A DNA stretch of 64,000 nt, taken from contig DASSCU010000017.1 of assembly GCA_035697485.1 (NCBI GenBank), positions 1-64,000 on the forward strand, given 5' to 3'. The notes beneath the pieces were generated by a model. The model searched no databases. It saw nothing but the letters and a program-made list of their open reading frames with translations, and had not been told where the DNA came from. How positions within the stretch are numbered: the stretch's first letter is position 1; every line of letters starts with the position of its first letter. Source of the stretch: Actinomycetota bacterium (GTDB lineage: Bacteria; Actinomycetota; UBA4738; HRBIN12). The position numbers and the translations under genes are program-made. Shown here one piece after another: positions 1 to 64,000 of this stretch.

Positions 1-177
1 CGCCTCGAGTTCGTCGAGCAGGTCGCACCAGTCCGTGAACGTCGAATCCTGGCGTAGGCGCTCACGCACTGCATCCCGAACGTCCTCGGGGCAGCGGAGA
101 TACCCCAGCAACTCGGCCCGAAGCCAACGCGAGAACGTCTGCGGGTCGTCCAGGAGAGTGCGGGCTGAAAAGGACAT
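1..177 (-). CDS. Hypothetical protein, N-terminal part only (runs off the window start)
   Basis: An open frame reads leftward from an ATG at 177-175 for 59 codons to the edge of the window with no stop. The protein begins MSFSARTLLDDPQTFSRWLR and continues with an acidic, helix-rich stretch (DVRDAVRERLRQD, then WCDLLDELEA). No signal peptide or membrane segment is visible and I do not recognise the family. Codon usage fits the rest of the window (G/C third positions), which supports real coding. No strong Shine-Dalgarno sequence precedes the ATG. The missing C-terminus is to the left of the window. Confidence 0.55.
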   Translation of the reverse strand, partial: MSFSARTLLDDPQTFSRWLRAELLGYLRCPEDVRDAVRERLRQDSTFTDWCDLLDELEA

Positions 178-188
178 CGCCGACGAGA

Positions 189-398
189 CTACCCACGAGT
201 AGCCCCCACCATGCAACTCTGTCCGTTGTCTGCTCCCTGGAGAGATCGTGACCGGATGGGGCTGCGACCGGTGCAGATGGCCGGACATCTGGGGCTGAAC
301 CTCGCCGAGTACAGGGCGCCCGAAGCCGGCTCGGGGAAGTCCTCACGCTTGGCGACGATCTGGCTCACGCGCTGCTTCGTCACACCGAGGATCAGGGA
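189..398 (-). pseudogene. Remnant of a small helix-turn-helix DNA-binding protein
   Basis: Directly after the stop of the neighbouring broken gene, the leftward frame encodes LILGVTKQRVSQIVAKREDF followed by PEPASG. This matches the recognition-helix region of small AlpA/excisionase-like regulators common in actinobacteria, where 'GVTxQRVSQI' is followed by a '(E/P)DFPxP' stretch. The C-terminal half does not look like the family's usual Gly-Arg-x-Trp ending, and there is no start codon and no N-terminus. I read it as a decayed gene fragment. The family resemblance is by eye only. Confidence 0.35.
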
Positions 399-943
399 CT
401 ACGGCTCGATCACCCGCAGCTCGCCGTCCCGGTCGATCTTCAGCATCGTGACCCCATCCGGAGCGGACGGCGGACGGGCTGGCCGCGACCCCACGCGATC
501 GGCCGTCCAATCGACGAGCCCGTCGTGCAGAACTGCGCGTCGCCTCCGTCATCGGTCAGCGCCGACGCGCTGAGTTCGAGTGTTCCCTCAGCCGATCCCC
601 ATCGGACGACCCCGTCGATGTCGATCGCCAAGCCGAAGATGCCGGGATACAGCTCGTGCACCCCGAACGAGCCGTCATCGCCGAGGCGCTGTCCGTCCCC
701 GAATCCCGCGATCCGAACGTCTCTGTCGAAGCGTCCTCGCAGGTCAGAGTTATGTAGAACGTCGAGCGGCTGAGGAACCGGCGTCCGCTGTCGCGCTTGA
801 GGATCTCGAGCTGGATCCGCTTCTCCTGCGGGGTGCGACCTCTGTAGCTGATCCGCTGCCCGGCCACCGCGGGCACGGCGACCGTGACGCCGAGCGTCGC
901 GATCAAGGAAAGCACGAGAGTGCATCGAGCGAGGTTTCTTCAT
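399..943 (-). pseudogene. Secreted protein of unknown function, broken by three frameshifts
   Basis: Stitching three frames gives a coherent secreted protein of about 180 residues. It starts at ATG 943 (MKKPRSMHS, GGAG a few bases upstream), shifts near 910 into a hydrophobic signal sequence (LSLIATLGVTVAVPAVAG), continues with YRGRTPQEKRIQLEILKRDS and a Cys (TLTCED), and shifts near 710 into GFGDGQRLGDDGSFGVHELY. It shifts again near 515 at CTTG into LVDWTADRV and ends with TAG at 399-401. A single missing base after ACGACGGG would restore CTTG-LVDWTA. The two cysteines and beta-rich pattern recall small secreted actinobacterial proteins whose function is unknown to me. It is either a pseudogene or an error-affected sequence. 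Confidence 0.55.
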
Positions 944-1239
944 CCGTTTCTCCGATTCCGCTGGTGGGCAATCATCGTGGGGCCACTCGGACACGGGGTC
1001 AACGGGCGAGCGCGGCGTGGTGTCGGCTACCCGCAACGGGACGTCGACCGTCTTGCGGGAACGATCGACGCTCGTGGTCGCCTGGCCGGAGGGACTGGAT
1101 ACTCTGGGGCGGACCTCGGCTCGGCGTCTCCGAGGAACACGACCTGCACGGTCCCGTCCTCGAGGATGGATCCGCTTCCCGAATTGCCTGCGGTAGAAGC
1201 TCACGCTCTCTTGCTGATCGGTTCGCGATCTGCGCCCTA
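944..1239. other. Non-coding or decayed stretch before the STAS gene
   Basis: No intact gene is visible here. On the minus strand, about 1205 down to 1100, one frame encodes ASTAGNSGSGSILEDGTVQV, which resembles the start of a trypsin/HtrA-like domain ('GSGsil.dG'). A stop lies immediately upstream and the similarity fades within 30 residues. I treat it as possible debris of another gene, not as a feature with a function. Confidence 0.3.
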
Positions 1240-1268
1240 TTGACGTAGGGCCGCAAGAGGCCTAATGT
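1240..1268 (+). promoter_or_regulatory. Sigma70-type promoter for the STAS/anti-sigma pair
   Basis: TTGACG at 1240-1245 and TAATGT at 1263-1268 are separated by exactly 17 bp, a near-consensus housekeeping promoter. The -10 box contains the ATG at 1265, so that ATG lies upstream of the expected transcription start (about 1275) and cannot be the translation start of the following gene. Confidence 0.7.
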
Positions 1269-1297
1269 CAGGTGTCAGCCGTCAGACAGGAGACAGG

Positions 1298-1636
1298 GTG
1301 GGTCACCTTCAGGCAACGACCGAGGAGGCCGTTGACGGTGCCGTGGTGCGCGTCGAAGGCGAGATCGACTTGGCCAATGCGTCCGAGTTGGCCGAAATGC
1401 TGGAGCCGGCTGGGACGAGCGGAGGACCGGTCACGGTCGATCTCGCAGACGTCACGTTCATCGACAGCAGCGGCCTCCATGCACTCTTGGAATTCGCAGC
1501 ACACTCGCTCAATGGCAATGGACCGCTGACGATCGCGAACCCCTCGCGAACGGTCCGGCGGGTCATGGAAATCGTGGGCATGACGGAGTTGGCTCACATC
1601 CAGGTCCAGGTGGACAATGACCACGAGCATGGCTGA
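1298..1636 (+). CDS. STAS-domain anti-sigma factor antagonist
   Basis: The 112-residue protein is a single STAS domain of the SpoIIAA/RsbV type: VVRVEGEIDLANASEL, then VTVDLADVTFIDSSGLHALL. The serine phosphorylated in this family lies in the FIDSSG motif. Such proteins bind a partner anti-sigma kinase and release the sigma factor when dephosphorylated. I chose GTG 1298 because AGGAG lies at 1288-1292 and because the in-frame ATG at 1265 is inside the promoter -10 box. The gene overlaps the next one by 20 nt. That gene encodes an HATPase of the anti-sigma kinase class, so the two are very likely a partner-switching pair. No sigma factor gene is adjacent. Confidence 0.85.
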   Translation: MGHLQATTEEAVDGAVVRVEGEIDLANASELAEMLEPAGTSGGPVTVDLADVTFIDSSGLHALLEFAAHSLNGNGPLTIANPSRTVRRVMEIVGMTELAHIQVQVDNDHEHG

Positions 1637-2462
1637 GGTGATCTCACTCGGGGAGCGGCTGCGAACGCGCCGCGAAGAACTGGGTCTCAGCCAGGCCCAG
1701 GCTGCCAGAGAGCTCGACGTGGCCCGGACGGCCTACCGCCTCTGGGAGATGGAGGCGGCCAAACCCGCGCCGGATCGGTGGCGCTTGATCTCTCGCTGGC
1801 TCGGCGTGTCGGTGGCCGCGATGCTGCTCGCCGAACAGCTCATCGACGAGGACGAGGCCACGTCCGCAGCCGACGTCTCGAACCGGCTGGCTCAGGATGG
1901 CGTCACCTGGGACGAGGAGGGGCGTAGCCAGTCCGGGACCTTCTTCCAACAGGAGCGGTCGATGATCCGGCGTGAGGAATCCTCCGGGCGGATCAGCGAG
2001 TCGGAGTCCACCCGGCTGACCGACGTGCTGACAAGGGTTGAAGAGGCCTCTCAGGGCATGCGGGATCCTGGTTGGCGACGTGCCTCGTTGCACAAGGAGC
2101 TGCCACGCGACGACGCGGCGCCAGCCCTCGCTCGCGCTGCGGTCGCCGTGACGGCCGCTGGTGTCCCGAAGCTGCAGCTCGAGGATGCCCTGCTCTTGAC
2201 GAGCGAGCTCGTGACGAACGGCGTTCAACACCCGGCAGCCACGGTCGGCTCGCTCATCCTCGAGGTATCCGTCGATTCCGGTGTCCTTCGGGTCGTGGTC
2301 GCCGACGGCGGCTCGGGGCGGATCCGTCCCAATCCTGTGGACGAGGCGAGAGGATGGGGCCTCGCGATCGTGGCGGAGACCGCCTCTCGTTGGGGGGCCG
2401 GTCGCGAGAGTGGGCTCAACGTCGTGTGGTTCGAGCTCGACCTGCCCGCGCCGGGGGCTTGA
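1617..2462 (+). CDS. XRE helix-turn-helix / anti-sigma-type HATPase fusion protein
   Basis: The protein has 281 residues. Residues about 9-70 form an XRE/Cro-type HTH (LGERLRTRREELGLSQAQAA, then ARTAYRLWEMEAAKP). Residues about 155-277 form an HATPase_c_2 domain of the RsbW/SpoIIAB class: the N-box is ELVTNGVQHP, followed by VVVADGGSGRIRPN and GWGLAIVAETASRWG. The first domain should bind DNA, and the second normally binds ATP, phosphorylates a STAS partner and sequesters a sigma factor. Finding both in one chain is unusual. The reading frame overlaps the STAS gene by 20 nt, so expression is probably coupled. ATG 1617 is used, preceded by AGGTGG; ATG 1629 is an alternative. The middle (residues 75-150) is acidic, helical and unassigned. 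Confidence 0.8.
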   Translation: MTTSMAEVISLGERLRTRREELGLSQAQAARELDVARTAYRLWEMEAAKPAPDRWRLISRWLGVSVAAMLLAEQLIDEDEATSAADVSNRLAQDGVTWDEEGRSQSGTFFQQERSMIRREESSGRISESESTRLTDVLTRVEEASQGMRDPGWRRASLHKELPRDDAAPALARAAVAVTAAGVPKLQLEDALLLTSELVTNGVQHPAATVGSLILEVSVDSGVLRVVVADGGSGRIRPNPVDEARGWGLAIVAETASRWGAGRESGLNVVWFELDLPAPGA

Positions 2463-2632
2463 GCGCAACCTGTCTGCGCCCTTGAGGGCGAAGGGTACGA
2501 AACGGCAATCCAGTCATCGCCCCCCGCTACCCCTGCGCCATTGCTCCCCGCCCTGATCGAGCGTCTCCCCAAGGACCGCAAGCGGCTAGAGATCACGCAC
2601 GACTGCTAGCCCTGCGTGGTCTGCCGTACGGG

Positions 2633-2935
2633 TTATCCGTCGTAGATCACCCAGAACTTCACGATGCGCTCGCGGATCACCCCCGTGCCGGCCGATCCAT
2701 TCGGCGTGACCAGCACATCCCCAGGCCCGATCGTGAGGGTGCGCCCGTCGTCGGTGACGATGTCGGCGTCGCCCTCGAGGATCAGCGCGACCTCGTCGTA
2801 GGGGCGCTCGAACGACCACGTGTCGGGATCGCGTTCCCAGAGCCCGGTCGTGACGGCGCCGCCGGCGGTCGAGAAGACGTCCATCTCGAGACCCCCGGAC
2901 GGGATCTCGCCGGGTGCGTCGACCAGCGACGCCAT
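2633..2935 (-). CDS. Small cupin-domain protein
   Basis: The 100-residue single-domain cupin has the conserved pattern GLWERDPDTWSFERPYDEVA, ILEGDADIVTDDGRTLTIGPGD and VLVTPNGSAGT, close to the EutQ/cupin_3 group. The ligand is unknown. ATG 2935 lacks a ribosome-binding site and a stop sits just before it. In another frame, an ATG at 2990 with CGGAG upstream encodes MSVTQGTTIRVNGRAIVTDG and runs straight into this frame. The true gene may therefore start at 2990, with a frameshift near 2937. The downstream domain itself looks complete. Confidence 0.7.
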   Translation of the reverse strand: MASLVDAPGEIPSGGLEMDVFSTAGGAVTTGLWERDPDTWSFERPYDEVALILEGDADIVTDDGRTLTIGPGDVLVTPNGSAGTGVIRERIVKFWVIYDG

Positions 2936-3086
2936 CCGTCACGATCGCCCGACCGTTCACCCTGATCGTCGTTCCCTGCGTCACGCTCATCCTCCGCTCC
3001 GCCTCCCGCAGGCGCCCTTCGGGCCCACGTCGCAAGGCTACCGGGGATTGGACTTCCGGCCGGTCCGCCGTGACGTGGACCGGGAG

Positions 3087-3101
3087 TATGCTTGCGCGAC
3101 C
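3087..3101 (+). promoter_or_regulatory. -10 element for a probable leaderless DUF5318 transcript
   Basis: TATGCT at 3087-3092 lies 9 nt before ATG 3102, so transcription would begin at or next to the start codon. No ribosome-binding site is present in that gap, and no good -35 box is visible. Confidence 0.5.
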
Positions 3102-3524
3102 ATGCCGAAGCAGCAGGGGAACCGGCCGAGACGCACGCCGCTGGGCCGCAACAGGCGGTCCGAGCTCGGCGTGATCGACTTCACGCTCGCCAAGCGAGCA
3201 TTGCTGCGTGACGCGCAGCTCGGGGTGCTCGGTCTCACCGACATCTGCGACGCCCACCCCGAGCTGATGCGCGCGGCGAAGCACGTCGGTGAGCCCACCA
3301 AGCACGACTGTCCGGTGTGCGGCAAGGTGAAGCTGGTGTTGCTCGCCTACGTCTACGGTGACGGGCTCCGCGACCAGAACGGACGCGTCTGGTCGATCGA
3401 CACCGGCCTTCGCATGACGGCCGCGCACCCCGGTGCGAGCTGCTACGTCGTCGAGGTGTGCACGAACTGCCAGTGGAACCACCTGCGCGAGGCGTTCACC
3501 GCCCGACGAACCGCCGCCGGGTAG
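3102..3524 (+). CDS. DUF5318 family zinc-ribbon-like protein
   Basis: The 140-residue cytosolic protein contains two Cys pairs, CPVC near residue 70 and CTNC near residue 118, which suggests a bound zinc ion. The sequence (RRSELGVIDFTLAKRALLRD, and CDAHPELMRAAKH) matches what I know of DUF5318, an actinobacterial family usually encoded just upstream of a class A penicillin-binding protein, as here. Its biochemical role is not known; the conserved neighbourhood suggests a link to cell-wall growth. A basic N-terminus (KQQGNRPRRTPLGRNRR) may contact nucleic acid or membrane. Confidence 0.75.
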   Translation: MPKQQGNRPRRTPLGRNRRSELGVIDFTLAKRALLRDAQLGVLGLTDICDAHPELMRAAKHVGEPTKHDCPVCGKVKLVLLAYVYGDGLRDQNGRVWSIDTGLRMTAAHPGASCYVVEVCTNCQWNHLREAFTARRTAAG

Positions 3525-3604
3525 CAGCCCTCGGCCCCTGCGGTGCAACCGTATCTCCATCGGTCCGTCACACCTGGGGCCTCCGAGGGAGCCCACCCGG
3601 TCGA

Positions 3605-3618
3605 TACAATCAGAGGTC
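3605..3618 (+). promoter_or_regulatory. -10 element for the penicillin-binding protein gene
   Basis: TACAAT at 3605-3610 ends 8 nt before GTG 3619. Transcription from it would be leaderless or nearly so. AGAGG at 3612-3616 could also act as a weak ribosome-binding site if transcription starts further upstream. Confidence 0.45.
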
Positions 3619-5805
3619 GTGTCGACCACAACCCCCACGAGGCCCGAAGGGGCGAAGCACGTTCCCAAGCACGCCCCCAGCTCGCGGAAGAAGGGCTTCT
3701 TCCGCCGGTTCTGGTGGGCGTTCGTCCTCGTGCCGTTGCTGGTCGTCGTCGCACTCGGCGGCTCGCTCTACATGGCGTATGCGCGCATCGAGCTGCCCGA
3801 GACCCTTCCGCCGATCCGTACGAGCTACCTCTATGACCGCAACGGTGAACAGCTCACTTCCCTGCACGGCGCCGTCGACCGCAAGATCGTCGGGTTGAAG
3901 CAGATCTCCGACAATCTCGAGCACGCCGTGCTCGCGACCGAGGACGCCGGCTTCTACGACCATCCGGGCATCGACGTGCGGGGCATCGTCAGCGCCGCGT
4001 GGACCGATCTCGTGAAGCGCGACACCGTCGTGGGTGCTTCGACGATCACCCAGCAGCTCGTGAAGAACGTGTACGCCGGGGAGTACATCGAGCACCCCAA
4101 CGGCACCCAGGAGTACATCGTGCCCCCCCGCACGATCAAGGAGAAGATCCGCGAGGCGTTGCTCGCGATCAAGGTCGAGCAAGAACTCTCGAAGGACCAG
4201 ATCCTGGCCAAGTACCTGAACACGGTCTACTTCGGCCACGGCGCTTACGGCGCGGAGGCGGCGGCCCAGACATACTTCGGCCACGCTGCCTCCGAGCTCA
4301 CCGTGAACGAGGCCGCCGTGCTCGCCGCGGTGCTGCACGCGCCGAGCCTCTACGACCCGATCAAGAGCAAGTTCGACAACGAGTTCCGTCGCGACTACAC
4401 GCTCGATCAGATGGCCAAGTACGGCTACATCCCCCAGGGCGAGGCGGCCCGGCTGAAGTCGCTCCCCTGTTGCGGCATCCCGCGGTCGCAGAAGGATGAG
4501 GACGCCCGGATCTCGAGCCCCGCCGGCTCCGAGTACTTCGTCGAATGGACACGATCAGGACTGTTCGAGGAGTACGGCAGCGCCCGCGTGTACGGTGGTG
4601 GTCTGCAGATCACGACCACGCTGGACTTGAAGATGCAGCGGATGGCGGAGGACGCGGTCGAGGCGAACCTCCCCGACACCAACTACAACCCCGACGCCGC
4701 CCTCGTGTCGATCGACAACGAGACGGGCGAGGTGCTCGCGATGGTCGGAGGGCGTGACTGGGACGCGTCGAAGCTGAACCTGGCGACCCTCCCGTGTGAG
4801 GGATGCGGGCGACAGGCCGGGTCGGCCTTCAAGCCGTTCACCCTGGCGGCCGCGCTCGATCAGGGGTTCGCACTGCGAGGACAGTACTGGTCGGGCCCAT
4901 CGACGATGACGATCACGGACCCACAGTGCTCGGGGCCCGATGGTCTGTGGACCCCGACGAACGCCGGTGACAGCTCCGCCGGCACGGTCGACCTGTACGG
5001 AGCCACCGTGAACTCCGTGAACACCGTGTACGCACAACTCGTGGCGGCCCTCGCCGGCGGGCCGGCCGACGTGGTCGAGATGGCGCACACGCTCGGCATC
5101 GTGTCCGACCTGCCGCCGGTCTGCTCGATCACGCTGGGGAGCGTGCAGATCAATCCGCTCGAGATGACGAACGCCTACGCGACCCTCGCGGCCGACGGCG
5201 TCTACCACCGTGCCAACCCGCTCCTGGCGGTCGACCGGCCGAACGGGGAGCCCGCCGATCGCAAGGTCGCCTCACGCCCCAAGCCGAGGTTCGATACGCC
5301 CGATGTCCCCCGGGCGGTCACCTCCGCGCTGCAAGGCGTGGTCCAGGGCGGCACGGGCTCCGCAGCATCGATCTACCCGTGGCCCGCCGCCGGCAAGACG
5401 GGGAGTGCCCAGGACAACGTCGACGCCTGGTTCTGCGGGTACACGGTGCAGCTCTCGACGTGTGTGTGGGTCGGGTATCCGGACGAACAGCGACCCCTGA
5501 TCAACATCGCCGGTGTCCCGACCGTCTACGGGGGCACGATCCCTGCCGCCATCTGGCACGACTACATGCTCGAGGCGATGGCCTACGGCGCGCAGGAGTG
5601 GGGCTGGGAGCCGACGCCGTTCTCGACGGACTTCTCCCTGACGGGCACCCAGGGGGCGCCGACACCGATCGCGTCGCCCACACAGCCACCGTCGCCGTCT
5701 CCCGAACCCAGCGAGACGCCCGAACCCAGCGAGACGCCCGAACCCAGCGAGACCCCGCCCCCGAGCGAGACCCCGCCCCCGAGCGAGTCCCCGCCGGGCG
5801 GGTAG
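3619..5805 (+). CDS. ponA: Class A penicillin-binding protein (bifunctional glycosyltransferase/transpeptidase)
   Basis: This 728-residue membrane enzyme polymerises lipid II and cross-links peptidoglycan. One membrane span lies at about residues 31-55, after a basic cytosolic tail. The GT51 glycosyltransferase follows with the catalytic-Glu motif ATEDAGFYDHPGID (Glu108) and GASTITQQLVKN. The transpeptidase has the SxxK motif SAFK (Ser402), SVN (466-468) and KTGS (593-596). Residues about 695-725 form a Pro/Ser/Glu/Thr-rich tail of five repeats, probably extending into the wall. GTG 3619 is preferred: a TACAAT -10 box lies just upstream and the residues before it look non-coding. The stop lies 1 nt from the convergent histidine kinase gene's stop. 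Confidence 0.93.
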   Translation: MSTTTPTRPEGAKHVPKHAPSSRKKGFFRRFWWAFVLVPLLVVVALGGSLYMAYARIELPETLPPIRTSYLYDRNGEQLTSLHGAVDRKIVGLKQISDNLEHAVLATEDAGFYDHPGIDVRGIVSAAWTDLVKRDTVVGASTITQQLVKNVYAGEYIEHPNGTQEYIVPPRTIKEKIREALLAIKVEQELSKDQILAKYLNTVYFGHGAYGAEAAAQTYFGHAASELTVNEAAVLAAVLHAPSLYDPIKSKFDNEFRRDYTLDQMAKYGYIPQGEAARLKSLPCCGIPRSQKDEDARISSPAGSEYFVEWTRSGLFEEYGSARVYGGGLQITTTLDLKMQRMAEDAVEANLPDTNYNPDAALVSIDNETGEVLAMVGGRDWDASKLNLATLPCEGCGRQAGSAFKPFTLAAALDQGFALRGQYWSGPSTMTITDPQCSGPDGLWTPTNAGDSSAGTVDLYGATVNSVNTVYAQLVAALAGGPADVVEMAHTLGIVSDLPPVCSITLGSVQINPLEMTNAYATLAADGVYHRANPLLAVDRPNGEPADRKVASRPKPRFDTPDVPRAVTSALQGVVQGGTGSAASIYPWPAAGKTGSAQDNVDAWFCGYTVQLSTCVWVGYPDEQRPLINIAGVPTVYGGTIPAAIWHDYMLEAMAYGAQEWGWEPTPFSTDFSLTGTQGAPTPIASPTQPPSPSPEPSETPEPSETPEPSETPPPSETPPPSESPPGG
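5701..5795 (+). repeat. In-frame tandem repeat encoding a PEPSET tail
   Basis: About five 18-bp units encode PEPSET/PPPSET hexapeptides at the C-terminus of the penicillin-binding protein. The first three units are almost identical at DNA level (CCCGAACCCAGCGAGACG); the last ones drift to CCGCCCCCGAGCGAG. Such tracts change length easily by slippage. Confidence 0.85.
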
Positions 5806-5806
5806 G

Positions 5807-7936
5807 TTACGACGCCTCGTGCAGCGTGGCGCCGCGGCGCGACGGCAGCTCATCGAGCGGCAACGTGGCGACGATCGACGTGCCGCGCCCGGGTGAGGAC
5901 CGGACCACGAACGATCCGCTCGCGAGCTCGACGCGCTCCCGCATCGAGGCGAGACCGACCCGTCCCTCCCGCAAGAAGTCCCGCGCGAGCCCGGCGTCGA
6001 ACCCCTGTCCATCGTCCTCAACCTCGACCCGGAGCTGCGAGTCGTTGGCCTGCACCATGACCATGACCTGTGTCGCCCCCGCATGCTTCGCGGCGTTGGA
6101 CAGCGCCTCCTGGACCACCCGGTAGGCCAGCGTCTCGAGATCCTCGGGCAGCGCCACGTCGACGCGACCGGCGAACTCGGTGTCGACCCCCTGGTCCGCG
6201 CCGAACCGCACGAGCGTCTCGCGCAGCGCCGGGAGGAGCCCGCGTTCCTCGAGCACAGGTGGCCGGAGCCCGGACATCAGGCCACGCAGAGCATCGGCCT
6301 CGCCGGCGAGCTCCTCGCGGATCTTCGTGAGCACCTCGACGCCCTGCTCGACGTCGCCGGCCCGGATCATCAGCAGCGCGGCTTCGAGGGAGAGCGACGC
6401 GGCCGACACCCCTTGCACCGGCCCGTCATGCAGGTCGCGGGCGATGCGGTTGCGCTCGGCCTCGATCGCGGCGTTCGTCCGGCGCATCAGCCGGCTCCGG
6501 TCCTCGTCGCGGTCCTGCAGGAACTGGAACAACGACCGGATCGTCTGGTCGGCGACTCGAGCCGCGGTCACGTCACGAACGAGCAGCAGCGTCCGCGGCG
6601 GCGTCGTGGGCACGGCGGACGTGCGCGACTCGAGGTGCAGGACCTGTCCGCCGGGTCGCGTGATCTGCGACTGCCCGCCGGCCCGCAGGCCGGCGAAGGC
6701 CTCGTCGGCCCCGACGACGACCGAGGCCACGGCCGTCCACGGCTGATCCTCGATCGACTCGCGCGGGAGGGCGATCATCTCGGCGAACGCCTCGTTCGCC
6801 CGCAACACCACGCCGCGCTCGTCGAGCTCGACGATCCCATCCTCGGCGGTCTCGAAGACCAGTCGGAGGTGTTCCTCGGACTGGCGGAGCGTCTCGTTCG
6901 CCTCACGGACGCGTTCGAGCGCCTGGTCGGTCTCGGCGAGAGCGCGCTCCCGCTCCTCGAGCGCCTCTCGCGTCTGGCGATGCGCGATCGTACTCGCGGT
7001 CTGGTTCGACAGGATGCGAGCCGCGATACCGAGGCCGAGCAGCAGGATGATCGCGATCGACTGGGCGCCGTCGATGCCGCGCTCCTCGTCGAAGATCGCC
7101 ACCACGGCGAGCGCCGCGCAGGCCGTGACCACCGAGAGGCTCGTGAGCACCGGTCGCGCCCAGCGCCGCGGCGGGGTCGACGCCGTCTGCGGGTCGGGGA
7201 TGCCCGTGTACACGGTCCATGCCGCGAATGCGAGCGGGCAGAGCATGAACGGAAGCTCGATCGTGGCGATCGGACTGTCGAAGGAGCCACGGGTCCAATG
7301 CCACCCGAACGTCGCGGTGGCGGCCGCCGTGACCGCGAAGATGCCGAAGAGCACGAGATGCCGGCGTGAGGGGGCCCACAACGTGAGGGCGCCGAAGGCG
7401 GCGACCTGGAAGGCGGCGACCGCGCTGAAGACCGCGGCCGTGATCGACGCCTGAGGCGATGCCTCGTAGGGGCGGACGACCACGTACATCAGCGCCGTCA
7501 CCGATGCCGTGATCAGGAACACGTCGGTGCCGATCTCGATGCCGTCTCGGTCGTCGAAGTGGTCGTGGAACTCCGCACGCGCCAACTGCACCAGCGGCAC
7601 GAGGAACAGCGCGAACGCCAGGTCGGTGGCACGTGGCTCGTACGTGCCGCCGGCGTTCACCTCGACGACGAGGAACACCGCGTTGACCGCCCCGAGCATG
7701 AACAGGGCGTAGGCGAGGTGAACCGTGCCACGCCACGCCTCGCCCTTCCCGACCGCCCGAAGGATGAGGCCGCCGGACAGCAGGCAGGAACCGGCCACCA
7801 TGACCTGGGCGGCAAGGCCTTGCTCCCTGGAGCCGCTGGGGAACGCCATGTAGGTCACGACGGCGGCCACCGCGGCGGCGCCGAGGAACAGGCCCGTGGC
7901 TGTGCGTGCACGCGGGCGTGCGGCGACGTCGCTCAT
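5807..7936 (-). CDS. Membrane PAS-domain sensor histidine kinase (NarX/DesK type)
   Basis: The 709-residue protein begins with about eight hydrophobic segments (residues 15-310), followed by a coiled coil (ALEERERALAETDQALERVR) and a PAS domain (EEHLRLVFETAEDGIVELDE onward). It ends with a HisKA_3 phosphoacceptor helix, ERNRIARDLHDGPVQG (His503), and an HATPase with EALSNAAKHAGA, DDGQGFD and GRVGLASMRERV. This class phosphorylates NarL-type regulators, and such a gene follows 115 nt downstream (8052-8690 lies upstream in transcription order). The stimulus is unknown; the membrane region resembles an uncharacterised multi-span sensor. Both genes are leftward, and the regulator is transcribed first. 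Confidence 0.88.
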   Translation of the reverse strand: MSDVAARPRARTATGLFLGAAAVAAVVTYMAFPSGSREQGLAAQVMVAGSCLLSGGLILRAVGKGEAWRGTVHLAYALFMLGAVNAVFLVVEVNAGGTYEPRATDLAFALFLVPLVQLARAEFHDHFDDRDGIEIGTDVFLITASVTALMYVVVRPYEASPQASITAAVFSAVAAFQVAAFGALTLWAPSRRHLVLFGIFAVTAAATATFGWHWTRGSFDSPIATIELPFMLCPLAFAAWTVYTGIPDPQTASTPPRRWARPVLTSLSVVTACAALAVVAIFDEERGIDGAQSIAIILLLGLGIAARILSNQTASTIAHRQTREALEERERALAETDQALERVREANETLRQSEEHLRLVFETAEDGIVELDERGVVLRANEAFAEMIALPRESIEDQPWTAVASVVVGADEAFAGLRAGGQSQITRPGGQVLHLESRTSAVPTTPPRTLLLVRDVTAARVADQTIRSLFQFLQDRDEDRSRLMRRTNAAIEAERNRIARDLHDGPVQGVSAASLSLEAALLMIRAGDVEQGVEVLTKIREELAGEADALRGLMSGLRPPVLEERGLLPALRETLVRFGADQGVDTEFAGRVDVALPEDLETLAYRVVQEALSNAAKHAGATQVMVMVQANDSQLRVEVEDDGQGFDAGLARDFLREGRVGLASMRERVELASGSFVVRSSPGRGTSIVATLPLDELPSRRGATLHEAS

Positions 7937-8051
7937 GTGAAGTCAATGATGCCTGGTGGGGACACCCGACTCCATCACCCGACCGGGGGTCGTTGGCGAC
8001 CGGACGGACTAGCCCGTCGAGGGGACGGGCGGCGGCCGGGAGTCTCGTCGC

Positions 8052-8690
8052 CTACTCGATGAGACGGCGGCGCAAGGCCTCGGCGACCGCGGCCGTGCGG
8101 TCGGAGGCTCCGAGCTTCTCGAAGATGTGCTCGAGGTGGGTCTTGACCGTGTCGGGCGAGATGTAGAGCCGCTCGGCGATGTCTCGGTTCGTGTGTCCGA
8201 ACGCCAGGAGCTGCAGGACCTCGATCTCGCGGGCGGTCAGGGTCTCGGCCTTGCGGTCTCGTTCCTTGGCGGTAGAGAGCTCCTCGGCGAGGGCGACCAC
8301 CAGCTGCGGATCGATCACCATGTTGCCGCCGGCGACCAGCCGGACAGTCTGGATCAGATGCTCTGCGTCTCGGGCCTTCAGCACGTAGCCTCGGGCGCCC
8401 GAGCGCACGGCTTCCACGACGAATTGACGGTCGTCGTATGCGGTCAGCATGATCACGCCGACATCGGGCCAGCGGTCGCGGATCTCACGGGCGGCCTCGA
8501 GGCCGTCCATCTCCGGCATGCGGATGTCGATCAGCGCGATGTCCGGGGTCTCGGTGCCGATCAGGTCGAGCAGCTCCTTGCCGTCTGCGGCCTCGCCGAC
8601 CACCTCGATGCCGTCGGCCATATCGAGGTACCGACGCAGGCCCTGGCGCACCAGCGAGTGGTCGTCCGCGATCGCAACCTTGATCGTCAC
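8052..8690 (-). CDS. NarL/LuxR-family response regulator
   Basis: The 212-residue protein has a receiver domain (VAIADDHSLVRQGLRRYLD, phosphoacceptor Asp55 in IALIDIRMPEMDG, conserved Lys in YVLKARD) and a LuxR-type HTH (LTAREIEVLQLLAFGHTNRD, then TVKTHLEHIFEKLGASDR). It starts at a GTG preceded by AGGAGG, with a TAGGAT -10 box further upstream. It is the likely partner of the PAS histidine kinase encoded just downstream in the same direction. Target genes cannot be deduced from the sequence. Confidence 0.9.
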   Translation of the reverse strand: MTIKVAIADDHSLVRQGLRRYLDMADGIEVVGEAADGKELLDLIGTETPDIALIDIRMPEMDGLEAAREIRDRWPDVGVIMLTAYDDRQFVVEAVRSGARGYVLKARDAEHLIQTVRLVAGGNMVIDPQLVVALAEELSTAKERDRKAETLTAREIEVLQLLAFGHTNRDIAERLYISPDTVKTHLEHIFEKLGASDRTAAVAEALRRRLIE

Positions 8691-8781
8691 GTTCCCTCCT
8701 GAGGGCCCCCCGAGTTCGGACCATCCTAATCGTTCGAGCGGTGCATCGATGCGAACCGCGTCATCGGGGGAGGTCGATGGA

Positions 8782-9993
8782 TCAGAACACGTCCCACCAC
8801 GTCACGAACAGCGCGCCCAGGATCGCGTATCCGCCGGCGAACGCCGCGACGATCGCGGCGTGCGGGACGCGGCCGCGCTCCACCGCGCGCGCCAGCACCC
8901 AGAACGCCGGGAAGATCACGGCGACGAACCGTGGCATCGACAGCAGCGGACGCGTCGGCCAGGCGTACACGAGGGGGAGTGTGAGGCTCGCGACCGCGTA
9001 GACCGAGTACGTGGGACGGAGCCACCGGAGCCCGGCGATCACGGCCAACACGATCACGCCGACCACGAGTGCGTCGACGAGCCAGTAGCCACCCAGGCGC
9101 CAGGCATCGCCGACGCCTTCGGCGAGGGTCGTCCACGGCCATCGCGCCTCGCGCAGCCAGTTCCGCTGTGCCGTCCACGGCACGGTCGCGTCGCCGTGCT
9201 GCGCGCGCCACCAAGCCAGGTAGAGCAGGGGGCCGAGACCGACGGCGAGCGTCGCCACGAGGCGGGGCGCGATCGGGCGTCCGAGGCGTCGATGCTGCAG
9301 CACGGCTTCCACGCCGAGCGCGACCACGAGGAGCACCCCGACGCTGCGGGTGCCCGCCGCGAGCGCCCCCGCGAGCGCCGCGAGCCACCATCGATCGCGT
9401 CGCGCGAACCAGAACGACGAGATCGACGCCAGCAGGAACGGGCCTTCCGTATAGGGCGCCAGGAAGAAGAAGGCCGACGGGAAGATCGCGACGAGCAGCA
9501 CCGTGAGCCGCGCCGCCTCGTGCGACATGCCTTCGAGTCGCGTGAGCCCGTGCAGCATCACGAGGGCGCCGGCGAAGCAGGCGTTCGACACGAGCAGGGC
9601 GGCGCCGAGCGGGCCGATACCCGGCAGCCACGCGATCAACCGGATCGCGAGGGGGTAGACGGGGAAGAACGCCGCGCTGCCGTCGGCGACGTCATAGCCG
9701 CGCGACGCGATCGCGAGGAACCACGCGGCATCCTGTCGTTCGGCCGCGGTGACGAGGGCCTCCCACCCGTAGCTCACCGGCGCGATGGGCCAGCCCGCGA
9801 CGGCCGGCGGACCCTGCCGCGGCACGATCAGGCCGACGGCCACGAGTCCGAGCACCGAGAAGCCGATGCGCACACCCAGGAACACGAAGAGCGAATACCT
9901 CAGCCCGTCGCGCAGCCTCACGGGTGCTCCGTCGTGGGGTCCCGCCGTCAGAGCGGCAGACTCCTCCGACCTCTCCGACGCGGGCTCGCTCAC
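8782..9993 (-). CDS. Integral membrane glycosyltransferase, PIG-V-like
   Basis: The 403-residue protein has about nine to ten hydrophobic segments. The segment RQDAAWFLAIASRGYD followed by SAAFFPVYPLAIRLIAW fits the luminal loop of GT-C mannosyltransferases of the PIG-V family, which use polyprenyl-phosphate sugars. It probably adds a sugar to a lipid or envelope glycan on the outer face of the membrane; donor and acceptor are unknown. The start is GTG 9993, 22 nt after the stop of the upstream membrane glycosyltransferase gene, so the two are probably co-transcribed. Confidence 0.75.
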   Translation of the reverse strand: MSEPASERSEESAALTAGPHDGAPVRLRDGLRYSLFVFLGVRIGFSVLGLVAVGLIVPRQGPPAVAGWPIAPVSYGWEALVTAAERQDAAWFLAIASRGYDVADGSAAFFPVYPLAIRLIAWLPGIGPLGAALLVSNACFAGALVMLHGLTRLEGMSHEAARLTVLLVAIFPSAFFFLAPYTEGPFLLASISSFWFARRDRWWLAALAGALAAGTRSVGVLLVVALGVEAVLQHRRLGRPIAPRLVATLAVGLGPLLYLAWWRAQHGDATVPWTAQRNWLREARWPWTTLAEGVGDAWRLGGYWLVDALVVGVIVLAVIAGLRWLRPTYSVYAVASLTLPLVYAWPTRPLLSMPRFVAVIFPAFWVLARAVERGRVPHAAIVAAFAGGYAILGALFVTWWDVF

Positions 9994-10034
9994 GCCGACA
10001 CCGCCTCGCCCTCGCTCACGCCGACACCGCCTCG
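9985..10034. repeat. Tandem duplication of 24 bp at a gene junction
   Basis: Positions 9985-10008 and 10011-10034 are identical, with a period of 26 bp. Each copy contains, on the minus strand, the GTGAGCGAG stop/start junction. In the right copy the TGA ends the upstream glycosyltransferase gene. In the left copy the GTG starts the downstream one. The ancestral arrangement was probably a simple GTGA overlap that was duplicated. Confidence 0.9.
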
Positions 10035-11248
10035 ACCTCGAGGGCCGGAGGGCCGGCTCGCCGGCGGCGCTCGAGTTCGATCGGCTCGTGCTCGCGGAGG
10101 ATCCACGCCAGGACGCACCACACCAGCACCACCGCCCGCAGCATCACCATCACCTCGAACAGCGCCTGGGACGAGCCGGGCGCGCCCTGGAGCCGACCGA
10201 ACCACGTGAAGCGCGTCACGAACACCGCGACGTCGGTGAGCGAGAACGCCAGGAAGAGCCACAGCCGCGGGAGCACCAGGGCGAACCAGGGGAGCAGCCA
10301 GAGACCGTATTGCGGCGAGTACACCTTGTTCGACAACAGGAACGCCACGAGCACCGGCAGACCGAGGGTCCAGCGAGGAAAGTCGGGGTGGCGACGGGCC
10401 TTGATCGCCCACACGGCTGCGGCCGACGCCAGGAAGATCGCGAACGATCCGACGTTGATCGCCCGCGTGGACGGACATAGCTCCAGATGGCGGCAGGCGA
10501 TGTACCAGAGGCTGTCGAAGTCCGCTGCCCGCTCGCCGTTGAACCGGAAGAAGGTCAGCCATGCCGTGGGTGCGATCGCCGCGAACGGAAGGTTGACGAG
10601 GAGCCAGGCCCCCGCGGTCGTCCATGCGAGTACGATCGCGCCGTCGGGGCGCCGTTCGCGGATCCGCTGCACGATGAGTGGCACCACGAGCATGGCGGGG
10701 TAGAGCTTCGTGGCGGCGCCGAGTCCGAGGGCGACACCGGCCGCGCGATCACGCCTCCGGAAGAAGGTGAGCAGCCCGGCGGTCCCGAGCGCCACGGCGA
10801 CGAGGTCCCAGTTCACCGTTCCGTACACGAACAGGGTGGGTGCGAGCGCGAAGTAGAGCGCGCGCGATCCGTTCGCGACGTACAGCATCACGGCGATCGC
10901 CACGGCCAAGCCGGTCAGCAGAAGGGCATTGACCCAGTAGAAGGGGGCGTAGTCGTCGCCGGAGATCCACGACGCAAGCCGCATCACGTACATCGTGAGC
11001 ACGGGGTACTCGTCGCAGTTGCGACCCTCGACCGGCTCGCACGCATCGAGGAAGGGCAGGCGTGAGCCCCGCAACTGCTCGGTGTCGAGGAGCGGCACGA
11101 CGTCGGTGTAGCAGAGCCGTCGATACTGGCGCAGGTCGCCCCAATCGCCCGAGGCGCATGGAGCCTTGGTCACGGCGCCGAGCGCCATCGTGCCCACCAC
11201 GCACGCGAGGACCAGGCCGAGGCTGACCGTCGCGCGCGCGTGGCTCAT
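10016..11248 (-). CDS. Integral membrane glycosyltransferase, GT87/DUF2029-like
   Basis: The 410-residue protein has an N-terminal signal-anchor and about ten hydrophobic segments. Family-like features include CDEYPVLTMYVMRLA (an acidic motif in the first loop), ALGLGAATKLYPAMLVVPLI and FLLSNKVYSPQYGLWLLPW. These match GT87 polyprenyl-phosphate-mannose-dependent mannosyltransferases of actinobacteria, which elongate lipomannan-type or similar envelope glycans. The start ATG 11248 has a TACGAT box 8 nt upstream and no ribosome-binding site. Long open sequence upstream in the same frame is antisense to the MerR and menG genes and is not part of this protein. Confidence 0.78.
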   Translation of the reverse strand: MSHARATVSLGLVLACVVGTMALGAVTKAPCASGDWGDLRQYRRLCYTDVVPLLDTEQLRGSRLPFLDACEPVEGRNCDEYPVLTMYVMRLASWISGDDYAPFYWVNALLLTGLAVAIAVMLYVANGSRALYFALAPTLFVYGTVNWDLVAVALGTAGLLTFFRRRDRAAGVALGLGAATKLYPAMLVVPLIVQRIRERRPDGAIVLAWTTAGAWLLVNLPFAAIAPTAWLTFFRFNGERAADFDSLWYIACRHLELCPSTRAINVGSFAIFLASAAAVWAIKARRHPDFPRWTLGLPVLVAFLLSNKVYSPQYGLWLLPWFALVLPRLWLFLAFSLTDVAVFVTRFTWFGRLQGAPGSSQALFEVMVMLRAVVLVWCVLAWILREHEPIELERRRRAGPPALEVEAVSA

Positions 11249-11262
11249 CGCGCCGCATCGTA
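11249..11262 (-). promoter_or_regulatory. -10 element for the GT87-like gene, probable leaderless start
   Basis: On the minus strand TACGAT (11262-11257) lies 8 nt before ATG 11248. It faces the TAGAGT box of the rightward MerR gene at 11301, so this short gap holds divergent promoters. Confidence 0.45.
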
Positions 11263-11300
11263 GCCCGACCACGACGGATGACCGTCGGAGTGCCGACTCG

Positions 11301-11314
11301 TAGAGTGTCCGGTC
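11301..11314 (+). promoter_or_regulatory. -10 element for the MerR-like gene, probable leaderless start
   Basis: TAGAGT at 11301-11306 lies 8 nt before GTG 11315, with no ribosome-binding site in between. Confidence 0.45.
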
Positions 11315-12067
11315 GTGAGGTATCGCGTGGAACAGCTGGCCGCGACCTGCGAGGTGTCGGTCGACACCGTCCGCTACTACCAATCGCGCGGGCTGCTCGC
11401 CGCCCCCGAGCGGGAAGGGCGGGTGGCTTGGTACGGCCCCGAGCACGTGGAGCGCATCGCCCAGATCCGCTCGCTGCAACGCAAGGGGCTCACGCTCGCC
11501 GCGATCCGACGGGTGGTCTCCGGCGAGCTGGGTCCCGCCGACGCAGACCTCGCGGCGGCCGTGTCGTCGGCCCTCGGGGAGGCGGGCGATCCCACCGTGA
11601 ACGCCGACACCGAGGCGGACGGTTCGCTCACCCTCGAGGAGTTCTCTGCGGCGAGCGGCGTGCCCGCGTCCTTGGTCCAGGCGGTCGAGCGCGAGGGCAT
11701 CCGGCTCGGCCGCCGAGTCGACGGTGAGGACCGATACACCACGGCCGACATCGAGGTCGTACGCACGGCGCTGCGTCTGCTCGAGTTCGGCTTGCCGCTG
11801 CCCGACCTGCTGGGGCTCGCCCGCGACGCCGACGCGGCGATGCGAGGTCTGGCCGTTCGTGCCGTGGCCCTGTTCGATGAGCACGTCCGCAAGCCGATCC
11901 GCGACACGGCCGGCGACGACGAGCGGGCGGCCGAGCAGATGGTCGAAGCCTTCCGCGAGCTGCTGCCGGCGGTGACGACGCTCGTGTCGCACCACTTCCG
12001 CCGCGTCCTGCTCGAGACCGCGGAGGCCCAGATCGAGGAGCCGGCCACGATCGAGGGGCGTCCGTGA
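11315..12067 (+). CDS. MerR-family transcriptional regulator with two HTH-like halves
   Basis: The 250-residue protein starts with a MerR winged helix (YRVEQLAATCEVSVDTVRYY, QSRGLLAAPEREGRVAWYG). A second, more divergent MerR-like segment follows at about residues 105-165 (LTLEEFSAASGVPASLVQAV, RYTTADIEVV). The C-terminal third is helical and has no recognised ligand domain or Cys-rich metal site. The stop overlaps the start of menG (GTGA), so the regulator probably heads the menG-menF operon and may control it. This role is inferred from position only. Confidence 0.78.
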   Translation: MRYRVEQLAATCEVSVDTVRYYQSRGLLAAPEREGRVAWYGPEHVERIAQIRSLQRKGLTLAAIRRVVSGELGPADADLAAAVSSALGEAGDPTVNADTEADGSLTLEEFSAASGVPASLVQAVEREGIRLGRRVDGEDRYTTADIEVVRTALRLLEFGLPLPDLLGLARDADAAMRGLAVRAVALFDEHVRKPIRDTAGDDERAAEQMVEAFRELLPAVTTLVSHHFRRVLLETAEAQIEEPATIEGRP

Positions 12068-12750
12068 CCGCGCCGCTGCCGCAGGGGGAGGAGAAGCGCC
12101 GCGCAGTCCGACGGCTGTTCGACTCGATCTCGCCACGGTACGACCTCGTGAACAGGGTGATGACGTTCGGCATGGACGTCGGGTGGCGGCGCACGGCCGT
12201 CGCGGCGCTGCGGCTTCCCGGCCGGTCGTTCGTGGCGGACCTCGCATGCGGCACCGGCGACCTCTGTCGTGAGCTGGAACGCCGCGGGTACCGGGCGGTC
12301 GGGTTCGACTTCTCCCACGGCATGCTCGTGAACGCTCGCACCGACGCACCGCTCGTGGAGGCCGACGTCCTGCAGCTGCCGATCGCCGATCGGGGGGTGG
12401 ACGCCGTCACCTGCGGGTTCGCCCTGCGCAACGTGGTATCGCTCGGGGGGTTCTTCCGGGAGCTCGGACGCATCGTGCGACCGGGCGGACGCATCGTGCT
12501 GCTCGACGCGAGCGAGCCAGACAATCGCGTCGTGCGTGCGGGCCACGGCCTCTACTTCAACCGGGTCGTGCCGATGATCGGCGGCACGCTCTCGAACAAG
12601 ACCGCCTACTCGTACCTGCCGAAGTCGATGGCCTACCTGCCGCCGGCGGCGGAGATGCTCTCGATGCTGCGTGAGGCCGGCTTCCCGGATGTGCAGCGGC
12701 GACAGCTCTCGGGCGGGCTCACGCAGCTCTTCGTGGGCACCCGGTCGTGA
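12064..12750 (+). CDS. menG: Demethylmenaquinone methyltransferase
   Basis: The 228-residue SAM-dependent methyltransferase makes the last step of menaquinone synthesis, methylating demethylmenaquinone. The family signature RRLFDSISPRYDLVNRVMTF is at the N-terminus. The SAM site VADLACGTGDLCREL follows, then FALRNV, and SYLPKSMAYLPPAAEMLSML matches the second UbiE/MenG motif. The length is typical. The GTG start overlaps the MerR gene's stop and the gene's own stop overlaps menF, so all three form one operon. Confidence 0.92.
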   Translation: MTAPLPQGEEKRRAVRRLFDSISPRYDLVNRVMTFGMDVGWRRTAVAALRLPGRSFVADLACGTGDLCRELERRGYRAVGFDFSHGMLVNARTDAPLVEADVLQLPIADRGVDAVTCGFALRNVVSLGGFFRELGRIVRPGGRIVLLDASEPDNRVVRAGHGLYFNRVVPMIGGTLSNKTAYSYLPKSMAYLPPAAEMLSMLREAGFPDVQRRQLSGGLTQLFVGTRS

Positions 12751-14051
12751 GCGGGTCGGTGTACGCGAAGCCGCTGGGCGCCGCGTTCGACCTGCTGGCG
12801 GCATACGCGTCGCCGGACGGCTTCTACTTCGAGCGGAAGGGCCTCGGTGTCGCGACCGCCTCGCTCGACGGCGCGCTCGAGATCGGCCCCGCATCGGACG
12901 TATCGGCGTTGGCTCGAGCGGTCGCGGTGGCCTTGCGGGAGGTCGGCGACGTCCACGGTGTCACGCCCCTCGCGGTCGGAGCGCTGCCGTTCGCGGCAAC
13001 TCCAGCGTCCTTGTGGATACCCCGGCGCACGGTGATCCGCACGGACGACGGGGAAACGTGGCTGCTCGACCTCGCGGGCGATGGCGACCAGGCACCCGCG
13101 TTCCGGCCGGAGCGGGTGATCGGCGAGCTTCCGCACGAGGCGTTCCGGCCCGTGCAGCTGAGCGAGGAGCCGCCGGGTCCGGTCTACGCCGAGGCCGTGC
13201 GTTCCGCCGTGGATCTGATCGATGCGGGCGCACTCGAGAAGGTGGTGCTCGCGCGAACCCTGTGCGTCGACGCCGGCCGGGCGCTCGATGCCCGGCGGTT
13301 GCTGCATCGTCTCCGCGCGGTCGAGCCTCACTGCTACACCTTCGCCGCGCCGACACGGCAAGGACCTCCGTCTTCCGTCGCTGGCACCAACACGGACGTC
13401 CCTGCTCAGTCGCGCGAAGGATCGTCGATCCGCCTCCGTCCCCTGGTCGGCGCGAGCCCGGAGCTGCTGGTCTCTCGTCGAGGAGATCGTGTGCGCTCGA
13501 TGCCGTTGGCGGGAACGGCTCCCCGCTCAGGCGACCCCGACGAGGACCTCGCGAACGCCGAGGCGCTCGCGGCGTCGGCGAAGGACCGGGAGGAGCACGC
13601 GATCGTCGTCGCCGCGGTCGCCGACGTGCTCGGAGGCTTCTGCGACGACCTCACCTTCGACGCCGAGCCCGTGCTCGAGCCCACCGCCAACGTGTGGCAC
13701 CTGGCGACGCGGTTCGAAGGGACGCTCCGTGACCGGTCGGTGACCGCGCTCGACCTCGTCGCCGAACTGCATCCGACCCCTGCCGTATGCGGCACGCCCG
13801 AGACGGCTGCCCGGTCATGCATCGATCGGTCGGAAGGCTTCGACCGCGGGGCCTACGCGGGGCCGGTGGGGTGGGTGGACGTTCGAGGTGACGGCGACTG
13901 GGCGATCGCGCTCCGCTGCGCCGAACTCGACGGCGCGCGAGCCACGCTCTACGCCGGCGCCGGCATCGTGGGGGGGTCGGATCCGGCGAGCGAGCTCGAG
14001 GAGACCGATCGCAAGTTCCGCGCGTTCCTCGACTCGCTGCGCTGGGGCTGA
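12747..14051 (+). CDS. menF: Isochorismate synthase (menaquinone pathway)
   Basis: The 434-residue chorismate-binding enzyme converts chorismate to isochorismate, the entry step of menaquinone synthesis. Catalytic-domain motifs are visible: ALEKVVLARTL, LVGASPELLVSRRGD, MPLAGTAPRSGDPDEDLANA, ELHPTPAVCGTPETAA, GAYAGPVGWVD and TLYAGAGIVGGSDPASE. Salicylate synthases and EntC share this fold, but the other men genes around it favour MenF. An extra low-complexity loop of about 27 residues (from TRQGPPSSVAG to GSSIRLR) sits between YTFAAP and LVGASPE, where most relatives have only a few residues. The frame stays open across it. The GTG start overlaps the menG stop. Confidence 0.9.
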   Translation: MSGSVYAKPLGAAFDLLAAYASPDGFYFERKGLGVATASLDGALEIGPASDVSALARAVAVALREVGDVHGVTPLAVGALPFAATPASLWIPRRTVIRTDDGETWLLDLAGDGDQAPAFRPERVIGELPHEAFRPVQLSEEPPGPVYAEAVRSAVDLIDAGALEKVVLARTLCVDAGRALDARRLLHRLRAVEPHCYTFAAPTRQGPPSSVAGTNTDVPAQSREGSSIRLRPLVGASPELLVSRRGDRVRSMPLAGTAPRSGDPDEDLANAEALAASAKDREEHAIVVAAVADVLGGFCDDLTFDAEPVLEPTANVWHLATRFEGTLRDRSVTALDLVAELHPTPAVCGTPETAARSCIDRSEGFDRGAYAGPVGWVDVRGDGDWAIALRCAELDGARATLYAGAGIVGGSDPASELEETDRKFRAFLDSLRWG

Positions 14052-14087
14052 CCTCGGTATGGAAGTCCGCGTGCACGACGCCACGAC

Positions 14088-14687
14088 TCATCCCGGCGGC
14101 AGGCTCGCCCGCGCCGCCCGGCGCGTGAGGCCGAGCCGTGTGAGCTCCATCGACGCGAGCGCCGAGTGCCGGCCCGCCTGCAGATCGCCCCAGGGATCGG
14201 TCGTGATCCCCGCGATCCGTGAGTACGGGAACCGGGTCGCGGCGCGCAGCGCGAGGTATCCATCGAGCCCGGGGTCGCCGACGTCCAGCGCCTTGCCGAT
14301 ACGCCGACGCTCGCGTGCGAGCGGGGCACGGATCACGAGCCACACGGCGAGGAGAGGGACCGTCGGGCCCAGCGCGATGACGAGCCCGATCAGGAGCGAG
14401 ATGTTGAAGATCGCGTCCTTGCTCGCCTCGCCTTTCTGCACCGTGCCCTGCCCGATCGCGTCGATACGGTCGGCGATCGCGTCGATGCCGCCGCCGATCA
14501 GGGGCACGTCCGCGAAGTCGCCGAGCGCTCCGGCCGCGTCGGAGACGCCCTCCCCGGCGCCGATCACGCCGTCGCTGAGCCCGCTCAGCTCGTTCACCGT
14601 CCGACCGAGGGTGTAGCCGATCGCGCACCACAGCAGGAGCCAGAGCACGAGGATGACGTCGATCGTTCGAGACGTACGGTGCGACAC
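14088..14687 (-). CDS. Membrane protein of unknown function
   Basis: The 199-residue protein has two membrane spans: residues about 8-30 (VILVLWLLLWCAIGYTLGRT) and about 98-125 (ISLLIGLVIALGPTVPLLAV). Between them is an exported Gly/Asp-rich segment with heptad-like LSDGVIGAGEGVSDAAGALG. The cytosolic C-terminus is basic and contains GLDGYLALRAATRFPYSRIA. I recognise the general layout from actinobacterial genomes but no function. GTG 14687 is preceded by GGAGG. It is encoded leftward between menF and menD and may share a transcript with menB-menA-menD upstream. Confidence 0.7.
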   Translation of the reverse strand: MSHRTSRTIDVILVLWLLLWCAIGYTLGRTVNELSGLSDGVIGAGEGVSDAAGALGDFADVPLIGGGIDAIADRIDAIGQGTVQKGEASKDAIFNISLLIGLVIALGPTVPLLAVWLVIRAPLARERRRIGKALDVGDPGLDGYLALRAATRFPYSRIAGITTDPWGDLQAGRHSALASMELTRLGLTRRAARASLPPG

Positions 14688-14773
14688 GGGGGCCTCCGAA
14701 TGGGTGGGCCGGTGGAAGCGGGACCCGCGCATCGTAGGGCGTGAACCGCTCTGGGCGCGACCGATGTCGCGGG

Positions 14774-16546
14774 TCAGCGCAGCGCCGACGCGATCGCCTC
14801 GCGCAGCTCGGAGCGCCACACGACGGAGCGTTCGGGGTCGACGACGGCCTCGATGATCTGCAACCCGCCGTCCCGACTTGCGGATTCGAGCGATGGCTCG
14901 AGATCCGTGGCGCGTTCGACCAGCCGGTGGGCGGCTCCGGCCGCCGTTGTCAGCCCCCCGACGTCGGCCTCGTGGGGCGTCACGAACAGATCCCGGTGCT
15001 CGGGCAGGTCTCGCTGCGGGAGCATCGAGAAGATCTCGCCGCCGCCGTTGCTCACGACCACGAACGTGATGTCCTGGCCGCGACGAGCGTTCCACGAGAG
15101 CGCGCCGAGGTCGTACAGGAACGTGAGGTCGCCCAGGAGCGCGACCGTCGGACCCTGGCTCCCGGCCGCGACACCGAGCGCCGTCGATACGAGTCCGTCG
15201 ATGCCGCTCGCCCCGCGATTCGCGAGCACACGCAGCCCCGATCGGGGCGACATCGCGAGGTCGAGGTCGCGGATCGGGTTCGAGTTGCCGACGAAGAGCG
15301 TGCCCCCGGTGGGGACCCAGGCCGCCACGTCTCGCGCGATGCGCGGCTCGAACGGTTCGTCGAGGCCGTCGAGGTATCCGTCGAGTGCCTCGCGGGCCTT
15401 CTTGTCGGCCACGCGCCATGCCTCGCTCCATCCGTTCGGCGGTGGCATGAGCCGACGGGCCCATAGGTCGTCGAGCTCCTCGGCCGAGTGGCCCCCGGTG
15501 ATGGCGATGCCGACGCCGAGCTGCTCCACGGGGCGGTCGTGGAGCGCTGTGGTGAGCGCATCGGGATCGACCGCGAGGCGCCATGTCGCGAGTCGCTCGG
15601 CGTCGGGGTCGAGGTGCCAGCGGTCCGCGACGATCAGGCGATCGGCTGAAGCCACGAACGCCTGGGTCGCGCGCGTCGTGGGCATCGCCCCGAGCTGGAT
15701 CACGATCTCGGGGCCGTGGGTCCGGGCCCAGCCCATATCACCGATCAGGGACTGACCCGCCGTGAGGGCGTGCTTCGGTAGGCGCGCACCCGAGGTCGGC
15801 TCTGCGAGCACCGGCCAGCCGAGCACCTCGTGCCAGAAGCTCGCGCTGGCCGAGGCGGCGCCTGGCCATCCTCCGATCACGACCGCGCCTCGCGCCCCCG
15901 AGACGAGTCCGGCCAGGCGGTCGGCTTCCTCGACCGTGAGGTCGGCGGCCGGTCGGCTCGGCAGTTCGAGCGCCTCGCCGGTCGGATCGGGGAGCGCGAC
16001 GTCGAGCGATGGACTCAGCGGTTCCTCGAACGGGCAGTTCACGTGCACGGGTCCGACCGGGTCGCCGGAGGCGGCCTCGAGAGCCTCTCGGGCGGCCTGG
16101 CGCCACCACGCTTCCTGCCCGGCCGCCTCGGGAACGGGCAGGTCGAGATCATCGCGGACGTTCCCGGCGTAGAGGCCGACCTGATCGATCGTCTGGTTCG
16201 CGCCGGTACCGCGCAACCGGGGCGGGCGGTCGGCCGTCAAGAGGATCAAGGGGAGCCGTGACTGGGACGCCTCGACCACGGCTGGAAGGAACTCCGCGGC
16301 CGCGGTGCCGCTCGTGCATGCGACCGCCACCGGGGTGCCGGTTGCGCGCGCCAGCCCCGCCGCGAAGAACGCGCTCGAGCGCTCGTCGAGGTGCACGTGC
16401 ACATCGACCGTGGGGTGACGAGCGAGCGCGAGGGCGAGCGGCGTCGAGCGGGAGCCGGGGGAGATGCACGCGTGCCGCACACCGCCGCCCACGAGCCCGT
16501 CGACCAAGGCCCAGGCGCATGCGAGGTTGAGGTCGGCGACGTCCAT
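14774..16546 (-). CDS. menD: SEPHCHC synthase (2-succinyl-5-enolpyruvyl-6-hydroxy-3-cyclohexene-1-carboxylate synthase)
   Basis: The 590-residue ThDP enzyme joins isochorismate and 2-oxoglutarate in menaquinone synthesis. Diagnostic features are HACISPGSRSTPLALALARH and HVHLDERSSAFFAAGLARAT at the N-terminus, SGTAAAEFLPAVVEAS, TADRPPRLRGTGANQTIDQ, and the ThDP-binding stretch VALLGDLTFLYDLGALS followed by VVSNGGGEIFSMLPQ. The length is normal. The ATG starts immediately after the TAG of menA with no spacer, in a tight menB-menA-menD operon. Confidence 0.94.
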   Translation of the reverse strand: MDVADLNLACAWALVDGLVGGGVRHACISPGSRSTPLALALARHPTVDVHVHLDERSSAFFAAGLARATGTPVAVACTSGTAAAEFLPAVVEASQSRLPLILLTADRPPRLRGTGANQTIDQVGLYAGNVRDDLDLPVPEAAGQEAWWRQAAREALEAASGDPVGPVHVNCPFEEPLSPSLDVALPDPTGEALELPSRPAADLTVEEADRLAGLVSGARGAVVIGGWPGAASASASFWHEVLGWPVLAEPTSGARLPKHALTAGQSLIGDMGWARTHGPEIVIQLGAMPTTRATQAFVASADRLIVADRWHLDPDAERLATWRLAVDPDALTTALHDRPVEQLGVGIAITGGHSAEELDDLWARRLMPPPNGWSEAWRVADKKAREALDGYLDGLDEPFEPRIARDVAAWVPTGGTLFVGNSNPIRDLDLAMSPRSGLRVLANRGASGIDGLVSTALGVAAGSQGPTVALLGDLTFLYDLGALSWNARRGQDITFVVVSNGGGEIFSMLPQRDLPEHRDLFVTPHEADVGGLTTAAGAAHRLVERATDLEPSLESASRDGGLQIIEAVVDPERSVVWRSELREAIASALR

Positions 16547-17515
16547 CTACATCCCTACCCAGAGCGCGGCGGCTGCCGGCACGGCGTCGGTCGTCGACTG
16601 GTCGATCGTCCCCAGCACGAGGCCGATGGCGGTGAGCAGGCCGCACGCAGCGTGCGTGGTCGCCGTACCCGTGAGCACCGGGATCAGGTCGCGCCCCGCC
16701 GCGGATCCGACCACCTCCATCGGACGGATCGCGAGCACCCACGCGATGAGGCCCACGAGCGCCCACTGCGGAAGGCCCGCGCCGTCGAGAGCGATCCCGA
16801 CGATCACCCCGAGGGCGATCGTCGCGAAGGCCGCAACTACGGTCGCCCGATACAGTCGTCTCGTCGCCGGATCGCCGATACGGACGGCGAGCGTACGCTT
16901 GCCGCTCGCCTCGTCGGTGGGGATGTCGCGCAGGTTGTTCGCGACGAGGATCGCGACCGCGAGGAACCCGAGGGCCGCTCCGCCCCACCACGCCTCGGAC
17001 GGCACAGTCTCGACCATCACGAACGCGCTCCCGCACGTGGCCATCAGCCCGAAGAACAGGAAGACCATCAGCTCGCCGAGGCCCAGCCCAGCGTAGGGCC
17101 GAGGACCGCCGCTGTAGAGCACGGCCGCGATCAGCGCGAGCGCGCCCACGAAGAGGATCAGCAGAGGCTCGGTCGCGAGCGCGAGCGCCAAGCCCGCCAC
17201 GGCCGCGACGCCCAGCGCCACGAGCGCGGCGACGAGCACGGCACTCGGCGCTGCGGCGCCGCTCGCGGTGAGCCGCGGTGGGCCGAGCCGCTCGTGCGTG
17301 TCGACGCCGCTCACCCCGTCGAAGTAGTCGTTCGCGTAGTTCACGCCGATCTGCAACCCGGCGCCGACCAGCAGCGCGGCCACGAACCGCCACCAGATCA
17401 GCTCGCCGGCCGCGGCGGTACCGAGCACCACGGGGACGAGGCCGGCGCCCAGCGTGCGGGGGCGGGCGCCGTGCCACCAAACAGCGAGTCCGCCCGGGTG
17501 TTGCGTGGTCGTCAC
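16547..17515 (-). CDS. menA: 1,4-dihydroxy-2-naphthoate polyprenyltransferase
   Basis: The 322-residue UbiA-family membrane prenyltransferase attaches the isoprenoid tail to DHNA. The first Asp-rich motif is [20 protein letters not shown] and the second is [20 protein letters not shown]. Eight or nine hydrophobic segments follow the family layout, and [20 protein letters not shown] is at the N-terminus. GTG 17515 overlaps the menB TGA (GTGA); residues further upstream in the same frame fall inside menB and are excluded. Confidence 0.93.
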
Positions 17516-18378
17516 GGGCGCTTGGGGAACCGGGAGAAGTCCGGTGCTCGCTTCTGCTGGAACGCATCGCGGCCTTCCTGCGCCTCCTCGCTCATGTAGT
17601 ACAGGAGGGTCGCGTCGCCTGCGAGTTGCTGCACGCCGGCGAGCCCGTCGGTGCCGGCGTTGGAACCCGCCTTCAGCAGGCGCAGGGCGAGCGGCGAGAA
17701 CGCCAGCATCTCCCGGCACCACTCGACGGTCGTCCGCTCGAGCTCCTCGACCGGCACGACCTCGTTCACGAGCCCCCACGCGAGGGCGGTCTCGGCGTCG
17801 TACTGGCGGCAGAGGAACCAGACCTCCTTCGCGCGCTTCTCGCCGATCTGACGCGCGAGCAAGTTGATGCCGTAGCCACCGTCGAACGAGCCGACCTTCG
17901 GGCCGGTCTGGCCGAACCGCGCGTTATCGCCGGCGATCGTGAGGTCGCAGCAGAGGTGCAGCACGTGACCGCCGCCGATCGCGTAGCCCGCCACCATCGC
18001 GACCACGGGCTTGGGCAGCCGCCGGATCTGGATCTGCAGGTCGAGCACGTTGAGCCTGCCGATGCCTTGCTCGTCGATGTAGCCGTCGTCTCCCCGGATC
18101 TTCTGGTCGCCTCCGGCACAGAAGGCCGCCGATCCCTGGCCCGTGAGGATCACGGCCCCGATCGAGGGGTCGTCCCGAGCGAGGTCGAACGCGCGGATCA
18201 GCTCGGCGGTGGTCTTCGGGCGGAAGGCATTGCGCATCTCGGGACGGTCGATCGTGATCTTCGCGATGCCTTCGGCGCTGTCGTAGCGGATATCGCTCCA
18301 CTCGCCCGACGGTGACCAGTCGGCGGCGGGCCCGATCGTCCGCTCACGGCCGGAGGGCCGGGAGGCGTTGTCGTCCAT
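17512..18378 (-). CDS. menB: 1,4-dihydroxy-2-naphthoyl-CoA synthase
   Basis: The 288-residue crotonase-fold enzyme closes the second ring of the naphthoquinone. Motifs: [62 protein letters not shown] and [20 protein letters not shown]. The C-terminal ending is typical of MenB, distinguishing it from enoyl-CoA hydratases. ATG 18378 is chosen, with GGAG 11 nt upstream; a GTG at 18390 is in frame but its GGA abuts the codon. First gene of the leftward menB-menA-menD group. Confidence 0.93.
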
Positions 18379-18465
18379 ATGACCGTTCACTCCGAGAGTC
18401 GTGGCTCGTATCGTTGAGCAAGGCTAGCCCAACCGCGAGGCTATCCGACGAACCGGCGCCGATGC

Positions 18466-18478
18466 TACGTTGCGCCCC
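18466..18478 (+). promoter_or_regulatory. -10 element for the secreted phosphodiesterase gene
   Basis: TACGTT at 18466-18471 lies 7 nt before GTG 18479, another probable leaderless start. This spacing is why GTG 18479 is preferred over a TTG at 18470 or a GTG at 18491. Confidence 0.45.
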
Positions 18479-19990
18479 GTGATCGGACGTGGAGTGAGGC
18501 TCAGCTCGATCTGCGTCGCGCTCGTCGCGATCGCGATCGCGTCCGTGCCCGCTGTCGGTCATGGTGGCGACGAACCGGCGGGGGTCGTCGCGCCCACCTC
18601 GCTCAGGATCCTGACCTTCAACATCGAGTACGGCGGCACCGTGGTCTCCCTCGAGTCGATCCTTACCGCCGTGAGACGCGCCGATGCGGACGTGGTGGCC
18701 TTCAACGAGGTCTACGGCAAGACCGCGCGGTTGGGGCGTCTCACCGGCTATGACTTCGTGAGCCGCCGTCTCGACCTTGTGTCGCGGTACCCGATCGTCG
18801 ATGCGCCGGGCTCGGATGGCCGCTACGCGTTCGTGCAACTCGCACCAGGCCACGTCGTGGCCGTCGCCAACGTGCACCTGCCCTCGAGCGACTACGGGCC
18901 CCGCCGCTTGTTGGACGGATGGAGCCGCATCGCGGTCCTGCGTGAGGAGCGCAGCGGTCGTCTTCCCGCGGTGCGGCCGTTCGTGAACGCCATGGATGGG
19001 CTGCCCGAGGCAGGCATCCCGACGTTCGTCGTCGGCGACCTGAACTCGCCATCGCACGAGGACTGGATCGAGGCGACCGTCGACCTCCGGCCGCAGATCC
19101 GCTTCCCGGTGGCATGGCCGGTCACGCGGTTCCTCGCGAGGAATGGCTTCGTCGACGCGTGGAGGGTGGTGCACCCGGATCCCGCCACGGACCAGGGCCT
19201 CACCTGGCCCGCCGGGCGTCCTCGGTCGGACTCGAGCTGGAACCCCCGTCGCGACGCCCCGCACGACCGCATCGACCAGATCTGGTCTGCCGGCCCGGCC
19301 ACCGCGGTCAGGAGCGACCTCGTGGGTGAACGCCATGGCCCGGGCGTGGGCATCTCCGTGCGCCCGTGGGGGTCGGATCATCGCGCGGTGGTCTCGACGT
19401 TCGACGTCACGCCGGGGACGCCGCCGGTGATGGTGTCGCCGGCTCCGCAGCTGGTCGAGGTCGGTGAGGCGGTCGACGTGACCTACCACGCGCCTGGCGG
19501 CGACGGCGAGCGCATCCGCATCGTGCCGCGCGCCGGCGATCCGATCGTCGATGTGATCGACTCGCAAGGCACTCCACCCGGCGCGGCCAACGACGGCACG
19601 TCGACCTTCGCCACCGGCACGCTCGCCGCCGGCCCCTACGACGTGGTGCTGATCGACGGCGCCGGCGTGGAACTCGCACGTGCGCCGTTCTGGGTCCGCG
19701 AACCAGACGCACCTCCGATCCTCGACACGCGATGGCGCCACGGGATCGGCGAGCCGATCGAGATCGGGTTCACACAGGCGCCGGGGAACCGGTTCGATTG
19801 GATCGGTCTCTACGCTCGGGGCGGCGATCCTCTCGTCGACTACTACCTCGAGTATCGCTATACGGGAGCGGCGGTGGAGGGCTCGGTGACGTTCGATGTG
19901 CTCTTGCCCCCGGGGCGTTACACCGCCTACTACCTACTCACCGACGTGTACCGACAGGTCGCCGGGGTCGACTTCGTCATCAAGCACTGA
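18479..19990 (+). CDS. Secreted endonuclease/exonuclease/phosphatase-family protein with C-terminal beta domains
   Basis: The 503-residue protein has a Sec signal peptide (ICVALVAIAIASVPAVGHG). An EEP-fold domain at about residues 38-315 follows: LRILTFNIEYGG (metal Asn), VVAFNEVYG (metal Glu), VANVHLPSSD, FVVGDLNSPSHEDW (catalytic Asp/Asn) and WGSDHRAVVSTFDV (catalytic Asp-His). This fold hydrolyses phosphodiesters of nucleic acids or lipids; the substrate is unknown. Residues about 320-500 hold two beta-sandwich repeats. The second has FDWIGLYARGGDPLVDYYLE, like the 'DWIGLY' Ig/SKICH-like modules attached to some bacterial phosphatases. The gene stands between menB and menE but has no evident role in that pathway. 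Confidence 0.8.
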   Translation: MIGRGVRLSSICVALVAIAIASVPAVGHGGDEPAGVVAPTSLRILTFNIEYGGTVVSLESILTAVRRADADVVAFNEVYGKTARLGRLTGYDFVSRRLDLVSRYPIVDAPGSDGRYAFVQLAPGHVVAVANVHLPSSDYGPRRLLDGWSRIAVLREERSGRLPAVRPFVNAMDGLPEAGIPTFVVGDLNSPSHEDWIEATVDLRPQIRFPVAWPVTRFLARNGFVDAWRVVHPDPATDQGLTWPAGRPRSDSSWNPRRDAPHDRIDQIWSAGPATAVRSDLVGERHGPGVGISVRPWGSDHRAVVSTFDVTPGTPPVMVSPAPQLVEVGEAVDVTYHAPGGDGERIRIVPRAGDPIVDVIDSQGTPPGAANDGTSTFATGTLAAGPYDVVLIDGAGVELARAPFWVREPDAPPILDTRWRHGIGEPIEIGFTQAPGNRFDWIGLYARGGDPLVDYYLEYRYTGAAVEGSVTFDVLLPPGRYTAYYLLTDVYRQVAGVDFVIKH

Positions 19991-19998
19991 CGCACCGG

Positions 19999-20012
19999 TA
20001 GGCTCCGCGAGC
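19999..20012 (+). promoter_or_regulatory. -10 element for menE, probable leaderless start
   Basis: TAGGCT at 19999-20004 lies 8 nt before ATG 20013, with no ribosome-binding site between them. Confidence 0.45.
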
Positions 20013-21209
20013 ATGAGGAGCGAGTTCGGTGTGGCGCCCGGTGAGCTGCTCGCGGTCGACGTACCGGCCGGCCCGGCGTGGGTGCCGCTGCTCCATCGTC
20101 TCTGGTCCGAGCGCGTCTGCTTCCTGCCGCTGGACGAGCGGCTGGCCGAGCCCGAGCGCCGACGGCTGCTCGACCTCGCCCGGCCCGCGGCGGTGATGGG
20201 CAGCGGCGGGAGCCTCACCGTCTTCGCAGGGGCCAGCGCGGTCGACGAAGAGACCGCGTGCGTGATGGCGACCTCGGGCACGGGGGGTGAGCCCCGCCTC
20301 GTCGAGCTCTCACGCGATGCGGTGATCGCGGGGCTCGGTGGCTCCCGCGCTGCGCTCGAGGCGGCCGGGTACGACGTCTCCGGGCCGCTCGTGAGCTGCC
20401 TCACCCCTGCCCACGTCGGCGGACTGCTCGTGCTGTTGCGAAGCGAGGTCGCAGGGGTGCCGGTCACGGTGCACGAGCGGTTCGATGCTGAACGGCTCGC
20501 GGGAGCGGCGCCTCCGGGCGCCTCGGTCTCGCTGGTTCCCGCGATGTTGGCGAGGCTCGTTCGGACCGGCGCAGACCTGGGACGGTTCGGCGCGATCCTG
20601 GTCGGCGGAGGGGGGCTCGACCCCGAACTCCGCGACCGCACCGAGGCGCTCGGCGCGCGCATCGTGGAGACCTACGGGCTCACCGAGACGAGTGGCGGCG
20701 TGGTTTACGACGGTGTGCCGTTCGCAGGCACCGAGGTCCGGATCGGGGACGGCGGGCGGATCGAGGTCCGGGGGCCGACCCTGATGCGGGGCTATCGGCA
20801 CGACGCCGCGGCCACCGGCGCGGCGTTCGACGTGCGAGGGTGGTTGCGGACCGGCGACGCCGGTGCGATCGACGCCGACGGCCGCCTGCACGTCGCGGGC
20901 AGGCTCGACGAAGCGATCCGCACGGGCGCGGAGACGGTCTGGCCGGCCGAGGTCGAACGCGCCCTCGCGAGCCACCCGAAGGTCGCCGAGGTCGGTGTGG
21001 CCGGGCGTCCGCACCCGGAGTGGGGTCAGCAGGTGGTCGCCTTCGTCGTCCCTCGCACGATCGACGACCCTCCGTCGCTGGACGAGCTCCGGGATCACGC
21101 GAGCGAGACGATCGCCCGACACAAGGTCCCGCGAGAACTGGTGCTGATGCACGAGCTGCCGAGGACGACCGGCGGGAAGCTCCGCCGACACGCCTTCCCA
21201 CCGCGCTGA
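20013..21209 (+). CDS. menE: o-Succinylbenzoate-CoA ligase
   Basis: The 398-residue protein is a short member of the acyl-adenylate (ANL) superfamily. It carries the P-loop-like MATSGTGGEPRLVELS, VETYGLTETSGGVVYDG, LRTGDAGAIDADGRLHVAGR, and a C-terminal lid ending LPRTTGGKLRRHAF with the conserved lysine. The small size and the surrounding men genes favour MenE, which activates o-succinylbenzoate for MenB. The N-terminal domain is shorter than in fatty acyl-CoA ligases, as is usual for MenE. Function as a different acid-CoA ligase is not excluded. Confidence 0.82.
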   Translation: MRSEFGVAPGELLAVDVPAGPAWVPLLHRLWSERVCFLPLDERLAEPERRRLLDLARPAAVMGSGGSLTVFAGASAVDEETACVMATSGTGGEPRLVELSRDAVIAGLGGSRAALEAAGYDVSGPLVSCLTPAHVGGLLVLLRSEVAGVPVTVHERFDAERLAGAAPPGASVSLVPAMLARLVRTGADLGRFGAILVGGGGLDPELRDRTEALGARIVETYGLTETSGGVVYDGVPFAGTEVRIGDGGRIEVRGPTLMRGYRHDAAATGAAFDVRGWLRTGDAGAIDADGRLHVAGRLDEAIRTGAETVWPAEVERALASHPKVAEVGVAGRPHPEWGQQVVAFVVPRTIDDPPSLDELRDHASETIARHKVPRELVLMHELPRTTGGKLRRHAFPPR

Positions 21210-21296
21210 GGGGACCGTTCGGACGGTGCCGCGATCAGCGCCGCGTCGTTCCCACTGGGGTGGAGAACGCAGCTACACACTCCCCATCCCATGGAA

Positions 21297-21333
21297 AAGG
21301 GCCCGAGTCCGGGAGGGGTGGACTCGGGCCCTT
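21297..21333. terminator. Bidirectional hairpin terminator between menE and the response regulator
   Basis: A perfect 14-bp stem (21297-21310 with 21320-21333; arm AAGGGCCCGAGTCC) has a 9-nt loop. On the minus strand the 3' arm runs into CCCTTTTCC, giving a short U tract, so it most likely ends the leftward response-regulator transcript. It could also stop rightward menE transcription without a U tract. Confidence 0.75.
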
Positions 21334-21340
21334 CGTCGTT

Positions 21341-21370
21341 GGCGGGCCACCGAGGGGGTGGTGGCTCGCC
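21341..21370. terminator. Second hairpin in the menE/response-regulator gap
   Basis: An 11-bp inverted repeat with one mismatch (GGCGGGCCACC / GGTGGCTCGCC, loop of 8 nt) follows the first hairpin by 7 nt. It may be a backup terminator. The rest of the gap (21210-21487) shows no gene or RNA that I recognise. Confidence 0.45.
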
Positions 21371-21487
21371 CTGTCTGTCCATCTCTTCGGCGTCGATGCC
21401 TGGGGCGCTACATGCTCGTGCCCCGGTAATCCTGGGTACCGAGCTCCGGGTAGGGGCCGCCGCAGGCGCACGTGAAACGCGAGAGCC

Positions 21488-22162
21488 TCAGACGGTGATC
21501 GCGCCGTGCTTCACGGCGAAGGCCACGGCCTCGAGCTTCGAGTGCACGCGCAGCTTCCCGAGGATGTTCCGCACGTGCGTCTGCACGGTCTGGGGGCTGA
21601 TGTAGAGCTTCGCCGCGATGTCGTCGTTGCGCATGCCCTCGGCGAGCAGTTGCAGGATCTCGCGCTCGCGCTCCGTGAGGTCGTCGAGCAGCATCGTGGC
21701 TTCCCGTTGGATCTCGCGCTCGCGTGCGACCTGTGCGAGCAGCCGCGTCAGCGTAGCCGGATCGATCAACACCTCGCCGTCCGCGGCCGCCTTCGCAGCC
21801 GACAGCAACTCCTGCGCGGCCTCGTCCTTGCTGAGGAACCCCGATGCGCCGGCCTCGACCGCCTCCACGAGCAGGCGGTCGTCGTCGTGCGCGGTCATGA
21901 TCACGACCTTGGTGCTCGGCGAGACCTCCTTGATCCTGCGGGTCGCGTCAATGCCGCTCTGCCCGCCGCCCTTGAACACGATGTCCATCAGCACCACGTC
22001 GGGGAGCTGCTCGCTGCAGACCTCGATCGCACGCTCGGCGTCGTGCACCGGATCGGCGACCATCTCGAGGGTGTCGTCGAGTCCGACGACGGTCGCGAGG
22101 GCATCGGTGAGGATCTTGTGGTCGTCGCAGATCAGCAGCGTGACCGTGTCGCCCTCACCCAC
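21488..22162 (-). CDS. NarL/LuxR-family response regulator
   Basis: The 224-residue protein has a receiver (LLICDDHKILTDALATVV, phosphoacceptor Asp in VVLMDIVFKGGGQSG, Lys in FLSKDEA) and a LuxR HTH (LTEREREILQLLAEGMRNDD, TVQTHVRNILGKLRVHSK). GTG 22162 overlaps the upstream histidine kinase gene by 8 nt, with GAAGGA as a likely ribosome-binding site, so the two are translationally coupled partners. The receiver-linker contains an extra helical segment (REREIQREATMLLDD). Targets are unknown. Confidence 0.9.
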   Translation of the reverse strand: MGEGDTVTLLICDDHKILTDALATVVGLDDTLEMVADPVHDAERAIEVCSEQLPDVVLMDIVFKGGGQSGIDATRRIKEVSPSTKVVIMTAHDDDRLLVEAVEAGASGFLSKDEAAQELLSAAKAAADGEVLIDPATLTRLLAQVAREREIQREATMLLDDLTEREREILQLLAEGMRNDDIAAKLYISPQTVQTHVRNILGKLRVHSKLEAVAFAVKHGAITV

Positions 22163-22865
22163 GTTCGGTTCCTTCCCGCGGCAGCCGGATGCGGAGCATC
22201 GTACCGCCGCCCGGCCCGTCCTCGATGGATATCTCCCCCCCGTGTTCGGCCACGAGGCCCTTGGAGATGAACAGCCCCAGGCCGGTTCCCTGCACCTCCT
22301 CGTAGCCGGCTGGGCGCCAGTGCGGGAACGTCGTGAACACGTGCTCGCGCCTGTCCTCGGGGATGCCGGGGCCACGATCAGCCACCGTGAGGACGGCATC
22401 GTCGCCCTCGGGCTCGAGCGTGATGGTGATCGGTTCGTCTGACGGCGAGTACTCGCCGGCGTTCTGTACCACCTGGCGAACGACCTCGACGAGCTGGGTA
22501 CGGTCGCCTTCCGTCGTAACGTCGTCGAGGGCGAGGTCCACCCGCCGGTCGTCGCCGAGCCCCGCGGCACCCACGCCCTCCCGCACGATCGCCGCGAGGT
22601 CGGCCGGGCCCGTCTGGAGCTGCAGCACGCCCGCTGAGAGCTTCATCGCGAGCGATGCCTGCTTCACGATCTCGAGCATGCGATCGGATTCCTGCTCGAT
22701 CAGCTCCAGGAACTCCCGTTTCTCCTCGTCGGGAAGCTGGTCGTAGTAGGTGCGCGTCGTGACGGCGAGTCCTTTGATCGTGGAGATCGGTCCCCGCAGC
22801 TCGTGCGAGACCATCGAAACCAGCTCGGCCCGCTTCCGCGCGTCGTCGCCCTGCTCAGCGCTCAC
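22155..22865 (-). CDS. Soluble minimal histidine kinase (HisKA/HATPase only)
   Basis: The 236-residue kinase has no sensor or membrane segment. A HisKA dimerisation helix (ELVSMVSHELRGPISTIKGL, His21) starts almost at the N-terminus, followed by HATPase motifs VVQNAGEYSP, VADRGPGIPED, HVFTTFPHW and GTGLGLFISKGLVAEHGG. It belongs to the classic EnvZ/PhoR catalytic class, whereas its coupled partner is a NarL-type regulator, which is usually served by HisKA_3 kinases. Input must come through a partner protein or a soluble signal. Starts at GTG 22865. Confidence 0.87.
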   Translation of the reverse strand: MSAEQGDDARKRAELVSMVSHELRGPISTIKGLAVTTRTYYDQLPDEEKREFLELIEQESDRMLEIVKQASLAMKLSAGVLQLQTGPADLAAIVREGVGAAGLGDDRRVDLALDDVTTEGDRTQLVEVVRQVVQNAGEYSPSDEPITITLEPEGDDAVLTVADRGPGIPEDRREHVFTTFPHWRPAGYEEVQGTGLGLFISKGLVAEHGGEISIEDGPGGGTMLRIRLPREGTERG

Positions 22866-22877
22866 GGGGGGAGTGTA
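22866..22877 (-). promoter_or_regulatory. -10 element for the soluble kinase/regulator operon
   Basis: On the minus strand TACACT (22877-22872) lies 6 nt before GTG 22865, consistent with a leaderless transcript. The remaining gap up to panB at 23102 shows no gene. Confidence 0.4.
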
Positions 22878-23101
22878 GGTGGGACATAAGGCCCGCGCCG
22901 TCGGCCGTCCTTCCAGCGCCCGATGGGCCGACAGCGCGGAGGGGCGAGCTCCAGAGCACCGAGGACGACGACGGATCGGCGCTCAGCATCCGCCTGCGCG
23001 CATCATCGTGGGCTCGGAGCGTGAGCATCGGTGGATCAGGCCGGTGGATACGTCGGCGGCGGGGCGGCGGTGACCGCCGAACCCAGGTCCGACGGAGCCC
23101 C

Positions 23102-23896
23102 CTACGAGTACGAGTGGTCCTCGTCGGGGAACGTGCCGGCTTCAACGTCGGAGACGAAGTTCGTCACAGCGTCGGTGATCGCACCTCGGAGGTCGGCGTA
23201 GGCCTTCGCGAGCTTCGGCGGGTGCTCCGTCAGCCCGAGCAGATCGTTGATCACGAGCACCTGGGCGTCGGTGCCGCTGCCCGCGCCGATGCCGATCGTC
23301 GGGATCTGCAGCGCATGGGTGATCTCGGCGCCGAGCTCGGCGGGCATCGCTTCCAGCACGATCGCGAACGCCCCGGCCTTCTCGAGCTGCACTGCCTGTT
23401 CCAGCACCTTCTGGGCGGCTTCGCCTCGCCCCTGCACCTTGTAGCCGCCGAGGCCGTGCACCGCTTGGGGCGTGAGGCCGATGTGGGCCATCGCCGGGAT
23501 GCCGATCTCGGTGAGCCGGTGCACGAGGTCGAGGTTCGGCCCCTCGAGCTTCACCGCGGTGGCGCCGCCTTCCTTGATCAGACGCCCCGCGTTGCGCACG
23601 CCTTCCTCGATCGAGGCCTGGTAGCTCATGAACGGAAGGTCACCGACGACCATCGCGCGCTGGGCGCCACGCGAGACGGCCATCACGTGGTGGAGCATGT
23701 CCTCCATCGTGACCGGGAGCTCGTTGGCGTACCCGAGGACGTTGCGGCCGAGGGAGTCGCCCACCAGCAACGCGGGAACTCCGGCCCGGTCGAGGATCTG
23801 GGCGGTGGGGAAGTCGTACGCGGTGAGCATCACCCAGCGTCGCTGCTCACCCTTCCACGCCCTGAGGTCGTGGGTCGACACGGTTCGATCGGGCAT
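23102..23896 (-). CDS. panB: 3-methyl-2-oxobutanoate hydroxymethyltransferase
   Basis: The 264-residue TIM-barrel enzyme makes ketopantoate for pantothenate and CoA synthesis. Motifs: VMLTAYDFPTAQILDRAGVP, LLVGDSLGRNVLGY, VVGDLPFMSYQ, GATAVKLEG, AHIGLTPQAVHGLGGYKVQG, IVLEAMP and IGIGAGSGTDAQVLVINDLL. ATG 23896 has GGAGG 8 nt upstream; a GTG eight codons earlier is less likely. It is not clustered with panC or panD here. Confidence 0.94.
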   Translation of the reverse strand: MPDRTVSTHDLRAWKGEQRRWVMLTAYDFPTAQILDRAGVPALLVGDSLGRNVLGYANELPVTMEDMLHHVMAVSRGAQRAMVVGDLPFMSYQASIEEGVRNAGRLIKEGGATAVKLEGPNLDLVHRLTEIGIPAMAHIGLTPQAVHGLGGYKVQGRGEAAQKVLEQAVQLEKAGAFAIVLEAMPAELGAEITHALQIPTIGIGAGSGTDAQVLVINDLLGLTEHPPKLAKAYADLRGAITDAVTNFVSDVEAGTFPDEDHSYS

Positions 23897-23977
23897 CGCT
23901 CGCGCCTCCTTCAAGTGCACGGCAGTCGTTGCAGTCTAACGGTGGTTCGAGCTCGGAGCTTCCCGGCCCCGTGTCGT

Positions 23978-24855
23978 TCAAGCGACCGCAGGAGCGACCG
24001 CCGGGTCCGACAGGCCCGGCCCTGACACGATGATCCGCATCGTGCTGAGTGGGGTGTCGAGCTCCGCGGTATTGATCGAGGTGGTCGACTCGGTCCGGCG
24101 AAGGAATGCGAACCACGGCAGCGAAGCGCTCGAGGGCATCTGGTCGAGCTCGTCGCGCTCGAGGATCGGGCTGAGCGACCCATCGGCCAGGGCGACCGTT
24201 CGGAGGTCGAGGTCGCCGTTCGTCTCGACGTGCTCGTGCAGGATCACGGCGGTCGATCCGTCGAGATCGACCCAGGCCGGCGAGCGGTCCCTTCCCTTGC
24301 CCTCGGTCAGCCGACGTTCGCCGCGGCCGCCCGACGCCATGACCCGGATCGACGGGCGTTCGCCTCGGCTGCTCATGAACGCGATCTTGGACGGCCCCCA
24401 CGCGGGCTCGACGTCGGCGGCTGGGGAGTTCGTGAGTCGACGAACGTTCGATCCGTCGACGTCGGCCGTCCAGATGTCGGTGTTCCCCTTCGCTCGGCGG
24501 ACGAAGGCGATCGAGGAGCCGTCGGGCGACCAGGTCGGGTCCGAAGCCCGGTTCAGCTGGGCGAGCCGCCTGTCGTGTCGACGATCCAGATCTGGGGACC
24601 GGTCGACGTCTTCCGCGTGAAAGCGAGGCGCCCGGAGCCCGGTTCCCAGGCAGGATCGGTATCCTTCGACGGGCCCGAGGTGATCTGCACGTCGTCGCCC
24701 CCCGTGGGGGGCACGGTCCAGAGGTCGCCGTCGCGGACGTAGGCGATCCGCGCCTCCGGGGTGGTACCGCTGGGCGGGGCGGCGGAGCCGCCGGGAGCGA
24801 GCGCGAGCATCCCGGCAGCGACCGCCAGCGCCACGATCGAGCGGGAACGTCGCAT
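23978..24855 (-). pseudogene. Secreted TolB/PD40-type beta-propeller protein, one frameshift
   Basis: The first part starts at ATG 24855 with a signal peptide (SIVALAVAAGMLALAPGGSA) and PD40 blades (IAYVRDGDLWTVPPTGGDDV, PQIWIVDTTGGSP), then stops. The second part continues in another frame with ASDPTWSPDGSSIAFVRRAK, DIWTADVDGSNVRRLTNSPA and further blades, ending at 23978. One missing C in a CCC run near 24560 would give GGSPQLNRASDPTWSPDG and restore a single protein of about 290 residues. WD40-like beta-propellers of this kind bind proteins or sugars in the envelope; no role is evident here. An assembly indel is as likely as a genuine mutation. Confidence 0.7.
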
Positions 24856-24930
24856 GCAGGAGGTTTCGGCAGCGCGTTGCGCGGGCCTGAGCCGTGTCGG
24901 ACCCCGGTGCTAGCGTTCGGGCCGTTCTCG

Positions 24931-25006
24931 TACACTGCTGGGCGACCCTCAAGTCCCTACTGCTCCCTCTCGTGAGGGGGCCGTCCAGACCAGAGGAGGT
25001 GACTGG
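24931..25006 (+). promoter_or_regulatory. Promoter and leader of the rpsF operon
   Basis: TACACT at 24931-24936 is a good -10 box, giving a leader of about 65 nt. The leader contains a small hairpin (CCCTC-TCGT-GAGGG) followed by GGCCGTCC, and ends with the very strong ribosome-binding site AGAGGAGGTGA (24992 onward) before TTG 25007. Ribosomal S6:S18 autoregulatory leaders carry a hairpin with an exposed CCG; this could be one, but I cannot confirm the structure. Confidence 0.45.
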
Positions 25007-25426
25007 TTGAGGGAATACGAAGTCATGCTCATCCTGCCCGCCGAGGCCGACGAGAAGGTCGTCTCGACGGCGACCGACCGAATCGCCAAGGTGATCTCCA
25101 TCAACGGTGGTGAGGTCGGCAACATCGATCGCTGGGGCCGCCGCAGATTCGCGTTCGAGATCGACCATCAGAACGAGGGCTACTACGTGGTGGCTAACTT
25201 CACGGCCGATCCGGCTGCGCAGCCCGAGCTCGACAGGGTGTTGAACCTGGCCGACGAGGTCATCCGTCACAAGGTGATCGCGCTGCCGGCCAAGGGACGA
25301 CACGCCAAGCGCGCCGAGGCGCGCGGCGAGCAGCCGCGATCGACCTCGAGCGAAGCGGCCTCACCGGCCCCCGCGACCGAGGCATCCGACGATCCAGAAT
25401 CCGAAGCTTCCCCCGCCCCCGCGTGA
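25007..25426 (+). CDS. rpsF: 30S ribosomal protein S6
   Basis: The 139-residue protein has the S6 core (EYEVMLILPAEADEKVV, GEVGNIDRWGRRRFAFEIDH, EGYYVVANFTADP, IRHKVIALP). The last 40 residues form a low-complexity tail rich in Ser, Pro, Glu and Ala, longer than in most S6 proteins. The TTG start is supported by the near-perfect ribosome-binding site. First gene of rpsF-ssb-rpsR-rplI. Confidence 0.95.
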   Translation: MREYEVMLILPAEADEKVVSTATDRIAKVISINGGEVGNIDRWGRRRFAFEIDHQNEGYYVVANFTADPAAQPELDRVLNLADEVIRHKVIALPAKGRHAKRAEARGEQPRSTSSEAASPAPATEASDDPESEASPAPA

Positions 25427-25472
25427 GCCATACGCGCGACGGGTGCAGACACCGAAGAGGTGGTGACGTGAC

Positions 25473-25928
25473 ATGGCGAGCGACAACCAGGTGACCCTGG
25501 TCGGCAACCTGACCGACGACCCCGAGCTGCGGTACACGCCCAACGGGGCCGCGGTCTGCAAGTTCCGGATCGCCGTCAACCGCCGCATCCCCGACGGCGC
25601 CGGTGGCTGGAAGGACGGCGAAGCGTCGTACTTCACGGTCAATTGCTGGCGCAGCCTCGGCGAGAACGCGGCCGAGTCGCTCACGCGCGGCATGCGCGTG
25701 GTCGTGGCCGGCCGACTCAACTACCGCTCCTGGGAGAACCAGGACGGCGACAAGCGCACCGCCATCGAGATCGAGGCCGACGAGGTCGGCCCGAGCTTGC
25801 GATGGGCTACCGCGCGCGTCGAGCGTCAGTCCCGCTCGAGCAGCAGCTCGTCCGGCGGCGACTGGGGCGAGCGCGTCGCGGCGCCCGTGGGTGGCGGTGG
25901 CACCGACCAGGAGGAGACACCGCTGTAA
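25473..25928 (+). CDS. ssb: Single-stranded DNA-binding protein
   Basis: The 151-residue protein has an OB fold ([89 protein letters not shown]). The tail is short and Ser/Gly-rich. The C-terminal end is GTDQEETPL and lacks the usual acidic DDDIPF-type tip that recruits partner proteins, so this SSB may have altered partner interactions or be a second paralogue. The stop overlaps the rpsR start (TAATG). Confidence 0.92.
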
Positions 25929-26203
25929 TGCCACCGAAGAAGAGGGAAGGCCCCAAGCGCCGTCGCGACAAGGACGACAAGGGCTGGCAGAAGAAGGGCA
26001 AGCGCAAGTTCTGCGTCTTCTGCAAGGACCGCGTCGACTACGTCGACTACAAGGACGTCGTCACGTTGCGCAAGTTCGTGAGCGAGCGGGGCAAGATCCG
26101 CGCCCGACGGGTCACGGGCAATTGCGTCCAGCACCAGCGCGACGTCGCCACGGCCGTGAAGAACGCTCGCCAGATGGCGCTGCTGCCGTACTCGAGCCGA
26201 TGA
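25928..26203 (+). CDS. rpsR: 30S ribosomal protein S18
   Basis: The 91-residue protein has the S18 core ([53 protein letters not shown]). It retains the Cys residues of the zinc-binding (C+) form: CVFC and later C-x2-H. The first 25 residues are an unusually lysine/arginine-rich extension. The ATG overlaps the ssb stop, and the stop overlaps the rplI ATG. Confidence 0.95.
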
Positions 26204-26655
26204 AGGTCGTCCTCCAGAAGCCCGTCGACAAGCTCGGAGACCCCGGAGACGTGGTCGAGGTTGCCGACGGCTACGCACGCAACTACCTGATCCCGCGGTC
26301 GATCGCCGTGAAGGCCCACAAGGGGGCGGCCCAGCAGACGGAGAACCTGCGGCGCGCCCACGAGCGACGCCAGTACGCCCGTAAGGGCGAGTACGAGGCG
26401 ATCGCGTCGAGGCTGATCTCTGGCGGTCCGATCCGGGTGACGGCCCGTGCGGGCGACGAGGGCAAGCTCTTCGGCTCGGTCACGGCCGAGCACGTGGCCG
26501 ACGCGATCGCCGCGCAGCACGAAGGCGTCACGGTCGACCGACGCGACGTGCACCTCGACGAGCCGATCCGATCGATCGGCACGCACGAGGTCCGGGTCCA
26601 CCTGTTCCATCAGGTCGACCCGGTCGTGACCGTGGAGGTCGTACACGAGGGCTGA
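26200..26655 (+). CDS. rplI: 50S ribosomal protein L9
   Basis: The 151-residue protein has the L9 N-domain ([39 protein letters not shown]), the long connecting helix ([20 protein letters not shown]) and the C-domain ([36 protein letters not shown]). The ATG overlaps the rpsR stop. A strong terminator follows 24 nt after the stop. Confidence 0.95.
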
Positions 26656-26678
26656 CCGCACCCGTCACACGCATCATC

Positions 26679-26705
26679 GGAGGCCGGGCCCGCTGCCCGG
26701 CCTCC
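26679..26705 (+). terminator. Terminator of the rpsF-rplI operon
   Basis: A perfect 11-bp stem (GGAGGCCGGGC at 26679-26689, GCCCGGCCTCC at 26695-26705) with a 5-nt loop is followed by GTCGTTGCC. There is no clear U tract, as is common in high-GC genomes. Confidence 0.75.
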
Positions 26706-26736
26706 GTCGTTGCCAGTGTCGCTCCCGGTTGAAATG

Positions 26737-26860
26737 TCACACGTGTGATTCACACTGTTCCACATGGTTGTCCACATGTGGAAAGCGCAGGTCAGAGACG
26801 GAGTGACAAGGAATCTCGCTCCGCGACCTGCACCGGAACAATCCACAGGCGTTGTCCACT
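26737..26860. promoter_or_regulatory. Cluster of DnaA-box-like sites and palindromes upstream of dnaB
   Basis: TTGTCCACA at 26768-26776 is the actinobacterial form of the DnaA box. Near-matches are TGTTCCACA (26756-26764), CTTTCCACA on the minus strand (26785-26777), CAATCCACA (26839-26847) and TTGTCCACT (26852-26860). Two perfect 12-bp palindromes, TCACACGTGTGA (26737-26748) and TCCACATGTGGA (26771-26782), lie in the same stretch. The region is more AT-rich than its surroundings. It may let DnaA control dnaB, or be a DnaA-titration or origin-related site. Confidence 0.55.
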
Positions 26861-26943
26861 GTCGCCTCGTGGTTGCCGGGCGTAGCGTCCCCGGGTTGAG
26901 GAGCGGGTCCGGCGGCGACGTGGGCCCCGAGGGGGAGGGGTAG

Positions 26944-28314
26944 ATGGCGCGTACGGCCGACGATGTTCGACGCCTGCCTGCGGGCGAAGGGCACCGACTG
27001 CCGCCGCACAACCTGGAGGCCGAAGCCTCGGTGCTCGGCGCGATGCTCCTGTCGAACGAGGCCGTCGCCGACGTCGTCGAGATCCTCGAACCCGACGACT
27101 TCTACCGATCGGCGCACGGGCGCATCTACACCGCCCTGCGTGGTTTGTTCGCTCGGGGGGAGCCGGTCGACATCGTCTCCGCCGCGGTCGCGCTCGAGCG
27201 GGGGGGCTCGCTCGAGGACGTGGGTGGGCGCATCTACCTGGCCGACCTGGCCAACGAGGTCCCGACTCCGGCCTCGGCCGCCTACTACGCCGACATCGTC
27301 TCCAAGGCGGCCCTGCGGCGCCGGCTGATCTCGGCCGCGGCCGACATCATGGACCGCGCCTACGCTTCGACCGATGACGCGGAGCAGGTCGCCGACGACG
27401 CCGAGCAGCGCATCTACGAGGTGGCCCGTCGCGAGGACCGCGAGGAGATGGCCGTGTTGCGCGATCTGGTCGACCAGGCGATGCTCGACCTCGAATCGAT
27501 CCAGACGCGCGAGTCCGCGTACACGGGCCTGCCGACCGGGTTCATCGACATCGACAACCTCACGTCGGGACTGCAGCCGGGCAACCTGATCGTCCTCGCG
27601 GCTCGTCCGGGCATCGGCAAGAGCTCGCTCGCGGTCAACATGGCGAGGAACATCGCGGTCGCCGGCAACTCCGTCGCGATCTTCTCCTTGGAGATGTCAC
27701 GCTGGGAGATCGGCATGCGTCTGCTCTGCGCCGAGGCTCGCGTGCCGTGGGACCGCATCCGGAACAAGCGTGTCGGCCCTAACGATTGGCAGGCGGTCGT
27801 GCAGGCGGCCGAGGTGCTCCATGACGCCCCGCTGTCGATCGTCGACTCGGGCAACACGAACATCGTCGACATCCGCGCGAAGGCCCGTCGCATGCGCACG
27901 GGGAAGCGGGGTCTGTCGTTGATCATCGTCGACTACCTGCAGCTGATGGCACACCCCGGCATGGGCGGACGCCGCCCCGACTCGCGCCAGCAGGAGATCG
28001 CCGAGATCAGCCGTTCCCTGAAGATGCTCGCCAAGGAGCTCGAGATCCCGGTGATCGCGATCAGCCAGCTGAACCGCAATCCGGAGGCGCGAGCCGACAA
28101 GCGCCCGCAGCTCTCCGATCTTCGCGAGTCAGGCGCGATCGAGCAGGACGCCGACATCGTGATGTTCATCCACCGCGACGACGCCGATCCCGAGAAGAAG
28201 AAGCTCGCCGAGCTGATCGTGTCGAAGCACCGCAATGGGCCGACCGACAACATCCCGCTGGGGTTCGAGCCCTCGCTCACGCAGTTCCGCAACGGCGCCC
28301 GCGGTCAGCAGTGA
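26944..28314 (+). CDS. dnaB: Replicative DNA helicase
   Basis: The 456-residue hexameric helicase unwinds DNA at replication forks. The N-terminal domain is LPPHNLEAEASVLGAMLLSN onward. The RecA-like motor has Walker A VLAARPGIGKSSLAVNMARN (about residue 219), IFSLEMSRWEIGMRLLCAEA, Walker B LSLIIVDYLQLM and RSLKMLAKELEIPVIAISQL, then LRESGAIEQDADIVMFIHRD. No intein interrupts the gene. The ATG follows GGGGAGGGG. The stop overlaps the nth start (GTGA). Confidence 0.95.
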   Translation: MARTADDVRRLPAGEGHRLPPHNLEAEASVLGAMLLSNEAVADVVEILEPDDFYRSAHGRIYTALRGLFARGEPVDIVSAAVALERGGSLEDVGGRIYLADLANEVPTPASAAYYADIVSKAALRRRLISAAADIMDRAYASTDDAEQVADDAEQRIYEVARREDREEMAVLRDLVDQAMLDLESIQTRESAYTGLPTGFIDIDNLTSGLQPGNLIVLAARPGIGKSSLAVNMARNIAVAGNSVAIFSLEMSRWEIGMRLLCAEARVPWDRIRNKRVGPNDWQAVVQAAEVLHDAPLSIVDSGNTNIVDIRAKARRMRTGKRGLSLIIVDYLQLMAHPGMGGRRPDSRQQEIAEISRSLKMLAKELEIPVIAISQLNRNPEARADKRPQLSDLRESGAIEQDADIVMFIHRDDADPEKKKLAELIVSKHRNGPTDNIPLGFEPSLTQFRNGARGQQ

Positions 28315-29072
28315 GCCCGGTGGGTCGGCGGTCGGCGCTCGAGCCCTGGGCGCCGCCGAGCCGCCGCCGCATCCGGGCGATCGCCGCCCGGCTCGAGAAG
28401 CGGTTCGGCCCGCTCGAGCCGCCCCGAGCCGTCGACCCCCTCGACGAGCTCATGCTCACGGTGCTCAGCCAGCACACCAGCGACGTGAACGCCGAGCGTG
28501 CGTTCGCCGACCTCCGTGACGCGTTCCCCGGTGGCTGGCGCGAGGTCGTCGAGGCGCAGCCGGCCGACGTGGCCGACGCGATCCGCAGCGGGGGGCTCGC
28601 GAACTCGAAGGCGCCGAGGATCCAGGCGATCCTGCGCGAGGTGCGTGAACGAGAAGGTGGGTACGACCTGGCTCGACTGCGCGAGCTCCCAGATGACGCG
28701 GTTCGCGAATACCTGATCTCCCTGCCCGGCATCGGGCCCAAGACGGCGGCCGTCGTGCTGAGCTTCGCGCTCGGTCGCGACGCGATACCGGTGGACACCC
28801 ATGTGCATCGCGTCACGAAGCGGCTCGGGCTGGTCCCCCCGAGGGCCAGTGCGGAGCGCGCCGACCGGCTCCTCCACGATCTGGTCCCCGACGGGCTGCG
28901 CACCCCGATGCACGTGGGATTCATCCGGCTCGGCCGGGAGGTCTGCAAGGCTCCCACGCCTCGATGCCGCCTCTGCCCGCTGAAGGACCTCTGTCCGACC
29001 GCTCCCCGGTATCTCGGGGCGCCTGAACGTGCGATCGGCGCCGCACGTCGCGGCGCCAAAGAGAGCGGGTGA
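28311..29072 (+). CDS. nth: Endonuclease III (base-excision DNA glycosylase/AP lyase)
   Basis: The 253-residue HhH-GPD protein has a helix-hairpin-helix with catalytic Lys (LISLPGIGPKTAAVVLSFAL), the catalytic Asp (IPVDTHVHRVTKRLGL) and a C-terminal [4Fe-4S] site with Cys-x6-Cys-x2-Cys-x5-Cys spacing (CKAPTPRCRLCPLKDLC). It removes oxidised pyrimidines. The N-terminal 30 residues are an extra basic stretch. The GTG start overlaps dnaB, and the last 9 nt overlap the 3' end of the tRNA gene on the other strand. Confidence 0.92.
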   Translation: MSPVGRRSALEPWAPPSRRRIRAIAARLEKRFGPLEPPRAVDPLDELMLTVLSQHTSDVNAERAFADLRDAFPGGWREVVEAQPADVADAIRSGGLANSKAPRIQAILREVREREGGYDLARLRELPDDAVREYLISLPGIGPKTAAVVLSFALGRDAIPVDTHVHRVTKRLGLVPPRASAERADRLLHDLVPDGLRTPMHVGFIRLGREVCKAPTPRCRLCPLKDLCPTAPRYLGAPERAIGAARRGAKESG

Positions 29073-29134
29073 GGGGAATCGAACCCCCGTCTCGAGCTTG
29101 GGAAGCTCACGTTCTGCCATTGAACCACACCCGC
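29064..29134 (-). tRNA. tRNA-Gly (anticodon CCC)
   Basis: The minus strand folds as a cloverleaf. The acceptor GCGGGTG (29134-29128) pairs with CACCCGC (29071-29065). A D arm contains GGTTCAATGGCAGAA. The anticodon stem TGAGC/GCTCG encloses loop TTCCCAA with CCC at positions 34-36, and the T arm contains GGTTCGATTCC. The discriminator base is T at 29064. CCA is not encoded. The 3' end overlaps the end of nth by 9 nt. Confidence 0.93.
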
Positions 29135-29233
29135 ATGGGCCGCCGGCCAGCCGACGGAGCCTCAGTGTAGCGAGCCCACGGCGTCAGCCGCGACCCGCTC
29201 GGGGGTGGCTTCCGGCTCATGCGCACCACCTGC

Positions 29234-29248
29234 TAGCGTCGGTCGGCG
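29234..29248 (+). promoter_or_regulatory. -10 element for trpD, probable leaderless start
   Basis: TAGCGT at 29234-29239 lies 9 nt before ATG 29249 with no ribosome-binding site between. Confidence 0.4.
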
Positions 29249-30289
29249 ATGAGCGACCCGGGCCCCGAGACCGATCCGGACTTCTGGCCGCACGCGCTCA
29301 CGCGACTCGTGCGGCGCGAGGACCTCGACGCCGACGAGGCCGCCGAGGCGATGCGTCAGATCATGGCCGGAGAGGCGACGCCGGGTCAGGTCGGCGGCTT
29401 CCTGATGGCGCTGCGCACCAAGGGAGAATCCGCGGACGAGGTCGAGGGGCTCGCTCGCACGATGCTGGGCTTCGCGAACCCCGTGCAGACGCCCGCGCCG
29501 GCCGTGGACGTCGTCGGAACCGGCGGCGACCGCAGCGGCACGTTCAACATCTCCACGGTGAGCGCGATCGTGGCGGCGGGCGCGGGTGTGCTTGTCGCCA
29601 AGCACGGGAACCGCGCCGCGAGCTCGCACTGCGGGTCGGCGGACGTGCTTGAGGCGCTCGGCGTCACGATCGACCTCGACGCGGCCGGCGCCGAGCGGTG
29701 TCTCGCCGAGGCCGGCATCGCGTTCCTGTTCGCGCCGATGTTCCACCCGGCGATGGCCCACGCCGGGCCGGTCCGCCGCGAGCTGCGCGTGCCGACCGTG
29801 TTCAACTTCCTCGGACCGCTCACGAACCCAGCCCGGCCCTTCGCACAAGCGGTGGGATGCTCCGACGCCCGCATGCTGCCGCTGATGGCCGAGGTGTTGG
29901 CCCGGCGCGGGACGCGGGCCGTGCTCTTCCGGGGGGAGGACGGGCTCGACGAGCTCACCACGTCGGGTCCCTCGACCGTCTACACGGTCCGCGGCGGCTC
30001 GGTGACCGAGGGCAGGCTCGACCCGACCGCGCTCGGCTTCGCTCCGGCCACGGTCGATGATCTGCGGGGCGGCGACGCCGACGCGTCGGCCGCGATCGTT
30101 CGGTGGGTGTTGGCCGGGGAGGTCGGACCCAAGCGCGATGTCGTGCTCCTGAACGCCGGTGCGGCGCTCGAGGTCGCCGGACGTGCCCAGACGCTCGCCG
30201 ATGGCATCGAGCTCGCGGCCGAGACGATCGATTCGGGGGCAGCCACCGCCGCCCTGGACCGCTGGGTCGAGGTGAGCGGGAACGGGTAG
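29249..30289 (+). CDS. trpD: Anthranilate phosphoribosyltransferase
   Basis: The 346-residue enzyme transfers phosphoribose from PRPP to anthranilate in tryptophan synthesis. Motifs: GQVGGFLMALRTKGESADEV, VVGTGGDRSGTFNISTVSAI (PRPP/anthranilate site), KHGNRAASSHCGSADVLEAL, FLFAPMFHPAMAHAGPVRRE, TVFNFLGPLTNPARP and GLDELTTSGPSTVY. No other trp gene is adjacent. Confidence 0.94.
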   Translation: MSDPGPETDPDFWPHALTRLVRREDLDADEAAEAMRQIMAGEATPGQVGGFLMALRTKGESADEVEGLARTMLGFANPVQTPAPAVDVVGTGGDRSGTFNISTVSAIVAAGAGVLVAKHGNRAASSHCGSADVLEALGVTIDLDAAGAERCLAEAGIAFLFAPMFHPAMAHAGPVRRELRVPTVFNFLGPLTNPARPFAQAVGCSDARMLPLMAEVLARRGTRAVLFRGEDGLDELTTSGPSTVYTVRGGSVTEGRLDPTALGFAPATVDDLRGGDADASAAIVRWVLAGEVGPKRDVVLLNAGAALEVAGRAQTLADGIELAAETIDSGAATAALDRWVEVSGNG

Positions 30290-30301
30290 CATCAGCGCCC
30301 G
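30287..30301 (+). promoter_or_regulatory. -10 element for dcd, probable leaderless start
   Basis: TAGCAT at 30287-30292, which includes the trpD stop codon, lies 9 nt before ATG 30302 with no ribosome-binding site. Confidence 0.4.
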
Positions 30302-30859
30302 ATGATCCTGTCCGATCGCACGATCCGCGAGGAGATCGACGCCGGACGCATCGTGATCGACCCGTTCGACGAGCGATGCATCCAGCCGTCGTCGATCGAC
30401 CTGCACGTCGACGCACAGTTCCGGGTGTTCGCGAACAACCGATACCCCTACATCGACGTGAAGCAGGAACAGCCGGACCTCACGGAGCTCGTGGAGACGA
30501 AGCCCGACGAGGCCTTCATCCTGCACCCCGGGGAATTCGTGCTGGGGTCGACGCTGGAGCGCGTCGCTCTCCCGAACGACCTCGTGGCGCGGCTCGAGGG
30601 CAAGTCATCGCTCGGGCGGCTCGGCCTGCTGATCCATTCGACGGCGGGGTACGTCGACCCCGGGTGGGACGGCTACCTCACGCTCGAGCTGAGCAACGTG
30701 GCGAACCTGCCGATCACCCTGTACCCGGGCATGAAGATCGGCCAGATCAGCTTCTTCCGGCTCTCGACCGAGGCCGCGACCCCCTACGGCTCGGCCGGCA
30801 ACAAGTACCAGGGGCAGCGCGGCCCCACGCCGAGCCGCTTCTTCCGCGACTTCGGTTAG
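30302..30859 (+). CDS. dcd: dCTP deaminase
   Basis: The 185-residue trimeric enzyme of the dUTPase fold converts dCTP toward dUMP/dUTP for thymidylate synthesis. Motifs: [54 protein letters not shown] (catalytic Glu in the [14 protein letters not shown] segment), [20 protein letters not shown], and [13 protein letters not shown] at the C-terminus. Many actinobacterial forms are bifunctional dCTP deaminase/dUTPase giving dUMP; the sequence alone does not settle which. Confidence 0.93.
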
Positions 30860-30868
30860 GACGCGTCG

Positions 30869-31543
30869 CTAGTCGTTCACCGCGAGGGCGCCGGGGATCG
30901 GGCCCACGCCCATCTGCACGGCCATCATCGCCGCCTGGGTGCGGTTCGTGACCCCGAGCTTGCGGAAGATCGCGGCCAGGTGCGCCTTGACCGTCTTCTC
31001 CGACAGGAACAGCGACTGCGCGATCTCACGGTTCGACCGGCCTTCGGCGAGCTGCGCCAGGATGTCGTTCTCGCGCTGGGTCAGGCTGTACTCGTTTCGC
31101 CGCGCGCCATCGCTCGCGCCGCCGCCCTGCTGCTCGTCGAACAGGTTCTGGATCACGCGGGGGCTGAGGACGTTGCCGCTGCCGGACATCGCGACGTTGA
31201 TCGCCTGCGACAGGTCCTCGGGCGTGGCGTCCTTCAGGAGGTATCCGGATGCGCCGTCGGCCAGCGCGCGCTTCACGTACGGCGCGTTCTCGTAGGTCGA
31301 GAGCATGATCACCGGCAACTCGTCCCATTCGGCCTTGATCGCGCGGAGCAACTCGAGGCCGTCGAGGTCCGGCATGCGCACGTCGACGAGCGCGAGGTCG
31401 ACCTTCGTACCGCCGTGCAGCACCTCGAGGGCGACCGCCGAGCTCTCGGCCTCGACGACGTCGGCCTCGGGGAAGCCTTCCTTCACCACGTAGCTCATGC
31501 CACGGCGCACGAGCGCGTGGTCATCCACGACCATGATCCTCAT
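30869..31543 (-). CDS. NarL/LuxR-family response regulator
   Basis: The 224-residue protein has a receiver (RIMVVDDHALVRRGMSYVVK, phosphoacceptor in LALVDVRMPDLDG, Lys in YLLKDATPEDL) and a LuxR HTH (LTQRENDILAQLAEGRSNRE, TVKAHLAAIFRKLGVTNRTQ). The ATG shares one base with the stop of the upstream kinase gene (TGATG), so the pair is translationally coupled. This is the third NarL-type pair in the window. Confidence 0.9.
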   Translation of the reverse strand: MRIMVVDDHALVRRGMSYVVKEGFPEADVVEAESSAVALEVLHGGTKVDLALVDVRMPDLDGLELLRAIKAEWDELPVIMLSTYENAPYVKRALADGASGYLLKDATPEDLSQAINVAMSGSGNVLSPRVIQNLFDEQQGGGASDGARRNEYSLTQRENDILAQLAEGRSNREIAQSLFLSEKTVKAHLAAIFRKLGVTNRTQAAMMAVQMGVGPIPGALAVND

Positions 31544-32241
31544 CAGCTGTCTCCTTGCCCTCCGACGGGGAGCACGGCGATCACGCGGACGCCGCGTCCG
31601 GGGGTCGACTCGATCTCGAGCGAGCCGTCGATCTCGTGTACACGGGTGCGAAGCAGTCGAAGCCCGAAGTGGGGGTCGTCGTCGGTCACGGCCGCGATGC
31701 CTCGACCGCGGTCGGTGACCTCGATCCGCAGCGTCTCCAGGCCGGCGACGACCTTCACGGTGACGTCCTTGGATCCGGAATGCTTGGCCGCATTGGTGAG
31801 CGCCTCCCCCACGACGCTGTGCGCGGTCTCGAGCACGGTGGTCGGCACGGCGTCGAGGTCGCCCTCGATCGTGATGCGGGCCGGCAGCTTCCAGCGCTCG
31901 ACGAGCCCGTGCACGAACGTCGCGAACGACGGGTCCTCGCGCAGCGAGCCGGCGTCGAGCTGGAAGAGGACCTCGCGGATCTCGCTCAGGTCGTGGCGGA
32001 TCGCGTCCTCGATCTCGTGGAGCGATGCGACCGCCCCTATCGGGTCGGTCTCGATGCGGTGACGGAGCACCTGCAGCTCCAAGATCGCGCTCGTGACGGA
32101 CTGGGTCAGGCCGTCGTGGATCGTCATCGCCCACCGCGTGCGCTCCTCGAGCATGAGCGACTCGACCGTGGACAGCACGGAGGCCGGCACGGTCGCGTCG
32201 ACGCGCTCGACGGCGCGTGCATGCTCTCGGGGAACGCTCAT
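31543..32241 (-). CDS. Soluble HisKA_3 histidine kinase
   Basis: The 232-residue kinase lacks membrane segments. The phosphoacceptor motif is RWAMTIHDGLTQSVTSAILE (His near residue 42), followed by an HATPase with VVGEALTNAAKHSGS, VTDRGRGIA and FGLRLLRTRVHEIDG. This DesK/NarX-like catalytic class matches its NarL-type partner downstream. With only about 30 residues before the H-box, signal input must be cytosolic or through another protein. The 260 bp upstream to the dnaK promoter hold no gene; a TAGAAC -10-like box lies about 35 bp upstream on the minus strand. Confidence 0.85.
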   Translation of the reverse strand: MSVPREHARAVERVDATVPASVLSTVESLMLEERTRWAMTIHDGLTQSVTSAILELQVLRHRIETDPIGAVASLHEIEDAIRHDLSEIREVLFQLDAGSLREDPSFATFVHGLVERWKLPARITIEGDLDAVPTTVLETAHSVVGEALTNAAKHSGSKDVTVKVVAGLETLRIEVTDRGRGIAAVTDDDPHFGLRLLRTRVHEIDGSLEIESTPGRGVRVIAVLPVGGQGDS

Positions 32242-32502
32242 CGGTGGATCCGTCCCTTTCGGTCGGGGCCGTTGGTTCTAGTGCCTTTTCGGCACGCAAC
32301 TCGCCGCACTTGACCTCTGGCACGGGGAGAGATGGGGCACGGACTCCCGGTCGGACGGCCGGGGTCCTTGGCGCCCGAGGAGTGAGATCACTTGGCGCAG
32401 CGTCGCACCCCGCATCACGACGAGGACCCATTTGTGGGATGTCACGGAGACCTCTTGCAGCACAAATAATGCTTCCTCTCATATGCGCGAGTGCCCAACG
32501 AA
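32242..32502. other. Intergenic stretch between divergent kinase and dnaK operons
   Basis: No coding sequence is visible. It contains a small hairpin GTGCC-TTTTC-GGCAC at 32281-32295 and, toward dnaK, a relatively AT-rich segment (32440-32500, with ACAAATAATGCTTCC) ahead of the heat-shock promoter. Confidence 0.6.
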
Positions 32503-32532
32503 CTTGTCAATGGAATACTCAAGTTCTATCCT
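32503..32532 (+). promoter_or_regulatory. dnaK promoter overlapped by a HAIR-type HspR operator
   Basis: TTGTCA (32504-32509) and TATCCT (32527-32532) are spaced 17 bp, a good vegetative promoter. Overlapping it, CTTGTCA-N7-ACTCAAG (32503-32523) matches the HspR-associated inverted repeat CTTGAGT-N7-ACTCAAG: the right half is perfect, the left keeps CTTG. HspR is encoded in the same operon at 36717, so the operon most likely represses itself and is released on heat stress. Confidence 0.75.
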
Positions 32533-32597
32533 CGGTTCAGACTTAGGTACCGGAGCCCGGATCCCCTGCGGTCCGGCCGAACAGAAGGAGAGCCTTC

Positions 32598-34472
32598 ATG
32601 GCACGAGCAGTGGGGATCGACCTCGGCACGACGAACTCCGTGGTCGCCGTCCTGGAAGCCGGCGAGCCCGTCGTCGTTCCGAACGCGGAGGGGAGCCGCA
32701 CGACCCCGTCGGTCGTCGGCTTCTCCAAGAACAACGAGATCCTGGTGGGCGAGGTCGCCAAGCGACAGGCGATCACGAACCCCGACCGCACGATCCGGTC
32801 GGTCAAGCGTCACATGGGCGACAAGGGCTGGGCGATCGACGTCGACGGCAAGGGGTGGACCGCGCAGGAGGTCAGCGCGCAGATCCTGCTGAAGCTGAAG
32901 CGCGACGCGGAGGCGTACCTCGGTGACACGGTCACCCAGGCGGTGGTCACCGTTCCGGCCTACTTCGACGACGCCCAGCGTCAGGCGACGAAGGAAGCTG
33001 GCCAGATCGCCGGCCTCGAGGTGTTGCGCATCATCAACGAGCCGACCGCGGCGGCGCTCGCCTACGGGCTGGACAAGCAGGACACCGAGCAGACGGTGCT
33101 CGTCTTCGACCTCGGCGGCGGCACGTTCGACGTCTCGCTGATGGAGATCGGCGAGGGCGTCTTCGAGGTGAAGGCCACTCACGGCGACACGCATCTCGGT
33201 GGCGACGACTGGGACCAGCGGGTGATCGACTGGCTCGTCACGGAGTTCAAGAACGCACACGGCGTCGACCTCGGCAAGGATCGCATGGCCCTCCAGCGGC
33301 TGAAGGAGGCCGCCGAGAAGGCGAAGATCGAGCTCAGCCAGGTCGCCGAGACCACGATCAACCTGCCCTTCATCACCGCGACCGCCGACGGTCCGCTGCA
33401 CATGGAGCAGAAGCTCACGCGCAGCGAGTTCGAGCGCATGACGGAGGACCTGGTCGAGCGCTGCAGGACCCCGTTCGAGCAGGCGATCGCCGACTGGGGG
33501 AAGCCGGCGGAGCAGATCGACCACATCATCCTGGTCGGAGGCTCCACCCGCATGCCGATGATCCAGGAGCTGGTGAAGAAGCTCACCGGCGGCAAGGAGC
33601 CTCACAAGGGGGTGAACCCCGACGAGGTCGTCGCCGTCGGGGCCGCGATCCAGGCCGGTGTGCTGAAGGGCGACGTGAAGGACATCCTGCTCCTCGACGT
33701 GACCCCGCTGACGCTGGGCGTCGAGACCAAGGGCGGCATCTTCACGAAGCTGATCGAGCGCAACACCACGATCCCCACGCGCAAGTCCGAGATCTTCACC
33801 ACCGCCGACGACAACCAGACGACGGTGGAGATCCACGTGTTGCAGGGTGAGGCGGAGACCGTGATGTCCCCGGCCGTGAAGTCGCTCGGGCGCTTCCACC
33901 TGATGGGCATCCCGCCCGCGCCTCGCGGCATGCCGCAGATCGAGGTCGCGTTCGACATCGACGCCAACGGCATCGTGAACGTGAGCGCGAAGGATCTCGC
34001 GACCGGCAAGGAACAGGCGATGACGATCACCGGCGGCACGAGTCTGTCGAAGGAGGAGATCGATCGCATGGTGTCCGACGCGGAGAAGTTCGCCGCAGAG
34101 GACCACACGCGGCGGGAGACCGCCGAGGCGCGCAACACAGCCGATCAGCTGCACTACCAGGTGGCGAAGTTCATCGAGGAGAACCCCGAGACGATCCCGG
34201 CCGCCGACAAGGACGAGCTGGTCGTGAAGAACGAGGAGCTGAAGAAGGTGCTGGACGACGAGTCGTCCGACGCCGCGGCCCTCACCGCCGCCAACGACGC
34301 GGTGATGCAGGTGTACCAGCGGGTCGGGCAGGCGATGGTCCAGAACCAGCAGGCGTCGGCCGCCGCCGGCGAGCCGACCGGTGACGGCAGTGAGGCCGGC
34401 GCCGAGCAGGCAGAACCCGAGGACGACGACGTCGTCGAGGGCGAGATCGTCGAGGAAGGAGGTGCGTCGTGA
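32598..34472 (+). CDS. dnaK: Chaperone protein DnaK (Hsp70)
   Basis: The 624-residue ATP-driven chaperone has the nucleotide-binding signatures [40 protein letters not shown] and [20 protein letters not shown], then the linker/substrate domain ([19 protein letters not shown]). The C-terminal lid ends in a Gly/Ala/Glu tail with [15 protein letters not shown], as in other actinobacteria. AGGAG precedes the ATG. Its stop overlaps the hsp20 start. Confidence 0.97.
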
Positions 34473-34888
34473 TGCTCACCAGATGGGATCCGTTCCGCGA
34501 TCTCAAGGGTGCGGAAGCCGAGTTCGACCGCATGGTCGGCCAGGCGTTCTCGAAGAACGCCTGGGTTCCGGCGCTCGACATCCGTGAGACCGAAGACCGC
34601 TTCGAGGTGACGATCGATCTTCCGGGCATGAGCTCGGACGACGTCGAGGTCACGTTCGAGGACGGCACGCTGGCGATCCGCGGCCAGCGTGAGTTCTCCC
34701 GCGAGGATGACGAGGGTCAGTACCACCGCATCGAGCGCAGCTACGGTTCGTTCGCGCGGTCGGTGCGGCTGCCGCGCGTGGCCGACCCGGAGCGCATCGA
34801 GGCGTCGTTCGACAACGGCGTGTTGACCGTGCTCGTGCCGAAGCGGGAAGAGGCCAAAGCACGCACGATCGAGGTCACGGCCAAGTGA
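34469..34888 (+). CDS. Small heat-shock protein (Hsp20/alpha-crystallin family)
   Basis: The 139-residue protein starts [20 protein letters not shown] and has the alpha-crystallin domain ([67 protein letters not shown]). It holds unfolding proteins for refolding by the DnaK system. GTG 34469 and ATG 34472 are both possible starts; GGAGG lies at 34458. Its place between dnaK and grpE, overlapping both, is unusual; typical actinobacterial operons run dnaK-grpE-dnaJ-hspR. Confidence 0.9.
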
Positions 34889-35517
34889 CCGACGAGCGCG
34901 AACGGGACGAGGAACAGCCGCGGGTCCGCGTCACGGACCGTCGGCGGTTCGCGAACCTGCGCGACGACGAGGGCGCCCCGGCCACGCCGGCCGGGGCCGT
35001 CCTCGGCGCCGAGGCCGAGCCCGCTGGCACGGCGCCGGAGTCCACCGATGAAGCTGCCGAGGTGGCCGGCGATCTGCAGGCCGCCCAGGGCGAGGCGCAG
35101 CAGTACCTGGATCACCTGCGCCGGCTGCAGGCCGAGTTCGACAACTACCGTAAGCGGGTTCTGAAGGAGCAGACCGATCTGGCGGAGCTGGGCGCGATGC
35201 CCGTGGCCCGGCGGCTGCTGGAGGTTCTCGACGACTTCGAGCTCGCGCTGATGTCGGCGACCGACCAGCCTGACTTCGACCGGTTCCTCAAAGGTGTCGA
35301 GCTCGTGTACGCGAAGCTCGTGGACGCTCTGAAGGCCGAGGGCCTCGAGCGCATGCAGGCCGAGGGCACGGCTTTCGATCCCGAACTGCACGAAGCGCTG
35401 ATGCAGACGGGGGACGGCGAGGGCGACCCGGTCGTTGCCGACGTGCTTCGGCCCGGGTACACGCTGAAAGGCCGCGTACTGCGGCCGGCCGGGGTGCGTG
35501 TGGAGCGCGCGGACTGA
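34885..35517 (+). CDS. grpE: Nucleotide exchange factor GrpE
   Basis: The 210-residue protein has a disordered acidic N-terminus, a long coiled-coil (QQYLDHLRRLQAEFDNYRKR), and the beta domain with EAEGTAFDPELHEAL-type sequence (ERMQAEGTAFDPELHEALMQ, VADVLRPGYTLKGRVLRPAG). It releases ADP from DnaK. The GTG start overlaps the hsp20 stop (GTGA). Confidence 0.94.
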   Translation: MTDERERDEEQPRVRVTDRRRFANLRDDEGAPATPAGAVLGAEAEPAGTAPESTDEAAEVAGDLQAAQGEAQQYLDHLRRLQAEFDNYRKRVLKEQTDLAELGAMPVARRLLEVLDDFELALMSATDQPDFDRFLKGVELVYAKLVDALKAEGLERMQAEGTAFDPELHEALMQTGDGEGDPVVADVLRPGYTLKGRVLRPAGVRVERAD

Positions 35518-35557
35518 TCCCGGACGACGGCGATGACGCATCGACGGAGGGACGAGG

Positions 35558-36715
35558 GTGGCTGACGAGGTACGCCGCGAGTGGTTCGAGAAGGACTACT
35601 ACGGTGTGCTCGGCGTGCCCAAGAACGCCTCGGCCTCCGAGATCAAGAAGGCCTACCGCAAGCTCGCCCAGCAGTTCCACCCCGACACGAACGCGGGCAA
35701 CGCCGATGCCGAGGACCGCTTCAAGGAGATCTCGGCCGCCTACGACGTGCTCGGCGACGAGGAGAAGCGGAAGTCCTACGACCAGGTCCGTGAGATGGGC
35801 GCCTCCGGGTTCGGTGGGTTCGGTCCCGGCGGCGCGGCGGGGCAGGGCCCGGGCGGGTGGCCAGGCGGGCCGGGCGGGGCGCAGTACGTGAACGTCGAGG
35901 ACATCGGCGATCTCTTCGGCGGGCTCTTCGGCGGGGCCGGTCGTGGGCGGGGTCGTGCGCAGGCCCGGCCGCAGCGGGGTGCCGACCTCGAGACCGACGT
36001 GCGTGTCTCGTTCGACGAGGCGATGCGCGGCACGACGGTCCCTGTGAAGATCACCGGACCGGCCGTGTGCCAGACCTGCCACGGCTCGGGCGCCGCCGCG
36101 GGCACGAGCCCGGTCACCTGCCCCGAATGCGGAGGCAGCGGCGAGATCGCGGTGAACCAGGGGTTCTTCTCGATGGCCCAGCCTTGCCGGCGGTGCCGGG
36201 CGACCGGGCGCATCATCGAGACGCCGTGCGCGACGTGCAAGGGCGCCGGCTCCGTACGGCGCACCCGCACGTTCCAGGTCAAGATCCCGGCCGGCGTCAA
36301 GAGTGGGGCTCGGATCAAGCTGGCGGGGCGCGGCGAGCCCGGTCCCGCGGGTGGCAGGCCGGGCGACCTCTACGTGCGGGTGCACGTCGCACAGCACGAG
36401 CTGTTCGGGCGCCGGGGCGACAACCTCACGCTAACCCTGCCGGTGACGTTCCCCGAGGCGGCGCTCGGTGCGCACGTGCAGGTGCCCACGATGAACGGGC
36501 CGGTCACCCTGAAGGTGCCGGCTGGCACCCCCAACGGCAAGACGTTCCGCATCAAAGGGAAGGGCGCCCCGAGGGCCAAGGGGGGCCACGGCGACCTGCT
36601 GGTGACGACGCAGGTCGACGTGCCCGGCAAGCTCTCGAAGGAGCAGAAGGAGCTGTTGCGACAGCTGCAGCAGGAGCAGAAGGAGTCGCCGAGGAAGGCC
36701 CTCGGGGTGGCGTGA
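35558..36715 (+). CDS. dnaJ: Chaperone protein DnaJ
   Basis: The 385-residue Hsp40 has a J domain with HPD (KDYYGVLGVPKNASASEIKK, QQFHPDTNAGN), a long Gly/Phe-rich linker (GGFGPGGAAGQGPGG), four zinc-finger repeats CQTCHGSG, CPECGGSG, CRRCRATG and CATCKGAG, and the client-binding C-terminal domains. All zinc ligands are present. It stimulates DnaK ATPase and delivers clients. GTG start at 35558, preceded by GGAGGGACGAG. Confidence 0.95.
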   Translation: MADEVRREWFEKDYYGVLGVPKNASASEIKKAYRKLAQQFHPDTNAGNADAEDRFKEISAAYDVLGDEEKRKSYDQVREMGASGFGGFGPGGAAGQGPGGWPGGPGGAQYVNVEDIGDLFGGLFGGAGRGRGRAQARPQRGADLETDVRVSFDEAMRGTTVPVKITGPAVCQTCHGSGAAAGTSPVTCPECGGSGEIAVNQGFFSMAQPCRRCRATGRIIETPCATCKGAGSVRRTRTFQVKIPAGVKSGARIKLAGRGEPGPAGGRPGDLYVRVHVAQHELFGRRGDNLTLTLPVTFPEAALGAHVQVPTMNGPVTLKVPAGTPNGKTFRIKGKGAPRAKGGHGDLLVTTQVDVPGKLSKEQKELLRQLQQEQKESPRKALGVA

Positions 36716-36716
36716 C

Positions 36717-37136
36717 ATGACGACCGAACGAGAGGACGCGACGATGGCCGGCCAGCAGCGGAACCTCGACGAGCGCGCCGTCTTCATCATCAGCGTGGCG
36801 GCCGAGCTCGCCGGCGTGCACCCGCAGACCCTGCGGATCTACGAACGCAAGGGCCTACTGCGCCCCCAGCGCACGTCGGGCAACACACGGCGCTACTCGC
36901 AGGCCGACATCGACCGGCTGCTCGCGATCCAGGAGCTCACCGACGAGGGTGTGAACCTCGCCGGGGTGAAGCGCATCTTGGAGCTCCGCGCCGAGGTCGA
37001 CCGGTTGCACCGCCAGGTCGACGAAGTGCGATCGCAGCTCGCTCATCGCCGGGCGATCGCGATGCCCGGCCGCCGCTCCGGGGAGATCGTGCCCCTGCGG
37101 AGCGTGTTCCCGGCCCCGTGGGAGACCGGGCAGTGA
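36717..37136 (+). CDS. hspR: MerR-family heat-shock repressor
   Basis: The 139-residue protein has a MerR winged helix with the HspR signature ([60 protein letters not shown]) and a coiled-coil C-terminus. HspR needs DnaK as co-repressor and binds HAIR sites; one such site overlaps the dnaK promoter at 32503. Position as the fifth gene of the dnaK operon matches Streptomyces and Mycobacterium. It starts 1 nt after the dnaJ stop. Confidence 0.93.
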
Positions 37137-37674
37137 CACGACTCGCCGGCGATCGAGTCACGCTCCGCGCCTACCACGACGACGAGGCGCCGATCCTTGT
37201 GTCGACCTGGGCCGACGCAGAGTGGTTCGCCCCCAAGGGCACGAGGCCGAGGGAGCTCGCCGAGCGGGTGCGCGAACGCATCCGACGTTCGGGCTCGTTC
37301 TCGGAGGGTGTGATCATCCTCGCGATCGAGAACGACGGGAGGCTCGTCGGCGAGGTGCAGGCACGGCAACCGGTCAACGGCTTGCCGCCCGGCGTCTTCG
37401 AGCTCGGCATCGAGGTCTTCGAGGACGGCGACCGCGGGCAAGGCCTGGGTGCCGACGCGGTGGTCGCGATCGCGAGGCATCTCTTCGACGACGAGGGCGC
37501 GCACCGGGTGCAGCTCACGACCGACGTCGGGAACGCCGCGATGCGGCGCGTGGCCGAGCGGCTCGGCTTCGCGTTCGAGGGCGTGCTGCGCTCGTTCATG
37601 CCCGAGGCCGACGGTCCCCACGACTACGCGATGTATGGCTTCACGAGGCGGGACTACGAGGAACGGAACCGCGC

Positions 37675-37684
<10 letters not shown>
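37133..37684 (+). CDS. GNAT-family N-acetyltransferase embedded in the chaperone operon
   Basis: The 183-residue protein is of the RimJ/RimL type: [40 protein letters not shown], acetyl-CoA loop [20 protein letters not shown], and [20 protein letters not shown]. The acceptor (a protein N-terminus, an amino group or a small molecule) is unknown. The GTG at 37133 overlaps the hspR stop, and the gene's end overlaps the clpB start by 10 nt. It is thus locked into the HspR-controlled operon and probably heat-induced. Confidence 0.85.
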
Positions 37685-40257
<2,573 letters not shown>

Positions 40258-40314
40258 TCCACAGCAGATCACCTGGTCGTCAAGGGCGGGTGGCCGCGGA
40301 CCGATGGGTCCTGC

Positions 40315-41088
40315 ATGGACCTCTGGCCGTGGCTCGTGGTCGTCGTCGCGGCGTGCGTCGGCGCTTGGCGGGTGCACCGCCGGCGCGGCCGCGCCCGGCA
40401 GCTGATGCTGCTGTGTCACCGCGCCGACCTCGAGTTCTCGCCGATCGACCCGTTCCCCGACACGCTCTGGTTGCCCTTCCGGTGGCTCGGTCAGGGTCGG
40501 TGGTCGCGTGCCGAGAACGTCGTCTGGAACCGCGCCCACGGCGACGACGTGCGCGCCTTCGACCTGCTGATCGAGGAGGAGCCGACGCAGGAAGACGGGC
40601 CGCGGACGATCCGACGCTGCGTCTGCGCCGCGGTGGCGCTCCCGTTCGGCTGCCCGAAGCTGGAGATCCGCCCTCGAGATGCGCTTGATCGCGTCAACGG
40701 CGCTATCGTCGGCGCCGACGTCGACCTGGAGCTCGAGGCGTTCAACCGGCGGTTCCGCGTCCGTGCCGAGGACCGGCGCTTCGCGGTCGCGTTCTGTGAC
40801 CAACGCATGATGCAGGCCTTGATGAGCCTTCCTGCCGGCATCGCGGTCGCGGTGAACGAGGATCGGTTGCTCCTGCGCACCGGCGAACTGCCCCCGCCGC
40901 AGGTGCTGCTCCTGTTCGAAGCGGCGCGTGCGATCGGGCATGCCGTGCCGCCGGTCGTCGCCGACCTGTATCCGCCCCGCCCCCCGAAGGGCCGTCACGA
41001 GGACCGGTGGCTGCAGGGACACTGGTCCCCGGAACCGATCGGCGACGATCACGCCGGGTCGACGGCGGCGGAAGTGCGTCGCTCATGA
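40315..41088 (+). CDS. Membrane-anchored protein of unknown function, first of a paralogous pair
   Basis: The 257-residue protein has one N-terminal membrane span (DLWPWLVVVVAACVGAWRVH) and a cytosolic domain. The domain begins with LCHRADLEFSPIDPFPDTLW and contains FDLLIEEEPTQEDG, VNGAIVGADVDLELEAFNRR and FCDQRMMQALMSLPAGIAVA. The next gene's product has the same order of motifs (DIDLESERFNRAFQV, LLDARMMEWLLLEPPG), so the two are paralogues. They resemble DUF3137-like proteins in layout; the function is unknown. It follows clpB by 57 nt and may be read from the same transcript. Confidence 0.75.
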   Translation: MDLWPWLVVVVAACVGAWRVHRRRGRARQLMLLCHRADLEFSPIDPFPDTLWLPFRWLGQGRWSRAENVVWNRAHGDDVRAFDLLIEEEPTQEDGPRTIRRCVCAAVALPFGCPKLEIRPRDALDRVNGAIVGADVDLELEAFNRRFRVRAEDRRFAVAFCDQRMMQALMSLPAGIAVAVNEDRLLLRTGELPPPQVLLLFEAARAIGHAVPPVVADLYPPRPPKGRHEDRWLQGHWSPEPIGDDHAGSTAAEVRRS

Positions 41089-41900
41089 AGCCGGCGACCG
41101 CGATCCGCATCGCCGTCGCGATCGGCCTGGCGTGGGCCGTGACGGCTGTGGTCAAGCTCGCATCGGGTGACCCGGGAGCGACAGCGCTGATCCGCCAGCT
41201 GTTCGCGCTGGCGATCATCGTGGGGGGCATGGCGTGGCTCGGGTACCGGTTCCGCGTCGTGCCGCGTCGACGCTCGTTCGAGGATCAGGCGAGGGAGGCG
41301 GGTATGCACGCCCGCGCGGGCGATCCCCTCGGCATGTTGACGTCATCGTTCGGGCTGTTCCACCGTGCCGCGTCGGCGCGGAACCTCGAGAACACCGCGT
41401 GGGGGCTCCGACGCGGTCGGGAGATCGTGGTGGTCGACTACTGGTATGCGCCTGACTCGAACCCGAGCCGTGAAGACTACCGACGGTTCGTCTGCGTGAT
41501 CGATACTGCTCGGCCGGAGTGGCCGGATATCGCAGTGGAGCCGGCCGACGGCGCATCGATCGTGCGGGACGCCGTGGGCCATGGCGACATCGACCTCGAG
41601 TCCGAGCGGTTCAATCGGGCGTTCCAGGTCAGGGCGACCGATCGGACGTTCGCGTCCGCGCTGCTCGACGCCCGCATGATGGAGTGGCTGCTGCTCGAAC
41701 CGCCTGGTGTGGGGTTCGAGGTGACGGCCGGTCGCCTGATGGTATTCGGGCCTCGCGAGCGAGTGAGCCTCGACGACGTCGCCGATGCGCTTCGCAGGTT
41801 CGACGCGTTCCACGAGCACGTGCCGTCCGTGCTCGCGTCGTTGTTCCCAGCGAGTCGTGCCGAGTCCGTTGCGACGCCTCCGGAACGTCCTGATCGCTGA
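41085..41900 (+). CDS. Membrane-anchored protein of unknown function, second of the pair
   Basis: The 271-residue protein has two N-terminal hydrophobic segments (AIRIAVAIGLAWAVTAVVKL and LFALAIIVGGMAWLGYRF) and a cytosolic domain paralogous to its neighbour: VVVDYWYAPDSNPSREDYRR, DIDLESERFNRAFQVRATDR, LLDARMMEWLLLEPPGVGFE. The ATG overlaps the preceding stop (ATGA). Encoded just before a LemA-family gene, the arrangement often seen for DUF3137/LemA pairs. A role in membrane or envelope stress is possible but not shown. Confidence 0.75.
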   Translation: MKPATAIRIAVAIGLAWAVTAVVKLASGDPGATALIRQLFALAIIVGGMAWLGYRFRVVPRRRSFEDQAREAGMHARAGDPLGMLTSSFGLFHRAASARNLENTAWGLRRGREIVVVDYWYAPDSNPSREDYRRFVCVIDTARPEWPDIAVEPADGASIVRDAVGHGDIDLESERFNRAFQVRATDRTFASALLDARMMEWLLLEPPGVGFEVTAGRLMVFGPRERVSLDDVADALRRFDAFHEHVPSVLASLFPASRAESVATPPERPDR

Positions 41901-41969
41901 GCGCCGAGCCCGCCTCGCGGAACTCATCGGGGTAGGCTGACCCACACCGTCAGACCGAAGGGGAGCGTC

Positions 41970-42677
41970 GTGGAGATCCTGCTGCTCGTGCTGCTCGTGC
42001 TGGTCGTGGTCGTCGCGGTCGGCGCCGTCGTCTCGTACAACCGGTTCGTCTCGCAGAAGACCCTGATCAAGGACGCATGGGCGAACATCGACACCGAACT
42101 CCGCCGACGGTACGACCTGATCCCGAACCTCGTCGAGACGGTGAAGGGTTACGCCTCCCATGAGAAGGAGGTGCTCGAGAACGTCACGCGCGCCCGTGCG
42201 ATGGCTGCCAGCGCCACAGGTTCCCCCGCGGAGCAGGCTGCGGCCGAAGGACCGCTGGTGGCTGCCCTCCGACAGCTGATGGTCGTGGTGGAGAACTACC
42301 CGAACCTGAAGGCGGACCAGAACTTCCTGCAGCTGCAGGGTGAGCTCACGAACACCGAGGATCGCCTGCAGACCGCCCGGCGCTTCTACAACGCGAACGT
42401 ACGCGACTACAACCGAAGGGTGAAGCAGTTCCCGTCGGTGGTCGTGGCGAACATGTTCGACTTCGAGGAAGAGGAGTTCTTCGAGGTGGAGGACGCGATC
42501 CGTGAGGGCGGTGCGCCGCAGGTGGACTTCGGCGCACCATCGGGCACGGGCGCGCCCCTTGCCGGAGAGCCCCCTTCGACGCCGACGCCGACGACGTCGG
42601 CCGCGACGCCTCCGCCGCCGGTCGACGACATCCCCGAACCGCCGGACCAGCCGACCCCGCCGAACCCGACGGGCTAG
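41970..42677 (+). CDS. LemA family protein
   Basis: The 235-residue protein has an N-terminal membrane anchor (ILLLVLLVLVVVVAVGAVVS) and a LemA helical domain (YNRFVSQKTLIKDAWANIDT, ELRRRYDLIPNLVETVKGYA, LRQLMVVVENYPNLKADQNF, NVRDYNRRVKQFPSVVVAN). The last 70 residues are Pro/Thr-rich and extend the domain. LemA function is unknown. GTG start after AGGGGAG; TAGGCT at about 41934 is a plausible -10 box. Its TAG and the TAG of the convergent MFS gene share the palindrome CTAG. Confidence 0.88.
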   Translation: MEILLLVLLVLVVVVAVGAVVSYNRFVSQKTLIKDAWANIDTELRRRYDLIPNLVETVKGYASHEKEVLENVTRARAMAASATGSPAEQAAAEGPLVAALRQLMVVVENYPNLKADQNFLQLQGELTNTEDRLQTARRFYNANVRDYNRRVKQFPSVVVANMFDFEEEEFFEVEDAIREGGAPQVDFGAPSGTGAPLAGEPPSTPTPTTSAATPPPPVDDIPEPPDQPTPPNPTG

Positions 42678-43981
42678 TCGTCCGCCGGGACCGGGCGCGA
42701 GAAGCCATCCGTCGCCGTCTTATGCCGGATCTCACGGGTCAGCCAGCTCCAGACGATCGACCAGACGACGGCCATCGCGCCCACGAGTAACGCGGCACTG
42801 CGGGGGCCCGCGGAGTCCGCCACCGCGGCGGCGACCACCGAGGAGACGGCGAGCGACAGCGTGATCATCGCGAAGTCGACGGCGAAGACCCGTCCCCTGA
42901 TGTGGTCGGGCACGAGCACCTGCAGCCCGAACGTGGACAGGACCCACTGCGCCCCGCCTCCCAGGTGAGCGGCGAAGATCACGATCGCGGCGACCCAGAG
43001 GGTCGGCGCCAGACCGAGCGCCATGTAGGAGACGCCGAACACGGCGAGCGCGACGCCGATCGCGCCGAACAGATGGCGATGCCCTTCGCCGCTGACGCGG
43101 TGCCCGAGGAACGGGCCGACGAGCGCGCCGATGCCGCGAGCGGCCATCAGCGCGCCGACGCCGATCTCTCCGCGCTCGAATACGTCGACGCCGAACACGG
43201 GGATCAAGGCGAGCACGCCCGCCGCGAGGCCGAAGCCGGCCTTCACGCCGATCAGGGCGAGCACGCGATGGTCGCGGCGCGCGTAGTGCAGCACCTCGAC
43301 CGTGGCGTCGATCATCTTCGGGTGCTCGTGTCCCGGCTCGCGCTCCTCGGAGAATGGCCGGCGGATGCCCCAGAGCAGCAGCGCCGAGACGCCGAACGAG
43401 AGCGCGTCGATCACGAACGCGGTCTCGCGGCCGAACACGGTGGCCACGATGCCGCCGAGTCCAGCTCCGACGGCGAGCATCGTGCCCCAGAGCGAGCCGT
43501 TCAACGCGTTCGCGGTCGGCAGGTCGCGCGGATCCACGAGGTTCGGCGTCGCGGCCGTGGAGGCCGGGTCGAACGGCGCGCCGAAGACGGAGAGCAGCGC
43601 GAGCAGAGGATACGCGAGCCAGATCGTGCCGGCGCCGACGAACAGGAACGACGCGCAGACGCCGATGCGGGCCACGTCGCACACGATCATCAACTTGCGG
43701 CGATCGAGGCGATCCACGAGCACCCCGGCAGGCGGCGACGCGATGAAGAACGCGAGCTCCTGCGCGAGGATCGCGAGACCCACGTCGATCGCGCGCCCCG
43801 TCGTCTCGACGATCAGCGACGTGATCGCGACGAACAGGAACCAGTCGCCGCCCAGCGAGATCACCGAGGCGAGGAACAGCCTTCGGAAGTCCCGGCTGCG
43901 CTGCAACAGGGAGATGCTGGCTCGCAGCCCGGTCGTGGCCTCGAGTTCCGGGTCCATCGGGTCGGGTTCGCGCTCGGCCAT
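42674..43981 (-). CDS. Major facilitator superfamily transporter
   Basis: The 435-residue integral membrane protein has about twelve spans. The inter-helix motif GVLVDRLDRRKLMIVCDVAR and FGAPFDPASTAATPNLVDPR followed by LNGSLWGTMLAVGAGLGGIV match the MFS_3/enterobactin-exporter-like efflux group (EntS-like). The first span region is FRRLFLASVISLGGDWFLFV. The substrate is unknown. It is divergent from the metallo-hydrolase gene, with a 45-bp gap. Confidence 0.85.
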   Translation of the reverse strand: MAEREPDPMDPELEATTGLRASISLLQRSRDFRRLFLASVISLGGDWFLFVAITSLIVETTGRAIDVGLAILAQELAFFIASPPAGVLVDRLDRRKLMIVCDVARIGVCASFLFVGAGTIWLAYPLLALLSVFGAPFDPASTAATPNLVDPRDLPTANALNGSLWGTMLAVGAGLGGIVATVFGRETAFVIDALSFGVSALLLWGIRRPFSEEREPGHEHPKMIDATVEVLHYARRDHRVLALIGVKAGFGLAAGVLALIPVFGVDVFERGEIGVGALMAARGIGALVGPFLGHRVSGEGHRHLFGAIGVALAVFGVSYMALGLAPTLWVAAIVIFAAHLGGGAQWVLSTFGLQVLVPDHIRGRVFAVDFAMITLSLAVSSVVAAAVADSAGPRSAALLVGAMAVVWSIVWSWLTREIRHKTATDGFSRPVPADD

Positions 43982-44026
43982 ATCGGTCCGTCAGACTACG
44001 ACCGGGCATCGAGAAGGGATGATGTC

Positions 44027-44671
44027 GTGGTCGAGCACGTGACCTGGTTCCGGCAAGCGGCGCTGCGTTGGCAGGACGCGGAGCGGACCGTGTATTTCGA
44101 TCCGTGGGGAACCGGGGAGGATCCCGCGCCTGCCGACCTGATCCTGATCACCCACGCCCACTCCGATCACTTCCGGCCCGACGAGATCGATCGACTCCGG
44201 CGCCCAGGCACGAAGTTGATCGCGCCCCACGACGTCGCGCGCGAGCTCACCGGCGACGTCACCCCGGTCCGCCCGGGCGAGGCGCACGTGGTGGGTGGAG
44301 TGCACATCATGACCGTGCCGGCCTACAACACCCGCGAGGAGGCACTGCAGTTCCACCCCAAGAGCAACGGGTGGGTTGGGTACGTGGTCGAGCTGGGCGG
44401 CACGTCCTACTACCACGCCGGCGACACGGATCACGCGCCGGAGCTCGATGACGTCCGCTCGGACGTCGCGTTCCTGCCGATCGGCGGACACTTCACGATG
44501 GACTGGAGGGCGGCCGCCGACCTGGCGAGGGCGATCGCACCGTCGGTCGCCGTCCCGATCCACTACGGCTTCGTGATCTGCTCTCCGTCGGACGGGATGC
44601 GGTTCCGCGACGCCGCCGCCCCGGTACCGGTCGAGCTCGTCGCGCCGGTCGATGACTTCGAGCAGGAATGA
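44027..44671 (+). CDS. Metallo-beta-lactamase-fold hydrolase (UPF0173-like)
   Basis: The 214-residue single-domain protein has the metal motif LILITHAHSDHFRPDEIDRL (HxHxDH), a later Asp/His in YYHAGDTDHAPELDDV, and a C-terminal His in AVPIHYGFVI. FDPWGTGEDPAPADL precedes the first motif. This is the UlaG/UPF0173-like group of metal-dependent hydrolases with unknown substrate. GTG 44027 follows AAGGGA. The longer upstream frame is antisense to the MFS gene. Confidence 0.85.
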   Translation: MVEHVTWFRQAALRWQDAERTVYFDPWGTGEDPAPADLILITHAHSDHFRPDEIDRLRRPGTKLIAPHDVARELTGDVTPVRPGEAHVVGGVHIMTVPAYNTREEALQFHPKSNGWVGYVVELGGTSYYHAGDTDHAPELDDVRSDVAFLPIGGHFTMDWRAAADLARAIAPSVAVPIHYGFVICSPSDGMRFRDAAAPVPVELVAPVDDFEQE

Positions 44672-44731
44672 CCACGTCGGGGATGGGTAGCATGCGGGCA
44701 GCAGTCGGGCGACGGACGCGAGGAGACGATC

Positions 44732-45637
44732 ATGGCGCTCGGGTACAGCGGCAAGCTCTTCATCCTGGCCTTCGATCATCGGGGGTCCTTCCAGAAGAAG
44801 TTCTTCGGTATCGAGGGCGCGCCCGGTCCCGACGAGGCCCAGCGCATCATCGATGCGAAGCGGGTGATCTTCGAGGGCATGCAGCAGGCACTCGCCGAAG
44901 GCCTCGATGCGTCGACGGCCGGCGTGTTGGTCGATGAGCAGTTCGGCACCCAGGTCGCGAACGACGCGAAGCAGGCAGGTATGGTGCTCGCGATGCCGGC
45001 CGAGAAGTCGGGCCAGAACGAGTTCGACTTCGAGTACGGATCGGAGTTCGGCGCACACATCGAGGCGTTCGATCCGACGTTCACGAAGGTGCTCGTTCGC
45101 TACAACCCCGAGGGCGACGGTGCGATGAACGCCGCGCAGTCGGCGCGCCTCAAGCAGCTCTCCGACTGGCTGCACCATCACGACCGCCGGTTCCTGTTCG
45201 AGCTGCTCGTGCCGGCCGAGCCGCACCAGCTGGAGACGGTCGGCAACGACGGCCTCCGTTACGATCGCGAGCTGCGCCCCGACCTGATGAAGGTCGCGAT
45301 CGCCGAGCTGCAGGAGACCGGCATCGAGCCCGACATCTGGAAGATCGAGGGCATCGACGACCCCGCCATGTGCGCCGAGATCGCCGACCAGTGCCGCGTC
45401 GGCGGGCGTGACGGCGTTGGATGCGTGGTGCTGGGTCGGGGCGCGGACGACGCGGCGGTCGACGCTTGGCTGCGCGCCGCCCGCGGGGTGTCCGGGTACC
45501 ACGGGTTCGCGATCGGCCGCTCGATCTGGTGGAGCCCGCTGAAGTTCTTCGTCGACGGCGCGGTGCCTCGGGACGAGACCGTCGCTCAGATCGCGAACAA
45601 CTACCGGCGGTTCGTGGCCGTCTACGAGGAGGGGTGA
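44732..45637 (+). CDS. DUF2090-domain protein (aldolase-like TIM barrel)
   Basis: The 301-residue protein matches the DUF2090 domain that forms the C-terminal half of some IolC-type carbohydrate proteins: LFILAFDHRGSFQKKFFGIE, VLVDEQFGTQVANDAKQAGM, LAMPAEKSGQNEFDFEYG, FLFELLVPAEPHQLETVG, WKIEGIDDPAMCAEIADQCR and GFAIGRSIWWSPLKFFVDGA. A 2-deoxy-5-keto-gluconate-6-phosphate aldolase-like activity is possible, but no inositol genes are nearby. TAGCAT (about 44688) and GAGGAG precede the ATG. The dodecin gene follows after 3 nt. Confidence 0.78.
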   Translation: MALGYSGKLFILAFDHRGSFQKKFFGIEGAPGPDEAQRIIDAKRVIFEGMQQALAEGLDASTAGVLVDEQFGTQVANDAKQAGMVLAMPAEKSGQNEFDFEYGSEFGAHIEAFDPTFTKVLVRYNPEGDGAMNAAQSARLKQLSDWLHHHDRRFLFELLVPAEPHQLETVGNDGLRYDRELRPDLMKVAIAELQETGIEPDIWKIEGIDDPAMCAEIADQCRVGGRDGVGCVVLGRGADDAAVDAWLRAARGVSGYHGFAIGRSIWWSPLKFFVDGAVPRDETVAQIANNYRRFVAVYEEG

Positions 45638-45640
45638 CCG

Positions 45641-45844
45641 GTGGCGGTGATCAAGACGATCGACCTCGTCGGCGTGTCTTCGGAGTCGTGGCGTGCCGCG
45701 GCGCAGGAGGCGCTCACCGAGGCATCGAAGACGATCCGGGGGATCGAGGGCATGGACATCCTCGAGACGAGCGCCACGGTCGCCGACGGGAAGATCGCCG
45801 AGTACCACACCCACGTGCGCATCCGCTTCCGGATCGAGCAGTAG
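45641..45844 (+). CDS. Dodecin (flavin-storage protein)
   Basis: The 67-residue protein matches the dodecin family: AVIKTIDLVGVSSESWRAAA, EALTEASKTIRGIEGMDILE, ATVADGKIAEYHTHVRIRFR. Dodecins form hollow dodecamers that bind flavins or CoA; the aromatic residue in ESWRAA is the flavin-stacking position. Starts at GTG 45641 with GAGGGGTG ahead, 3 nt after the DUF2090 gene, so the two are co-expressed. Confidence 0.9.
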   Translation: MAVIKTIDLVGVSSESWRAAAQEALTEASKTIRGIEGMDILETSATVADGKIAEYHTHVRIRFRIEQ

Positions 45845-45856
45845 GGCGGCGGCCCG

Positions 45857-46666
45857 TCAGCCCTCGATCAGGAGTCCCCGGCGTCGCCGCACGCGCCGGT
45901 CGAGCCGGTTGAACGCGAGGTAGTCGACGAGCACGCCGATCACGGCGATCACCGCGACGACGGCCACGAGGGCGGGCATGTCGTCGGCCTCTTCCGCGAG
46001 CAGGTGTCCGAGTCCGACGGCGCCCGCCGCGGCGATGATCAGCTCCGCGGTCATCAGCGCCTTCCAGGCGAAGCCCCACGCCTGCTGCAACCCCGCGAGG
46101 AACCCGGGCAACGCGGCGGGCAGGATCACGTCGCGGTAGAGCGTCCATCCCTCGGCTCCGAGGGTGCGGCCGGCGCGCTTGAGGATCGGGGGTACCTGCC
46201 GCATCGCCGCCATCGTGGCCAGCGTGACCGACGGGAACGAGCCGACCACGGTCACGAACACGACCGCGCGCTCGGTCGCGCCGAACCAGATCACCGCGAC
46301 CGGGACCCACGCCACGAACGGCACGATCTGCAACGCCACGACGAGCGGACGGAGCGAGCGTCGAGCGAACTCGTTCAGCGTGAACGCGACGCCGAGCAGC
46401 GTGCCGAACACGACCGCGATCGCGAACGAGAACACGAGTCGGATCAGCGTCTTCAGGGTCGCCTCGGGGATCGTGCCGTCGGCCATGCCCGCGATGAACG
46501 CATCCCAGGTCTGCAGGGGGGAGGGGACGCCCTCGGTCGTCGTGACCGCTGCGATGACGGCCCAGGCGGCGATCAGACCGGTGATGCCGGCGAGCGGTGG
46601 CCCGACCTCGTGCGCGAGGCGCCGCAGGCCGATCCTCGGCACGTCGGTGGCGGTGGCCGTGCTCAC
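45857..46666 (-). CDS. ABC transporter permease (SsuC/TauC type)
   Basis: The 269-residue protein has six membrane spans and the permease EAA loop, MRQVPPILKRAGRTLGAEGW followed by YRDVILPAALPGFLAGLQQA. This belongs to the nitrate/sulfonate/taurine importer permeases. The GTG start overlaps the stop of the ATPase gene by 4 nt. Sulfur genes on both sides favour an organosulfur substrate such as sulfonates, but no substrate-binding protein gene is in this group, so the ligand is unproven. Confidence 0.85.
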   Translation of the reverse strand: MSTATATDVPRIGLRRLAHEVGPPLAGITGLIAAWAVIAAVTTTEGVPSPLQTWDAFIAGMADGTIPEATLKTLIRLVFSFAIAVVFGTLLGVAFTLNEFARRSLRPLVVALQIVPFVAWVPVAVIWFGATERAVVFVTVVGSFPSVTLATMAAMRQVPPILKRAGRTLGAEGWTLYRDVILPAALPGFLAGLQQAWGFAWKALMTAELIIAAAGAVGLGHLLAEEADDMPALVAVVAVIAVIGVLVDYLAFNRLDRRVRRRRGLLIEG

Positions 46667-47532
46667 CGGACGGACTCCTCGTCGGCGATCGGCCGGTCGC
46701 TGCCCTCGGCGCGAGCCCGGTTCACCTCGCGCATCAGCAGGTGGTGCACGTCGGAGACGACGCGTGCCACCAGCACGTCGTCGAGTTGGCGGGGCCGAGG
46801 CGCGCTGATGCGCACCTCCTCGAGCAGCCTGCCCGGCGCCGCCGACATCACGAGCACCCGATCGGCAAGCAGGGCGGCTTCCCGCACGTTGTGGGTGACG
46901 AAGACGAACGTCTTGCGCCCGCCTCGCTCGAGCCAGACTCGCTGCACCTCGTCCTGCAGTAGCTCACGCGCCTGCGCATCGAGGGCGCCGAACGGCTCAT
47001 CGCCCAGCAGCACGTCGGGCTCGGTCGCGAGCGCCCTCGCGAGCTGCGCCCGCTGGCGCATCCCGGCGGAGAGCTCGTGGGGCTGTACGTCGGCGAACGG
47101 TTCGAGGCCCACGCTCGCGAGCCACATGCGCACGCGGTGGGGCCGCTCCGACAACGGGGTACCGGTGAGCTTCAACGCGAGGTCGACGTTGCCGGCGACC
47201 GAGAGCCAAGGGAACAGGGCCGGCTCCTGGAAGAGCACGGCACGGTCGGGGCCCGGGCGGGTGATCGGGTGACCATCGAGGAGCGCCTCGCCCGAGGTCG
47301 GTTCGTCGAGCCCGGCGAGCACGTTGAGGATCGACGTCTTGCCGCACCCCGATGGTCCGAGCAGGCACAGGAACTCACCGAGCCGCACGTCGAACGTGAC
47401 GTGATCGACGGCGGTGACGACGGCTCCACTCGTCGATCGACGGGTCTTCACGAGATCGCGCACGGCGAGCTTGGGGGGTCCCTCTCCGGGGGTCTCGGCG
47501 GGTCGGAGCTCGGTGGTGCTCACATCGCTCAT
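46663..47532 (-). CDS. ABC transporter ATPase (SsuB/TauB type)
   Basis: The 289-residue ATPase carries Walker A LLGPSGCGKTSILNVLAGLD, the Q-loop LFQEPALFPWLSVAGNVDLA, signature LSAGMRQRAQLARALA, Walker B DVLLGDEPFGALDAQ and the switch His in FVFVTHNVREAALLADRVLV. The 'FPWL' Q-loop variant is typical of nitrate/sulfonate/taurine importers. It is preceded by a YezD gene (10 nt) and followed by its permease in one leftward operon. The C-terminal extension (VNRARAEGSDRPIADEESVR) is unremarkable. Confidence 0.88.
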   Translation of the reverse strand: MSDVSTTELRPAETPGEGPPKLAVRDLVKTRRSTSGAVVTAVDHVTFDVRLGEFLCLLGPSGCGKTSILNVLAGLDEPTSGEALLDGHPITRPGPDRAVLFQEPALFPWLSVAGNVDLALKLTGTPLSERPHRVRMWLASVGLEPFADVQPHELSAGMRQRAQLARALATEPDVLLGDEPFGALDAQARELLQDEVQRVWLERGGRKTFVFVTHNVREAALLADRVLVMSAAPGRLLEEVRISAPRPRQLDDVLVARVVSDVHHLLMREVNRARAEGSDRPIADEESVR

Positions 47533-47542
47533 CGAACGGCCC

Positions 47543-47749
47543 TCATCGCAGGCGGAACTTCTCGGCCATCTCGATCTGCACGACCTTGCCGTCCTGGATC
47601 ACCAGCACGACGGTGCCGTAGTTGATGCGGCGCACGATGTCGGCGACCTTCGCGAGCACGAGGCGTTCCTCTTCGGAGAGCTCGAGCGCTGCGAGCTGCT
47701 CGTCGGCCGTACCCTGCGGGCCCGATTCGATCGTCGCGTCGTCGCTCAC
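47543..47749 (-). CDS. YezD family (DUF2292) small protein, copy 1
   Basis: The 68-residue protein has the DUF2292 core: LAKVADIVRRINYGTVVLVI, then QDGKVVQIEMAEKFRLR. YezD-family proteins are often encoded with sulfate or sulfonate uptake genes, and their role is not established. A second copy sits at the end of the cysTWA operon (53359), with core IAYGTVVLVLQDGKVIQVET, so this locus carries one YezD per transporter. Starts at GTG 47749, 36 nt after the Na/Pi-like gene. Confidence 0.82.
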   Translation of the reverse strand: MSDDATIESGPQGTADEQLAALELSEEERLVLAKVADIVRRINYGTVVLVIQDGKVVQIEMAEKFRLR

Positions 47750-47785
47750 GGTCGGAGTCTACGTCGGCCCCTTCGGCCGGCTCGG

Positions 47786-49033
47786 TCATGAGGTCACGTA
47801 GAAGAATCCCGTTGCGAGCAGCGCGAGCGGGGCGAGGAAGAGCGTGCCGACGAAGAGCGCGAGGCGCCGGTTGCTGGCGACGAGGTAGTCGTCGAGCCGC
47901 AACACGGACCGCTGCACGGGCTTGTAGAGGAAGGCCAAGATCACCACCGACACGATCGTCACGCCGATCGCCTCGGCCAGCACCACCTGTGCCGCGTCCG
48001 GGGTGGGCTGCAGCATCGCGACCACCAGCGTGTCGGCGAGCGTGGTGATGTTCGCACCCATGATGTACGGGAGCGCCTCCTCCCGCTTGATCAGCCCCTT
48101 CGCGGCGAGCGGCACGAGCACGGTGAGCGCCACGGACACCGAGAGCGTGAGCGTCGCGACGATGCATCCGAGGAAGAACATCGTCCAGGGGTGCTTCAAC
48201 CATGCAGCCCGCTTCGACGCCGTTGCGTCGCTGCTCACGTGGGGCAGCACCCGATCGATCAGGTTGAACGACACGAGGATCACGCCCAGGCCGATCAAGA
48301 AGAGCGACCATCCCGGCACGTTCGTCGCGATGACGTCGACGATCGGACCCCACAGCTTGCCGAGGACCGCGTCGAGTTTCCCTGAGGCGTGCAGGTCGAA
48401 CCCCTCGAGCCATCCTGCGCGGATGATGGCGTACCCGATCAACATGCCGGGCAGGTACACGATCGCGGTCATCGTCATCGCCTGGATGCCGATGCCGATC
48501 GAGTCGCTGCGTCCCCGCCTGATGTCGGCCTGCGACGCGCCCGCCGCGATCTGCACCTTCGCCTGCTTCGTCGCGTACAGGAACCCGGTCAGCAGCACGA
48601 TGAACGACGCGCCGAGGCGTGACCCCGACAACATCGTGAACGCCTGCAGCTTCGTCAACGCGCCCGCCCCGAAGAGGCTGATCGCCGTCGCAGCGACCGG
48701 CGAGCCCGAGAGCACGAAGTAGGCGCCCAGCCAGCCCGCGCCGAGCGTCGAGACGCCGTTGGCGAACGGGAACTGCCCCTCGATCTGCGGGCCGACCGCT
48801 GCCGCGCCCTCCTTCATCAGCTGCACGGCGAGGATGAACAGGAACATCGCGGGCACGAAGAGCAGCAGCTTGCTCGCGATATCCCACGGGGAGCGTGGTG
48901 CCTCGAACGGCCCCCAGTCGATGAGGTACCGAGCCTGGTTCGCCTCGACCGGCACGCAGAACTCGCCGTCGATCTCGACCAGCTGTGCTTCCTTCTCGAG
49001 GTCGCGTTCGAGCTCCTTGGAACGTTTGGCCAT
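47786..49033 (-). CDS. Na/Pi-cotransporter-family membrane protein, possibly a sulfur anion transporter
   Basis: The 415-residue protein starts with a charged helix (MAKRSKELERDLEKEAQLVE) followed by about nine membrane spans. The repeated family motif appears as SGSPVAATAISLFGAGALTK and ALPYIMGANITTLADTLVVA, in place of the classical 'GtNiGTt' pair, so it is a distant PF02690 member. Being first in an operon with YezD and SsuBC-like genes, and divergent from a sulfate ABC transporter, it may move sulfate or another oxyanion; phosphate is the alternative. ATG 49033 has AGGAGAGAG upstream. Its leader carries a strong hairpin and a conserved motif. Confidence 0.75.
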   Translation of the reverse strand: MAKRSKELERDLEKEAQLVEIDGEFCVPVEANQARYLIDWGPFEAPRSPWDIASKLLLFVPAMFLFILAVQLMKEGAAAVGPQIEGQFPFANGVSTLGAGWLGAYFVLSGSPVAATAISLFGAGALTKLQAFTMLSGSRLGASFIVLLTGFLYATKQAKVQIAAGASQADIRRGRSDSIGIGIQAMTMTAIVYLPGMLIGYAIIRAGWLEGFDLHASGKLDAVLGKLWGPIVDVIATNVPGWSLFLIGLGVILVSFNLIDRVLPHVSSDATASKRAAWLKHPWTMFFLGCIVATLTLSVSVALTVLVPLAAKGLIKREEALPYIMGANITTLADTLVVAMLQPTPDAAQVVLAEAIGVTIVSVVILAFLYKPVQRSVLRLDDYLVASNRRLALFVGTLFLAPLALLATGFFYVTS

Positions 49034-49058
49034 CCAGGCTCTCTCCTGAAACGAAAGG

Positions 49059-49122
49059 GGCCGCAACGCGGTGCGGGAACCATGTTCCCCCGATGCGTTG
49101 CGGCCTCCGGTCTTTCCGGTCA
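49059..49122 (-). promoter_or_regulatory. Structured leader of the Na/Pi-like operon, with the shared motif
   Basis: On the minus strand the RNA begins with TGACCGGA-AAG-ACCGGAGGCCG (49122-49101). It then forms a perfect 11-bp hairpin, GGCCGCAACGC (49105-49095) with GCGTTGCGGCC (49069-49059), whose apex contains an inner stem GGGAAC/GTTCCC. The ribosome-binding site follows about 15 nt later. Such a hairpin directly ahead of the RBS suggests control of transcription or translation. Confidence 0.5.
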
Positions 49123-49282
49123 GCTGCACCGCGAGGGTACCGCCGTGGCCGGGGGAGGGTCAACGGCCATCGGCCCTAAGACCCATCGGCCTCTTGTTGC
49201 ATTCTCGTGGCGGTAAGTCGGGGATCGGCCCGATCTCCTTGACACTCCTTCCTCCAGCCGGTAGTTCTGTCCGCGTCACGCC

Positions 49283-49316
49283 GACCGGAGCACCCGGAGG
49301 CGCTGCACTCGAAAGG
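49283..49316 (+). promoter_or_regulatory. Copy of the sulfur-locus motif in the divergent gap
   Basis: GACCGGA-GCA-CCCGGAGGC at 49283-49301 is a variant of the motif found in both leaders, and it is followed by CTCGAAAGG, as the cysP-proximal copy is. No gene lies in 49123-49361. Confidence 0.4.
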
Positions 49317-49331
49317 CCGGCTGATCCGCAC

Positions 49332-49349
49332 CGCGCGATCGGTCGCGCG
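49332..49349 (+). promoter_or_regulatory. Perfect hairpin upstream of the sulfate operon
   Basis: CGCGCGA-TCGG-TCGCGCG forms a 7-bp stem with a tetraloop, followed by AACCCTTTCGG. It lies 13 nt before the shared motif and could be a terminator-like or structural part of the leader. Confidence 0.45.
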
Positions 49350-49361
49350 AACCCTTTCGGT

Positions 49362-49414
49362 TGACCGGACCACCGGAGGCCGAGCACCCAGAGGCCCCGG
49401 CAACTCGCCGGTCA
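49362..49414 (+). promoter_or_regulatory. Structured leader of the sulfate ABC operon, candidate riboswitch-like element
   Basis: TGACCGG (49362-49368) pairs perfectly with CCGGTCA (49408-49414), enclosing ACCACCGGAGGCC, GAGCACCCAGA and GGCCCCGGCAACTCG. The internal GGCC/GGCC and the CCGGCAAC segment recall, loosely, the core of S-box-type SAM riboswitches, but the consensus is not met. The element ends 6 nt before the ribosome-binding site GAAAGGAG. A metabolite- or protein-binding leader is plausible. Confidence 0.4.
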
Positions 49415-49429
49415 TCGAAAGGAGCTCGG

Positions 49430-50524
49430 ATGTCGTTCTATCCCCCGCGGCGCTTCGCGTCCGCACGCTGGGCGCGTTCGCTCGCGCTCGCGCTCGTTCC
49501 CCTCACGATCCTCGCGGCATGCTCGTCCGACTCGGGCGGTGGCGACACGCAGTCGTCGGCCGCAGGCGGGCCGTGCACACCCCCGGAGACGCCGGTGGTC
49601 AACTTCGCCGCATACAGCACGCCGCGCGAGGCCTACGGTCAGATCATCCCGGCCTTCGTGTCGAAGTGGAAGGAAGAGCACGACGACCAGAACGTGATCT
49701 TCCAGGAGTCCTACGCGGGCTCGACCACGCAGGCGGCGAACGTGATCGCCGGCTACGAGGCCGACGTGGTCGCGCTCTCGCTCGGGCCCGACGTGGACGA
49801 GATCGCCGACGCCGGCCTGATCACGCACGACTGGACCGACCAGCCCGACGGCGGCATGGTCTCGACCTCGGTCGTCGTGTTCGACGTCCGTCCCGGCAAC
49901 CCCGAGGGCTTCCAGGACTGGAACGACCTCGCCGCCGACGGCGTCGAGATCCTCACCCCCGACCCGGCATCGAGCGGCGGCGCACGGTGGAACCTGGTCT
50001 CCCTGTGGGGCTCGGCGCTCCGCGGCTACGCCGGCATGACCGCCGACGACACGGCGGGCGCGACGACGCTGATGCAGGACGTGCTCTCGAACGTGATCGT
50101 GTTCGACAAGAACGCCCGTGACTCGATCCAGAACTTCGAGGCGGGGAACGGCGACGTCGCGATCACCTATGAGAACGAGGTGCTCACCGCGCAGGAGGCT
50201 GGGCTCGAGGACGAGGCTGTCTACCCGCCGTCGACCGTGTTGATCGAGAACCCGGTCGCGGTCGTGGACCAGTGGGTCGACGAACACTGTGTGCGCGACG
50301 TGGCCGAGGCGTTCGTCGAGTTCCTGCACTCCGACGAGGCCAAGGAGATCTACACCGAGGTGGGCCACCTGCGGTCCACCGACACGAAGGAAGCCCAGAA
50401 GGGCGGCGGCCAGTTCCCGCCGATCGAGGACCTGTTCACGGTCGACGAGATCGGCGGCTGGGACGCCCTGAACGAAGAACTGTTCAGCGACAGCGGCATC
50501 GTCACCCAGGCGATCGCCGGCTGA
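49430..50524 (+). CDS. Sulfate ABC transporter substrate-binding lipoprotein
   Basis: The 364-residue protein has a lipoprotein signal ending in the lipobox LTILAACSS, then a Sbp/CysP-type binding fold: VNFAAYSTPREAYGQIIPAF, FQESYAGSTTQAANVIAGYE, DVVALSLGPDVDEIADAGLI, ILTPDPASSGGARWNLVSLW, and VDEHCVRDVAEAFVEFLHS. These contain the sulfate-contacting segments of the family. Thiosulfate may also bind. ATG 49430 follows AAAGGAGCTCGG. It is the first gene of the cysP-T-W-A-yezD operon. Confidence 0.92.
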   Translation: MSFYPPRRFASARWARSLALALVPLTILAACSSDSGGGDTQSSAAGGPCTPPETPVVNFAAYSTPREAYGQIIPAFVSKWKEEHDDQNVIFQESYAGSTTQAANVIAGYEADVVALSLGPDVDEIADAGLITHDWTDQPDGGMVSTSVVVFDVRPGNPEGFQDWNDLAADGVEILTPDPASSGGARWNLVSLWGSALRGYAGMTADDTAGATTLMQDVLSNVIVFDKNARDSIQNFEAGNGDVAITYENEVLTAQEAGLEDEAVYPPSTVLIENPVAVVDQWVDEHCVRDVAEAFVEFLHSDEAKEIYTEVGHLRSTDTKEAQKGGGQFPPIEDLFTVDEIGGWDALNEELFSDSGIVTQAIAG

Positions 50525-50559
50525 CCGGGACGGTCCACGGAAAGGACCAGCAGACGACG

Positions 50560-51423
50560 ATGAGCAACGCCGCGCAGATCACGATCGAACGCAGCCGGAC
50601 CCGGCTCTCTCCGCGGTCAGCTGCACGGCTGCGGCGATACACGCTGCGCGGCGTTGCTCTCGTCTACCTCGGCGCCATGGTGGCGCTGCCGGTGATCGCG
50701 GTGATCTCGAAGGGGTTCAGCGAGGGGCTCGATGGGTTGCGCACCGCCCTCGCGATCCCGGGAGCGACGGCCGCGATCCGGCTCACGTTGATCACGTCGA
50801 CCCTCGCCGCGCTGATCAACGCCGTCATGGGCACGATGCTCGCCTACGTGCTGGTGCGCTTCTCGTTCCCGGGCAAGCGATTCCTGTCGGCGGTCGTCGA
50901 CCTGCCGCTCGCGATCCCTACGCTCGTCACGGGAGTGATGCTCGTGGCCCTGTACGGGCCCGCGTCGCCGATCGGAGGGTTCCTCGATCGGCTGGGCATC
51001 CAGGTGATCTTCACGCCGATCGCCATCATGCTCGCGTTGCTCGTCGTGACGCTGCCCCTCGTGGTGCGCAGCGTGCAACCCGTGCTCCAGGAGCTCGACG
51101 ACGCCGAAGAGGAAGCCGCGGCCACCCTCGGCGCGAACGGTTTCACCACGTTCCGAAAGGTCGTGTTCCCGGCGATCCGCGTCGCGATCGTGGGCGGCAC
51201 GCTGCTCACGTTCGCGCGCTGCCTCGGCGAGTTCGGCAGCGTCGTGCTCGTCGCCGGCAACCGGGCCGGGGAGACCCTCACCGCCCCCGTCTTCATCTTC
51301 CAACTCGCGAACCAGTTCCGTCCGATCGAGGCGGCGGCGGTCGCGACGCTGCTATTCAGCATCTCCTTCGTGCTCGTGCTGGTGACCGCACGCCTGCTGA
51401 AGCGGAAGGAGGACGACGCATGA
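50560..51423 (+). CDS. cysT: Sulfate ABC transporter permease CysT
   Basis: The 287-residue protein has six membrane spans and a typical CysT/CysU sequence: AVVDLPLAIPTLVTGVMLVA, ELDDAEEEAAATLGANGFTT (EAA loop), RCLGEFGSVVLVAGNRAGET and PVFIFQLANQFRPIEAAAVA. ATG 50560 is 35 nt after the binding-protein gene. Its stop overlaps cysW (ATGA). Confidence 0.93.
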   Translation: MSNAAQITIERSRTRLSPRSAARLRRYTLRGVALVYLGAMVALPVIAVISKGFSEGLDGLRTALAIPGATAAIRLTLITSTLAALINAVMGTMLAYVLVRFSFPGKRFLSAVVDLPLAIPTLVTGVMLVALYGPASPIGGFLDRLGIQVIFTPIAIMLALLVVTLPLVVRSVQPVLQELDDAEEEAAATLGANGFTTFRKVVFPAIRVAIVGGTLLTFARCLGEFGSVVLVAGNRAGETLTAPVFIFQLANQFRPIEAAAVATLLFSISFVLVLVTARLLKRKEDDA

Positions 51424-52280
51424 GGACCCCCTCCGATGCCCCCTCCGTCTTCCCTCCCGGCGGCGGTCGCCGGCGCCTCGTGCGCGGCGGAATCGTCGTG
51501 GCGTGCCTCCTGTATGTCGGCGTCCTGCTGCTGCTGCCCCTCGCGGGCATCGTCTACACCGCCCTCGAACCGGGCTGGTCCAAGGTCGTCGAGACGTTCT
51601 CGCGCCCCGACGTGCAGCATGCCTTCGTCCTCACCGGGGTGATCACCGTGATCACGGTGGCGGTCACGACGTTCTTCGGCGTGATCACGGCCTGGGTGCT
51701 CGTGCGCCAGCGCTTCGTCGGCAAGTCGCTGCTGAACGCGCTCGTCGACCTTCCCTTCGCGCTGTCGCCGGTCACGGTCGGGCTCGCCGCGGTCATCCTG
51801 TTCGGGTTCGGCGGCTGGCTCGAACCCTTCTTCGAGGCTCGCGGCATCCAGGTGATCTTCGCGGTGCCCTCGATGGTGCTCGTCACGATCTTCATCTGCA
51901 TCCCCTTCACGATCCGCGAGGTCGTGCCGGTGCTGGAGGAGATCGGCAAGGACGAAGAGGATGCGTCGCGAACCCTCGGCGCGTCGATCCTGCAGACGTG
52001 GCGCAGGGTCACCCTGCCGAACATCCGCTGGGGCATCCTCTACGGCGTCGCGCTCACGATCGCGCGTTCGATCGGCGAGATCGGCGCCGTGCTGATCGTG
52101 AGCGGCCTGATCAAGGGGAAGACCGAGACCGCGACACTGTTCATCTTCACGGCGATCGAGGAACGCCAGGACGCCGAGGCGTACATCGTCGCCCTCACGC
52201 TCGCCGCCGTCTCCATCGTGCTGCTCGTCGGCATCGAGACCGCGCGACATCGCATCGAAGGAAGGAAGGTACGCACATGA
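51420..52280 (+). CDS. cysW: Sulfate ABC transporter permease CysW
   Basis: The 286-residue protein has six spans, LVDLPFALSPVTVGLAAVIL, EEIGKDEEDASRTLGASILQ (EAA loop), ARSIGEIGAVLIVSGLIKGK and TATLFIFTAIEERQDAEAYI, which is the CysW pattern. The ATG overlaps the cysT stop and the stop overlaps the cysA ATG, so all three are translationally coupled. Confidence 0.93.
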   Translation: MRTPSDAPSVFPPGGGRRRLVRGGIVVACLLYVGVLLLLPLAGIVYTALEPGWSKVVETFSRPDVQHAFVLTGVITVITVAVTTFFGVITAWVLVRQRFVGKSLLNALVDLPFALSPVTVGLAAVILFGFGGWLEPFFEARGIQVIFAVPSMVLVTIFICIPFTIREVVPVLEEIGKDEEDASRTLGASILQTWRRVTLPNIRWGILYGVALTIARSIGEIGAVLIVSGLIKGKTETATLFIFTAIEERQDAEAYIVALTLAAVSIVLLVGIETARHRIEGRKVRT

Positions 52281-53362
52281 GCACGCCGATCGTGGTCGAG
52301 CAGCTCACCAAACGGTTCGGCTCGTTCGAGGCCGTGCGAGACGTGTCGTTCACGGCGCCCGGTGGCGCGATCACCGCGCTGCTCGGGCCGTCGGGGTCGG
52401 GCAAGAGCACCGTCCTGCGCATGATCGCGGGCCTGGAGGACCCCAACCAAGGACGCATCTGGCTCGGCGACGTGGAGCTCACGCCCAAGAGCGTGCAGGA
52501 GCGTCGCGTGGGGTTCGTGTTCCAGCATTACGCGCTGTTCCGGCACATGACGGTCGCGCAGAACGTGGAGTTCGGGCTGGCCGTCCGAAAGCAGGCCAGG
52601 GCCGATCGGAAGGCGCGCGTCGACGAGCTGCTCGAGCTCGTGCAGCTCACGCACTTCGCGAAGCGGTACCCCGACCAGCTCTCGGGCGGGCAGCGACAGC
52701 GCGTCGCGCTCGCACGTGCGCTGGCCCCGCGGCCCGAGGTGTTGCTGCTCGACGAGCCGTTCGGCGCGCTCGACGCGAAGGTGCGCCAAGACCTGCGGCA
52801 GTGGCTCGACGAGCTGCATCGCGAGCTGGGCGTCACGAGCCTGCTGGTGACGCACGACCAGGAAGAAGCGCTCGAGCTCGCGAACCAGATCGTCGTGATG
52901 CACGAGGGTCTCGTGCAGCAGGTCGGCTCCCCGAGCGAGATCTACGACGATCCGAAGACCCCGTTCGTCGCCGGCTTCGTCGGTTCCGCGAACGTGTTGC
53001 ACGGCGTGGTCGAGGGTGGCCACGTGCACCTGGGAGCCTTCCGGGTCCCTGCGGCAGAGCATCTGGAGGAGGGCGCGGCAGCCACGGCGTTCGTGCGACC
53101 GCACGACGTGCGGGTCGCGCCGAAGGGTGCGAACGGCCATGGCGCCGATGGCGCGCCGCTCGCGATCGGTCGCGTCGAGCGCATCTCGTCGCTCGGCTGG
53201 CTCACGCGGCTCACGATCCGCCTCGACGGCGACGGAGATCACACCCTGGTCGCCCACGTCCCTCAGTCCGATCTGGCCGGCGCCTCTGAGGGCGACCTCG
53301 TGAGCGTCGGCCTGCTCAACCCCAAGACGTTCGATCACGGCGAGGTCGCGGCCGGCGAGTGA
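52277..53362 (+). CDS. cysA: Sulfate/thiosulfate ABC transporter ATPase
   Basis: The 361-residue ATPase carries Walker A LLGPSGSGKSTVLRMIAGLE, Q-loop FVFQHYALFRHMTVAQNVEF, signature QLSGGQRQRVALARALA, Walker B EVLLLDEPFGALDAKVRQDL and the switch His (LLVTHDQEEAL). The C-terminal domain (ATAFVRPHDVRVAPKG, VERISSLGWLTRLTIRLDGD) is the TOBE-like regulatory part of CysA. The gene overlaps yezD copy 2 (GTGA). Confidence 0.94.
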   Translation: MSTPIVVEQLTKRFGSFEAVRDVSFTAPGGAITALLGPSGSGKSTVLRMIAGLEDPNQGRIWLGDVELTPKSVQERRVGFVFQHYALFRHMTVAQNVEFGLAVRKQARADRKARVDELLELVQLTHFAKRYPDQLSGGQRQRVALARALAPRPEVLLLDEPFGALDAKVRQDLRQWLDELHRELGVTSLLVTHDQEEALELANQIVVMHEGLVQQVGSPSEIYDDPKTPFVAGFVGSANVLHGVVEGGHVHLGAFRVPAAEHLEEGAAATAFVRPHDVRVAPKGANGHGADGAPLAIGRVERISSLGWLTRLTIRLDGDGDHTLVAHVPQSDLAGASEGDLVSVGLLNPKTFDHGEVAAGE

Positions 53363-53586
53363 GCGCGGGTATGCCCTTGCGAGTCGTGGACGGCGACGAC
53401 GGGTCCTCGGATCGGGAGATCCCCACCGAGGTGCTCCGGTTCGCCGGGCTCCCGCCCGAGCAGCGAGCGCTGTTGCTGCACGTGCACGATCTGTTGGCCG
53501 GCATCGCCTACGGCACCGTGGTGCTGGTGTTGCAGGACGGCAAGGTGATCCAGGTGGAGACCTCGGAGAAGATCCGGCTGAAGTGA
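53359..53586 (+). CDS. YezD family (DUF2292) small protein, copy 2
   Basis: The 75-residue protein has the DUF2292 core LHVHDLLAGIAYGTVVLVLQ followed by DGKVIQVETSEKIRLK, clearly paralogous to the protein encoded at 47543-47749. The N-terminus is more acidic (VVDGDDGSSDREIPTEVLRF). The GTG overlaps the cysA stop; ATG 53371 is a possible alternative. Last gene of the sulfate operon. Role unknown; linkage to sulfur uptake is the only clue. Confidence 0.82.
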   Translation: MSAGMPLRVVDGDDGSSDREIPTEVLRFAGLPPEQRALLLHVHDLLAGIAYGTVVLVLQDGKVIQVETSEKIRLK

Positions 53587-53636
53587 CAGCCGGCCGGGGG
53601 CGCTCCCGCGAGATCGCCCCTCTCGTGGAGCGTGGA

Positions 53637-53870
53637 TCAGCCGCCGCAGGCGCAGCCGCCGCCACCGCAGCAGCCGCCGCCGGCTGCGGGCGTCGAGTCG
53701 GTGAACCCGCCGGTCGAGGCATTCCCCGCCGAGAACACCGAGAAGCGGCGCCGAACACGCTCGCTCCCGCACGACGGGCATTCCAGCGCCGTGTCGACCG
53801 CGTCGCTCATCGAGCGGCGCTGTTCGAACGGCTGCTCGCACCCGAGGCAGATGTACTCGTAGGTCGCCAC
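53637..53870 (-). CDS. FmdB-type zinc-ribbon protein
   Basis: The 77-residue protein begins MATYEYICLGCEQPFEQRRS, then CPSCGSERVRRRFSVF, giving the two CxxC pairs of the FmdB/CxxC_SSSS zinc ribbon (PF09723-like). The C-terminus is a Gly/Cys-rich tail (GGGCCGGGGCACGG) that adds five possible metal ligands. Starts at GTG 53870. Such proteins are small putative regulators or metal carriers of unknown role. Confidence 0.85.
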   Translation of the reverse strand: MATYEYICLGCEQPFEQRRSMSDAVDTALECPSCGSERVRRRFSVFSAGNASTGGFTDSTPAAGGGCCGGGGCACGG

Positions 53871-54017
53871 GGGGCAAGGATACCCGGGGGAGGCGACGTC
53901 ACGCGATGCCTCGTGGGATCGAGCCCCCGGCCGGATGCGAGCTGGTGCGCCCGTCATGCGGTGGGCGATTGCGGCGGCGGCCCCCATCACGCCCGAGGCC
54001 GGGCAGGTCACGGCCGG

Positions 54018-54540
54018 CGTGACGAACTGGTTCCTCGTGCTTCCCTGGATCGCGCTCGCGATCGCGCTGACGGCGGTGATCGGCCCGACGCTCGTCAACG
54101 TGATCGTGGTAATGGCGATCACCTCGTGGGCGAGTACGGCGCGCGTCGTGCGATCGCAGGCCCTCTCGGTGAAGGAGCGTTCGTTCATCGAGGCGTTCGC
54201 CCGCCCTCGGCGCCGGGCTTGGGACCTGATCACGCATCACGTGCTGCCCAACGTTGTTTCCGATCCTGTTCGCCAACGCCGTGCTGATGATCGAGCTCGC
54301 GATCCTGTCGGAGACGACCCTGTCGATCCTCGGGCTCGGTCCGGAGAACGCGATCTCGTGGGGCCGCATCATCGACGACTCGTTCTCGGAGGGCGCGCTC
54401 TCGGCCGGATGGTGGTGGTGGCCGATCCCGCAGGGCGTGGCGATCATGTTCGTGACGCTGTCGTTCACGATGGTCGAGTTCGCGCTCGACGAAGTGCTCA
54501 GCCCGCGACTCCGCAAACGCGAGGGCAACCTCGACGTGCG
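54018..54540 (+). pseudogene. Remnant of a DppC/OppC-type peptide ABC permease
   Basis: The sequence from NWFLVLPWIALAIALTAVIG through STARVVRSQALSVKERSFIE (EAA region) and HHVLPNVVS continues, after a frameshift near 54255, with FPILFANAVLMIELAILSET, TLSILGLGPENAISWGRIID and PQGVAIMFVTLSFTMVEFAL. This is the C-terminal two thirds of an oligopeptide permease. Two missing C bases in 'TTTCCG' would restore NVVSPILFAN. The N-terminal span and the rest of the transporter are absent, so it is a real fragment in addition to any indel. Confidence 0.75.
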
Positions 54541-54557
54541 GCGGGTAACCTGGTTGC

Positions 54558-54779
54558 ATGCCGGAGAGCTACGGGAAGCGTCAGCGCCAGGACGTGAAGG
54601 CGCGCAAGGCGGCTGCTCGCGAGGAGCGGCGGGTCGCGCGCGCCAAGCGCGACGCCGACCGGGCTGCCGGCCTCGTCGAGGCGGGCACGCCGATCGAGGC
54701 GACCGACCCGGCCGTGCTCGGCCTGCCCGACGACGAGGTCGAAGCGGGCGAGAGCCCCTCGACCGGCGCCTCGGCCTGA
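54558..54779 (+). CDS. Small highly charged hypothetical protein
   Basis: The 73-residue soluble protein starts MPESYGKRQRQDVKARKAAA and continues REERRVARAKRDADRAAGLV, then turns acidic (DPAVLGLPDDEVEAG). The basic N-terminal helix suggests binding to nucleic acid or ribosomes. Similar short proteins occur in actinobacterial genomes without known function. It sits just after the permease remnant and lacks an obvious ribosome-binding site. Confidence 0.5.
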   Translation: MPESYGKRQRQDVKARKAAAREERRVARAKRDADRAAGLVEAGTPIEATDPAVLGLPDDEVEAGESPSTGASA

Positions 54780-54824
54780 CCGCGTCGTTCATCTCCCCCG
54801 CCTCGCGTTCGGTGCCGCCGGACC

Positions 54825-55057
54825 GACTGGTACGGGACGCTGGGAGCCTCGGCCGCCGACCTCGGCAAGCCGATCAGCCGGGCGACGACGATCGCCGGCG
54901 ACGCGGCTGTGAGCGAGGGCGGCGGCGCCAATCCTGCGAGTGGATACGCACTGATCGAGGCGGAAAGCATCGACGACGCGGTCGCGAAGAACAAGGGTTG
55001 CCCATCCTCATGAGCGGCGGCAGCATCGAGGTCGCCGAGACGTTCGACGTCATGTGA
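54825..55057 (+). pseudogene. Remnant of a YCII-related (DGPF-type) protein
   Basis: One frame reads DWYGTLGASAADLGKPISRA, then GGGANPASGYALIEAESIDD and AVAKNKGCP before a stop. The next frame continues PILMSGGSIEVAETFDVM to a stop at 55057. One missing C in CCC near 55008 would give KGCPILMSGGSIEVAETFDV, the characteristic ending of YCII/DGPF proteins. The N-terminal third is missing. Confidence 0.7.
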
Positions 55058-55097
55058 TCGCGGCCCTCGCCCTCGGTCGGGAGCGGCCCGCGCCGAC

Positions 55098-55109
55098 TAG
55101 GCTGGGCCG
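55098..55109 (+). promoter_or_regulatory. -10 element for the NYN/LOTUS gene, probable leaderless start
   Basis: TAGGCT at 55098-55103 lies 6 nt before ATG 55110, with no ribosome-binding site. Confidence 0.4.
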
Positions 55110-56198
55110 ATGGACCTCGACGAAGAACGCATCGCGCTGTTCCTCGACTACGAGAACCTCGCGATCGGGGCGCGCGATCGGCTCGAGGGCATGCGGTTCG
55201 ACCTGCGCCCCGTGCTCGATGCGCTCGCCGAGCGAGGCCGGGTGATCGCGCGCAAAGCGTACGCCGACTGGTCCTACTTCGACGAGGACAGGCGCATGCT
55301 CACGCGCAGCCACGTGGAACTGATCGAGATCCCGCAGCGCATGGGCGCTTCGCGCAAGAACTCGGCCGACATCAAGCTCTGCGTGGACGCGCTCGAGATG
55401 GCGTTCGAGCGCGACTACGTCACCACGTTCGTGATCTGTACCGGCGACAGCGATTTCACCCCGCTCGTGCACAAACTGCGTGAGTTGAACAAGCGGGTGA
55501 TCGGGGTGGGCATCAAGGAGTCGACCTCGAAGCTGCTGCCGCCCGCCTGCGACGAGTTCCTCTACTACGAGGCGCTCGAGGGCGTCGACGTGCCGGCGGA
55601 GCGTCGGCGCCGTGGGCGCAAGGGCGGGAGCGGTCGAGCGCCGTCGGAGGAACGACCCGCGGCGCCCGAGCCCGAGCCCGTCGAGGACGAGGAGCAACCC
55701 GAGTCGACGCCGCCGCTGGACGAGGATCAGCTCGCGATCCTGATCGCGCAGACGGTGGCTGGCCTCGAGCGAACCGCGGCCGGGCCGGTGCTGGCCTCGT
55801 CGGTGAAGCGCGCGCTGCTCCGCAAGGATCCGACGTTCAGCGAGGCCGACCACGGGTTCCGGGCGTTCGGAGAGCTGCTCAGACACCTCGCCGATCGCAA
55901 CGTGATCGAGCTGAGCGAAGGCGCGGCCAAAGGTGACCCCGAGGTCTCGCTGCCGTCGCAGGGAGGCGAGACCGAGGCGTTCGACCTGTTGCGCGAGGTC
56001 GTCGCCGACCTCGGTGCCCAGGGCACGGTGCAGCTGTCGGGTCTCAAGAACCGCGTTCGCAAGGTGCGCCCCGACTTCAGCGAGAAGAAGTACGGGTACC
56101 GCGGGTTTCTGCAGTTCTGCCGGGCCGCCGCCACGCAGGGCTTCGTCACGCTCGAGTGGGACGCCGCCGCCGAGGACTACGTGGTCGCGATCCCGTAG
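55110..56198 (+). CDS. NYN-domain nuclease-like protein with two LOTUS/OST-HTH domains
   Basis: The 362-residue protein begins with an NYN (PIN-like) domain: IALFLDYENLAIGARDRLEG, KNSADIKLCVDALEMAFERD and FVICTGDSDFTPLVHKLREL, with the acidic residues of the metal site (D13, D84-like, D116-like). After a charged linker come two winged-helix OST-HTH/LOTUS domains (PVLASSVKRALLRKDPTFSE and VQLSGLKNRVRKVRPDFSEK), which bind RNA or G-rich structures in relatives. The arrangement suggests an RNA-processing or RNA-silencing enzyme; targets are unknown. Confidence 0.87.
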   Translation: MDLDEERIALFLDYENLAIGARDRLEGMRFDLRPVLDALAERGRVIARKAYADWSYFDEDRRMLTRSHVELIEIPQRMGASRKNSADIKLCVDALEMAFERDYVTTFVICTGDSDFTPLVHKLRELNKRVIGVGIKESTSKLLPPACDEFLYYEALEGVDVPAERRRRGRKGGSGRAPSEERPAAPEPEPVEDEEQPESTPPLDEDQLAILIAQTVAGLERTAAGPVLASSVKRALLRKDPTFSEADHGFRAFGELLRHLADRNVIELSEGAAKGDPEVSLPSQGGETEAFDLLREVVADLGAQGTVQLSGLKNRVRKVRPDFSEKKYGYRGFLQFCRAAATQGFVTLEWDAAAEDYVVAIP

Positions 56199-56205
56199 GA
56201 ACGGC

Positions 56206-56883
56206 GTGGCGGCGGCGATCGAGTGCCTGATCGAGACCGGATCCAAGCGCACGTTCGCGTGCGCGGCGGCCTGGCCGGGGTGGTGTCGCCAGGGACGCGA
56301 CGAGGACGCCGCGATGCAGGCCCTCGAGGCCTACCGACCGAGGTACGCCTCGGCGCTGAAGGCCACGGGGGTTCCCTTCGGCGGCATCCGCGGCTCCCTG
56401 CGGATCGCCGAGCGCACCGGCGGGAACGCGACGACCGACTTCGGTGCGCCCGACGCCGTGTACGAGCTCGACGCCGACGTGATCTCTGCACGGGAGTGGG
56501 CTCGGTTTCGGCGCGTACTCGAGGCATGCTGGGCGGCGTTCGATCGCGCCGTCACGGTCGCCGAGGGGGTGGAGCTGACGAAGGGACCGCGTGGCGGCGG
56601 TCGCGATCTCGGGTCGATCGTCGGCCACGTCGTGGGCGCAGAGGTGAGCTACCTGCGCACGCTGACCGGTCGGGCCGTACAGGTGGACGATGACGACCCC
56701 TGGAGCGCTCGCGAGCGTGAACGGGAAGCGGTGCTCGCGTGGCTCGACCTCGCGAAGGCCGGCGAACTCCCCGAGCGCGGTCCGCGGGGCGGGGTGCTGT
56801 GGACACCACGACGCTTCCTGCGCCGTACGGCGTGGCACGTGCTCGACCACGCCTGGGAGATCGAGGACCGCGCGGCGGGCTGA
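56206..56883 (+). CDS. DinB-like four-helix protein
   Basis: The 225-residue soluble protein contains the DinB/YfiT-type pattern: WARFRRVLEACWAAFDRAVT, IVGHVVGAEVSYLRTLTGRA and, near the end, RRTAWHVLDHAWEIEDR. The His in GHVVGAE and HxxDH near the C-terminus are likely metal ligands. These metalloproteins include thiol transferases, but the function here is unknown. GTG 56206 begins 7 nt after the NYN gene's stop; the two are probably co-transcribed. Confidence 0.75.
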   Translation: MAAAIECLIETGSKRTFACAAAWPGWCRQGRDEDAAMQALEAYRPRYASALKATGVPFGGIRGSLRIAERTGGNATTDFGAPDAVYELDADVISAREWARFRRVLEACWAAFDRAVTVAEGVELTKGPRGGGRDLGSIVGHVVGAEVSYLRTLTGRAVQVDDDDPWSAREREREAVLAWLDLAKAGELPERGPRGGVLWTPRRFLRRTAWHVLDHAWEIEDRAAG

Positions 56884-56914
56884 GTCCGTGCTGGGGCAGG
56901 ATCAACAGGGCGGA

Positions 56915-57160
56915 CAGCGTCCAGGCGTAGAGGGCCATGGGCATCCCGTGGTACTCGATGTCCATCTCGTACCGCATGCCGACCTTCTCGGCCACGCGGA
57001 TCGACCCCGCGTTGTCGTGGAAGGTGCACGACACGAGGCGGTGCCTGTCGAGCTCCCGCGCGGCCCAGTCGCGGATCACGGTGGCGACCTCGGTGGCGAG
57101 CCCGCGTTCCCGATACTCGCCCAGCTGCCGCTCGACGGAGCGTGCGATCACGATCGTGGC
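56915..57160 (-). pseudogene. Remnant of a GNAT acetyltransferase
   Basis: The leftward frame encodes GEYRERGLATEVATVIRDWA, then HRLVSCTFHDNAGSIRVAEK and VGMRYEMDIEYHGMPMALYA. This is the acetyl-CoA loop and C-terminal strand region of a GNAT protein. The N-terminal half is missing, with no plausible start codon or ribosome-binding site, and the frame drifts into low-complexity sequence antisense to the DinB-like gene. It is read as a truncated gene. Confidence 0.55.
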
Positions 57161-57304
57161 GGGGGCTCCCCCTCGTCCATGCGCCAGAGTCTCGCAGGTG
57201 GTCCCGTCGGTGGCGGGGACTTCGACCGTTCTCGGCGCGGTCGAGGTGATGCACGCTGGCCACGGGTGAGCTGGATCGGCACCCGGGAGGAGGAGGTGGG
57301 CAGC

Positions 57305-57511
57305 ATGAAGGCCGTGATCGGCGATCTGCTCCGCATCAAGGGGCACCACATCGGCGAGCCGGACCGTGACGCCGAGATCCTGGAGGTCCGCGGCGACGAG
57401 GGCGGACCCCCGTTCCTCGTTCGGTGGGAGGACGGACAGGTGGGGTTGATGTTCCCCGAGTCCGACGCTGAGGTCGTGCACGTCGGGCAGGGAGACAGCG
57501 CTCCGAGTTAG
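57305..57511 (+). CDS. DUF1918 family protein
   Basis: The 68-residue protein MKAVIGDLLRIKGHHIGEPD, RDAEILEVRGDEGGPPFLVR, WEDGQVGLMFPESDAEVVH matches DUF1918, a small beta-barrel family found mainly in actinobacteria, whose role is unknown. The ATG follows GGAGGAGGTGGG. Its last codons lie in the first unit of an 11-bp tandem repeat. Confidence 0.88.
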   Translation: MKAVIGDLLRIKGHHIGEPDRDAEILEVRGDEGGPPFLVRWEDGQVGLMFPESDAEVVHVGQGDSAPS

Positions 57512-57532
57512 CTCCGAGTTAGCTCCGAGTTA
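57500..57532 (+). repeat. Three tandem copies of an 11-bp unit carrying stop codons
   Basis: GCTCCGAGTTA is repeated exactly three times between the convergent DUF1918 and phosphoesterase genes. Each junction creates TAG on the plus strand, and on the minus strand the third unit supplies the TAA stop of the phosphoesterase. The unit is too short for a CRISPR; slippage is the likely origin. Confidence 0.92.
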
Positions 57533-58939
57533 GATGAAGTGGTCCTCGTTGGGGTCGATGCCCGGTTCCCAGCCGTCGTAGCCGTCGGGGAAGGCGAACG
57601 CGCCGCCGTACGTGGGCGCGGTCGTCTCGCCGAAGACCGGGTCGCGCGGCCTCTTCTTGAAGTTGAAGACGTGCTCGAACGAGTGCGTCTTCTCGATGCG
57701 CGGCGTGAGGTAGGGCAGCCCCCAGTTGTCGGAGATGAACCGCAGGGGCGTCGAGAACTCGCCGATCTCGGTATCGACGATGCCGCGTTCCGTGTACGGG
57801 CTGATCGTCAGCAGCGGCACACGCACGCCGAGGCCGAGGTCGTCCACCGCCGGTGGGAGCACGGGGTCGTAGAAGCCGCCCCACTCGTCCCAGGTGAGGA
57901 AGATCGCCGTGTGCTCCCACATCGGGCTGCGCATCACCGCGTTCACGATCTCGCTCACCCAGTTGTGCGCGTGTCCGGTCGAGTAGGGCGGATGGTCGGA
58001 GAGCTCGAACCGCGGTGTGATCCACGTGACGGCTGGGAGCGTGCCCGCCTCGATGTCGGGCACGATGCGATCCACCGAGCGCATGTGCTCGTCCCACATG
58101 TCGGTATGGAAGACGTCGCCGATGCCGTTGTAGGCGTTCCAGAAGTAGCCGACCTGTCCCGGTGACGCCGAGTAGTACGCCCAGTCGACCCCGATGTCGC
58201 TCAGCTGCTGCCCGACCGTGCGATAGCTGAAGCAGGTGTCGTGCTTCGTGAGGTTCCCCTTGTCGTCCTTCACGAAGACGAACACGTCGTCGCCGAGCGC
58301 GTCGCAGCCCCAGCTCTTGAACCGTTGGCCGCCCTCGACCCTGGTCTCGATGTTCTCGGGGTTGTCGAGCACGCCGCCCGATTGCCCGGCGATGAAGTAG
58401 TAGTGGTTCGGGTACGACGGTCCGCCGACGCTCGCGAAGAAGTGGTCGGAGAGCGAGTACTCGCGCGCCCACGTGTAGTAGTTCGGGATCTGGTCCTCGT
58501 CGAAGATCGAGTACGCGTACGTCGAGCCGAACTCGCCGTTGCCGAACCCGTCCATCTTATCGCCGTTCAGGCAGTTCAGGTGCGCCGCCCGGTCGTGCGG
58601 GATGTCGCCGGGGAGCCATTCCGGGCATCGGATCAGCGGCTTCTCCTTGCCCAGCTCGACACCGACGGTCGTGCCTTCCACGCCGGGGAACTTGCCGAAC
58701 ATGTTGTTGAAGCTGCGGTTCTCGAGCATCACGTACACGACGCGCTTGATCGGCGTCGCGGTGTCGATCTGGGGCGTGCGGTCGCCGAGCTTCGGGATCA
58801 CCTTGCCGCCCGTGCACGAGAAGAGCACGCTGCCGGCCAGCGCCATCGCCGAGCCGTGAAGGAACCGCCTGCGGGTGAGGTACGGGATCGGGTGGGTCGG
58901 GGCGCGTTCCTCGTCACGAGGATGCATGTGTTCGGGCAT
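57530..58939 (-). CDS. Tat-exported phosphoesterase (phospholipase C/acid phosphatase superfamily)
   Basis: The 469-residue protein has a twin-arginine signal with a lipobox-like Cys (TRRRFLHGSAMALAGSVLFS then C), so it may be a Tat lipoprotein. The PF04185 phosphoesterase domain follows: VVYVMLENRSFNNMFGKFPG (metal Glu-Asn), FASVGGPSYPNHYYFIAGQS, PAVTWITPRFELSDHPPYST, FLTWDEWGGFYDPVLPP and RVPLLTISPYTERG. It hydrolyses phosphoesters outside the cell; lipid headgroups or phosphorylated organics are possible substrates. Confidence 0.9.
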   Translation of the reverse strand: MPEHMHPRDEERAPTHPIPYLTRRRFLHGSAMALAGSVLFSCTGGKVIPKLGDRTPQIDTATPIKRVVYVMLENRSFNNMFGKFPGVEGTTVGVELGKEKPLIRCPEWLPGDIPHDRAAHLNCLNGDKMDGFGNGEFGSTYAYSIFDEDQIPNYYTWAREYSLSDHFFASVGGPSYPNHYYFIAGQSGGVLDNPENIETRVEGGQRFKSWGCDALGDDVFVFVKDDKGNLTKHDTCFSYRTVGQQLSDIGVDWAYYSASPGQVGYFWNAYNGIGDVFHTDMWDEHMRSVDRIVPDIEAGTLPAVTWITPRFELSDHPPYSTGHAHNWVSEIVNAVMRSPMWEHTAIFLTWDEWGGFYDPVLPPAVDDLGLGVRVPLLTISPYTERGIVDTEIGEFSTPLRFISDNWGLPYLTPRIEKTHSFEHVFNFKKRPRDPVFGETTAPTYGGAFAFPDGYDGWEPGIDPNEDHFI

Positions 58940-58971
58940 GCTTCCTTTGTATCAAGCGATCGGCCCATCGC

Positions 58972-58986
58972 TATCCTGAGCGGATC
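58972..58986 (+). promoter_or_regulatory. -10 element for the lipoprotein gene
   Basis: TATCCT at 58972-58977 lies 9 nt before GTG 58987, matching the other leaderless starts in the window. Confidence 0.4.
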
Positions 58987-59760
58987 GTGCACACAGGTTC
59001 GTCACACCGCGCCCCGATACTGTCTGCCGTGCAGGAGCAGGCAGAACGGCCCACCGAATCGCCGCTCGCGATGCGTAGGTTCGTCGTCGTGCTGGCCCTG
59101 GTCGCGGTGACCGCGGCGGCCTGCGACGATGGCCGTGGCGGCGGTGAAGCCGAGGGTCCCTTCGCTTCTGCCCCATCGGGGGGGTCGCCCACCTCCAGCG
59201 AGTCCTTCATGCCGTCGGCGAGCGTCGTCCCCTCACCCACCCAGCCTGCGGTTCCCGAACCCGCCCCGGCGACCCGAGGGGCGCCTTCGACGACGTGCGT
59301 CGAGGGCTGGCGCACCCCGGCGCGCGATACCCCGCAGTTCACCGATCCTCTCGGCATCGTCCGGCGCACAGCGCCGGTCGAGGGCGACTTCGTCGTCGTC
59401 GACATGCGCTACTTCACCGGGCCGGAGTCACCTCCGTCCGACAAGGGGTACATCCTCGAGATCGATCGTTGGTACATCAAGCTCTACGTAAAGTCCGACT
59501 GGAGCTATCAGGGCCGCTTCATCGTGGAGCAGCGCATGTTCGGTCGCGGGGTGGCCGCGGTCGCTCCGTACGACACGAAGGGGTTCCGCTCGCCGGACTG
59601 GACCGGCTTCCAGTGGGACTCTGCCGACACCACCGCGCGTGAGTACCCGGGCCTGCCCGGGTTGTGGCCGGGTCTGCCCTACGACTTCGTGAAGGGCGGC
59701 GCCGGCCTCGAGATCGCGGGCCTCCCCGACGAGGTGCGCGGGTGCCTCCAGGGAACGTGA
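58987..59760 (+). CDS. Putative lipoprotein of unknown function
   Basis: Up to 257 residues. The segment MRRFVVVLALVAVTAAACDD is a lipoprotein signal with lipobox TAAAC, followed by a Ser/Pro-rich spacer. A folded domain then contains VVVDMRYFTGPESPPSDKGY, ILEIDRWYIKLYVKSDWSYQ, GRFIVEQRMFGRGVAAVAPY and two Cys (TTCVEG, RGCLQGT). I do not recognise the domain. GTG 58987 is used because a TATCCT box lies 9 nt ahead, but ATG 59071 gives a more normal signal peptide and may be the true start. Confidence 0.65.
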   Translation: MHTGSSHRAPILSAVQEQAERPTESPLAMRRFVVVLALVAVTAAACDDGRGGGEAEGPFASAPSGGSPTSSESFMPSASVVPSPTQPAVPEPAPATRGAPSTTCVEGWRTPARDTPQFTDPLGIVRRTAPVEGDFVVVDMRYFTGPESPPSDKGYILEIDRWYIKLYVKSDWSYQGRFIVEQRMFGRGVAAVAPYDTKGFRSPDWTGFQWDSADTTAREYPGLPGLWPGLPYDFVKGGAGLEIAGLPDEVRGCLQGT

Positions 59761-59836
59761 GACGTCGGCCCTGGGAGCAACCGAACCCTCATGCCCTCAT
59801 CGTCGCCGGAGCCAAGCGGTGACCCGCGACCGAACG

Positions 59837-60091
59837 TTATGGGGTCGACGGGCCGGATGATCCCCGATGCCGACGGCGCGCACGGAACTCCCACCATCGG
59901 AACTCGCCGCGACGATGTGCGGCAGCCCGCGCTGCCCTGGCGAGCGATGCTCTCCGCACGGCAGGCGCGACCTCGGAGGCGGTCTGCACGTACTCGGTCG
60001 AGGTCTGCACGTCTGCCCCGGTCCACTGGATCGTGGACGGGTCTGGGTGGCGATCGCGTTCGGGATGCTCGGTCCAGCCGCTGCGGCCCAT
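59837..60091 (-). CDS. Small hypothetical protein downstream of the acyl-CoA dehydrogenase
   Basis: An 84-residue frame starts at ATG 60091 with AAGGGGAG ahead and begins MGRSGWTEHPERDRHPDPST. The second half is very arginine-rich. It lies 34 nt after the acyl-CoA dehydrogenase gene in the same direction. The good ribosome-binding site supports it; the composition of the C-terminal half looks non-coding. The rest of 59761-60125 shows nothing. Confidence 0.35.
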   Translation of the reverse strand: MGRSGWTEHPERDRHPDPSTIQWTGADVQTSTEYVQTASEVAPAVRRASLARAARAAAHRRGEFRWWEFRARRRHRGSSGPSTP

Positions 60092-60125
60092 GGTGGCTCC
60101 CCTTCCGTCGGGGATGATCTCGACC

Positions 60126-61307
60126 TTACGCCCGGGCGGGCCATTGGGTGTAGAGGCCCGAACCGCGCTTCTGGAGCTCGTTGCCGATCACGACCCGCTG
60201 GATCTCGCTGGTGCCCTCCCAGATGCGATCGACGCGCAGTTCCCGATACATGCGCTCGACCGGCTGCTCCCGCATGTACCCACGGCCGCCGAAGATCTGC
60301 ACGGCCTTGTCGATCACTCGTCCGGCGGTCTCGCTGCAGACGAGCTTCACGGCGCTCGCCATCGCGTGGGTCTGCTTGCGATCGGCATCGCCGCGCGAAG
60401 CTTCCCAGCACACGCGATACAGCAGCGACTTCGCCGCCATGATCTCCGCGGCCATGTCGGCGAGCATGAACTCGATCGCCTGGAACCCGACGATCGGCCT
60501 GCCGAACTGCCGCCGGTCCTGGGCGAACGCGAGCGAGAGCTCGAGCGCACGAGCGCTCGCGCCCATCGTTCGGGCGCCGATCATGATGCGTTCCTCGACG
60601 AACCAGTCCTTCGTGAGCTCGAAGCCCTCGCCGACCTCGCCGAGCACGCGGTCGTCGCCCACCCGCACGCCCTCGAACGCGTAGATCGGGTGCTCGAAGA
60701 CGAACGTGTGCGTGTACTTCGGGGTGCGAACGACTCGCACGCCCGGCATGTCCTTGTCGACGAGGAAGACGGTCGCCTTCGCCGGGTCGCCGTCGATGTG
60801 GGCATGCACCAGAAAGAAGTCCGCCACATCGCCGCTCGTCACGTGCCACTTCTCGCCGTCGAGCACCCAGGCGTCGCCGTCTCGGCGGGCGGCGGTCGCG
60901 ACGGCCGTGACGTCGGAGCCCGCGCCTTCCTCGGTGATCGCGTACGCGTCGCGTCGCTCGCCCCGGATCGCCGGGCGCAAGAACCGTTCCTTCTGCTCCC
61001 CGGTGCCTCGAGCGAGCGGGATCGAAGGACGCCACGGGATGTCCCACAGCGCGCCGGTCGCCCGGCCCCACTGTTCCTCGATCAGCATCTGCTGGAACGT
61101 GTCGTAACCCTGGCCGCCGTCGTCGATCGAGTGGTTGATGCCGTGGAAGCCGGCATCGAGCACGGCCCGCTTGGCGGCCGCATGGCTCTCGGCCGAGAGT
61201 CCGTCGTTCGCCTCGCACTCGTCCTCCAGCGGCACCAGCACGTCGTCGGTGAACGCTCGCGCACGCCTCTGCAGGGCGCCGTCCTCGACCGACAGTCGCA
61301 TGTCCAT
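60126..61307 (-). CDS. Acyl-CoA dehydrogenase
   Basis: The 393-residue FAD enzyme has FLRPAIRGERRDAYAITEEG and AGSDVTAVATAARRDGDAWV (FAD-binding loop), WHVTSGDVADFFLVHAHIDG, GEGFELTKDWFVEERIMIGA, and RRQFGRPIVGFQAIEFMLAD. IFGGRGYMREQPVERMYREL with RIWEGTSEIQRVVIG carries the region of the catalytic Glu. It oxidises an acyl-CoA at the alpha-beta bond; chain specificity cannot be read from sequence. ATG 61307 follows GAGGAG; the longer upstream frame is antisense to the amidohydrolase gene. Confidence 0.93.
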   Translation of the reverse strand: MDMRLSVEDGALQRRARAFTDDVLVPLEDECEANDGLSAESHAAAKRAVLDAGFHGINHSIDDGGQGYDTFQQMLIEEQWGRATGALWDIPWRPSIPLARGTGEQKERFLRPAIRGERRDAYAITEEGAGSDVTAVATAARRDGDAWVLDGEKWHVTSGDVADFFLVHAHIDGDPAKATVFLVDKDMPGVRVVRTPKYTHTFVFEHPIYAFEGVRVGDDRVLGEVGEGFELTKDWFVEERIMIGARTMGASARALELSLAFAQDRRQFGRPIVGFQAIEFMLADMAAEIMAAKSLLYRVCWEASRGDADRKQTHAMASAVKLVCSETAGRVIDKAVQIFGGRGYMREQPVERMYRELRVDRIWEGTSEIQRVVIGNELQKRGSGLYTQWPARA

Positions 61308-61379
61308 CGCTCGCTCACTCCTCGGGAGGGGTAGGGTGCGGCCCGAGTGTAGGTCCGCGCGCGAGGGAGGTGTGAGTCG

Positions 61380-62609
61380 GTGGGCAGGACGGTGTTCCAC
61401 GGGGGGAAGGTCTTCGACGGGTCGGGCTCGCCGCCGGCGTCCGCCGACGTCGTGATCGAGGACGCCCGCATCGTCGAGGTCGGGCGGGGGCTCGACGGCG
61501 ACGACGGGGTCGACTGCACCGGCAAGGCGCTGCTGCCCGGCCTCTTCGACTGCCACGTGCACCTGGCGTTCCGGTACGAGGACTTCGACGAGTACGCGCG
61601 CATGCAGGAGCCGTTCTCGCTCGGGTTCTACCGCTCGGTGCAGAACCTCCGGACGACGATCGGGCTCGGCATCACGACGGTGCGCGATGCCTCGGGCGCC
61701 GATGCCGGCCTTCGGATCGCGGTCGACGAGGGAACGCTCGTGGGGCCACGCATGCAGGTCTCCGTCTCGATGCTCTCGATGACGGGCGGTCACAACGATC
61801 CATGGCTCCCGAGCGGCACGCTCGGCATCTTCGGCGTCGGGTATCCGGGCATGCCGTCAGGTGTTTGCGATGGCGTCGACGGGGTCACCAGGAAGGTGCG
61901 AGAGATGGTCCGAGCCGGCGCCGACGTGATCAAGATCGCGTCGAGCGGAGGGTTCCTCTCGCCCACGGACGACCCCATGGAGCCGAACTTCTCGCAGGAA
62001 GAGGTCGACGCGATCGTGCGTGCGGCCGCCGACCTCGGCACATGGGTGATGTCGCACGCCCACGGGCCCGAGGGCATCAAACGTGCGGTGCGAGCGGGCG
62101 TGCGCTCGATCGACCACGGCACCTACCTCGACGACGAGGGGATCGAGCTCATGCTCGAGCACGGCACGTGGCTCGTGCCGACGCTTACCGCCGGCGACAC
62201 GACCGACGCGATCGCGAACGACTCGAAGGTGTCGCCCGCGGTGCGTGCGAAGCTCGCGGACCTCGGTCGCCCCGAGTTCGATGCCTTCCGTCGCGCGGTC
62301 GACGCCGGCGTGAAGGTCGCGATGGGCACCGACTGTCCCGTGGCCCCTCACGGCACGAACCTGAACGAGTTGCGGCACATGGAGGCCAACGGCTTCACGC
62401 CGGCGCAGGCGTTGCACGCGACGACGCTGAGCGCCGCCGAGCTCATGGGTCTCGACGCCGAGCTCGGCACGTTGGAGCCCGGCAAGCGCGCCGACCTCGT
62501 CGTGCTCGACGGCGATCCGCTGGTGTTCGACGACTACGAGTCGCGCATCGATCAGGTGTGGAAGGACGGCGCTCGCGTCGTGCCGTTCGCCCTCACGCAT
62601 GTTGGGTGA
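61380..62609 (+). CDS. Metal-dependent amidohydrolase (imidazolonepropionase/prolidase-like)
   Basis: The 409-residue TIM-barrel hydrolase has metal ligands LLPGLFDCHVHLAFRYEDFD (HxH), the bridging Lys region GADVIKIASSGGFLSPTDDP, SHAHGPEGIKRAV, RSIDHGTYLDDEGIELMLEH and VAMGTDCPVAPHGTNLNELR. The C-terminal beta domain is GTLEPGKRADLVVLDGDPL. Relatives include L-Lys/Arg-Xaa dipeptidases and other Xaa-Pro-like carboxypeptidases; the substrate is uncertain. GTG 61380 follows GGGAGGTG. Divergent from the acyl-CoA dehydrogenase gene. Confidence 0.9.
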   Translation: MGRTVFHGGKVFDGSGSPPASADVVIEDARIVEVGRGLDGDDGVDCTGKALLPGLFDCHVHLAFRYEDFDEYARMQEPFSLGFYRSVQNLRTTIGLGITTVRDASGADAGLRIAVDEGTLVGPRMQVSVSMLSMTGGHNDPWLPSGTLGIFGVGYPGMPSGVCDGVDGVTRKVREMVRAGADVIKIASSGGFLSPTDDPMEPNFSQEEVDAIVRAAADLGTWVMSHAHGPEGIKRAVRAGVRSIDHGTYLDDEGIELMLEHGTWLVPTLTAGDTTDAIANDSKVSPAVRAKLADLGRPEFDAFRRAVDAGVKVAMGTDCPVAPHGTNLNELRHMEANGFTPAQALHATTLSAAELMGLDAELGTLEPGKRADLVVLDGDPLVFDDYESRIDQVWKDGARVVPFALTHVG

Positions 62610-62985
62610 ACCGATACCCGACTCCCGCACGGTCTCGTTCAGGCGGGGATGGTCCTGTGCCAGCTTCGCCCGCACCCGGCGCACGTGCAGGTCGACGGTG
62701 CGAAGGCCGCCGAAGTCGTCGTAGCGCCGGACCCTCGAGAGGATCTCGTCCCGGTGAACACACGCCCTGGCCGGCCGAGCAGCAGGCGGAGCAGCTCGTA
62801 CTCCATGTCGGTGAGATCGAGCGAGCAGCCATCGAGCGACGCCGGGTAGCTGGCGGTGTTGAGCGACAGCGGCCCAAGCCGCAACACGTCGGGGCCGTCG
62901 AGACCGGCGCAGCCGGAGCATGCGCAGCCGCGCGAAAAGCTCCTCGGTTGGGGGAGGGACGCTCGACGAACTCGTCGCAGAGGCT
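62593..62985 (-). pseudogene. Truncated and frameshifted GlnR-like OmpR-family regulator
   Basis: Minus-strand fragments in several frames line up as the end of a receiver (CDEFVERPS, EELFARLRML) and a full winged helix. The winged helix reads DVLRLGPLSLNTASYPASLD, DLTDMEYELLRLLLGRPGRV, RDEILSRVRRYDDFGGLRTV, DLHVRRVRAKLAQDH and ETVRESG-YRFTQHA. Single missing bases at a CCC/GGG run near 62755 (FTRDEIL) and a GGG run near 62610 (ESGYRF) would join the frames. The order 'LSV..A.Y...L....LDLT..E.ELL' and 'YD.FGG.RTVD.HVRR.RAKL' is that of GlnR. The receiver's first 90 residues are missing, so it is broken even if the indels are artefacts. It faces amtB and its GlnR-type operator. Confidence 0.7.
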
Positions 62986-63122
62986 CGCTACCGTTGAGCG
63001 TGCCGAACCCGCCGGGGGGAAGGAGGCGGTTTCCGGGCTGCTTCCCTCGTGTGACGGTCGTGTTACACGACGCCGACATGCCGGGGGGAGTGACGCTCCC
63101 GCCCTCGTGACTGGAGGGATCT

Positions 63123-63160
63123 GTAACCAGAACGAAACCGATATGTCACCCGCGCGGAAC
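63123..63160 (+). promoter_or_regulatory. GlnR-type operator with four half-sites upstream of amtB
   Basis: GTAAC (63123-63127), GAAAC (63134-63138), GTCAC (63145-63149) and GGAAC (63156-63160) are each separated by exactly 6 bp. This reproduces the actinobacterial GlnR a-b site pair, GTnAC-n6-GAAAC repeated. It lies 43 bp before the amtB ATG, so nitrogen-limitation control of amtB is strongly suggested. Confidence 0.82.
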
Positions 63161-63203
63161 GAGCATGCGGTTGGGTTCTCCGAAGACGACCGAAGGAGGG
63201 GAC

Positions 63204-64000
63204 ATGGGGGAGATCAACACCGGCGACACCGCCTGGGTCTTGGCCGCAGCGGCCCTCGTGCTGTTCATGACGCCCGGGCTGGCGTTGTTCTACGGCGGGC
63301 TGGTCCGTTCGAAGAACGTGCTGGCCACGATGATGCAGTCGTTCGCGGCGATCGCCGTCGTCTCGATCGCATGGCTCGCGATCGGCTACACGCTGGCGTT
63401 CGGACCCGACATCGGGCTGGTGATCGGCGGGCTCGACTTCGCTGGTTTCCGAGGGGTCGGCGCGGAGCCGATGGCGCTGGCGCCGACGATCCCGGCATCC
63501 ACGTTCGCGATCTACCAGATGATGTTCGCGATCATCACCCCGGCGTTGATCGCAGGTGCGTTCGCCGAGCGCGTGCGATTCTCGGGGTACCTGCTGTTCA
63601 TCACGGCATGGTCGATCCTCGTGTACTCACCACTGGCCCACTGGGTGTGGGGGGGCGGGTTCCTGGGCGCCGCCGGCATCGGTGCCCTCGACTTCGCCGG
63701 TGGCACGGTCGTGCACATCAGCGCCGGCGCCGCCGCTCTGGCCGCCGCGCTCTACGTCGGCAGGCGCACGGGCTATCCGGGGGGCGCTTTCACGCCGCAC
63801 AACGTGCCAATGGTGATGCTGGGCGCCGCGATCCTCTGGTTCGGATGGTTCGGCTTCAACGCCGGCAGCGCGCTCGGCGCGAATGGCCTCGCATCGTCCG
63901 CCTTCGTCGCGACCCAGCTCGGTGCCGCCGGCGCGTTGATCGGGTGGGCGATCCTGGACCGTGTGCGTCACGGCAAGGTCACCGCGATCGGCGCGGTGAC
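63204..64000 (+). CDS. amtB: Ammonium transporter, N-terminal part (runs off the window end)
   Basis: The frame starts at ATG 63204 after GAAGGAGGGG and stays open to the window edge (265 codons). The product is an Amt/MEP channel: MGEINTGDTAWVLAAAALVL, MTPGLALFYGGLVRSKNVLA, FAIYQMMFAIITPALIAGAF, SPLAHWVWGGGFLGAAGIGA, DFAGGTVVHISAGAAALAAA (with the first of the paired pore histidines) and WFGFNAGSALGANGLASSAF. It has no cleavable signal peptide beyond the first span. In many genomes glnK/glnB follows amtB; that would be beyond the window. Probably controlled by GlnR through the adjacent operator. Confidence 0.95.
   Translation, partial: MGEINTGDTAWVLAAAALVLFMTPGLALFYGGLVRSKNVLATMMQSFAAIAVVSIAWLAIGYTLAFGPDIGLVIGGLDFAGFRGVGAEPMALAPTIPASTFAIYQMMFAIITPALIAGAFAERVRFSGYLLFITAWSILVYSPLAHWVWGGGFLGAAGIGALDFAGGTVVHISAGAAALAAALYVGRRTGYPGGAFTPHNVPMVMLGAAILWFGWFGFNAGSALGANGLASSAFVATQLGAAGALIGWAILDRVRHGKVTAIGAV

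Follow-up and report, generated by a model that had tools for sequence, protein, structure and literature searches.

The question that this locus raises is whether the leaders of two divergent operons connected with sulfur uptake share one regulatory signal, and whether this signal acts as RNA or as DNA. In the window, which is the whole stretch of 64,000 nucleotides of actinobacterial DNA that was analysed, the plus-strand operon begins with a gene for a sulfate/thiosulfate-type solute-binding lipoprotein (cysP/sbp-like, 49430..50524; PF13531, E 9e-32), which is followed by the genes of two ABC permeases, cysT-like (50560..51423) and cysW-like (51420..52280), of the sulfate ABC ATPase CysA (52277..53362; CysA_C_terminal PF17850) and, as the last gene of this cys operon, of a second YezD/DUF2292 protein (53371..53586; PF10055, E 3e-14). 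The first gene of the minus-strand operon encodes a Na/Pi-cotransporter-like membrane protein (47789..49033; PF02690, E 1.3e-9); the operon also contains a YezD/DUF2292 gene (47543..47749; PF10055, E 2e-15), whose product is the candidate trans-acting factor, and the genes of an SsuB-like ABC ATPase (46663..47532) and an SsuC-like ABC permease (45857..46666). The two yezD paralogs of the window differ from each other, and the second one (53371-53586) has no adjoining element.

The motif TGACCGGA-CC-ACCGGAGGCCG can be read directly from the sequence at 49362-49382 of the plus strand and TGACCGGA-AAG-ACCGGAGGCCG at 49122-49101 of the minus strand, while a third copy, GACCGGAGCACCCGGAG, lies at 49283 (+). 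The original prediction had given these sequences and positions correctly, and its observation that the copies point at their own genes held for all three of them. Copy B (49354..49388, +), which is placed ahead of cysP, scored 37.1 bits with the R3 model (E 2e-8) and is composed of the outer stem P1 (49357-49362/49378-49383) and the inner stem P2 (CCGG 49365-49368/CCGG 49373-49376), which is closed by the loop ACCA. The minus-strand copy (49095..49130; loop AAAGA; R3 36.9 bits, E 2.4e-8) precedes the Na/Pi-like/YezD/SsuBC-like operon. Copy A (49274..49309, +; R3 28.8 bits, E about 1e-5) presumably begins at the putative transcription start of the cysP operon, as a sigma-70-like promoter is predicted from the directly read sequence TTGACA-17 nt-TAGTTC (49239..49267, +), so that the transcript would start with this copy.

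Motif statistics inside the window alone showed no significance, with 3-4 matches of the pattern with two mismatches compared with about two expected; genome-wide, the core pattern had seven matches and its reversed control six. Three of these seven lie no more than 275 bp apart, in the two leaders. It is therefore the position in leaders and the conservation in relatives and other phyla, not the pattern counts, that place the motif above chance. Among the 27 genomes of the window's class that were compared, the cysP orthologs of six (G002, G004, G005, G007, G010 and G014) carry TGACCGGANNNCCGGAG about 30-50 nt ahead of the Shine-Dalgarno sequence, and most of them have a second copy near the presumed start site; copy A is also present in G002, G004, G005, G010 and G014. 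The motif was absent from two cysP-like genes of another family of the same order (L028, L030). The covariance-model search that had been proposed together with the original prediction additionally found the element ahead of the genes of SsuA-like binding proteins (G003, G015, G019, G020) and TauE/SafE-like exporters (G002, G006, G012), names that were read from the translations and are not database assignments. At these genes, P2 is often CCAG/CTGG instead of CCGG/CCGG, and a terminator comes directly next. The element recurs at cysP orthologs of the same family, at other sulfur operons and at yezD loci, and its range extends over Actinomycetota, Bacillota and Geobacteraceae. The idea that the motif belongs to the Na/Pi gene was rejected: it is missing from relatives of that gene elsewhere and so follows sulfur operons instead. 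Weak model matches inside coding sequences such as ribonucleotide reductase (L076-L081) and low-scoring matches elsewhere in the phylum (L114-L116, L118-L125) were set aside as chance. An exact Bacillus-type element also occurs in one viral contig of IMG/VR (L343 5866-5887).

The consensus of the element, roughly 28 nt long, is 5'-P1-UGA-CYRG-A(N2-3)A-CYRG-AG-P1'-3', in which P1 (6 bp, closed by U-G or C-G), a GA/A internal loop, P2 (4 bp, CYRG/CYRG) and an A-rich loop of the form A-N(2-3)-A follow one another. The loop is four nucleotides long in 71 and five in 46 of the 117 copies, mostly AAAA, ACAA or AAAAA; the unpaired G10, A11 and A25 are near-invariant, and one copy per leader is usual. 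A check of the stems for covariation, also suggested at the outset, revealed double-sided changes that kept the pairing at nine of the ten base pairs among 116 distinct copies from Actinomycetota, Bacillota and Geobacteraceae, although these alignment rows were retrieved by a covariance model that contains the structure and are biased toward it. There were 290 double-sided cells with pairing kept compared with 119.5 after shuffling, and no slid control came close; paired cells made up 91.5% compared with 74.6% in the shuffled and 25-51% in the slid controls. A pattern count that was free of any pairing requirement showed that nearly all of the non-actinobacterial matches are paired, by means of four main versions of P2 (CCGG/CCGG, CTAG/CTAG, CTGG/CCAG and CCAG/CTGG), and the variants CTAA/TTAG, CTGA/TCAG and GCAG/CTGC were later found near yezD. 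These results bear on the idea that the motif is a DNA operator of a transcription factor common to the divergent promoters. Read as DNA, the CCGG cores are indeed palindromes, and the presumed start site falls at copy A, but the covariation of P1 and P2, the position in the leader, the orientation tied to the gene and a 3' half that is common to terminators argue against it; since covariation and orientation contradict an operator, we rejected this highly improbable explanation.

No known RNA family accounts for the hairpin. An Rfam cmscan of positions 48000-50500 at E<=10 returned one unrelated chance match and no SAM match, which makes the earlier-noticed likeness of CCGGCAAC to the S-box superficial, and a scan of the whole window at the gathering threshold returned only one tRNA. 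When the leaders with the element from other phyla were compared with 4227 Rfam families (gathering or E<=1), SAM, tRNA and BsrC matches were found elsewhere in them and none covered the element. The statement that no known riboswitch class has this consensus was thus borne out, in that no Rfam model matches it. We found no description of the element in the literature, and it appears to be a previously undescribed family of RNA hairpins, one that is absent from Rfam. The main text of Naville and Gautheret (2010) mentions an unnamed candidate attenuator of bacilli that precedes a sulfonate ABC operon and an uncharacterised gene, and gives no structure, regulon or link to YezD for it (PMC2965389); this attenuator is possibly an early sighting of the same element.

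A hairpin resembling an intrinsic terminator, with a T run, starts in the 3' half of the element in 90 of the 117 copies compared with 22 of 306 random positions (for example, AACCAGAGGtaaataaaaCCTCTGGTTTTTT). Because the 5' arm of the terminator starts inside the element, the two structures are mutually exclusive. The minus-strand leader of the window is of this transcriptional type: its terminator-like hairpin (49057..49108, -; -36.5 kcal/mol), whose 5' arm GGAGGCC... starts within the element, is formed by GGCCGCAACGC...GCGTTGCGGCC and then CCTTTCGTTT, and is followed by the T-rich tail TTTCGTTT at 49056-49049. The 7-bp stem and the perfect 11-bp hairpin that had been described beside the motifs are both present; the 11-bp hairpin, on the minus strand, is the competing intrinsic terminator and not a companion structure. 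The cysP-type leaders (n=9), which lack a terminator, offer a translational alternative. In eight of them, the 5' half of the element pairs with the Shine-Dalgarno region (CCTTTCG-GTTGACCGG with CCGGTCATCGAAAGGAG; z -2.9 to -5.7), while in the cysP leader of G002 this pairing is not possible. In the window, the predicted anti-Shine-Dalgarno helix joins 49351-49368 (ACCCTTTCGGTTGACCGG) with 49408-49424 (CCGGTCATCGAAAGGAG) on the plus strand. The 5' half of copy B takes part in this helix, which would mask AAAGGAG (49418-49424); the duplex has -24.4 kcal/mol compared with a shuffled mean of -9.5 (z -5.7). Sequence and energy thus indicate an attenuator built on mutually exclusive structures. We consider it very well founded that the RNA element is real and has the architecture of an ON switch, and in both types this architecture points to the formed hairpin as the ON state.

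The reverse arrangement, in which a factor would favour the terminator or the form that hides the Shine-Dalgarno sequence, for instance at high SAM or cysteine together with YezD, appears quite unlikely. The element is usually the less stable of the two structures (-14.2 versus -36.5 kcal/mol for the terminator in the window; median of the element -9.9), and the direction of the switch therefore rests on inference. However, terminator formation is excluded by the very structure that covaries and is most conserved, so a factor that recognises this structure would favour read-through. SAM riboswitches are OFF switches at high SAM, and such a riboswitch ahead of yezD, as found for SAM-I in many Bacillaceae and Clostridium, would yield YezD under sulfur shortage, when the genes are needed. 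In the licheniformis group, where yezD likewise follows a SAM-I riboswitch, a cysH-like gene lies downstream of it. An attenuator of another kind, based on a cysteine leader peptide, has been proposed for the cys operons of Mycobacterium (PMC1262725), and devices of this kind are known from actinobacterial cys operons. A covarying hairpin is not part of it, and we rejected it as the least probable of all explanations because all frames of both leaders of the window lack runs of Cys codons.

The genes behind the element are overwhelmingly sulfur genes, part of which were named from the translation only. Behind the copies away from yezD, we found cysK, O-acetylhomoserine sulfhydrylase, metK, cysH and a serine acetyltransferase-like gene, cystine and sulfonate ABC transporters, a rhodanese and a PiT-type permease, as well as nitrogenase-like nifH/D/B homologs; a few genes have no clear link to sulfur (a cell-wall-binding-repeat protein, an aminotransferase and a patatin-like protein). 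Nitrogenase-like nifH/D/K/B clusters adjoin elements or yezD at L280-L284, L311, L196, L200 and L202 and are possibly sulfur scavenging systems of the methylthio-alkane reductase type. A SAM-I riboswitch sometimes shares the leader with the element (L277, L172). In C. ljungdahlii (L277 1850-2401, -), an element at the 5' end, a SAM-I riboswitch and a second element with a terminator follow one another ahead of a cystine-type ABC permease, a layout that resembles copy A and copy B of the cysP leader in the window. Moreover, a tRNA-Cys(GCA) gene comes directly after yezD and the element-terminator at L153 (4233-4304) and L161 (4225-4294), and likewise at L168, L171, L175, L191, L194, L195 and L211; these loci belong to Lachnospiraceae and related Clostridia, and the adjacency hints at a special tRNA-Cys that is controlled in the same way. 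Taken with the covariation, the orientation, the overlap with the terminator or Shine-Dalgarno sequence and the absence from Rfam, this regulon supports the initial proposal of a cis-acting RNA or regulator site that co-controls sulfur uptake.

The presence of the element corresponded closely to that of yezD. In the window's class, PF10055 (DUF2292) was found in all 13 genomes with the element and in none of the 14 others, and the within-genus contrasts agreed (G003/G013, G015/G011 and G004 with G014/G016, of which G013, G015 and G016 are incomplete). Across 396 Actinomycetota, DUF2292 was present in 16 genomes, among them all 13 that have a strong element (E<=1e-4), and the remaining three have an element adjoining yezD that was recognised by eye. 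A similar association was observed in 391 Clostridia that were sampled regardless of element or yezD: 33 (8%) have yezD, 24 the element and 22 both (Fisher p 1e-25, or 1e-23 without two genomes already met; these p-values ignore phylogeny). No element was detected in some genomes with yezD, including 11 Clostridia at the first pass, several of which had a variant element 3' of yezD on closer inspection. Among 70 non-actinobacterial yezD loci searched GTDB-wide, 41 have an element that starts -20 to +220 nt from where the yezD match ends, in most cases overlapping or adjoining the stop codon. At L163 (4131-4165) and many other loci of Lachnospiraceae, the yezD stop codon is at once the UGA of the element, which may couple translation termination to the hairpin. 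Two Geobacteraceae genomes have the element only at sites away from yezD, which makes the co-occurrence more than operon hitch-hiking, although it also reflects shared ancestry and the membership of yezD in its own regulon. From co-occurrence and linkage, YezD is a likely partner of the element.

The same data weigh on the explanation that the hairpin is a very small, protein-free metabolite riboswitch for O-acetylserine, cysteine or another sulfur compound and that yezD is merely one of the regulated genes, which we regard as possible but unlikely. Small hairpin riboswitches such as preQ1-I and guanidine-II exist, the near-invariant unpaired G10, A11 and A25 could make a pocket together with the A-rich loop, and two Clostridia genomes (G444 and G527; L333, L334) have a good element with no detectable DUF2292. 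The element at L333 precedes a phage-like-looking gene. On the other hand, a protein-free riboswitch should reach genomes that lack yezD, yet yezD is present in 22 of the 24 element-bearing Clostridia and in all 13 such genomes of the window's class. The very small size of the hairpin and the shortness of its GA/A internal loop also speak against a riboswitch.

The best explanation, which we hold to be probable, is an ON-switch hairpin with YezD as its stabilising factor and low SAM or cysteine as the signal. The element hairpin would compete with an OFF structure, either the terminator (transcriptional) or the anti-Shine-Dalgarno helix (translational), and its stabilisation would switch on the genes for sulfur assimilation and uptake. 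By binding to and stabilising the hairpin when sulfur is short, YezD would bring about antitermination or free the ribosome-binding site. In Bacillus and Clostridium, low SAM would lead to the production of YezD from behind its SAM riboswitch, and YezD would then open the other sulfur operons; via an element copy located immediately 3' of yezD, it would also switch on the genes that follow yezD. No SAM riboswitch was found in the leaders of the window, and the signal there would have to reach YezD by another route. The protein itself, in its AlphaFold model, consists of a helix and a beta-hairpin and has the invariant residues G, Q, D, K, Q, I and K. A fold search matched none of the known RNA-binding folds and gave no functional hint, and a comparison with PDB sequences returned nothing beyond designed coiled coils and weak matches due to chance. 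These results speak against the explanation, as do the genomes that have only one of element and yezD and the acidic character of the YezD of the window (computed pI 4.5), although the YezD proteins of Bacillus and Lachnospiraceae are basic. DUF2292/YezD (PF10055) is listed as uncharacterised, and no function or RNA partner was found in the literature searched; the deletion of yezD in B. subtilis left starvation survival unaffected, which is a different phenotype (PMC6385201).

Among the known systems, the element resembles the RAT of BglG/LicT in being a short hairpin with an internal loop that overlaps the 5' arm of an intrinsic terminator, and read-through upon the binding of a small protein would be shared if YezD binds as we infer. 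However, its sequence and structure are different, it controls sulfur instead of sugar genes and it also has a translational version; a CAT_RBD (PF03123) protein was found in none of the 27 genomes of the class by a search that was positive in four controls. With SAM-I (the S-box), the element has in common a sulfur regulon and a mutually exclusive terminator, but it is a hairpin of about 28 nt without a match to RF00162 and probably works in the opposite sense (ON). ANTAR systems, like the proposed model, use protein-dependent antitermination, sometimes with tandem hairpins. The RNAs of ANTAR systems consist of paired hairpins that carry hexaloops, while the loops of the element have 4-5 nt and a single copy is usual. 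It also differs from guanidine-II (mini-ykkC), which has two hairpins with ACGR loops, in its mostly A-rich loops, its single copies and the lack of an Rfam match.

The link to YezD and the spread over several phyla are new relative to the original prediction, and neither was visible from the window alone. If the proposed reading is true, the element would be a widespread, unannotated cis-regulatory RNA that, in Bacillota, Actinomycetota and Geobacteraceae, controls genes for sulfate, sulfonate, cysteine and methionine; it would explain the co-control of sulfur operons that lack an S-box. It would also provide the first function for the tiny conserved family DUF2292/YezD and represent a protein-relayed extension of the S-box regulon. 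It is feasible, and we lean slightly toward this view, that YezD/DUF2292 founds a family of very small RNA-binding antiterminators that recognise this dedicated hairpin ahead of many sulfur operons and relay the signal of SAM riboswitches to riboswitch-less sulfur operons in several phyla.
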